The notes beneath the pieces were generated by a model. It made no database searches and was not told the DNA's origin. It worked only from the letters and a program-made list of their open reading frames with translations. From the IMG/VR virus record IMGVR_UViG_3300042483_000223, positions 1 through 24,968 of that record: 24,968 nucleotides of DNA; one strand, written 5' to 3'. Every line of letters begins with the position of its first letter. Within the stretch, counting starts at the first letter, position 1. The position numbers and the translations under genes were made by a program. This DNA is from a virus. Positions 1-24,968 of this stretch are shown one piece after another.

Positions 1-2
1 AC

Positions 3-1685
3 ATTCCTGACTTCAAGCGTCAGATGGAACTTGGTGGCAACTATCTCATGGAGAAGGGCATCATGGTTACCTACGTTGGTTGGAACCGTGAGAAACGCAC
101 TTACTTACAAAGCGTTAGCCTTGAGCAAATCCAGCAAGCATCGCCTGATCTTGTTGAGTTGATTCTAAGTGAGCAAGACGACGATATGTTGATTGAGTTG
201 CTTCAAGACTCATTCCCTGATCTATCTACTAAGCGAGCGAAGAAGGCTATCAAAGACTTACGCAAGATGGGTGTTGCCGAAATTCCGCTATCACGCCAAA
301 CTGTTGACTGCCCCGTAGTTTATGCTTGCGCTCCTGATGGCGAGGTGATGTATCCATCTTACATCTCAGATCCACAACGCGCACCATACATGTTCTGGCG
401 AACATTCCTCACAGCTCAAGAGCTTGAGAAAAAGGTGGCGAACGAAGGATGGGATCGTAAATGGGTAGATAACGCTATTGAAAATCTGCGTGGAAAAGAC
501 TCCATGTATCTCGATGGCGAGAAAGTAAAGACTCAGACTCGCTTGCCAATCACTGACGACAACGATCTTGTCATGGTGGTCTATGCGTATCAACGTCTGA
601 TTGACGAAGAAGATGGCTCAGAAGGTATCTACTGCACCGTGTTCCATCCGCAGACAGATGGCTATGCCAAGCATGAACTTCTCAATGGTTACGATGATTA
701 TCCATTTGTAGTAACTTGTCTCGCTAACAACCAAAAGCGGATGTATGAAGTGCAGACATTCTCCGACATTCTCCGTGGTCCACAGATGCAAATCAAGACC
801 GAGCGTGACAGTCGTATCGATCGTGCGTCTTTGGCAACACTTCCACCAATCATGCACCCTGCTGGTCGCCCTCCATCGGATTGGGGTCCTGGACGCAGAG
901 TGCCGTATCGCCGACTAGGTGAAATTGCATTTGGTCCAATCCCTCCGCGAGATGACGGCTCTGTAGAGAGTGAAATGTCAATGCGCGGACAAGCGGACCG
1001 TGCTGTTGGGTTAGATCTTACAAATCCTCTTTCTGCTGCTCTCCAGCAATTCTTTATTGGTAAGTTCCTTGACCACGTTAAAGACGTTCTTACGATGGCA
1101 TGGAAGCTGTATCAGCGTATGGGACCTGATGAAATCTTCTTCCAAGTAACTGGAAATCCCAATCCACAGGTAATGACCAAGGGCAGTCCTGATGAAAACT
1201 TCTCAATTATGGTATCGTTTGACTCCTTGTCTAGTGATCCAGAAACAGCGGAGACTCAGTTGAAGAATATGGTATCGCTTACCCAGCTTGATCGTAATGG
1301 CATTCTTGACATCAACAAACTACTTGAGTTTGCAGCATCGTCTATCAATCCTATTTTTGCCGACTACGTATTGCAGCCAGTTGAAGAAGCGCAACAGAAG
1401 GTTCAGAAGAACGTAACAGATGACCTTGCAAAAATCTTTGCTGGCATCGAAGTTCCCGCTCAACCGAATGGTGCGCAGATTGCCATGCAGATGGTGCAAG
1501 CATACGTTCAGCAACCTGATGTTGCGGCTAGAGCGCAGCAAGACGAGGCTTTTGCGGCTCGCTTGCAGAAATATGCCAGTCAATATCAATTCCAGCTACA
1601 ACAGGCTCAGAACGCCGAGATTGGACGCATTGGAACAGCACCTGCTGAAATGGGTGGAATGACGACTCAAGGAATGGAGCAATAA
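3..1685 (+). CDS. Phage portal protein (5' truncated by window edge)
   Basis: This is the portal, the dodecameric ring at the capsid vertex through which DNA is packaged and to which the tail attaches. The frame is open to the left edge, so the true start lies outside the window; about 560 residues are visible. The family is inferred from overall character: a long mixed alpha/beta body, the stretch QMQIKTERDSRIDR followed by PPIMHPAGRP in the middle, a helical region after about residue 340, and a Gln/Ala-rich C-terminal coiled region, as in podovirus-type (P22-like) portals. Position supports the call, since small proteins, scaffold and capsid follow on the same strand. Terminase should lie upstream, outside the window. 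Portal identity is likely; the exact subfamily is not established. Confidence 0.82.
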   Translation: MPDFKRQMELGGNYLMEKGIMVTYVGWNREKRTYLQSVSLEQIQQASPDLVELILSEQDDDMLIELLQDSFPDLSTKRAKKAIKDLRKMGVAEIPLSRQTVDCPVVYACAPDGEVMYPSYISDPQRAPYMFWRTFLTAQELEKKVANEGWDRKWVDNAIENLRGKDSMYLDGEKVKTQTRLPITDDNDLVMVVYAYQRLIDEEDGSEGIYCTVFHPQTDGYAKHELLNGYDDYPFVVTCLANNQKRMYEVQTFSDILRGPQMQIKTERDSRIDRASLATLPPIMHPAGRPPSDWGPGRRVPYRRLGEIAFGPIPPRDDGSVESEMSMRGQADRAVGLDLTNPLSAALQQFFIGKFLDHVKDVLTMAWKLYQRMGPDEIFFQVTGNPNPQVMTKGSPDENFSIMVSFDSLSSDPETAETQLKNMVSLTQLDRNGILDINKLLEFAASSINPIFADYVLQPVEEAQQKVQKNVTDDLAKIFAGIEVPAQPNGAQIAMQMVQAYVQQPDVAARAQQDEAFAARLQKYASQYQFQLQQAQNAEIGRIGTAPAEMGGMTTQGMEQ

Positions 1686-1689
1686 TATT

Positions 1690-1836
1690 ATGAAACAAGG
1701 ATTATATAGCAACATTAACGCAAAACGCAAACGTATCGCAGCAGGTAGCGGAGAGAAGATGAACAAGGTCGGCAGCAAGAAAGCACCGACTGCAAAAGAC
1801 TTCCGCGAATCAGCTAAAACCGCCAAGAAGAAGTAA
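1690..1836 (+). CDS. Tiny basic protein downstream of portal
   Basis: A 48-residue Lys/Arg-rich protein (starts MKQGLYSNINAKRKRIAAG, contains GEKMNKVGSK, ends AKTAKKK). It begins 4 bases after the portal stop, and its stop TAA shares its last A with the ATG of the next gene (TAATG). Proteins of this look, beginning with a GLY-N-A-KRKRI pattern, recur next to portal genes in marine and freshwater podophages as I remember them, but no function is known to me. Strong basicity suggests nucleic-acid or capsid-interior binding, which is inference only. It is too short for most ORF callers; tight coupling on both sides supports it being real. Confidence 0.7.
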   Translation: MKQGLYSNINAKRKRIAAGSGEKMNKVGSKKAPTAKDFRESAKTAKKK

Positions 1837-2090
1837 TGGACAAGAGATTCAAAAAGATCGTCACCAATCCCGCTACTGGTCGTAAAAAGACCATCAAGTA
1901 TGGGCAAGCAGGTAAAGCTGCTGACGGTGGTGATCGCATTCGTCCTGGCACTGCCAAAGGCTCAAGTTATTGCGCTAGAAGCTACGGCATCAAAAAACGC
2001 TTGCCAGAAGCCCAGCAAAATGATCCTAATACACCCAACAACTTAAGTCGGAAAAAATGGAAATGCAGCGGAAGTAAATCAATAAAATAA
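1836..2090 (+). CDS. Small basic phage protein with WKCSGSKS tail
   Basis: An 84-residue basic protein starting MDKRFKKIVTNPATGRKKT and ending LSRKKWKCSGSKSIK, with a central GTAKGSSYCARSYGI segment. The pattern NPxTGRKKTIxYG, SYCARSxGI, LSRKKWKCSG recurs in small phage proteins near structural genes; function unknown. Two Cys (in SYCARS and KWKCSG) are the notable residues. It starts by a one-base TAATG overlap with the preceding small gene and is followed after 4 bases by another tiny basic gene. A role in the virion or packaged DNA is a guess from location and charge. Confidence 0.75.
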   Translation: MDKRFKKIVTNPATGRKKTIKYGQAGKAADGGDRIRPGTAKGSSYCARSYGIKKRLPEAQQNDPNTPNNLSRKKWKCSGSKSIK

Positions 2091-2094
2091 CTCT

Positions 2095-2223
2095 ATGAAA
2101 AAAACAAAATCATGCGGTGGAAGCCGCGACATGGATGGCAAGGGAAAGAAATACCTTGAAGTCGAAATCAAGATGGGTAAGATGCCTAAGCGAGCCGCGA
2201 AAAAAGCTCCTAAGCGCAAATAA
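2095..2223 (+). CDS. Tiny Lys-rich protein
   Basis: A 42-residue protein starting MKKTKSCGGSRDMDGKGKKY with a Lys/Arg-rich end (MPKRAAKKAPKRK). It starts 4 bases after the preceding stop, making three successive very basic mini-proteins between portal and the next module. No family recognised. The repeated KKAPKRK-type tail resembles histone-like or nucleic-acid-neutralising tails, but that is only an impression. Support comes from operon spacing and a composition like its neighbours. Confidence 0.6.
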   Translation: MKKTKSCGGSRDMDGKGKKYLEVEIKMGKMPKRAAKKAPKRK

Positions 2224-2251
2224 CCTTGAATAGCTTCATCCGTATTCCCTC

Positions 2252-2279
2252 TTGACAATGGAGCGATTGCGAATTAACG
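2252..2279 (+). promoter_or_regulatory. Possible rightward promoter
   Basis: A perfect TTGACA -35 hexamer at 2252-2257 followed by TTAACG at 2274-2279 (spacer 16) as a weak -10. It resembles the promoter at 3694 in having TTGCG just before TTAA. It lies in the 105-base gap before the gene at 2329. A perfect 6-bp inverted repeat, TTACAT/ATGTAA (2287-2302), just downstream could be an operator. Confidence 0.3.
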
Positions 2280-2328
2280 CATGAACTTACATGACGATGT
2301 AAACTAGGTGAGTTACAAAACAACTTAA

Positions 2329-2541
2329 ATGACACCATTACCAAAACCAACTATTGTTCAAGCTGTTGAAGCTCTATCTGACCGCGACGAGTTCAAAGCT
2401 ATCATCCAATTCATCCGAGATGAGCGCGAGCGTTTCTTTGGTGATTTGCGCCAGTGCGTAGAGCCAAACGAGGTTATGAAAATCGTCGGCAGTGTTTCTA
2501 CGCTAGACGAGCTTTTGATTCTATTGAAAAAAGAAGGTTGA
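2329..2541 (+). CDS. Small acidic hypothetical phage protein
   Basis: A 70-residue protein (MTPLPKPTIVQAVEALSDRD to LDELLILLKKEG), predicted almost wholly helical, with an IIQFIRDERERFFGDLR segment. Similar short proteins with a PKPxIV start and an ERE-x(3)-DLR core recur in phages beside structural genes, but no function is known to me. It ends just before a strong rho-independent terminator (2603-2640), so it closes the portal transcription unit. Confidence 0.6.
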   Translation: MTPLPKPTIVQAVEALSDRDEFKAIIQFIRDERERFFGDLRQCVEPNEVMKIVGSVSTLDELLILLKKEG

Positions 2542-2602
2542 CATCCGTCCACGTTCTGCTTTTATTTCCTCGCTGTTTTGTTTTCAGCTCTTGTGTTCAT
2601 GG

Positions 2603-2640
2603 ACCCGTAGAGATTAAACCCTCTACGGGTTTCTTGTTTC
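2603..2640 (+). terminator. Rho-independent terminator, rightward
   Basis: A perfect 10-bp stem, ACCCGTAGAG (2603-2612) with CTCTACGGGT (2621-2630), an 8-base loop and a T-rich tail TTCTTGTTTC on the plus strand. It lies between the rightward gene ending at 2541 and the leftward gene ending at 2647, where a terminator is expected. The minus side has no T-run, so it mainly stops rightward transcription. Confidence 0.85.
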
Positions 2641-2646
2641 TGTGAG

Positions 2647-2916
2647 TCACTCGTATAAATAAACTGTTTTCAGCGCGTAGTATTGCGCGTTCACATAGCT
2701 TGGATCAAGCGGATGAGCATCATTATGAGCCAGTTTTTTGTCACGATACTCGTAAGCGTTGATTGCTTCGACAACGTAGTCGCTGCTAATCTCTAGCTCT
2801 TTTTGCTGCCATTCCTGGCAACGCTCCAACATTACTTGCGCTATGGATTCGTCTATGTAGCTCATGGCTGGTTCTTCGTCGGCAAATAGTATCGTGATTT
2901 TTCGGTATATTCTCAT
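2647..2916 (-). CDS. Hypothetical protein of leftward cassette
   Basis: An 89-residue protein (MRIYRKITILFADEEPAMSY to YYALKTVYLYE). Mostly helical, acidic, no recognised domain. The start at 2916 is chosen because its ATG overlaps the stop of the upstream gene (ATGA). MSYIDES (start near 2862) is an alternative. It is the last gene of a three-gene leftward cassette embedded in the rightward virion module, suggesting an accessory (moron-type) insertion; function unknown. Confidence 0.6.
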   Translation of the reverse strand: MRIYRKITILFADEEPAMSYIDESIAQVMLERCQEWQQKELEISSDYVVEAINAYEYRDKKLAHNDAHPLDPSYVNAQYYALKTVYLYE

Positions 2917-3089
2917 GGTTTTTTCTTTCTAATCTCTTTCACGGCTGCGATGATTGCGCACGCATGGTCAAGCACTGCTTTGATTGCAAAGGCATAAAAC
3001 ATCAAAGTTTTACCTTGATTGTCATAAATTAAGATTGCGGCAATAGTCCACAAAACGGCGATGATTTCTTCGACTTTTGAGCTGCTCAC
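2913..3089 (-). CDS. Small membrane protein, probable GTG start
   Basis: About 58 residues with two hydrophobic stretches (EEIIAVLWTIAAILIY and a second amphipathic one, AIKAVLDHACAIIAAV) and a basic tail EIRKKKP, as in a small inner-membrane protein. The start is set at GTG 3087-3089 rather than ATG 3095. The minus-strand GGAGG (3096-3100) sits 6 bases before GTG but directly abuts the ATG, and the GTG overlaps the upstream stop as GTGA. The same GGAGG-6-GTGA arrangement recurs at 16733. Function unknown; the cassette context suggests an accessory host-interaction role, which is inference. Confidence 0.6.
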   Translation of the reverse strand: MSSSKVEEIIAVLWTIAAILIYDNQGKTLMFYAFAIKAVLDHACAIIAAVKEIRKKKP

Positions 3090-3481
3090 TTGCATCCTCC
3101 TTCCGTGGCTGATAGGGCTGTCATCAGATCGGATTCAGACTCAAAAGGCCACCATCCTTGACGCTCCATGATTTTTTGTATTTCACGCTCGTTGTATGTT
3201 TCCGCTATCCATTCACCGTAAAACCATGCCGACGCAAGCAATGGGTAAATCTCAGCCAACGCATCGCGCTGCTTGGTGACCTCCTGCAACTTGCAAAGCA
3301 TTTTGTCCTCGCTGTATTGGTCACACGCCGCTTTGTAATGGTCACGTTGCTTGGCGACTTCGGCAAGCTCGCGCTCTAGATCTCTAGCTAGGTTAATTAA
3401 TTTGCTTACATTTCCAGTTTCTATGTAATGCCGTTCGTATGCATCAGTCCTCGGTGTCGGTGTGTCTGATTCTGTGTTCAT
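3086..3481 (-). CDS. PRTDA / coiled-coil phage protein (paralogue 1)
   Basis: A 131-residue protein starting MNTESDTPTPRTDAYERHY. An N-terminal PRTDA motif is followed by a coiled coil (LARDLERELAEVAKQRD, then KLQEVTKQRDALAE) and a Trp-rich C-terminus (WFYGEWIAET, GWWPFES). This family is common in phages as a small protein of unknown role. Two relatives lie in this window: 14026-14457, with near-identical DNA across 111 bases, and 18830-19075. It is the first gene of the leftward cassette; the upstream DNA carries a terminator-like hairpin (3513-3559). Confidence 0.75.
   Translation of the reverse strand: MNTESDTPTPRTDAYERHYIETGNVSKLINLARDLERELAEVAKQRDHYKAACDQYSEDKMLCKLQEVTKQRDALAEIYPLLASAWFYGEWIAETYNEREIQKIMERQGWWPFESESDLMTALSATEGGCK
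3266..3376. repeat. 111-base repeat, copy 1 (pairs with 14221-14331)
   Basis: These 111 bases align without gaps to 14221-14331 with 13 differences by my count (about 88% identity). Both copies encode the coiled-coil core ELA-x(3)-KQRDHYKAACDQYSED of the PRTD family on the minus strand. The identity stops sharply on both sides in otherwise unrelated C-terminal regions, which indicates duplication or recombination within the family. Confidence 0.8.
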
Positions 3482-3512
3482 TGTTTTGTTGGTTGTTTGG
3501 TTAATCTAGCCC

Positions 3513-3559
3513 AAATAAAAAGGACTAGCACAAGGAGGTCGAAATACCTGTGCTAGCCC
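3513..3559 (-). terminator. Leftward hairpin with T-tract upstream of the cassette
   Basis: On the minus strand, GGGCTAGCAC pairs with GTGCTAGTCC (plus coordinates 3550-3559 and 3522-3531, one mismatch), with an inner AGG/CCT pairing, followed by TTTTTATTT (3521 down to 3513). It looks like a leftward terminator, yet it lies upstream of the leftward gene starting at 3481. It may therefore end a separate small RNA or act as an attenuator. Its loop contains a 9-base segment complementary to 3605-3613. Confidence 0.6.
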
Positions 3560-3622
3560 TTAACTCCAAGCCATGAATAATGGAGCGAAATTTGCAACGA
3601 TGAATTCGACCTCTCGTCGCCG
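3513..3622 (-). ncRNA. Candidate small RNA with terminator loop pairing
   Basis: A weak promoter-like pair (TTGCAT at 3647-3652, TAAATT at 3625-3630, minus strand) would start an RNA near 3620. It would run through a 9-base segment GAGGTCGAA (3613 to 3605) and a CTCCA/TGGAG hairpin, and end at the 3513-3559 terminator. The terminator loop contains TTCGACCTC (3543 to 3535), exactly complementary to that segment, so a pseudoknot is possible. No ORF fits here. This is inference from sequence only. Confidence 0.35.
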
Positions 3623-3624
3623 CG

Positions 3625-3652
3625 AATTTACACAGCACTTTTCGGAATGCAA
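3625..3652 (-). promoter_or_regulatory. Weak leftward promoter candidate
   Basis: On the minus strand TTGCAT (3652 to 3647) and TAAATT (3630 to 3625) are 16 bases apart. Only three and four positions match the sigma70 consensus. It is included because a terminator follows about 100 bases downstream with no ORF between. Confidence 0.25.
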
Positions 3653-3693
3653 GAATTATTTTGCATAAAAAACATGATTGCAAATGTTTACTA

Positions 3694-3722
3694 TTGACAA
3701 ATGCACTACTTTTGCGTTAATG
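3694..3722 (+). promoter_or_regulatory. Rightward promoter for scaffold/capsid genes
   Basis: Perfect TTGACA (3694-3699), then GTTAAT (3716-3721, spacer 16; 4 of 6 matches) as -10. Transcription would start near 3729, upstream of the chosen scaffold start at 3765 but downstream of the longer ORF's first ATG at 3678. This argues for the shorter scaffold protein. Confidence 0.5.
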
Positions 3723-3764
3723 TCCTCGCGACTCGCACCGCCGAGCGTAAATGGCGTTTTAATT

Positions 3765-4781
3765 ATGAGTAATCCAGAAGCTACCGCTGAAGCTATTGAA
3801 TCAGTGTCCAACATGTCATTTGAAGAGCTTGTAGCTCAGAGAACGGCAAGACATAATCCAGAACCTGAATCTGAGGAGCAACCCGAAGAAGAAGCACCCG
3901 AAGCCGAGGAGGAAGAAATTCCCGCTGAAGTAGAGGAAGCCGAAGCCGAGGAAGAAGCCGAAGAAGAAGAGGAGGAGCAGGAAAGTGAAATTGATCTACT
4001 GTCGTTGACGGCTGAACAGATTCAATCCTTAGCCAAAAAAGGCAAGAGCCGATTGCTTCAACGCATTGGCGAGCTAACCGCTCAAAAGAAAGCCTTAGAG
4101 GAGAAGATTCAATCTCAACCAGCAGTCAAGGAAGTCCCTCAAGACGAGAATCCATTTCGTGAAATCCAGTCATTTGATGACTTGAAAGCGAAATATCAAG
4201 AGCTTGAGCGAACCCTTGAAACAACAGATGAACTACTGGAGGAATACGAAGATTATCGCGCCGAAGATATAATCTTAGTTGGAGACAAGGAGTTCACCAA
4301 ACAGCAGATTCGTAAAGCTAACCGCAACTCCCGCGAAGCGTTGACTAAATTCCTACCTGCCCAGCAAGCGCATCTCCAGCAGATCGCCCAACTGGAGCAA
4401 CTGAAAGGTCAATACATCGCAGCCGCAGAAGAAGAAGTTCCCGACATTAAGGATGAAACCTCAGTCGTAGGGAAACAATTCCGAAGCTTAGTGTCTGACC
4501 CGCTTATCGAAAAGCTACGCAAACAAGTTCCTGAAATTGGCTACCAAATCGAATACATCCTGGCACATGCCGCCAACTCCATCAACGGAGGAACGAGGAT
4601 CAAAAAGCAACCTGCGGTGGGGAATAGACTGAAAGTCAGTCCATCATCTTCCCCATTTGGAGCAGGAGCCGCGAAGTCCTCGACATCCCCGAAGAGCAAA
4701 GTTGCCGATGCTTATACTCGCTTTGAAAAGAGCGGAAGTCCAGAAGAATGGGTTGCTGCACGAATCGCTAAATACAAATAA
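3765..4781 (+). CDS. Capsid scaffolding protein
   Basis: A 338-residue protein that would form the temporary internal scaffold for procapsid assembly. The N-terminal third is extremely acidic (runs of E such as EEEEEEQESEIDLL), followed by coiled coils (RIGELTAQKKALEEKI; KYQELERTLETTDELLEEYE). A Gln-rich helix (FLPAQQAHLQQIAQLEQL) and a basic Ser/Lys-rich C-terminus (SSPFGAGAAKSSTSPKSK) follow, with a helical tip. An acidic coiled-coil protein directly before the major capsid gene is the classic scaffold position. The start is set at 3765 (MSNPEATAEAIE) because the promoter at 3694-3722 lies inside the longer ORF. Confidence 0.82.
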   Translation: MSNPEATAEAIESVSNMSFEELVAQRTARHNPEPESEEQPEEEAPEAEEEEIPAEVEEAEAEEEAEEEEEEQESEIDLLSLTAEQIQSLAKKGKSRLLQRIGELTAQKKALEEKIQSQPAVKEVPQDENPFREIQSFDDLKAKYQELERTLETTDELLEEYEDYRAEDIILVGDKEFTKQQIRKANRNSREALTKFLPAQQAHLQQIAQLEQLKGQYIAAAEEEVPDIKDETSVVGKQFRSLVSDPLIEKLRKQVPEIGYQIEYILAHAANSINGGTRIKKQPAVGNRLKVSPSSSPFGAGAAKSSTSPKSKVADAYTRFEKSGSPEEWVAARIAKYK

Positions 4782-4799
4782 TTTCAACCAACTAAGACT

Positions 4800-5795
4800 A
4801 TGCCTATCTCAAATACTTATCAACCATCCGCCCCTACCGCAAAAGCAGGTCAGGGTTCCGCCGTATCCAACCGTGAGGATCTCAGCAACGAACTTGCTAT
4901 CCTTGCTCCAGAAGAAACTCCTATCCTTTCGCTTTGCAGCAAAGGTAAAGCAAGTGCCACTTATTCCGAGTGGACTGTTGATTCCTTGGCTGCTCCAGCA
5001 ACGACTGGTATCAGTGAAGGCTCCGATGTGACCTCGTTCAGCGACAAGTTTGCTAACCGCGCTCGCCTTGGTAACTACATCCAACTGATGCGCCGCGATT
5101 ACATCGTGTCGAACTTGCAACAAGCTGTAACTAGCGTTGGTCCTGCTAACGTAGCACAAGCCGAAGCCAAGTCGATGCGTGAAATCAAACGCGACATTGA
5201 AGCAACCATCGCCTCTGACAACGAGATGACTGTTGAAAACGGTGCTGGCACTCCTTACGGCATGCGCGGTCTTGGCAAGTGGATTCAGTCAACTGCCCAA
5301 GCAACTAACCCAGTTCCTTCTGATTATCGCACTCCTTCTGGTTCGATCATTTCGTCCACCATCAGCGAAAGCTCCTTCAACACTTTGATTGGTTCGATCT
5401 TCGCTAAGAACGGTGAAATGAACAGTTTGACACTTGTTGCTAACGTAGCACTTCGTCAGTTAATCAGTAACTTTACCCGCGCTCAACCTGCAAGTGCTGG
5501 TGTTACTTATCACGTTAACCAAGACGCTACGAGCAAGCAAATCACCCTTTCGGTGAACATGTATGACTCTGACTTCGGTTTGGTCAAGATCGTGAACGGC
5601 AACCCAAGCTGTATGCCAACTGGCTCCACCAACGTGGGTTATGTCCTTAATCCTAAGTATCTTGGCTTCAACACCCTAATCCCAATGGGTGCTACTCGCC
5701 TTGAAAACCAAGGTGGTGGCGAGCGTGGATTTGTTGATGTTGCAGGAACTCTGTGCGTCAAACACCCACAAGCCCACGGCAAAATCGCTTACTAA
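4800..5795 (+). CDS. Major capsid protein (SU10-like / DUF5309-type)
   Basis: A 331-residue HK97-fold-type shell protein. The N-terminal region has DLSNELAILAPEETPILSL, SEWTVDSLAAP and an EGSDV segment, the pattern I associate with the SU10 major capsid family (DUF5309). The middle has a long helix (QAEAKSMREIKRDIEATIAS), the GAGTPYGMRGLGKWI segment and a beta-rich C-terminus ending in a histidine-rich tail (VKHPQAHGKIAY). It follows the scaffold by 18 bases and precedes a probable decoration protein. No clear SD precedes the ATG; the leader is CAACCAACTAAGACT. Codon use is typical of highly expressed genes (many GCT, GGT, CGT, AAC), unlike the leftward arm. Confidence 0.88.
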   Translation: MPISNTYQPSAPTAKAGQGSAVSNREDLSNELAILAPEETPILSLCSKGKASATYSEWTVDSLAAPATTGISEGSDVTSFSDKFANRARLGNYIQLMRRDYIVSNLQQAVTSVGPANVAQAEAKSMREIKRDIEATIASDNEMTVENGAGTPYGMRGLGKWIQSTAQATNPVPSDYRTPSGSIISSTISESSFNTLIGSIFAKNGEMNSLTLVANVALRQLISNFTRAQPASAGVTYHVNQDATSKQITLSVNMYDSDFGLVKIVNGNPSCMPTGSTNVGYVLNPKYLGFNTLIPMGATRLENQGGGERGFVDVAGTLCVKHPQAHGKIAY

Positions 5796-5819
5796 TCCTA
5801 ACTAAGAACAAAATATATT

Positions 5820-6236
5820 ATGCCTCAATTAGCTAACAATGAATCCCGTGGGTTTACTCACTACTTCCGTATCGCTGCTTCCGAACTCGTTTCTGGAGGC
5901 ACGGCAGCACGAACAGTTGCACAAGTGCCTCGCGGCGGCATTGTCACCAATGCATGTGTAACCGTTATCACTCCAATCGCAGGAGCTAGTGACATCACCA
6001 TTACGCTTGGTGTTACTGGAACTGCTGCTGGTTTTATTGCCTCGACCGACCTTGATGCTCTGACAGCAACTGCCTTTAATAGCGGCACATTGCTTGATAC
6101 CGAGCCTGGTTACGTCAACAACACTACATCCGCGGTCAATGTTATTGCGACTCTTGGTGGAACTGTTGCCAACATTACTGCTGGAGAAGTTGTGATCGCC
6201 TTGACGATTCTCAATCCATTCGACATCACGCCTTAA
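5820..6236 (+). CDS. Probable capsid decoration / minor head protein
   Basis: A 138-residue Ala/Thr/Val-rich, probably all-beta protein (VPRGGIVTNACVTVITPIAG, SDITITLGVTGTAAGF, NVIATLGGTVANITAGEVV). Immediate placement after the major capsid gene and the beta-sandwich composition suggest an outer capsid decoration or head-fibre base protein. No family is firmly recognised. It is followed directly by a terminator, so it probably shares the strong capsid transcript. Confidence 0.6.
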   Translation: MPQLANNESRGFTHYFRIAASELVSGGTAARTVAQVPRGGIVTNACVTVITPIAGASDITITLGVTGTAAGFIASTDLDALTATAFNSGTLLDTEPGYVNNTTSAVNVIATLGGTVANITAGEVVIALTILNPFDITP

Positions 6237-6245
6237 TTCATAACT

Positions 6246-6284
6246 GGGGAGGGAGGTTAAAATCTCCCTCTCCTATTTTCTTTT
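6246..6284 (+). terminator. Rho-independent terminator after capsid genes
   Basis: GGGGAGGGAG (6246-6255) pairs with CTCCCTCTCC (6264-6273) over 10 bp with one G-U, has an 8-base loop, and is followed by TATTTTCTTTT (6274-6284). It ends exactly at the ATG of the next gene (6285), so it probably attenuates transcription after the abundant capsid genes; part may read through. Confidence 0.75.
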
Positions 6285-6563
6285 ATGTTTGCTAACGAAG
6301 AAATCAATGCTGCGCTTGTCCGAGAGTTATGCTCTGGTCGGAAGTTTGTTGAAAGCCTAGAGAAGCGTCGAGAAATCGAAGCAGCGGCAGAAGCGAGAAA
6401 AATGCGTGAAGTGAAGTCCATTGCAGGTAAGCCTGTTGGATCTATTCCGCAACGTGAGTATTTACTACTTGCAAACAAATACGGGAGCGAATGCTGGGAT
6501 GACCGTGAGTTCGTTCGTGACTTTTTCAAATCACAATCACACCTGAAAGCAGGTAACATTTAA
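6285..6563 (+). CDS. Hypothetical protein between capsid and connector genes
   Basis: A 92-residue, mostly helical charged protein (MFANEEINAALVRELCSGRK; EKRREIEAAAEARKMREVKS) with a conserved-looking C-terminal part (VGSIPQREYLLLANKYGSEC, REFVRDFFK). The ATG directly follows the T-rich tail of a terminator, so no SD is present. Its stop shares one base with the next ATG (TAATG), suggesting translational coupling to the connector gene. Function unknown; virion assembly is likely from context. Confidence 0.65.
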   Translation: MFANEEINAALVRELCSGRKFVESLEKRREIEAAAEARKMREVKSIAGKPVGSIPQREYLLLANKYGSECWDDREFVRDFFKSQSHLKAGNI

Positions 6564-7177
6564 TGCAAACCAGAACCTACGCCGAGCTACTTTCTCTAAT
6601 CCAAGCACTAAGCGGGGTTGTATTTGCTACTCTTGAACTTGGTCGAATTAAAGCACTGATTAACCGCCGAGCATTAAGAGCATTTCGCTCAACAAATTAC
6701 TGGCCTCGCTTCCTCAAAATCGGGGAAGAGAGAGCAGTAGTGGGTAGTGTTGTCCCATATACTGAGACTGATAAAGACTCTATCGACACATATCTGCGCA
6801 TTCATAAACAAGCTCCTTGGCTTAATAAGTCAGTGCAAGAATACGACATCATGGTTACCGCTCAAGGTGCTACGTTGGTCGCTGGGGATTTGAATCCTAC
6901 GGAAGCCTATGTGACATACAAACGGCAGTTCACCGATACATTCGGAGATGCACAAGGAGAATCTACAGCGATTCCTGCTGAATGGTTTCAATACATGGCG
7001 CACGGAACTTATGCTGATTATCTCCGTGCGGAAGGACAGCAAGAGAAAGCTGTGATGGCAGATCAGGAAGCAGACATGCTGCTCCAAGAGGAAATGATTC
7101 GCATTGACGAACAACATACTTTACAGATGGTTGCTAACCGTATCTTTACTAACGCTAACATGCAAATGCGCTACTGA
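6563..7177 (+). CDS. Probable head-tail connector (adaptor-like) protein
   Basis: A 204-residue protein placed after the capsid genes and before the fibre-like gene. Recognisable parts are an N-terminal helix (YAELLSLIQALSGVVFA), a basic segment (RRALRAFRSTNYWPRFL), a beta-rich middle (GSVVPYTETDKDSIDTYLRI, QEYDIMVTAQGATLVAGD) and a C-terminal helical part (EWFQYMAHGTYADYLRAEGQ). This order resembles phage adaptor or tail-completion proteins in podophages. The assignment rests on position and general resemblance, not on a diagnostic motif. One-base overlaps join it to both neighbours. Confidence 0.55.
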   Translation: MQTRTYAELLSLIQALSGVVFATLELGRIKALINRRALRAFRSTNYWPRFLKIGEERAVVGSVVPYTETDKDSIDTYLRIHKQAPWLNKSVQEYDIMVTAQGATLVAGDLNPTEAYVTYKRQFTDTFGDAQGESTAIPAEWFQYMAHGTYADYLRAEGQQEKAVMADQEADMLLQEEMIRIDEQHTLQMVANRIFTNANMQMRY

Positions 7178-8013
7178 TGAATTACTCACTTGGAAATATG
7201 CTTGGTGGAGGAATGGTTGCTGGACTTGATCCAGACGCAAAATCTTATATCAATGCGGTAGTTGCAACTGGAGCAACAGTTACGCAAACGCAAAAAAATG
7301 CAATTAACGCTTTTATTGAATCCGAGAAAGCGGCATCCAGATATTCATCAATTAAGCGTTTGTATCTTCCTATTTGGGGTGCAGCAGCAGCAAATGCGAT
7401 TGACATGATTACCCGCGCAAGTGGAACATTTGTCAACTCACCAACACATGGTTCAGGGTTTGTGAAAGGCAATGGCACTACTAGCTATTTCACAATTAAC
7501 GCAAGCCCTTCTAGTGCTGGATTCACGAGCACTAATGGACGGGTTTTTTCATTAGTTAAAGCATCAGATAGCCGAATTGACGCTCGCGTATATATTGGTG
7601 CTGGAGATTCAGATGCTACTGGAAGTGGGGATTGTCGCGTTTATCAAAGCGCAGCAGTAAGCGTATCTGCTCTTATTGGTCGCGTTCCCGCCACTCCAGT
7701 TGCAAGCGTTACTGTTGTCGCACGAAATGGTATTTTTGTTGCAAACAGAAACTCCTCGCAAGGATTGATACTTCATCGCCGAATTACATCTGGAGTGACT
7801 CGCTCATCTGCGGCTACGGCTACTGGCGCAGTTGCATCACAAAACTTTATTGCAATGGGGACACAGTATTCTACTTCACGTACATTTTTCTCAGACGCTG
7901 AACTTGGTGTATATGGTATCGGAACAGGATTATCAAGTGATGCAGAAGTAGATGCATTCTCCCTAAATCTCAAAACTCTCTGGGAAACCTGCACAGGATT
8001 AACACTACCATGA
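7177..8013 (+). CDS. Tail fibre-like / receptor-contact protein
   Basis: A 278-residue protein. The N-terminus has GLDPDAKSYINAVVATGATV and NAINAFIESEKAAS, a short helical module found at the start of several phage fibre-like proteins. The rest is Ser/Thr/Gly/Ala-rich and predicted beta (jelly-roll or LamG-like character), for example SGFVKGNGTTSYFTINASPS and TVVARNGIFVANRNSSQG. It probably contacts the host surface or decorates the tail. It precedes the small membrane proteins and endolysin. The exact role is uncertain because other tail genes are not in the window. Confidence 0.6.
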   Translation: MNYSLGNMLGGGMVAGLDPDAKSYINAVVATGATVTQTQKNAINAFIESEKAASRYSSIKRLYLPIWGAAAANAIDMITRASGTFVNSPTHGSGFVKGNGTTSYFTINASPSSAGFTSTNGRVFSLVKASDSRIDARVYIGAGDSDATGSGDCRVYQSAAVSVSALIGRVPATPVASVTVVARNGIFVANRNSSQGLILHRRITSGVTRSSAATATGAVASQNFIAMGTQYSTSRTFFSDAELGVYGIGTGLSSDAEVDAFSLNLKTLWETCTGLTLP

Positions 8014-8312
8014 TCGGGCATATTACCAACCAAGCCACAGCAGACGCTATAACAGCCGCAATTGAGAATGCTCAAACATCTCGCGGCGTTCCCGTGTATT
8101 GGTTGCTAGTTGGTGTGCCTATCTATTCAGGGGAACATGCTGGCAAAGTATTCCTCCCGACTGATGACGAAGCACTTAACACTCCGCTTCGTGGAAACCC
8201 CATTCAAACTCCGCAAGATTTTCCAGAATTCCAACAGCTTATTGACATTCTAGGTGGTCTTGAAGCTCGCGTTAACCTCTCCGCAACTGACATTATCCCA
8301 TTACAATCATGA
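8010..8312 (+). CDS. Hypothetical protein downstream of fibre-like gene
   Basis: A 100-residue protein (MIGHITNQATADAITAAIEN to ATDIIPLQS) with the segment WLLVGVPIYSGEHAGKVFLP. It starts by an ATGA overlap with the fibre-like gene and ends by an ATGA overlap with the next small gene. No family recognised; coupling to the fibre gene suggests a tail-associated or chaperone-like role (inference). Confidence 0.55.
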   Translation: MIGHITNQATADAITAAIENAQTSRGVPVYWLLVGVPIYSGEHAGKVFLPTDDEALNTPLRGNPIQTPQDFPEFQQLIDILGGLEARVNLSATDIIPLQS

Positions 8313-8461
8313 AAACTACCGTATTAGGCATCCTGACAATCGTAGCAACAGTTTCCAACGTAGGCATCCAGCTTCTTTCTGGTGACAGTCCAGATTTTCC
8401 CGCAGCGTTTGCTGCTGTAGTTGCTGGTGTAGGGCTAATCAAAGCTGCTGACGCAAAATAA
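8309..8461 (+). CDS. Small hydrophobic protein (holin candidate 1)
   Basis: A 50-residue protein (MKTTVLGILTIVATVSNVGI; then DFPAAFAAVVAGVGLIKAAD) with two hydrophobic stretches of about 16-20 residues separated by a polar turn (LSGDSPD). It lies in the ATGA-linked run just before the endolysin, the usual place for holins or spanin-like proteins. The N-terminal segment could also be a signal sequence. Holin activity is inferred from size, hydrophobicity and location only. Confidence 0.55.
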   Translation: MKTTVLGILTIVATVSNVGIQLLSGDSPDFPAAFAAVVAGVGLIKAADAK

Positions 8462-8462
8462 A

Positions 8463-8648
8463 TTGCAAATCCTGAAGTCAAATCGAGTGAAGGATATTGG
8501 TCACAACACGATTGGAACTCTTGCACCGATCCTTGGTGTCATTACTTCTCTGCAAGAGCAGGTTGAATACGGACTGCGCATCAGTGGTCTAGTGGTCGGC
8601 TTGATTGTAGGATTACTAAGCCTATGGCAAATCATCAAAAAGCTATGA
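8463..8648 (+). CDS. Small membrane protein (holin candidate 2), non-ATG start
   Basis: Up to 61 residues with one clear C-terminal transmembrane segment (ISGLVVGLIVGLLSLWQIIKKL) and a short polar N-terminus. The only starts are non-ATG: TTG at 8463 (one base after the previous stop) or GTG at 8487. Its stop TGA overlaps the proposed endolysin ATG (ATGA at 8645), which supports both reading frames. A single-TM protein with a basic end immediately before the endolysin fits a holin or pinholin; not proven. Confidence 0.6.
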   Translation: MQILKSNRVKDIGHNTIGTLAPILGVITSLQEQVEYGLRISGLVVGLIVGLLSLWQIIKKL

Positions 8649-9142
8649 CTGCATTCGTAAAGGAAATCATTCGCATCGCCAAGGCGGAAGTCGGCGTGCG
8701 GGAGATTGCTAATACGAACTGTGGCGAGCGAGTTGACCAATACAAGGCAGCGACATGGCTTAATCCTAAGAAAGGATGGGCGTGGTGCGCTGCTTTCGTG
8801 TGCTGGGTAGTGCGCGAAGCTATGGCATCTGCGGGAATAAAGCAGACCAAGACATTCAAGCGTCCTCGCACCGCAGGTGCATGGGACTTTGAGAACTGGT
8901 CACTTGAACAAGATAAGACGACTAAGACAAAGAAGCCGCATGATGGTGACATTCTCCCTGGCGACATCGTAGTCTTTACATTCTCACATATCGGCATTGC
9001 TGTTTCATCTCCCGATTATGATGGCAACATCACAACCGTTGAAGGCAATACTGACACAGCAGGATCGAGAGAAGGAGGCGGGGTTTATCTCAAGTCTCGA
9101 CACATTTCCAAGATTCGCTCCCACATCCGCTTTACAATTTGA
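8645..9142 (+). CDS. Endolysin, CHAP/NlpC-P60-type cysteine amidase
   Basis: A 165-residue cell-wall hydrolase expected to cleave peptidoglycan peptide bonds at lysis. The catalytic Cys is in GWAWCAAFVCWV (about residue 48), the His in FTFSHIGIAV (about 115), and a following EGNTD gives the third polar residue, matching CHAP-type papain-like amidases. The GDIVVF strand before the His is also typical. The start is set at 8645, where ATGA overlaps the preceding membrane gene; an upstream in-frame ATG at 8624 would add seven residues and a 25-base overlap. There is no separate wall-binding domain, as usual for Gram-negative phage lysins. Confidence 0.82.
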   Translation: MTAFVKEIIRIAKAEVGVREIANTNCGERVDQYKAATWLNPKKGWAWCAAFVCWVVREAMASAGIKQTKTFKRPRTAGAWDFENWSLEQDKTTKTKKPHDGDILPGDIVVFTFSHIGIAVSSPDYDGNITTVEGNTDTAGSREGGGVYLKSRHISKIRSHIRFTI

Positions 9143-9160
9143 GCAATACTCTACGCAAAA

Positions 9161-10000
9161 ATGGGCAATAATGTCCAGTTTGAGAAACATTATACGCAAA
9201 TGAAGCCAATAAAAAGCAAGTCTAAAATCATCGTTCTACTGTCAGACCTGCATATTGGTTCTGTCGTGGGGCTATGGCCAGCTAACTTCGTGTCTAACGA
9301 AGGATTTCCCATCGGTCAAAACCCGTTCCAGAAATGGCTATGGGCTTGCTGGCAAGACTGCCATCAGTGGGTATCTAAAATCGTAGGTGATGAGCCATAC
9401 GAGCTAGTCATCAATGGTGACTTAGTAGAGGGGCTGCACCACCGCACTACTCAAGTCATGAGTGCCGACATCGGAGATCAATCCGCTGCCGTCATTCAGA
9501 TTCTTGAGCCAGTGACAAGTAAGGCATCAGGTGTTCACATTATCAAGGGAACTGAGTGCCATACTCGTAATGATGAGATTCGACTAGGCAAAGCATTAGG
9601 CGCATCCAAGAATCCTGAGAATGGGCAAAACGCATGGGATAACCTAGACATGGAGATTAACGGAACGCTAATCAACTTCGCGCATCACATCTCCGCAACA
9701 TCCCGCCCTTATCTGGAAGCAGGAGCGCACAGCATTGCTCTGGGTGTCATCACTCATTCCCGCGCTAGAGTAGGCAAACGTGTGCCAGCGGTCATCTGCC
9801 GAGCGCATCGCCACCGTCACGGAATCTGGACGGACGGCAACCAAGCATCGCTCATAACAGGCGCGTGGCAAGGTCTTACCCGTCATGGCTACAAAGTAGT
9901 CCCTGATGCTATCTCGGAGCCTTCCTGCATCATCCTAGACGCAAGAACGACCGACAAAGGCGACCTTCCACTATTCCATCAACGCAAATATATCCCGTAA
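9161..10000 (+). CDS. Calcineurin-like metallophosphoesterase
   Basis: A 279-residue (or 266 from ATG 9200) metal-dependent phosphoesterase. Motifs in order: LSDLHIGS (D-x-H, about 29-31), INGDLVEG (GD), KGTECH (in place of the usual GNH, about 130), FAHH, and RAHRHRHG (in place of GHxH) near 210. The metal ligands D, H, D and the late histidines are present, but the Asn of GNHD appears replaced by Glu, so activity may be altered. Phage enzymes of this family may act on nucleotides or nucleic-acid ends; the substrate is unknown. It lies after the endolysin and shares one base (TAATG) with the next gene. Confidence 0.78.
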   Translation: MGNNVQFEKHYTQMKPIKSKSKIIVLLSDLHIGSVVGLWPANFVSNEGFPIGQNPFQKWLWACWQDCHQWVSKIVGDEPYELVINGDLVEGLHHRTTQVMSADIGDQSAAVIQILEPVTSKASGVHIIKGTECHTRNDEIRLGKALGASKNPENGQNAWDNLDMEINGTLINFAHHISATSRPYLEAGAHSIALGVITHSRARVGKRVPAVICRAHRHRHGIWTDGNQASLITGAWQGLTRHGYKVVPDAISEPSCIILDARTTDKGDLPLFHQRKYIP

Positions 10001-10233
10001 TGGCAAAGAGCATCCCAAAAGTAACAGGCATGGACTGGATTATAGAGCAATTCCAGCAAGTGGAAATGCATCCAGATGAATTTACAGTTGAGATGATTGT
10101 TGGAAAGCTAGGCAGTCCTTATCACCCCGTCAGAAACAGGGTGAAAAGGATGCACGAAAAGGGGGAGTTGACTTGCCGCAAGATGTTAATCAAGGGGCGA
10201 TATGTCAATGTCTATAAGAAGGTTGAGAGCTAG
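10000..10233 (+). CDS. Small winged-helix-like protein
   Basis: A 77-residue protein (MAKSIPKVTGMDWIIEQFQQ) with EFTVEMIVGKLGSPYHPVRN followed by RVKRMHEKGELTCRKM and a beta ending GRYVNVYKKV. The helix, recognition helix and beta-wing order fits a small winged helix-turn-helix fold. It is the last rightward gene; the final 29 bases overlap the 3' end of the convergent leftward gene at 10205. Regulation of late or lysis genes is possible but unproven. Confidence 0.6.
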   Translation: MAKSIPKVTGMDWIIEQFQQVEMHPDEFTVEMIVGKLGSPYHPVRNRVKRMHEKGELTCRKMLIKGRYVNVYKKVES

Positions 10234-10417
10234 AGTGTAACAACTCCGCCTCTGGAAAATCATAGTATTGGTTGATCCTCTCCATAATAGCGGAGTGGAC
10301 AGCATCTTTAATAACCTCGTGGGATGGGTTTTCCGTATGCTTATGCGCTCTCATAACGCCGTAACGACATCCCTCCTCGATACAGTCACTTAGTATTGCA
10401 TAATGTTTTGGTTTCAT
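10205..10417 (-). CDS. Small His-rich hypothetical phage protein
   Basis: A 70-residue protein (MKPKHYAILSDCIEEGCRYG; MRAHKHTENPSHEVIKDAVH). Proteins with the pattern I-x(3)-CIEEG-x(4)-G-x(2)-RAHKHT-x(2)-P are recurrent small phage proteins of unknown function. It is the last gene of the long leftward operon and overlaps the convergent gene by 29 bases. Its ATG overlaps the preceding stop (ATGA at 10414-10417). Confidence 0.68.
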   Translation of the reverse strand: MKPKHYAILSDCIEEGCRYGVMRAHKHTENPSHEVIKDAVHSAIMERINQYYDFPEAELLHSSSQPSYRH

Positions 10418-10614
10418 GGTTTTGTTTCTTTTGGTTCTATGTGAAATTCACACCAGAAAGCGATGATTTTCGGCGGTTCGATGAAGAAATGCACGCCATT
10501 TCTCGGTGCTGTCCTGCGCAGGCATGTCTCGCATCCTTCGCGCCAGTCCCATGTCCCGTCCTCATCGAATCCCACACCCTTGCATCGGGCAACGTCATTT
10601 GGTAGTGTATTCAT
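10414..10614 (-). CDS. Small Cys-containing phage protein (DIARC/GCETCLRR type)
   Basis: A 66-residue protein (MNTLPNDVARCKGVGFDEDG; WREGCETCLRRTAPR; EPPKIIAFWCEFHI). The pattern LPxDxARCxGVG, WREGCExCLRR, IIAFxCE belongs to a widespread small phage family of unknown role. Four Cys suggest a structural metal site, though that is inference. ATGA overlaps join it to both neighbours. Confidence 0.72.
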   Translation of the reverse strand: MNTLPNDVARCKGVGFDEDGTWDWREGCETCLRRTAPRNGVHFFIEPPKIIAFWCEFHIEPKETKP

Positions 10615-10796
10615 ATTTTTGTTTTAATATTTTCCAAAATGTAAAAAGATAGTTTATCTCTCCCATAAAAGCAATTATCGCAAAAGCAATTATTTCTTGG
10701 TAATGGTTTTTCTGAGTCGTCAAAAATGCAAAGTGTGTTATTAGGATTCCTTTCATCATAGACGCAAAGACAGGTTAGTATTTCTTCGGTATTCAT
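10611..10796 (-). CDS. Small Cys-rich protein (CFCDNCFYGRDKL)
   Basis: A 61-residue protein with CLCVYDERNPNN near the start and CFCDNCFYGRDKLSFYIL near the end. The paired Cys motifs suggest a zinc-ribbon-like small domain. Similar proteins with YDxRNP-x(n)-CxCDNCFYGRD recur in phage early regions; function unknown. It overlaps both flanking genes by 4 bases, in the MNT-start series of this operon. Confidence 0.68.
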   Translation of the reverse strand: MNTEEILTCLCVYDERNPNNTLCIFDDSEKPLPRNNCFCDNCFYGRDKLSFYILENIKTKI

Positions 10797-11374
10797 GCTT
10801 TCTTTCTAAATGATTCCCAGTTGAATAGTAGTTTCGCCCCGTTCTCCTCGATCCGATCAATCACGGCTGGAGATAGCGTAGATGCTAATCTCTCCCATGT
10901 ATAGTTGGAAATCAGGATCGTCGGCATATCTGCGGCGTATCGTGCATCAATGATGGCGGTTAGCTGTCTATCCTCGTATTGTGTTTCCCCACGCTCCTGG
11001 ACTTCATCTATCACCAGTAAGGCGGCTTCACAGTAATCCGATACAACTTCCTTTTCTGATTTTCCAGATCCAGAAGTGTAAGTAGATTTGATCGTTGAAA
11101 ACAAGTTCACTGCTGTGGTGTAAACCATCGGGCGTTTCTTCGTGCTTGTCGTCCATCCAATGCCACCATTACTGATTGTTGGACGCTTGGACTTATGCGC
11201 TCTAGCTACCTCCCAAGCCATGCGTGTCTTGCCTGTGCCATATCCTCCGTAAAGGATCGTAATGCCCCCAGAATCGGTTGTGGCGAGTGCTTTGGCATAG
11301 TTTGCCAACCATCCATCGCCTGTCGCTGGTGGGGCATCCTCGTATCGTTTTGGAAATCCTCTTAGTGTGTTCAT
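10793..11374 (-). CDS. DnaC/IstB-like AAA+ ATPase (helicase loader)
   Basis: A 193-residue AAA+ ATPase that probably loads the replicative helicase, recruited from the host since no helicase is visible here. Walker A is GGYGTGKT (43-50); Walker B is LLVIDEVQ (about 119-126). A sensor-1-like segment ILISNYTWE follows, then SPAVIDRIEENG with the arginine (DRI) typical of the DnaC/IstB group, and a C-terminal FNWESFRKKA. The N-terminal helicase-binding part is short. It overlaps the methyltransferase upstream by 4 bases. Confidence 0.85.
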   Translation of the reverse strand: MNTLRGFPKRYEDAPPATGDGWLANYAKALATTDSGGITILYGGYGTGKTRMAWEVARAHKSKRPTISNGGIGWTTSTKKRPMVYTTAVNLFSTIKSTYTSGSGKSEKEVVSDYCEAALLVIDEVQERGETQYEDRQLTAIIDARYAADMPTILISNYTWERLASTLSPAVIDRIEENGAKLLFNWESFRKKA

Positions 11375-12057
11375 AACATTGTTGGTGTTTCTATTGTTTT
11401 TTCTTTTGGCGTGCCTGCAAACATATCCATTTGCGCCGTTTCTCTTTTTACGCGAGCAATGCCAGCCGCGAAGTAGTCAGGATCTAGTTCGCAGCCCGTG
11501 AGATGCACGCCGCTGTAATGCGCGGCGATGGCGTGGCTCATGCTGCCGAGGTGCGTGTCGAGGATCTTCATGCCCTCTTTCGCGTAGTTGGCGAGAATCC
11601 AGCGGTAGAGGTCGATTGGTTTTTGCGTTGGATGTATCTTGTCGCCCTGCAATGAGTTGCGTCTGTAAATTTTGGCGACTGCATCAAATGAAGTCCATGC
11701 AAGTTCACACATTGCCAAGCTAAAATCTTCCGCATTCATTTTATCCCATACAATCCAGCACCTAGAAGGGGGCAGCGTGAAATAATTACCACCCCAAATA
11801 ATTGCGTTTTTTGATACTCTGAACAACTCCCGAAAGTAGTCATCATCAGGCACTACGTCCCACCCTTTATCCACCACCTCGTTAAATTGCATTTTCCCGC
11901 TTTTCCCTCCTTTGAATTTGTCTCCAATCCCATACGGCGGATCAACGATAGCCAAGTCGAAATGCTTGTCTGGGTATTCTTTCATCAGCTCCATGCAGTC
12001 CATAAGCCGCAGGTCGAGCGTGTCTGTTTTGTAGTGTGTGATTTTCTGTGTGTTCAT
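11371..12057 (-). CDS. DNA methyltransferase (N6-adenine/N4-cytosine, DPPY type)
   Basis: A 228-residue SAM-dependent methyltransferase. Catalytic motif IV is DPPYG (39-43). The target-recognition part is around WDKMNAEDFSLAMCELAWT, then KIHPTQKPIDLYRWIL (motif X region) and SAM motif I as ILDTHLGSMSHAIAAH (the usual FxGxG is THLGS). Motif IV before motif I indicates the beta class, common in phage orphan methylases that protect DNA from host restriction. No cognate restriction gene is adjacent. The ATGA start overlaps the preceding gene; the MNT start matches the neighbours. Confidence 0.88.
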   Translation of the reverse strand: MNTQKITHYKTDTLDLRLMDCMELMKEYPDKHFDLAIVDPPYGIGDKFKGGKSGKMQFNEVVDKGWDVVPDDDYFRELFRVSKNAIIWGGNYFTLPPSRCWIVWDKMNAEDFSLAMCELAWTSFDAVAKIYRRNSLQGDKIHPTQKPIDLYRWILANYAKEGMKILDTHLGSMSHAIAAHYSGVHLTGCELDPDYFAAGIARVKRETAQMDMFAGTPKEKTIETPTML

Positions 12058-12347
12058 GGTAAATTCAGAATGTCTAATACTGTGTAGCTGTTGCCCTTCT
12101 TTTGCAGGAATGAGTAGTCAATCGGCATTGTCGGCTCAATCCTCTCTGATTCCTCCGTTCGCATGAGCAACTCTGCCGCCTGGCTTACGCTGCACCTCCT
12201 GTGCGACGATAACCGCCTTATGCGCTGATACGTTTCCTGTGACAAGCGCAGGACAATCGTAGCCTTTTGCTCCCACGGCTTGTGTCTCGGTCTGCCGCAA
12301 ATCATACTGAACCCTTCATCGCTCGCTCTTTTAGCTCTTTTTTTCAT
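12054..12347 (-). CDS. Possible DNA-binding protein (RHH-like)
   Basis: A 97-residue basic protein. Residues around KATIVLRLSQETYQRIRRLS, then SHRRCSVSQAAELLMRTEE, have the strand-helix-helix spacing of ribbon-helix-helix regulators. The N-terminus is very basic (MKKRAKRASDEGF) and the C-terminus (YSFLQKKGNSYTVLDIL) is unrelated. It overlaps both the methyltransferase and the HTH gene by ATGA. Role unknown. Confidence 0.55.
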   Translation of the reverse strand: MKKRAKRASDEGFSMICGRPRHKPWEQKATIVLRLSQETYQRIRRLSSHRRCSVSQAAELLMRTEESERIEPTMPIDYSFLQKKGNSYTVLDILNLP

Positions 12348-12547
12348 AGGGCTTTGTATTGTGCGTAGGTTTTACCGTTGGATTTCACCTTCGTAGTGCT
12401 GATAGCAATACCCTTGTTACGGAGTTCTGCAATCCGCGCTGCCAATCTCATGCATCCCCATTTCTGGAGTGCTTGCAGTGGTGTTATCTTGTGTCCTCTG
12501 AGAAGCCATGCTTCTATCTTCTTTGTTGTGCTTGGTTGTGTGTTCAT
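12344..12547 (-). CDS. Small helix-turn-helix protein (HTH_39-like)
   Basis: A 67-residue protein from MNTQPSTTKKIEAWLLRGHK. The segment ITPLQALQKWGCMRLAARIA followed by ELRNKGIAI and a GKTYAQYKA wing is the winged-HTH pattern seen in many small phage proteins. The start is chosen at 12547 (MNT-type, 1 base after the upstream stop) rather than an in-frame ATG at 12586 that would overlap the upstream gene. It may be a regulator or DNA-architectural protein. Confidence 0.68.
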   Translation of the reverse strand: MNTQPSTTKKIEAWLLRGHKITPLQALQKWGCMRLAARIAELRNKGIAISTTKVKSNGKTYAQYKAL

Positions 12548-12548
12548 A

Positions 12549-12929
12549 TTAAGCAATCTTTCTGTTTTTGTTCGATACTGTGTCAATCATCCGCTGCAAA
12601 TTCGCCTCAATCTTTTTTGCCTCATCACGCCCCTTGTCGGTTAGGATGTATGTATAGACCGTTTGCGGCGAGTATTTGGCACGTGGCTGGCAACCTTGAA
12701 TGATGTATTCACCAGCGTTTTCCCATCGCTTTGTGAATCGGTAATCAACGATCATTCGCGAATCCTCTGGTATCTGCGCGGTTCTTACTGGAGTGTCGTA
12801 TTTTAGTAATTCCAGCAAAAAAATAGCGCGGGAAATCTTGTGGTGTAGGATAAACGGTGGAAGCTCTTTTCGGGCTTGACGCTCGCAATCCATCTTGCGA
12901 AGGATGTGTAGTAGTTTTATCGGTTTCAT
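12549..12929 (-). CDS. Hypothetical protein, possible winged-helix end
   Basis: A 126-residue protein (MKPIKLLHILRKMDCERQAR). The C-terminal half, YTYILTDKGRDEAKKI, looks like the wing and last helix of MarR/PadR-type winged-helix proteins, and HHKISRAIFLLELLKYDTPV could be the preceding helices. No firm family. It is preceded by a 101-base gap containing a GC-rich hairpin, so it may begin a sub-operon. Confidence 0.55.
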   Translation of the reverse strand: MKPIKLLHILRKMDCERQARKELPPFILHHKISRAIFLLELLKYDTPVRTAQIPEDSRMIVDYRFTKRWENAGEYIIQGCQPRAKYSPQTVYTYILTDKGRDEAKKIEANLQRMIDTVSNKNRKIA

Positions 12930-12953
12930 ATTGTGTGTTCTTGAGAGTTGTTG

Positions 12954-12984
12954 CCCCGCCGCGCCTGAACGATGCGGCAGGGGG
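12954..12984. other. GC-rich hairpin in gap between SSB-like and next gene
   Basis: CCCCGCCGC (12954-12962) pairs with GCGGC (12974-12978) plus GGGG (12980-12983) with one bulged A. Four T follow on the plus strand. On the plus strand it resembles a terminator, although the surrounding genes are leftward; on the leftward mRNA it would be a stable 5' leader structure. Function unknown. Confidence 0.45.
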
Positions 12985-13030
12985 TTTTCTTCGCGTCAGC
13001 CAATGCTGGGCGAGGAAGGTTTATAAAGTA

Positions 13031-13360
13031 TCACCATGGAATATCGTCCTCCTGGTCATCTTTCAGCTTCTGAGGTTGACCAATCGTAAGCGTTTTGCAG
13101 TTGCCGAGGATCACGCCTTTTTCACCTGCGCTGCGTCGATCCTTACCGATATCGAGGGTAATCATATGGGTGTTCCCATACTGATCTTCGCCTTTCTTGT
13201 TTTCAAGAATGTCGCAATTCAGGTAAATCCCACCCTTGTCTGAGACAAAGATGTTCGCAGCTTTCACTGGGATTGCGACGAATTTCTCGCCTGTTTTTGT
13301 GTCGAAAACTTTCACGCCTTCGATTTTTTGTAGTCCTATGTTTGCTTTTAGTATTTGCAT
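13031..13360 (-). CDS. Single-stranded DNA-binding-like protein with DDIPW tail
   Basis: A 109-residue, beta-rich protein (MQILKANIGLQKIEGVKVFD; IYLNCDILENKKGEDQYG; THMITLDIGKDRR) of OB-fold character, ending in QEDDIPW. The acidic tail closing with D-I-P-aromatic matches the protein-interaction tip of bacterial SSBs (usually DDIPF). It would coat ssDNA during phage replication with the helicase loader and ERF/RecE proteins. The family is not the classic E. coli SSB, and the call rests on fold impression plus tail. Confidence 0.62.
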   Translation of the reverse strand: MQILKANIGLQKIEGVKVFDTKTGEKFVAIPVKAANIFVSDKGGIYLNCDILENKKGEDQYGNTHMITLDIGKDRRSAGEKGVILGNCKTLTIGQPQKLKDDQEDDIPW

Positions 13361-13378
13361 GTTGTTGTTGGTTGGTGA

Positions 13379-13705
13379 TTAGTTTGATTTCACGAAAACG
13401 CCGTCGATCATTGTCCCGTTGCGCTTGGAGATTGTATCGTAAGCCATCTGGAGACATTCCTCAAGTGAAAAACCATACATTTCACAGACCCCGATGAGTG
13501 TTACTACCGTGTCTCCGATGCCGTCTTTTATGTCGTCAAGGCAGCGTGATACAGCATATATGTTTGCACACTCATGCCGAATCGCCGCATCTCGCGTCTC
13601 GGTCAATTCTTCTTGGGTTTTCCAAAGTTGTTTCAGCGGGTTACTGTTTGCGATGATCCCCTTGTCGTGAAACCATTGCCTTGTTTTGTCGATTAGTTCG
13701 TTCAT
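13379..13705 (-). CDS. MazG-like nucleotide pyrophosphohydrolase
   Basis: A 108-residue all-helical protein from MNELIDKTRQWFHDKGIIAN. PLKQLWKTQEELTETRDA gives the first acidic EE pair, DDIKDGIGDTVVTLIGV the metal-binding E/D helix, and LEECLQMAYDTISKRNG-x-M the conserved end seen in phage MazG-like proteins. These hydrolyse nucleoside triphosphates or alarmones and may clean up nucleotide pools. The start at 13705 is preferred; the frame runs on upstream but overlaps another gene. Confidence 0.78.
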   Translation of the reverse strand: MNELIDKTRQWFHDKGIIANSNPLKQLWKTQEELTETRDAAIRHECANIYAVSRCLDDIKDGIGDTVVTLIGVCEMYGFSLEECLQMAYDTISKRNGTMIDGVFVKSN

Positions 13706-13710
13706 ATTTT

Positions 13711-13878
13711 TTATTGATTGTTGATTTGTTTTTGTTTGTGTCGCTTCCTCATGCCTTCCCACGATACTTCGTAGGCTCTCTCCCATGCGGGGTTCCGATT
13801 GGCTAGCAATACCCACCAGAAGCTCCTGCGCTTGCGGAAAAGGTGCGATGCTCTCGCTTGCTTTTGTTTGTTTTTCAT
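13711..13878 (-). CDS. Small basic protein with NKQKQA start (copy B)
   Basis: A 55-residue very basic protein starting MKNKQKQARASHLFRKRRSF and ending RKRHKQKQINNQ. The ATG at 13878 overlaps the upstream stop as ATGA, which decides the start. Its first codons share 18 identical bases (13855-13872) with those of the upstream gene (14010-14027), and a third gene at 16926 is nearly the same there. Function unknown; basicity suggests RNA or DNA binding. Confidence 0.5.
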   Translation of the reverse strand: MKNKQKQARASHLFRKRRSFWWVLLANRNPAWERAYEVSWEGMRKRHKQKQINNQ

Positions 13879-14033
13879 TTGCTGAGCTTTCGACATGCGC
13901 CTTTTCTGCATCTCCACAGGTTAGCAAAAGCATTAGGTTTCATTCTACGCTTCCGCAACACCTGCAATCTTAGCCGCTTGCTGCCGTTGTTAATAACCCG
14001 CGCAACATGCGCTTGCTTTTGTTTGTTAGTCAT
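13875..14033 (-). CDS. Small basic protein with NKQKQA start (copy A)
   Basis: A 52-residue basic protein starting MTNKQKQAHVARVINNGSKR, then LRLQVLRKRRMKP and a Cys pair (WRCRKGACRK). It overlaps the upstream PRTD-family gene by 8 bases (stop TAA inside ATGACTAAC) and the downstream gene by ATGA. Its start region is repeated in the next gene and at 16926. No family recognised. It is easily missed because of its length. Confidence 0.5.
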   Translation of the reverse strand: MTNKQKQAHVARVINNGSKRLRLQVLRKRRMKPNAFANLWRCRKGACRKLSK

Positions 14034-14457
14034 CGCTGATCTCCCGTTTTCCGACCGTGCGGAGGAAAGCCTCGGCGCGGAGAGCGTCGATTGCTGCTCC
14101 TGTTTCGTGGCTGTGTTCTTCTGGAGTAATGTCGCTTACGTTGCGCGCAGTCAGATTAAGTTGTGAGCGAATCGTGCCAACGAGGGCGCGGAGCTTGCCC
14201 CTCTCGGCGCGGAGTTCGTCGCGCTGCTTGGTAACTTCCTGCAACTTGCAAAGCATTTCGTCCTCACTGTATTGGTCACATGCCGCTTTGTAATGGTCGC
14301 GCTGCTTTGTCATGTCGGCAAGCTCGCGTTCGAGTTGTTTAGAATGCTCACACATCACAGATGCGAGTTGTCTCAATGGGACATCTGTCGCATACCTTCC
14401 ATCAGGAGTCCGTGACACGGTGTCCCACGCTTCGTCTGTTCTGGGTGTATCACTCAT
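14026..14457 (-). CDS. PRTD / coiled-coil phage protein (paralogue 2)
   Basis: A 143-residue protein starting MSDTPRTDEAWDTVSRTPDG. A coiled coil runs from SKQLERELADMTKQRDHYKA through KLQEVTKQRDELRAERGKL, then AAIDALRAEAFLRTVG. The start at 14457 is decided by a real SD: AAGGAGG lies 6 bases upstream inside the end of the preceding gene, and the two genes overlap by 8 bases. The central 111 bases are about 88% identical to 3266-3376. Function unknown; three copies in one genome suggest a useful accessory role. Confidence 0.75.
   Translation of the reverse strand: MSDTPRTDEAWDTVSRTPDGRYATDVPLRQLASVMCEHSKQLERELADMTKQRDHYKAACDQYSEDEMLCKLQEVTKQRDELRAERGKLRALVGTIRSQLNLTARNVSDITPEEHSHETGAAIDALRAEAFLRTVGKREISDD
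14221..14331. repeat. 111-base repeat, copy 2 (pairs with 3266-3376)
   Basis: Ungapped match to 3266-3376 with 13 differences by my count. It encodes the coiled-coil core of the PRTD family. The flanking sequence of the two genes differs, so the shared block behaves as an exchanged or duplicated module. Confidence 0.8.
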
Positions 14458-15196
14458 GTGCGCCTCCTTTCCATGCCAGTGCATCTTGCCATCCAGCGCG
14501 GTAGTCACCTGCACGGCTCCAGCATAGCCCATTGCCTTTTCTGAGGTGATTCTGATACGCCATCTTGCAATCGTCATCGACCATTTTGCTGGTGTCAGCA
14601 ACATTATAGAGGATTACCATTTCGGTATCATCGGCAACATGCTCAGGATGCCGCGCTAGAACGTCCACTAGTGGCTCGCCTTGTGATGCAACCCATGCGT
14701 CCCATGCGTCCCAAACACCTTCTTCTTGCGGTTCTACCCACTCAATCAAACTCTCACGCCAGTAATCGGCGTAGGGCGGGTGGTCAAGAATGTTGACTTC
14801 ATCGTCATCGTCATCGTAAAGCCACTCGCATTCGATCATGCTGGGCTTTGCGCTGTAATGGTAAATTATACCGCTTTTATCCTGCGCGATATACCTGGGC
14901 GATTCAATCCCCGCCGCTTTGCAGGCTGAAAGCAGGGAATCCGATAGTTCTTTTGTCATGTTCATAGTTGTTTTTAAAGGGATGTTAGAATTATCATTTT
15001 TCCATCCGCGCTTCTCCAGATCGATGGCAAGGCACAATTTGTCGGCATGACTATATCGCGAGTAGTGATTTAGGATGTAATCTGCGTATTGCACGGCTTC
15101 GGTTGATGGAGAATAAGTCGCGGCAGAATAATCATCACCAGTTTTATTTTGGTGAATAGTCCATTTGTCGTGCGGGTATTGTACTAGGTTGGGCAT
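14450..15196 (-). CDS. Hypothetical protein, possibly two fused modules
   Basis: A 248-residue acidic protein. The first about 78 residues (MPNLVQYPHDKWTIHQNKTG; YADYILNHYSRYSHADKLCL) look like a separate module. An internal MNMTKELSDSLL at 14964 has a leader (AAAAACAACT) like the starts at 24083 and 24410, so it may be an internal start. The rest contains an Asp run (WLYDDDDDEVNI), a WDAWDAW repeat from a 10-base DNA duplication, and an ending GWQDALAWKGGAHE as in many small phage proteins. No function recognised. Confidence 0.6.
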   Translation of the reverse strand: MPNLVQYPHDKWTIHQNKTGDDYSAATYSPSTEAVQYADYILNHYSRYSHADKLCLAIDLEKRGWKNDNSNIPLKTTMNMTKELSDSLLSACKAAGIESPRYIAQDKSGIIYHYSAKPSMIECEWLYDDDDDEVNILDHPPYADYWRESLIEWVEPQEEGVWDAWDAWVASQGEPLVDVLARHPEHVADDTEMVILYNVADTSKMVDDDCKMAYQNHLRKGNGLCWSRAGDYRAGWQDALAWKGGAHE

Positions 15197-15199
15197 GGT

Positions 15200-15232
15200 T
15201 TATTGTGGAAGTTGTTGTTCTGGTGTGTTCAT
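15200..15232 (-). CDS. Possible 10-residue minigene
   Basis: ATG at 15232 overlaps the upstream stop (TAATG) and gives MNTPEQQLPQ then TAA, 3 bases before the next ATG (15196). The MNT start and the overlap match the genuine genes of this operon. It may be a translational relay between genes rather than a functional peptide, or chance. Confidence 0.3.
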   Translation of the reverse strand: MNTPEQQLPQ

Positions 15233-15657
15233 TATTGTTTATTATGGGTATTTGAATCGGGTGAATAAGCGTTCGGCAGAGGATTCATCGAGCATCGCGC
15301 AAAGTGCCATACCGACCTTCCAGACAGTTCGATGTCCTTGGCGTGTTTCAGCATCCATGCGCCACGTTCGGGCGTGATCTTTTTGATTCGACGGAATCCG
15401 TTCCCTCGGAAGTTCTTCCCCTCGCTGTCCACCACGTCATAGCGAGGCGGATCGTACTTATCGGGTTTCGTGAGTCCTGCGTAGAATCCCACGCACCAAT
15501 GGTCTTGGGGATCACCGTCACCGTATTTGGTGGCGAGGACGTAATCACCAACAGGCGGAAGAGGCAGAACAAGGCGTGCGAGGCAATCCCCACTCGGAAC
15601 TTCCCGAAGCTGCGGATACGGATAGTCGCTTGGACGTAGATTTTTGATGTCGGACAT
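15232..15657 (-). CDS. Hypothetical phage protein (WCVGFY / FRGNGFRR type)
   Basis: A 141-residue protein from MSDIKNLRPSDYPYPQLREV. The pattern GDGDPQDHWCVGFY, then YDVVDSEGKNFRGNGFRRIK and GAWMLKHAKDIE, belongs to a small phage family of unknown function with a compact, probably beta-rich core. The start at 15657 lies one base after the upstream stop; an in-frame extension to 15744 overlaps the upstream gene and is rejected. Role unknown. Confidence 0.68.
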   Translation of the reverse strand: MSDIKNLRPSDYPYPQLREVPSGDCLARLVLPLPPVGDYVLATKYGDGDPQDHWCVGFYAGLTKPDKYDPPRYDVVDSEGKNFRGNGFRRIKKITPERGAWMLKHAKDIELSGRSVWHFARCSMNPLPNAYSPDSNTHNKQ

Positions 15658-15658
15658 T

Positions 15659-15868
15659 TCAGTGCGGGGGTGTGTGGGTTTGATCGTTATCAGCATTATC
15701 AGCGTGACAGTCTGGCTTTTCCCCGAACCTTGCAATCGGAGCATTGTCGCTTCCCCACCAATTAGCGGCTGCGGCTTTTACCGCTGGAGTTAATGCACGA
15801 TGGCAATCGTTTTGCTTTAAGCACGTTTCGTAAAACGGGCAAAAGGTTTTATCTTTGTAACAGATCAT
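15659..15868 (-). CDS. Small Cys-rich phage protein
   Basis: A 69-residue protein starting MICYKDKTFCPFYETCLKQN with DCHRALTPAVKAAAANWWG and ARFGEKPDC. Five Cys in the C-x(6)-C-x(5)-C-x(5)-C spacing and a late C suggest a metal-binding or disulphide mini-domain. The CPFY-x-(T/D)C-x(4)-x-CHRALTP pattern recurs in phage accessory regions; role unknown. It overlaps the nuclease-like gene by ATGA. Confidence 0.7.
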   Translation of the reverse strand: MICYKDKTFCPFYETCLKQNDCHRALTPAVKAAAANWWGSDNAPIARFGEKPDCHADNADNDQTHTPPH

Positions 15869-16197
15869 GATATGTCGATTTCTTTCAGTTCGTATCTATT
15901 TGTTTTTGTGTTCTTCTTCCATCCATGCACAAGGATTTTCCACCCTGCGGCACGAATAGCGGCGATGTTTGGCGACTCGCTCATTTTATCAATGCGGCTC
16001 TTTGTGTTGCCCCATGATGTTGATTGCACAGCTATTGTCTCAGCCCCGCGCAAAGCTAGGATGTCGATGATGCCGAATAGGTCTTGGCGTATCTTCACGA
16101 AACTATTCCACTTTTCCACGACTTCCACCAGATCGCATGTCTTGCGTAGATGCGCCAGCGAAAGCTGTGTTGGCGATGTTTTCATTTTTGCGCTCAT
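15865..16197 (-). CDS. PD-(D/E)XK-like nuclease fold, degenerate active site
   Basis: A 110-residue protein. PTQLSLAHLRKTCDLVEVVE, then RQDLFGIIDILALRGAETIA, then VQSTSWGNTKSRIDKM and AIRAAGWKILVHGWKKN follow the helix-strand-D-strand order of VRR-NUC or Holliday-junction-resolvase-like phage nucleases. The catalytic Asp would be D45, but the usual ExK is QST (58-60), so the enzyme may be inactive, use a changed site, or only bind DNA. Fold assignment is inferred from pattern. Confidence 0.55.
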   Translation of the reverse strand: MSAKMKTSPTQLSLAHLRKTCDLVEVVEKWNSFVKIRQDLFGIIDILALRGAETIAVQSTSWGNTKSRIDKMSESPNIAAIRAAGWKILVHGWKKNTKTNRYELKEIDIS

Positions 16198-16445
16198 GGC
16201 TCTCCTTTCAGTATTCTTACGATCTTCTTGCCTTGTTGGCGCAATATCTCGGCATGAGATAATGCCTCAATCTCTAGGTCACCTAGTGCTTGGCACAACT
16301 CGCAGTAGTGTCTGACAAAATCAGCAAGCTGTCCAACCTTTAGTGACACGGTATCATTTTCATCCAGTGTGTTTTCAGCGTTGAAACCGATGTCAATAAC
16401 TTCTTGCATTCTGTATGCGTGTGATGGTGTGTTCTGTGTGCTCAT
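16194..16445 (-). CDS. Small helical hypothetical protein
   Basis: An 83-residue protein from MSTQNTPSHAYRMQEVIDIG with LADFVRHYCELCQALGDLEI and a basic end GKKIVRILKGEP. Mostly helical and acidic, no family recognised. The start at 16445 (MST-type, leader ACAAAT) is preferred over an upstream in-frame ATG that would overlap the adjacent membrane gene. The ATGA overlap couples it to the nuclease-like gene. Confidence 0.62.
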   Translation of the reverse strand: MSTQNTPSHAYRMQEVIDIGFNAENTLDENDTVSLKVGQLADFVRHYCELCQALGDLEIEALSHAEILRQQGKKIVRILKGEP

Positions 16446-16450
16446 ATTTG

Positions 16451-16624
16451 TTATGGTAAAATCACCCATGCGACTAGCCCTGCCATGGCAGCGGTTGCGA
16501 CTAGGCAAAAAGCGTCAATCCACGGGTTGCTTGGTTGTTGTTTCTTTACGGGTTGCGGTTGTGCTAGCAAGCATAATGCTAGGCGGTATTCGATGCGCGG
16601 GTTGTCAAATGGTTCAGTCTTCAT
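16451..16624 (-). CDS. Small single-TM membrane protein
   Basis: A 57-residue protein (MKTEPFDNPRIEYRLALCLL; then PSNPWIDAFCLVATAAMAGL and VAWVILP) with one C-terminal transmembrane segment and a polar Gln/Pro-rich middle (AQPQPVKKQQP). It overlaps the upstream gene by 11 bases and ends 5 bases before the next start. Its reading frame is intact and it is placed between two coupled genes, which supports it. Confidence 0.55.
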   Translation of the reverse strand: MKTEPFDNPRIEYRLALCLLAQPQPVKKQQPSNPWIDAFCLVATAAMAGLVAWVILP

Positions 16625-16733
16625 AATCGTCTTTGGTCGGGTTGATTAGGCTTAGTGTAAATGCCACAGCGTAAAACGCCATGATGAGGCAAAACACTGT
16701 AAAAATAGGATGCGATTTGATGAACTCAATCAC
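16614..16733 (-). CDS. Small membrane protein, GTG start with SD
   Basis: A 39-residue protein (M/VIEFIKSHPIFTVFCLIMAF; then YAVAFTLSLINP) with one transmembrane segment. The start is GTG at 16731-16733: GGAGG sits 6 bases upstream inside the end of the RHH gene. The architecture is the same as at 3089. The longer ORF from ATG 16805 would overlap most of the RHH gene and is rejected. Confidence 0.55.
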   Translation of the reverse strand: MIEFIKSHPIFTVFCLIMAFYAVAFTLSLINPTKDDYED

Positions 16734-16926
16734 GGCTTGCCTCCAGTCCCTGCTCGATTTTCTCCAGAACGTAGCCTGTGAAAATCTTGTTGTTTTCCTT
16801 AGCATCTGCCTTAAGTCGATCAGCTAGCGCAATCGGCATTTTCACTCTAATAGCTCTGTGTGTGCGCTCTTTGACGGACGCTTCTATAATTGCGCGTTTC
16901 TGCGCTCGGTTTTGTTTGTTGTTCAT
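16726..16926 (-). CDS. Ribbon-helix-helix protein (Arc/MetJ-like)
   Basis: A 66-residue protein. After a basic start (MNNKQNRAQKRAIIEASVKE), the core RAIRVKMPIALADRLKADAK then NNKIFTGYVLEKIEQGLE fits a beta strand plus two helices of RHH regulators. It is the first gene of the 16926-10205 operon, next to a promoter-rich noncoding region (16927-17413), so autoregulation is plausible. Its first codons nearly repeat those of the genes at 13878 and 14033. Confidence 0.68.
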   Translation of the reverse strand: MNNKQNRAQKRAIIEASVKERTHRAIRVKMPIALADRLKADAKENNKIFTGYVLEKIEQGLEASRD

Positions 16927-16972
16927 TGCGTGTTCTGCCGCTTTTTCCGTGCGACGAGGGGAATTTGACAGA

Positions 16973-17002
16973 ATCGTAGAAAAACGCAATATATTTTTGC
17001 AA
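16973..17002 (-). promoter_or_regulatory. Leftward promoter candidate for 16926 operon
   Basis: On the minus strand TTGCAA (17002 to 16997) and TACGAT (16978 to 16973) are 18 bases apart; the leader to the RHH gene would be about 40 bases. TTGCAA is self-complementary and also serves the rightward candidate below. The surrounding A/T tract resembles one near 24490. Confidence 0.35.
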
Positions 17003-17024
17003 CTATTTTGCTTTTCTTTATTCT
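16997..17024 (+). promoter_or_regulatory. Rightward promoter candidate
   Basis: TTGCAA (16997-17002), 16 bases, TATTCT (17019-17024). The same -10 hexamer and spacing occur at 18438-18465. A rightward terminator follows at 17330-17373 with no credible ORF between. Confidence 0.3.
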
Positions 17025-17027
17025 ACA

Positions 17028-17373
17028 AGGCTTTGCGCTTGCGTTTCGTTAGGGAAAACAACGGTATTTTGCGGTGAATTGTGGCAGTTTTCGGCATTGA
17101 AACTTTCCCTTGCGCTTTTTCGCAAATATGCAACCTTTGCACATGCACCCAAGCAGGCGGCGGATTTTGCGAAGATTTAAGCTCATGAAAAAAAGGCACT
17201 TTGCCGCTTGGATGCTTGCATTTTTGCAAACGGTTTCCAGCAAGTGAGTTTTTACTTGCGCTTTTTTGCTCGGCTGGTATCTTTCGCTGGAGCTTGTCAA
17301 ACGGTGTATGCCGCCTAGCAAGTGAGCAGATCCCCCATGCCTCTCAACGATGCACACTTGGGGGATATTTTTT
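17028..17373 (+). ncRNA. Candidate rightward noncoding RNA
   Basis: The 487 bases from 16927 to 17413 hold no credible gene. This part runs from a promoter candidate to a rightward terminator and is rich in short hairpins (TTGCG/CGCAA near 17113; CAAGTGA/TTACTTG at 17241-17258). A 20-codon ORF (MKKRHFAAWMLAFLQTVSSK) at 17185 looks like a signal-peptide-sized minigene but has no SD. A replication origin is another possibility. Confidence 0.3.
17330..17373 (+). terminator. Rightward rho-independent terminator
   Basis: ATCCCCCA (17330-17337) pairs perfectly with TGGGGGAT (17359-17366), with a 21-base loop and ATTTTTT (17367-17373). No rightward gene ends here, which is why a small RNA is suspected upstream. 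Confidence 0.65.
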
Positions 17374-17390
17374 CATAAATCGCTTTACCA

Positions 17391-17410
17391 TTTTCGTGGT
17401 GTCACGAAAA
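17391..17410. other. Perfect inverted repeat TTTTCGTG / CACGAAAA
   Basis: An 8-bp inverted repeat with a GTGT spacer, 3 bases beyond the stop of the leftward PAPS-reductase-like gene. It lacks a T-run after the stem on either strand, so it is more like an operator or mRNA 3' stabiliser than a standard terminator. Confidence 0.5.
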
Positions 17411-17413
17411 AGG

Positions 17414-18373
17414 TCAGTCTGCGCCTATCTCGCACGATTCGCCGCAGCCAGACCCCATGTCCAGATCATCATCGAACGGAATAAATTTGCCGTCAACAAA
17501 CTCATCAAATGGTTGGCGAGATAAATCCAAAATATCTTGTGCTGTTCTATTTTTACGAAAGAAAACTCGTCTCTCTTTTTCTTTTCTATCTCGTCTTTCT
17601 CCTCCTGCAAATCCGTATATCGACTCTAACCGATGAAAGAAATTAAAGCTGTCAGGATCGTGCCTAGCAATGGTCAAAAGCTTGCGGTCGCTCTTTTTCC
17701 AACATGTTACACAATTCCCATAATGCTCTGGTATCTCTAGTCTGAATGACTGAGTGAGCCACCATGCGCGCACATCTCGCTTTGTGACTCCAGCGTCAGC
17801 GCATGGGTAGAAGATGCCTTGATGCATGGCGTTAAGAGATATTCTGTCAATCTCATCCGCTCTAATTCCCACGGCTGAAGAATACAATGATCGCCATCCA
17901 ATACTTCTGTGGTAATCTTGCATTACCTCGGTCTTTAATCGACCGTTGCAGTTTGGGTATGATTTGTTAAATACCCCGTATTTCTTGACCGCTTCCTCAT
18001 AAGGCTCGCCATTGCGTGACGCTGTTTCAAAATCAACAATCTTATGGCGAATTCCTATCTTGTCGCCATGCGTTACCACTGCCTCTAACCACACGACACC
18101 GACATTCCATGCTTTGTCGCACTTATCAACAAACTCCAGAGTTTTCTCATGCTCTAGCCCAGTATTGCAAAAGGTCACTATAATTTCACGATCAGGTTCA
18201 TTTTCTCTAAAATGATCCAGTAGCATTTTAAGCATGTAGCCGCTGGTTGCCCCACCTGAAAAGCTAATGCTGATTTTTTCGCGCAATGGGTAGCGTTCTG
18301 GAGGATAAACGAATTTTGCAAGCTCTTTCCTTGGAGGGAAAAGCGTATCATCTAGCGTGAGTTGTTCTGTCAT
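17414..18373 (-). CDS. PAPS-reductase-like / PP-loop ATPase family protein
   Basis: A 319-residue adenine-nucleotide alpha-hydrolase-type protein. The PP-loop is SFSGGATSGYML (37-48). FCNTGLEHEKTLEFV follows, then NCNGRLKTEVMQ, VGIRADE, YPCADAGVTKRDVRAWW, and Cys clusters GNCVTCWKK and GSGCGESCEIG at the end. These features fit the phage PAPS-reductase/DndC-like group, which activates a substrate with ATP or handles sulphur; the true reaction is unknown (sulphur metabolism or nucleic-acid thiolation are options). It stands alone, with its own promoter and a noncoding region on each side, suggesting an acquired accessory gene. Confidence 0.75.
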   Translation of the reverse strand: MTEQLTLDDTLFPPRKELAKFVYPPERYPLREKISISFSGGATSGYMLKMLLDHFRENEPDREIIVTFCNTGLEHEKTLEFVDKCDKAWNVGVVWLEAVVTHGDKIGIRHKIVDFETASRNGEPYEEAVKKYGVFNKSYPNCNGRLKTEVMQDYHRSIGWRSLYSSAVGIRADEIDRISLNAMHQGIFYPCADAGVTKRDVRAWWLTQSFRLEIPEHYGNCVTCWKKSDRKLLTIARHDPDSFNFFHRLESIYGFAGGERRDRKEKERRVFFRKNRTAQDILDLSRQPFDEFVDGKFIPFDDDLDMGSGCGESCEIGAD

Positions 18374-18385
18374 GTGTTCGCGGCG

Positions 18386-18413
18386 ATACTAGCCATCATT
18401 GTAAATCCGTCAA
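18386..18413 (-). promoter_or_regulatory. Leftward promoter of the PAPS-reductase-like gene
   Basis: TTGACG (18413 to 18408), 16 bases, TAGTAT (18391 to 18386) on the minus strand. The ATG (18373) lies 12 bases after the -10 hexamer, so the mRNA would be leaderless or nearly so. Confidence 0.42.
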
Positions 18414-18437
18414 ATTAAAACTCATCAAAATTATTTC

Positions 18438-18465
18438 TTGCGTTTTTCCATACTTGTTCTATTCT
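18438..18465 (+). promoter_or_regulatory. Rightward promoter candidate for small RNA
   Basis: TTGCGT (18438-18443), 16 bases, TATTCT (18460-18465), like the pair at 16997-17024. The start would be near 18472, about 60 bases upstream of a strong terminator hairpin. Confidence 0.35.
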
Positions 18466-18471
18466 TCTCTC

Positions 18472-18568
18472 GTTCGTGCGCTACTACCGCCGTAAAAGAC
18501 TTTCTTGCTGTGTGTTCAATAGCATCGAAGCCCGTTCAGAGGTAGTAGCCTGAACGGGCTTTTCATTT
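18472..18568 (+). ncRNA. Candidate small RNA with loop-complement pseudoknot
   Basis: About 97 bases between a promoter candidate and a strong terminator. CTACTACC (18481-18488) is exactly complementary to GGTAGTAG (18541-18548), which is the loop of the terminator hairpin. The RNA could form a pseudoknot, or the loop could act as a kissing/antisense site. The layout is the same as in the minus-strand candidate at 3513-3622. No ORF fits. Confidence 0.42.
18528..18568 (+). terminator. Strong rightward terminator hairpin
   Basis: A perfect 12-bp stem, AAGCCCGTTCAG (18528-18539) with CTGAACGGGCTT (18550-18561), a 10-base loop and TTTTCATTT. No rightward gene precedes it, supporting an RNA gene upstream. 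Confidence 0.75.
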
Positions 18569-18569
18569 G

Positions 18570-18788
18570 CCCCTGTTCGATTCTGAAGACAGACCAAAAC
18601 AAAGGACACCGCGAGAAGACGTGAATCTTCCACACTCATCACTAGGCACGGGAAGCGGGAAAGCTGCCAGCGTGTTGTCACCATGAGACTAAGCAGAGGT
18701 GGCAGGAGGTTGACTCCTAAGGGGCTGATTCCGATCATAAAAGCGCATGGTAGATATCGTTTCTCATCGTGTGTGCTCTAGGGAGGTT
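18570..18788 (+). other. Structured noncoding stretch before rightward cassette
   Basis: With the small-RNA unit this makes up the gene-free interval 18374-18829. It holds nested inverted repeats: GAAGA/TCTTC near 18612, CTGC...CACC with GGTGGCAG, and AGGAG/CTCCT around 18705. It also holds a promoter candidate (18710-18738). A GGGAGG at 18781-18786 precedes tiny ORFs (ATG 18789, 14 codons, stop overlapping the next ATG) that may form a leader peptide. No known RNA family recognised. Confidence 0.35.
18710..18738 (+). promoter_or_regulatory. Rightward promoter candidate for 18830 cassette
   Basis: TTGACT (18710-18715), 17 bases, GATCAT (18733-18738). Transcription would begin about 85 bases before the first gene of the rightward cassette. 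Confidence 0.38.
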
Positions 18789-18829
18789 ATGAGATGTATT
18801 GTGTACAGAAATAAAAAGAAAGGAACAGA

Positions 18830-19075
18830 ATGAATATGGAAACACCAAGAACAGATAAAGCTGTAAAAGAATCAAATGGACAATGGAGTTATGCTCTAGT
18901 TGACACATGCAAACAACTTGAACGCGAGCTTGCCAAGGCAATAAATCAACGAGATGTTCTGAGGGTTGCGATAAATAATATTGAGAAAGCTACATCAACC
19001 TGTGGGTGCTGTGGAAGCATTGAAGTGGCGACAAAAATTGATAAAATAATAAACAGCATAGAAGAAGCAAAATGA
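18830..19075 (+). CDS. PRTD / coiled-coil phage protein (paralogue 3, short)
   Basis: An 81-residue protein starting MNMETPRTDKAVKESNGQWS. TCKQLERELAKAINQRDVLR is the family coiled coil, followed by a Cys-rich piece CGCCGSIEVATKID. It is the shortest of three relatives and the only one on the plus strand. AAGG lies about 6 bases before the ATG. It overlaps the next gene by ATGA. Confidence 0.7.
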   Translation: MNMETPRTDKAVKESNGQWSYALVDTCKQLERELAKAINQRDVLRVAINNIEKATSTCGCCGSIEVATKIDKIINSIEEAK

Positions 19076-19278
19076 CACTACAAAGCAGATTGAATGAAAT
19101 CATAAATAAATCAGGGCATAAGGAGCTTTGTCTTTATCGGTGGGAAGATGGCACCTGGAGATTCATGCTGGGGAATGATTCACCAGTGATGCTTGGGGAG
19201 GTTGATGGCGTAATGCAGTTTGATGGTGAAACTCTCGAAGAAGTGATTGCCAGTGCTGAAAAAGATTTATCCCTATGA
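19072..19278 (+). CDS. Hypothetical protein of rightward cassette
   Basis: A 68-residue acidic protein (MTLQSRLNEIINKSGHKELC; LYRWEDGTWRFMLGNDSPVM; GETLEEVIASAEKDLSL). The helix-strand-strand-helix order and the DG-x-W-x-F motif resemble small phage proteins of unknown function. It is coupled to the PRTD gene by ATGA and ends just before a leftward terminator. Confidence 0.62.
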   Translation: MTLQSRLNEIINKSGHKELCLYRWEDGTWRFMLGNDSPVMLGEVDGVMQFDGETLEEVIASAEKDLSL

Positions 19279-19285
19279 AAAGAAT

Positions 19286-19315
19286 AAAAACCCCGCTAGT
19301 GGGGTTCTAGCGGGG
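19286..19315 (-). terminator. Leftward terminator of the recombination operon
   Basis: On the minus strand CCCCGCTAG (19315 to 19307) pairs with CTAGCGGGG (19299 to 19291) over 9 perfect bp, followed by TTTTT (19290 to 19286). It ends the leftward transcript carrying genes 24410 to 19392 and protects the convergent rightward cassette. Confidence 0.82.
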
Positions 19316-19391
19316 TCTGGAAGCAAGTTAGTTAGCACCGAGTGTCAAACTCAGTCCGAGAGAAACGTAGCGCAATCGGGGACTGTGTCAA

Positions 19392-19595
19392 TCACTCTTT
19401 CCAAAGTTTTATTTTCAGCTTTTTAGCAAGACCGACAACAGCATCAATCTCATCCTCGTCAGTAAAGTTGTGCTGTGTCTCGCTTTTGTAGGCAACCCAT
19501 CTGTTGTCTCTAGCTTTCAACGTGTGGATGTTTTTGGTTTTCATCCATTTCAGGCGGGGTGATTCTTCTTCTGGTAATTCTGGGAATAAGTTCAT
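19392..19595 (-). CDS. Small hypothetical protein, end of recombination operon
   Basis: A 67-residue protein (MNLFPELPEEESPRLKWMKT; RDNRWVAYKSETQHNFTDED; AVVGLAKKLKIKLWKE). A short beta core with acidic linkers. Its ATG overlaps the preceding stop (ATGA at 19592-19595). No family recognised. Confidence 0.62.
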   Translation of the reverse strand: MNLFPELPEEESPRLKWMKTKNIHTLKARDNRWVAYKSETQHNFTDEDEIDAVVGLAKKLKIKLWKE

Positions 19596-19792
19596 AGGAT
19601 CTCAGTTTTAAGCCTCGCTACCTCCACTCCTCGGAGCGTTTTTATCAGGCAATGTTTAACATTTGCCATGTCCGACAGCACAACAGATAAATACTGCATG
19701 TCTGCCTCATCGTTGAAGAAATAAAGCGTGGTGATCGACTTGAATCCAGCTTTATCAGCTTCTTCTGGGGTGTATGTTGGCGGCTGCTTCAT
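19592..19792 (-). CDS. Small hypothetical protein
   Basis: A 66-residue protein (MKQPPTYTPEEADKAGFKSI; TLYFFNDEADMQYLSVVLSD; KHCLIKTLRGVEVARLKTEI). The beta-alpha-beta pattern suggests a compact domain. It couples to the next gene by ATGA, and a 45-base AT-rich spacer precedes it. No function known. Confidence 0.62.
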   Translation of the reverse strand: MKQPPTYTPEEADKAGFKSITTLYFFNDEADMQYLSVVLSDMANVKHCLIKTLRGVEVARLKTEIL

Positions 19793-19837
19793 GTAATTAA
19801 GTTGCGTTATTAGGTGGGTGTATGCAAGATTATTTTT

Positions 19838-20095
19838 TCACTCTGGAGCATCGACTCGGCTCCTGAAATATCGGGTGTTGTAGCTGCTCCCTGGCTTCGA
19901 CTCACGGCACTCTACTCCTGCCATGAGACTGTTTCCATATTCAGCATCTACCTTCTCTTTAGAAAGCCAAAGCTCCTTCGTGCGAAAGCGTGGGCAAGCA
20001 ACTAGATATTTTCTCTCGTCAGGATTCCACCCGATGATTTCCTTATCGTAGTATTGCGTTCCGATTTCCAGCGGCGTGTCGTCGAATATGCTCAT
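19838..20095 (-). CDS. Hypothetical protein
   Basis: An 85-residue protein (MSIFDDTPLEIGTQYYDKEI; IGWNPDERKYLVACPRFRTK; ELWLSKEKVDAEYGNSLM) with a basic Ser/Arg-rich end. Beta-rich in the middle. Its ATG shares one base with the stop of the SSB-tail-like gene upstream (TGATG), so the two are translationally coupled. No function known. Confidence 0.6.
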   Translation of the reverse strand: MSIFDDTPLEIGTQYYDKEIIGWNPDERKYLVACPRFRTKELWLSKEKVDAEYGNSLMAGVECRESKPGSSYNTRYFRSRVDAPE

Positions 20096-20322
20096 CAGAA
20101 TGGTGGTGGATCGTTCTCAGTTGTTCCAGTGTAACCCAACTTTGGCTCGTAGAATGCGATCCAACCGCTCCAATCGGGCGATACAGGCACTCCCTCCAGC
20201 TTTAGGGTAAGTTTACCCTCGTCGCTCTCGAAGACCGCTCCCACGGTCAAATAACGCTTTTTCTCTATTCCGTCCTTCGTGTATTTGCCCACGGTGGCGA
20301 CTGCATCATATTTTTTCTTCAT
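20095..20322 (-). CDS. Small beta-rich protein with SSB-like acidic tail
   Basis: A 75-residue protein (MKKKYDAVATVGKYTKDGIE; KKRYLTVGAVFESDEGKLTL; SPDWSGWIAFYEPKLGYTGT) ending TENDPPPF. Similar small phage proteins with the DAVAxxGxYxKDGxEKKRY-x-xxGAVFE pattern are known to me only as hypothetical. The acidic, proline-aromatic end resembles the SSB C-terminal tip, so it may bind SSB partners or ssDNA. It is the next gene after the RecE-like exonuclease. Confidence 0.62.
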   Translation of the reverse strand: MKKKYDAVATVGKYTKDGIEKKRYLTVGAVFESDEGKLTLKLEGVPVSPDWSGWIAFYEPKLGYTGTTENDPPPF

Positions 20323-20366
20323 AATATAAAGCGCGTTGTGTGAGATGCGCGCCCCCTCTTTTTGGT

Positions 20367-21173
20367 TTACAGGTAAGCGGGTTTCTCGATAGTGGCAATC
20401 CCCTCATGCTGGCGCGGCCATGTGTCCGTAGCGCAGCAAGCTTGCCATTTCGCAAGTGCGTTCATGTAACCGATGCGCCCTGCCTCAATCAGTTCGGGTG
20501 AGACTTCCACCCATGCCGATTCATGCGGTGCATCCACCTCTATGAAGCATATCACAAAGCGTGTGCGCTTCTCTCCGCTGGCTGCATTCCACAGGTCGAG
20601 ATATAACGCAGCTTGCCAGTGATAACCTCGGTCGATGATAGTGTTGGTAATGTTGCGCAGACTCCCGATTTTCGCAGTAGTTTTCAAATCTACCAGCAAA
20701 TCGAGACTATCAGGCACGAGGTCAATCATGCCCTTAATCTCCGTTGCCCCGATAGTGGCAAAGACTGCCACCTCGGATTTGTAGCTACCTGCAAAGCGTT
20801 GTGCGTAGTCCTCGGAAAAGACCGCTTCACACCCACTGGCGGCGCGAATGTCGGCATCTGTGGCAATCATTTTCCCCATCGCTCGCGCATCGTCACGCCA
20901 TTCCTGCGCGGCTTTCGTTCTGAAGTCAGAGTAAGGGGACACCGCTGCAACTACATCCAGCGGGATGTTTGGCTCTAGGATTGCCGCATGAATCAGCGTT
21001 CCTAAATCCATAGCGCGGGTCGACTCTTTTCCTGTGCTGTGCCGCCATTTGTAGGGTGATTGGTTGAAATCCCATAGTAGAGACTTGCTGACAGGTGCTG
21101 ACAGGTTCGTCGGTGATGCGGAGCGTGAGTAATACGCTCGACCCAAGTTGTATTCAATAGTTGCGTTTTTCAT
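20367..21173 (-). CDS. RecE-like exonuclease (PDDEXK, DUF3799-type)
   Basis: A 268-residue 5'-3' exonuclease partner of the annealing protein. LGTLIHAAILEP (about 58-69) supplies the conserved His. The catalytic core is TEIKGMIDLVPD then LLVDLKTT (E, D, D-x-K order), and YHWQAALYLDLWN gives the motif Gln. Together they match the RecE-type PD-(D/E)XK nuclease domain. It would resect dsDNA ends for ERF-mediated recombination and is joined to it by an ATGA overlap. Confidence 0.85.
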   Translation of the reverse strand: MKNATIEYNLGRAYYSRSASPTNLSAPVSKSLLWDFNQSPYKWRHSTGKESTRAMDLGTLIHAAILEPNIPLDVVAAVSPYSDFRTKAAQEWRDDARAMGKMIATDADIRAASGCEAVFSEDYAQRFAGSYKSEVAVFATIGATEIKGMIDLVPDSLDLLVDLKTTAKIGSLRNITNTIIDRGYHWQAALYLDLWNAASGEKRTRFVICFIEVDAPHESAWVEVSPELIEAGRIGYMNALAKWQACCATDTWPRQHEGIATIEKPAYL

Positions 21174-21748
21174 GGTTTTGCCTTGGCTTTAATTGCAAAT
21201 GCTTTGTCGATGCTGGCAATTTTGTCAGTGGTCAACTGTGCTACGGATGTGACCCCGTAGTGCTTCAAAAATGCGGGTTCGTCGATAGCAAGAGCTTCGA
21301 TGTTTTCGCGAATTCTGGCAGCTTCACCGCTGGAAATGAGCGGGTAGACTGCGGGACGGTTATGCGCGGCAGATTGCCCGTCATCGTCCTCCTGTGCTAC
21401 CCCACAGACTGCTGCGAGCGAATAGCGTCGAAGATAGGTCGTTGCTGCTCCCACGCCTTGCCCGTCCATCTTAGCTGGGACGCATGACATGGTGCCGAAG
21501 ATATACCCTCCACCGCTGTGGGCGATAGTGGTCGTCACGTGACAGATTGCGCCGTCAAACGATGGCGACTGGATGACTGATAGTCCATTCGCCGCCAAGA
21601 CGGGGCGAACAGTGTTCAGGACTTCGGCAAGATCCGCATATTTCGATTTGAAATGTGGATTTAGCGAGCCTTTTGTGGCGTTTTCTACTTCACCTTGCAT
21701 TTTAGCGAGCGCGGTGAACAATTCTGGTGTGCTGTGTTCTAGGTTCAT
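21170..21748 (-). CDS. erf: ERF-family single-strand annealing protein
   Basis: A 192-residue recombinase that anneals complementary ssDNA. The N-terminal ERF signature is NPHFKSKYADLAEVLNTVRP then VLAANGLSVIQ; TTTIAHSGGGYIFGTMSCVP follows and GVGAATTYLRRYSLAAVCGV then QEDDDGQ is the ring-forming core end. The C-terminal helical part (SSGEAARIRENIEALAIDEP) is family-variable. It pairs with the RecE-like exonuclease next to it, giving the phage its own recombination system. Confidence 0.9.
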   Translation of the reverse strand: MNLEHSTPELFTALAKMQGEVENATKGSLNPHFKSKYADLAEVLNTVRPVLAANGLSVIQSPSFDGAICHVTTTIAHSGGGYIFGTMSCVPAKMDGQGVGAATTYLRRYSLAAVCGVAQEDDDGQSAAHNRPAVYPLISSGEAARIRENIEALAIDEPAFLKHYGVTSVAQLTTDKIASIDKAFAIKAKAKP

Positions 21749-21794
21749 TTATTTTGGTGTTGTGATAGTGCGAATTCCCCCGCACAAGAGTGTT

Positions 21795-22112
21795 TTAGTA
21801 GTTATTTTGTCCTTGTTCAAGTGTAATTTGTGAGTATTTTTCCAATATCTTGCGCATTCGTTCCTTTGACTTCTCGCAATAGTGCAAGCGTTCATAAGTC
21901 TTTTTCCGTGCGTAAAATGCTGCTGTGTGATGGGTTCGGTTCACGATTTCGGCTGAGTCCTGGAGCGAGTGAGCCTCACTCCATAACGTCATGACGATCT
22001 GCCTTGCGAGAGCCTCGGAGAACCGTTTACGCTTGCCCGCGATGGCCTCAGGAGTCACCCCGAGAACGTCCGCAACGGATTGTATCAATGCGCTTTTGTT
22101 GTCGATCAGCAT
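21795..22112 (-). CDS. Stand-alone DnaA domain-IV-like DNA-binding protein
   Basis: A 105-residue protein from MLIDNKSALIQSVADVLGVT. ALARQIVMTLWSEAHSLQDS then AEIVNRTHHTAAFYARKKTY resembles the C-terminal domain of DnaA, the part that binds DnaA boxes, where RDHTTV and the preceding basic helix contact DNA; here THHTAA replaces it. The ATPase domain is missing. It may mark the phage origin or compete with host DnaA. The start at 22112 overlaps the upstream stop by 7 bases. Confidence 0.68.
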   Translation of the reverse strand: MLIDNKSALIQSVADVLGVTPEAIAGKRKRFSEALARQIVMTLWSEAHSLQDSAEIVNRTHHTAAFYARKKTYERLHYCEKSKERMRKILEKYSQITLEQGQNNY

Positions 22113-22348
22113 GAGAAAAGGGCGACTAGTTGTTTGCGCAGATTCTCGGAAATGATCATAGTGGAGTCTGTAGCTGATGCCCATCTATCAACGTGCATTT
22201 CTGAGCAGGTTAACACCCAATTCACGCGATCATTTGCAGGGGGAATGATTCGGAAATAAGTGCCAGTGAGTTTTTTCGTCTGCACGTCTTTTGTCTTGCT
22301 GTCGGTGACAATAACGAGGGGGTCTTCTGTTTTTTGGTATAGTGTCAT
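22106..22348 (-). CDS. Hypothetical protein just downstream of hammerhead ribozyme 1
   Basis: An 80-residue, probably beta-rich protein (MTLYQKTEDPLVIVTDSKTK; TGTYFRIIPPANDRVNWVLT). The start at 22348 is chosen because it follows the ribozyme by a 20-base leader (conserved GCCAATTA then CAAC). The in-frame ATG at 22408 lies inside the ribozyme core and would add a junk-like N-terminus. Function unknown. Confidence 0.62.
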   Translation of the reverse strand: MTLYQKTEDPLVIVTDSKTKDVQTKKLTGTYFRIIPPANDRVNWVLTCSEMHVDRWASATDSTMIISENLRKQLVALFSC

Positions 22349-22356
22349 GTTGTAAT

Positions 22357-22368
22357 TGGCTTGTGCCA
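22357..22368 (-). promoter_or_regulatory. Post-cleavage 5' hairpin, competes with ribozyme 1 stem I
   Basis: UGGC (22368-22365), the 3' arm of stem I, can pair instead with GCCA (22360-22357) across the loop ACAA. The GCCAAUUA that provides the second arm is conserved at ribozyme 2. This could release the product, protect the new 5' end, or switch the ribozyme off. Confidence 0.5.
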
Positions 22369-22415
22369 TACACCCCGCAGGGTGTTTCGATCTTTGCCTG
22401 GATCTCATCAGTGGC
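22365..22415 (-). ncRNA. Hammerhead ribozyme 1 (type I topology)
   Basis: On the minus strand: stem I 5' arm GCCA (22415-22412), core CUGAUGA (22411-22405), stem II GAUC/GAUC (22404-22401 and 22392-22389) with an 8-base loop, core GAAA (22388-22385), stem III ACACCC/GGGUGU with loop UGCG, cleavage nucleotide A (22369, site GUA), and stem I 3' arm UGGC (22368-22365). All core positions are canonical, and the last A of GAAA opens stem III. The UGA stop of the gene ending at 22408 is U4-G5-A6 of the core. Cleavage would leave the next mRNA starting at 22368. Stem I is only 4 bp, so loop contacts or co-transcriptional folding may be needed. Confidence 0.85.
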
Positions 22416-22731
22416 GTTTTTCCTCAAGCTCGCAAATCAATTGCCAGTCATTCAGCCACAACGCGCCTTCCATTACAACGCATTTTTGAGAGATGAATTT
22501 CCGAACAATGTCTGCTTTTGCTTGTGCTGCGCTCGCTCGTTTCATCTCATGCTTCCAGCCCTTGAGCCATTCGCCGGCATTAGTTTTGTCGCGGCGTTTA
22601 CTCTCAATAGATGCGATGGCGCGCGCATTGTTGGCGACCCATTCCGTTTCGCAGCAATCAATCTCGAATGACAGCTCGTAAGGGTTCTTGAGAGCTAATT
22701 GCTCTGCTTTTTCGTAGGTGATTTGCTTCAT
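22408..22731 (-). CDS. Hypothetical protein ending in a ribozyme core
   Basis: A 107-residue, helical charged protein (MKQITYEKAEQLALKNPYEL; FEIDCCETEWVANNARAIAS; GEWLKGWKHEMKRASAAQAK) ending EEKRH. The start at 22731 is preferred to 22803, which would overlap the upstream gene. Its CAC-TGA end lies in hammerhead ribozyme 1: the last codon and stop supply part of stem I and the core. The leader is CA-rich (CACCACAACC). Function unknown. Confidence 0.65.
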   Translation of the reverse strand: MKQITYEKAEQLALKNPYELSFEIDCCETEWVANNARAIASIESKRRDKTNAGEWLKGWKHEMKRASAAQAKADIVRKFISQKCVVMEGALWLNDWQLICELEEKRH

Positions 22732-22754
22732 GGTTGTGGTGTGTGTGTGCGGTG

Positions 22755-22770
22755 GGATCTCATCAGTGGC
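22755..22770 (-). pseudogene. Broken hammerhead: 5' half only
   Basis: Sixteen bases identical to the first 16 of ribozyme 1 (GCCA, CUGAUGA and GAUCC), at the same place relative to a gene end: the UGA of the 22763 gene lies in the core. The GAAA core, stem III and UGGC are missing; a CA-rich leader follows instead. This looks like a decayed or recombined copy and should not cleave. Confidence 0.65.
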
Positions 22771-23038
22771 TATCTGTGCCGCAGCAACCGCAGCATGGCG
22801 CATCTTCGCACATACCGGATCTGTTGCGGTAAATCACCGCTCCGGTGTTCATGCGGTAAAATGTGGTTTTGTCATATCTGTGGCTGTGGCTCCGGTTTGG
22901 TGCGCCGGAGACTAAGGCGCGCGCCTCGTCTGCTACCTCGTCGGGAACATCCCAGCCTTTGGCTAGTTTGTTCCATTTGCCGCCTAGTGCCTTTATGGCA
23001 TCTTTTACGGGGTATGTGTTGCCTGTTATCGTTTGCAT
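22763..23038 (-). CDS. Hypothetical protein (TGNTYPVKDAIKALGGKWN type) with Cys cluster
   Basis: A 91-residue protein. MQTITGNTYPVKDAIKALGG then KWNKLAKGWDVPDEVADEAR matches a small domain common in phage and plasmid proteins (TYPVKDxLxxLGGKWNxxxKGW). The end carries a Cys cluster (CEDAPCCGCCG), as in small zinc-binding proteins. It ends SH, with its stop in the broken ribozyme motif. Function unknown; nucleic-acid binding is plausible. Confidence 0.68.
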   Translation of the reverse strand: MQTITGNTYPVKDAIKALGGKWNKLAKGWDVPDEVADEARALVSGAPNRSHSHRYDKTTFYRMNTGAVIYRNRSGMCEDAPCCGCCGTDSH

Positions 23039-23060
23039 ATTTCTTGTGTTGTGTTGAGTA

Positions 23061-23219
23061 TTAAAGAGCCGTTACCACCACCACAAGGGCAGCACAGAGC
23101 AAAGCTCCGAACGTTACGGCGGCGGCATAGTAGAGGGCGCGTGATAGTGCTATGGCAGCGGTTTTGATAGGGTTACGGCGCGGGAGCGGGCGGCGGATTA
23201 GTGAGCAAGTTGGTTGCAT
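23061..23219 (-). CDS. Small membrane protein
   Basis: A 52-residue protein from MQPTCSLIRRPLPRRNPIKT: a basic N-terminus followed by two hydrophobic stretches (ALYYAAAVTFGALLCAALVV). An inner-membrane protein with a cytoplasmic basic end is likely. The upstream in-frame extension to 23282 is Thr-rich and overlaps the next gene, so 23219 is preferred. No function known. Confidence 0.55.
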   Translation of the reverse strand: MQPTCSLIRRPLPRRNPIKTAAIALSRALYYAAAVTFGALLCAALVVVVTAL

Positions 23220-23263
23220 AGTGGTCTGTGTTGTGCTGTGTACGGTTTCTGTGATAGTGTAGG

Positions 23264-23515
23264 TTAAACATAGTCGGTCCATGCACCACCGTCATATTGC
23301 ACGCATGGCAAATCGAGATAGTCACGGGCGGCATCAATAAGTGCCTGCGAGCGGTCGAAAGCGGCAGCATGGAATTGCTTCGGGACATGCTCCCACCATG
23401 CGCTCATTTTCGCATCGTAGGTTGCAAATCGGTATTGACCCCCAAAGATCGACAGTGTTGATACGTTTTGGCGAGCGTGTTTGATGGCTGCGGATTTTGT
23501 AATAGTAGTTTTCAT
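23264..23515 (-). CDS. Hypothetical protein
   Basis: An 83-residue protein (MKTTITKSAAIKHARQNVST; LSIFGGQYRFATYDAKMSAW; AFDRSQALIDAARDYLDLP) ending GGAWTDYV. A helix, two strands and a helix suggest a compact domain; the QYRFATYD strand resembles substrate-recognition parts of small phage proteins. The leader is AC-rich with no SD. Function unknown. Confidence 0.62.
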   Translation of the reverse strand: MKTTITKSAAIKHARQNVSTLSIFGGQYRFATYDAKMSAWWEHVPKQFHAAAFDRSQALIDAARDYLDLPCVQYDGGAWTDYV

Positions 23516-23554
23516 TTTGTCTGTGTGTTGTGTTGCGGTGTTTGTCCCGCCCTA

Positions 23555-23585
23555 TGCCCTCTCTGTGACGAGAGAGCAACGGGCA
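23555..23585. other. Stem-loop in the gap after 23592 gene
   Basis: CTCTCT (23559-23564) pairs with AGAGAG (23571-23576) around loop GTGACG, extended by TGCC/GGCA after a 5-base bulge. It occupies the 76-base spacer between two leftward genes, the same kind of place where the ribozymes lie, but has no CUGAUGA or GAAA core. Function unknown. Confidence 0.4.
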
Positions 23586-23591
23586 AGGCAA

Positions 23592-24083
23592 TCAATCGCA
23601 GTTGCAATATACTAGCGCGTCTGAGTAGTTGCAGCCCCATTCCTCCGCGAGTGCTGCGGCGTGGTCGCCTGGGCGTTCCGTGGCTGGCACTGGGGCTTGT
23701 CTCTCGGTGCGTCTGTAAGCGGAATCAATCAAGCTCGCGGCTTGGTGTAGGGCGCGCGTTTGCACGTCGAGCCATGTCTCGGTTTTGTTCGGCTGGTTGT
23801 CGCCGTTCTTGGTGCGCTTCAGCTCTGACGGGCTGCAGAGTCTCTCTGCAATGTCGGCGTTGTAAATAAGAGCGTTTCCTCCGTAAGAGAACGCGCTCCA
23901 GTTTGCCGCGCCATTCAGGAGCTTTTCGGGGCTATAGGTCGGGTCCAGCTGGTCGGCTAGTGCCTCAACCATTTCGAGCGCGTATGCTTTGACCCCGCGC
24001 TTCCATGCGGATGTTGCGGGGCTTGCTGCGATGATGGCAAGGGCGGCTTGTGTCGTGTTGTCGTGTTGTGTTGTCATATTCAT
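23592..24083 (-). CDS. Hypothetical protein downstream of hammerhead ribozyme 2
   Basis: A 163-residue protein from MNMTTQHDNTTQAALAIIAA. KRGVKAYALEMVEALADQLD, then ANWSAFSYGGNALIYNADIA, ERLCSPSELKRTKNG and TWLDVQTRALHQAASLI form a pattern seen in uncharacterised phage early proteins. The start at 24083 shares a 23-base start module with the gene at 24410; the ATG at 24113 is inside the post-cleavage hairpin and is rejected. Function unknown. Confidence 0.68.
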   Translation of the reverse strand: MNMTTQHDNTTQAALAIIAASPATSAWKRGVKAYALEMVEALADQLDPTYSPEKLLNGAANWSAFSYGGNALIYNADIAERLCSPSELKRTKNGDNQPNKTETWLDVQTRALHQAASLIDSAYRRTERQAPVPATERPGDHAAALAEEWGCNYSDALVYCNCD

Positions 24084-24094
24084 GTTCAAGTTGT
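24072..24094 (-). repeat. Duplicated leader/start module, copy 1
   Basis: Twenty-three bases identical to 24399-24421, covering the end of the leader (ACAACTTGAAC on the minus strand) and the first codons ATGAATATGACA. Both genes therefore share the same initiation region, without an SD. Confidence 0.85.
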
Positions 24095-24107
24095 AGTTGT
24101 AGTTAAT

Positions 24108-24118
24108 TGGCATTGCCA
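24108..24118 (-). promoter_or_regulatory. Post-cleavage 5' hairpin, competes with ribozyme 2 stem I
   Basis: UGGC (24118-24115) can pair with GCCA (24111-24108) over an AAU loop instead of with the ribozyme 5' arm. The same GCCAAUUA follows ribozyme 1, so the switch is conserved between the two elements. Confidence 0.5.
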
Positions 24119-24160
24119 GACCCTTTCGGGTTTCGCCTATTGCCTAGGCTCATCAGTGGC
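24115..24160 (-). ncRNA. Hammerhead ribozyme 2 (type I topology)
   Basis: On the minus strand: stem I 5' arm GCCA (24160-24157), core CUGAUGA (24156-24150), stem II GCCUA/UAGGC (24149-24145 and 24139-24135) with loop GGCAA, core GAAA (24134-24131), stem III ACCC/GGGU closed by a GAAA tetraloop, cleavage nucleotide C (24119, site GUC), and stem I 3' arm UGGC (24118-24115). GUC is the most favoured hammerhead cleavage triplet. Stems II and III differ in sequence from ribozyme 1 but keep pairing, which is covariation in favour of a real RNA. The UGA stop of the 24153 gene is inside the core. Confidence 0.9.
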
Positions 24161-24410
24161 TTGTTTCAATTTCAGGGACGGCGCAAGTCTTGCCAGTGAT
24201 AGTGTCGTAAACCATCGGGCGGCGATTGTATTGTAAAGCGGTGGCATAGGCTAAGTCTTGCAACCTGTCAGCGGTTGCCACTACGCATTCCATGTCATCC
24301 AGCAGTTCATAGCGAGGCTTGGCGGGTATTCCCACGATGGCAATGGCGTGTCCGCTCTCAATCTTGCCAGTAACGTGTTTTCTAAGTGTCTGTAATGGTG
24401 TCATATTCAT
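24153..24410 (-). CDS. First gene of recombination operon, hypothetical
   Basis: An 85-residue protein from MNMTPLQTLRKHVTGKIESG; AIVGIPAKPRYELLDDMECV then TADRLQDLAYATALQYNRRP and an end VPEIETSH. The beta-alpha layout suggests a compact small domain; no family recognised. The start is set at ATG 24410; an upstream TTG (24416) is in frame. Its CAC-TGA end lies in hammerhead ribozyme 2. A long leader (about 360 bases) connects it to the promoter at 24780. Confidence 0.65.
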   Translation of the reverse strand: MNMTPLQTLRKHVTGKIESGHAIAIVGIPAKPRYELLDDMECVVATADRLQDLAYATALQYNRRPMVYDTITGKTCAVPEIETSH

Positions 24411-24421
24411 GTTCAAGTTGT
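24399..24421 (-). repeat. Duplicated leader/start module, copy 2
   Basis: Identical to 24072-24094 over 23 bases. The identity continues with one mismatch into a GTTGT-type repeat, pointing to a duplication of the initiation region rather than of the whole gene. Confidence 0.85.
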
Positions 24422-24779
24422 GGTTGTGCTCACCGCTTTATTCGTCGCGGCGGGAAGAACTTACCAAATATCGCGGCATTGTCTACAACATTTTTACAAC
24501 TATTTTTACTTTTCTTCTTTTCTGTTGATTCTCAAGGGTTTATTGCAGAAGATTTTTTCAGCATTGCTAGCAACAAGCGAGGAAAACAGAGAGCAAACAA
24601 TCATTTTCAGGCTGATCGGCAGAGAATCAAGCGAGAGAATCATCAGGGAGAAGCAAGGAGAGAATCAAGGCATCTCAGAAACCTATTCACTCACTCTAAA
24701 AATAATCATCAACACACGCTCATTACCTGGCAAGCAACGGATGTCATCAGTGCATTAACAACCAGTGTTTCTTGTACCG
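24422..24779. other. Long leader/control region of the recombination operon
   Basis: No convincing gene. It contains an A/T tract (24487-24518) similar to the one at 16990-17024, three copies of AGAGAATCA (24621-24629, 24634-24642, 24659-24667), and runs of purines. Leftward transcription from 24780 would cross it. Possible roles are operator sites, a leader RNA or an origin; none is proven. Confidence 0.4.
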
Positions 24780-24809
24780 ATTTTAAACAGCTTTTTCAAA
24801 ACATGTCAA
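24780..24809 (-). promoter_or_regulatory. Leftward early promoter
   Basis: Perfect TTGACA (24809 to 24804), 18 bases, TAAAAT (24785 to 24780; 5 of 6 matches) on the minus strand. It is the best sigma70-type promoter in the window and faces the recombination operon. Confidence 0.55.
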
Positions 24810-24903
24810 GCAAATAATTTCCGTTAGATTCCGCGCGATGCTCCTGCGATGCATGGACAGCGTGCCGGCAATTCAAGCGAGTGATTCAAGCGTACGTTTT
24901 ATA

Positions 24904-24961
24904 CGGTGCTGTTCCGGTGCTCCGGTGCTGCATCTCGAGCGGTGCTGTCTCAAGCGGTGCT
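24904..24961. repeat. Five CGGTGCT repeats at the right edge
   Basis: CGGTGCT occurs at 24904, 24915, 24923, 24940 and 24955, with irregular spacing of 8-17 bases; the array continues to the window edge. Upstream there are also AAGCG echoes (24878-24895). It could be iterons, operators or the edge of a repetitive coding region; the window ends before this can be settled. Confidence 0.6.
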
Positions 24962-24968
24962 GCTGTTC

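Follow-up and report, generated by a model that had tools for sequence, protein, structure and literature searches.

Type I hammerhead ribozymes at the gene boundaries of a phage operon: likely separators of messages from shuffled gene cassettes

Introduction

In 2011, several hammerhead ribozymes were reported to flank single genes or short gene blocks of varying identity in prophages, and processing into operon- or single-gene mRNAs was proposed for them (Perreault et al., 2011; PMC3088659). Tandem arrays of this kind cleave in vitro and one of them also in E. coli, and approximately 40% of the clustered hammerheads of prophages and bacteria contain a loop pseudoknot (PMC3088659). A hammerhead variant of the haloviruses HF1 and HF2 is located 13 nt upstream of a start codon, with a mapped 5' end no more than 3 nt from the cut (PMC3088659). 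In bacteria and phages, hammerhead and twister ribozymes are also co-located near the same genes, the biological reason for which was stated to be unknown (PMC10085705). RiboJ, finally, is an engineered element that combines the sTRSV hammerhead with a 23-nt hairpin after a promoter (PMC6206723, PMC8794103).

Here we analyze a stretch of viral DNA of 24,968 nt, approximately 25 kb (IMG/VR record IMGVR_UViG_3300042483_000223; referred to as the window). It belongs to a tailed phage whose near-complete relatives comprise about 38 kb, and it carries ribozymes at the gene boundaries of one operon. We consider it likely that these type I hammerheads separate and standardize the messages of shuffled gene cassettes.

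Results and Discussion

Hammerhead ribozymes in the window

Ribozyme 1 is situated on the minus strand between two cistrons (Table 1). Read from 24160 to 24115, it consists of GCCA, the core segment CUGAUGA, stem II (GCCUA/UAGGC, loop GGCAA), GAA, stem III (ACCC/GGGU, loop GAAA), the C preceding the predicted cut, and UGGC. Stems I, II, and III have 4, 5, and 4 bp, respectively, with the A15.1-U16.1 pair counted in stem III. Both complete ribozymes of the window possess the type I core, CUGANGA followed by GAAA and with UH at the cleavage site (C17 in ribozyme 1, A17 in ribozyme 2), and three helices with the open end at stem I. As the first-pass annotation had reported, all invariant hammerhead elements of ribozyme 1 occur in order at this position, and the UGA of the upstream gene coincides with U4-G5-A6 of the core. 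The 5'-OH end that it had predicted at 24118 is the one we also predict from C17 at 24119, and intercistronic processing, which it had put forward, appears to be the best reading of a type I hammerhead between two cistrons. RNA folding of the region reproduced the three-way junction together with an outer AAUUG/CAAUU helix; the fold energy by itself is unremarkable (z -0.93), and the stretch 5' of stem I shows no conservation among relatives.

The first-pass annotation had further proposed a search with the Rfam hammerhead models. Ribozyme 1 indeed matched Hammerhead_HH9 (RF02275; 29.5 bits, E = 0.001), but missed the gathering score of 52, and Hammerhead_1 gave 33.1 and 30.4 bits on relatives at a gathering score of 34; these thresholds are curated database cut-offs and do not describe a structural feature. 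Ribozyme 2, which had been overlooked, is complete and again contains a stop codon within its core, the UGA at 22410-22408 of gene 22408-22803 (minus strand) forming U4-G5-A6. It was not picked up by Rfam in the whole-window search, and in a local search it matched the RAGATH-1 hammerhead with 24.4 bits. A covariance model made from relatives assigned 65.4 bits (E = 4.6e-15) to ribozyme 1 and 73 bits to ribozyme 2, values that express family support and are no independent test, because both belong to the 30 sequences of the model. This model yielded 94 matches in 54 loci, and its only strong matches in the window are these two. By chance, one match is expected per 400 simulated 25-kb windows at equal stem requirements, whereas the window has two.

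A third site, likewise overlooked, comprises only the 5' half of a hammerhead at the end of gene 22763-23038, and complete ribozymes are found 3' of the versions of this gene in relatives (L156, L161, L175). The GCCACTGATGAG located there (22759-22770) was considered as another ribozyme, but has neither GAAA nor stem III and is regarded as a truncated copy. The window's other CTGATGA...GAAA matches (1126, 7174, 8161, 20065) lack stems and were rejected. Elsewhere in the window, an abiF RNA (RF03085) was detected on the plus strand at 17331-17366, with 42.4 bits exceeding its gathering score of 37.

Table 1. Positions in the window of the ribozymes, their predicted products, and the adjoining genes.
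Feature	Position	Strand	Remarks
Upstream gene of ribozyme 1, family F2	24153..24416	-	87 aa from TTG 24416; ATG at 24410 likely
Type I hammerhead ribozyme 1	24115..24160	-	Stem I to stem I; predicted cleavage between 24119 and 24118
UGA stop of upstream gene	24153..24155	-	U24155-G24154-A24153 = U4-G5-A6 of ribozyme 1 core
Start of ribozyme 1 3' product, UGGC-AAU-GCCA	24108..24118	-	First 11 nt after predicted cut
Downstream gene of ribozyme 1, family F5	23592..24083	-	~163 aa from ATG 24083, 35 nt past cleavage site
Truncated hammerhead	22755..22770	-	GCCACUGAUGAGAUCC, 5' half only, at end of gene 22763-23038
Upstream gene of ribozyme 2	22408..22803	-	131 aa from first ATG; likely start is ATG near 22732
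Type I hammerhead ribozyme 2	22365..22415	-	Stems I 4, II 4, III 6 bp; A17 = 22369; predicted 5'-OH 22368
Start of ribozyme 2 3' product, UGGC-ACAA-GCCA	22357..22368	-	
80-aa gene, family F0	22106..22348	-	Starts 20 nt past cleavage site 2; hammerhead-like element in leader in 22/22 relatives found

A ribozyme family in related phages

Searches of IMG/VR with two neighboring proteins and the ribozyme pattern retrieved 62 distinct ribozyme contexts, approximately 50 of which are of one type. This main type is composed of GCC(A/G)-CUGANGA, a stem II whose loop usually contains GGC, GAAA, a stem III of 4–8 bp, C or A at position 17, and UGGC-N3-5-GCCA. Records of relatives contain one to five ribozymes, and arrays of at least two on one strand that separate genes occur in the window (two complete copies) as well as in relatives (up to five). 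Across 30 sequences, 95.7% of the cells were paired, and 47 double changes compared with 13.2 in shuffles, a number reached by none of 500 shuffles, in a collection whose members outside the F0 set mostly stem from patterns requiring paired stems, a type of search that favors such pairing. Stems II and III covary strongly, while stem I is nearly invariant and has one covarying pair.

A cleaner set is provided by 22 F0 loci, which were found only via the 80-aa protein and not via the ribozyme. All of them (16 distinct leaders) have kept the CUGANGA and GAAA cores 20–23 nt before the ATG, and they contain several different stem II sequences, all of which pair except for one broken first pair in L186. 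The core in L008 reads CUAACGA; this replacement of TGA by TAA retains the stop and loses G5, and judging from the sequence it should kill the ribozyme. Single copies are dispensable, because the window has a truncated copy, L186 a damaged one, and L008 this core change.

At the DNA level, no named phage matched either the window between 10 and 25 kb or the ribozyme. The one with the most similar capsid (54%), Phage C75C1, lacks a hammerhead, and GTDB genomes gave no match to one strict ribozyme pattern. Scanning with a loose hammerhead pattern produced mostly chance matches and was discarded. Two further occurrences are recorded separately: an unrelated phage record (L102 533-4549, minus strand) in which seven hammerhead matches fall within 4 kb, five of them strong and two of these five with a stop in the core, and a weaker hammerhead (L174 5980-6036, plus strand) on a contig whose four other hammerheads use the opposite strand.

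Other ribozyme classes at gene boundaries

The type I model had no hit in one 37-kb record (L012), whose capsid protein is 69% identical to that of the window. This record contains a type II hammerhead (3563-3624; found by pattern) and a twister-P1 (4940-4997; 45.9 bits, gathering score 67.2), each just past a stop codon and closely followed by an ATG. Type II hammerheads are present at such sites also in L010 and L011 (34.3 and 32.6 bits, respectively; gathering score 37). Models of pistol, hatchet, and HDV-like ribozymes had no match in 25 records each, and no positive control was matched by them either. Since other ribozyme classes occupy comparable slots, it seems from these sequences to be cleavage at gene boundaries that is selected.

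The same three records also contain hairpins resembling tRNA T-arms (L010 3162-3214 and 4712-4762; L012 3174-3232, 4053-4117, and 4480-4528; L011 near 4349), with a stem of 6–7 bp and a 7-nt loop UUCAAUC or similar, approximately 13 nt past stop codons. Their stems differ yet pair, and no tRNA was found at these sites.

Stop codons in the ribozyme core

According to simple ORF calls, from which leader lengths were also taken, the upstream stop lies in the core (+1) in 25 of 52 related ribozymes and upstream of it, mostly at -6 to -25, in 26; thus, 51 of the 52 have it in or 5' of the core. Position -7 accounts for 11 of the 52, and nearly all of the remaining non-core stops are within -25. A frame that reads C-UGA necessarily ends in the core. 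Within one upstream gene family the stop can shift, in F2 between +1, -7, and -10 and in F1 between +1 and -7.

The first-pass annotation had suggested that cleavage could depend on translation of the upstream gene. In such a switch, a ribosome terminating at the UGA would cover the core and the cut would be made only when the upstream gene is untranslated. This coupling would fit the window, where both ribozymes have the stop at U4-G5-A6, and the family, where 25 of 52 members do; in nearly all other ribozymes, termination at -7 to -12 would likewise leave the core under the ribosome. However, the stop moves inside single gene families, the type II hammerheads and the twister of related phages sit just past the stop and not in it, and tight gene packing accounts for the stop positions without coupling. 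We therefore do not favor the switch and regard it as unlikely. The stop in the core, common but optional, rather looks like a frequent by-product of a tight fit than like a special switch: CUGANGA contains UGA, and it would be economical packing for the upstream gene to end there or a few bases earlier.

Exchange of gene cassettes around the ribozymes

The genes adjoining the ribozymes vary among the phages. Across the ribozyme, F2 is followed by F3, F5, F8, F9, F10, or F21, and the gene preceding F0 belongs to F1, F4, F6, F7, F19, or F22, six families in either case. Start codons of the family loci are mostly 20–44 nt past the cut, and their leaders are A/C-rich and mostly lack a Shine-Dalgarno motif. 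Many minus-strand genes between 10.6 and 24.4 kb of the window also have A/C-rich leaders without this motif, which suggests that translation initiation in the host does not require it. Two other features of this region were noted. Firstly, a 37-nt repeat (89%; 24064-24100 and 24391-24427) covers, in two consecutive genes, the leader together with the first codons. Secondly, a very stable long hairpin (z -7.2) occurs on the minus strand at 23534-23600, between gene 23592-24113 and the one that follows; on visual inspection, its changes in L015 and L027 are compensated, and it may be a processing element, of the RNase III type or another.

The cassette between two GCCACTGATGAGATCC copies in the window looks like an insertion by recombination inside a ribozyme. 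Hammerheads might serve mainly as recombination joints or selfish sequence tags, short conserved islands for cassette exchange in which cleavage is incidental. That the window cassette is bounded by these two copies with the junction inside the ribozyme is consistent with such a function, as is the occurrence of one ribozyme allele beside different genes and of different alleles beside one gene. If only DNA identity mattered, neither the compensatory changes in stems II and III nor the other ribozyme classes in similar slots would be expected, and we consider this explanation improbable, slightly more so than the switch. That the hammerhead-like sequences are inactive relics in this phage, as the sub-threshold Rfam scores, the truncated window copy, and the core mutant L008 might indicate, is very improbable in view of the strong covariation and of two complete copies where one match per 400 windows is expected.

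Proposed processing of the operon message

The reading that we prefer is that the ribozymes probably divide a single long message into messages of separate genes. In type I geometry, the entire ribozyme lies 5' of the cut. While a polycistronic RNA is being made, each ribozyme would thus cleave directly after its own 3' end (24119|24118 and 22369|22368). With its stop codon retained, the upstream message would end in the stem II and III hairpins of the ribozyme with a 2',3'-cyclic phosphate, and the downstream message would begin with a defined 5'-OH end, followed by the UGGC-N3-5-GCCA hairpin, a short A/C-rich leader, and the ATG 20–40 nt on. In this way, cutting would likely separate and standardize the cassette messages, the leader of a gene being constant whatever lies upstream, and it may affect the stability or translation of the messages. 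By analogy, the ribozyme would be a natural counterpart of the RiboJ insulator.

UGGC-N3-5-GCCA is present at the start of the downstream product in 48 of 51 ribozymes and is predicted to form a hairpin there in which the very first base takes part in pairing, as expected of a RiboJ-like element; at TGGC sites of the phages in general, a GCCA follows in this manner far more rarely (52/805, ribozyme copies included). In ribozyme 1, the possible 5'-terminal hairpin (24108-24118) excludes stem I; alternatively, its GCC could pair with the GGC of loop II. Loop II carries GGC in 47 of 51 cases and the 3' flank GCC in 48 of 51, and in two ribozymes of L171 the two sides have changed jointly (UUGGCG/CGCCAA and UUGGCU/AGCCAA, 6-nt matches). 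Outside the family, hairpin and loop II contact are near chance level. Neither is proved by covariation within it, because both are nearly invariant in sequence. The two are likewise inseparable by covariation, and both constraints may act in turn on the GCC.

A more far-reaching and tentative idea is that interchangeable self-cleaving RNAs serve this phage lineage as natural insulators that make cassettes portable. In the type I version, the stem I 3' strand and the flanking GCC, which would stabilize the ribozyme before the cut, might afterwards refold into the 5' hairpin, releasing and protecting the downstream message. Cistron separation and insulation both become directly testable with short RNAs and reporters.

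Comparison with known systems

Hammerhead arrays around phage genes and the idea of processing (PMC3088659) and the co-location of hammerhead and twister (PMC10085705) are already published, so that the statement of the first-pass annotation that the arrangement is undescribed is not supported. Of the shared stop codon itself, the searchable papers, mainly open ones outside the subscription journals, contain no description. As far as these papers show, the frequent sharing of stop codons, the strictness of the slot, the retention of the ribozyme before one downstream gene amid changing neighbors, and the class swap between related phages are new.

Like the arrays of Perreault et al. (PMC3088659), the ribozymes described here occur as multiple hammerheads around genes of varying identity, with processing of long phage RNA as the proposed function, and they may form a loop contact of the kind known from those arrays. 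They differ in the stop codon, which often lies in the core, and in the tight downstream spacing; moreover, one type I family with GCCA/UGGC-N3-5-GCCA could be tracked over many related phages, with a swap of class in one lineage. The hammerhead of HF1 and HF2 shares the location shortly upstream of a phage start codon, but is a single ribozyme with a variant core in archaeal viruses. As in RiboJ, which gives the downstream gene a standard 5' end and insulates it (PMC6206723, PMC8794103), a hairpin follows the hammerhead and might act similarly; the elements of the phage are natural and intercistronic, however, and the hairpin has 4 bp and uses the stem I 3' strand itself.

The co-location described previously (PMC10085705) likewise concerns different classes near the same kinds of genes, whereas here the swap occurs between related phages in an exact slot consisting of stop codon, ribozyme, leader, and ATG. 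With this one slot, its strict spacing, the leader ribozyme in 22 of 22 F0 loci amid changing neighbors, and other classes in similar slots, the set offers a concrete, testable answer to the question of what maintains hammerhead and twister ribozymes close to genes of phages and bacteria.
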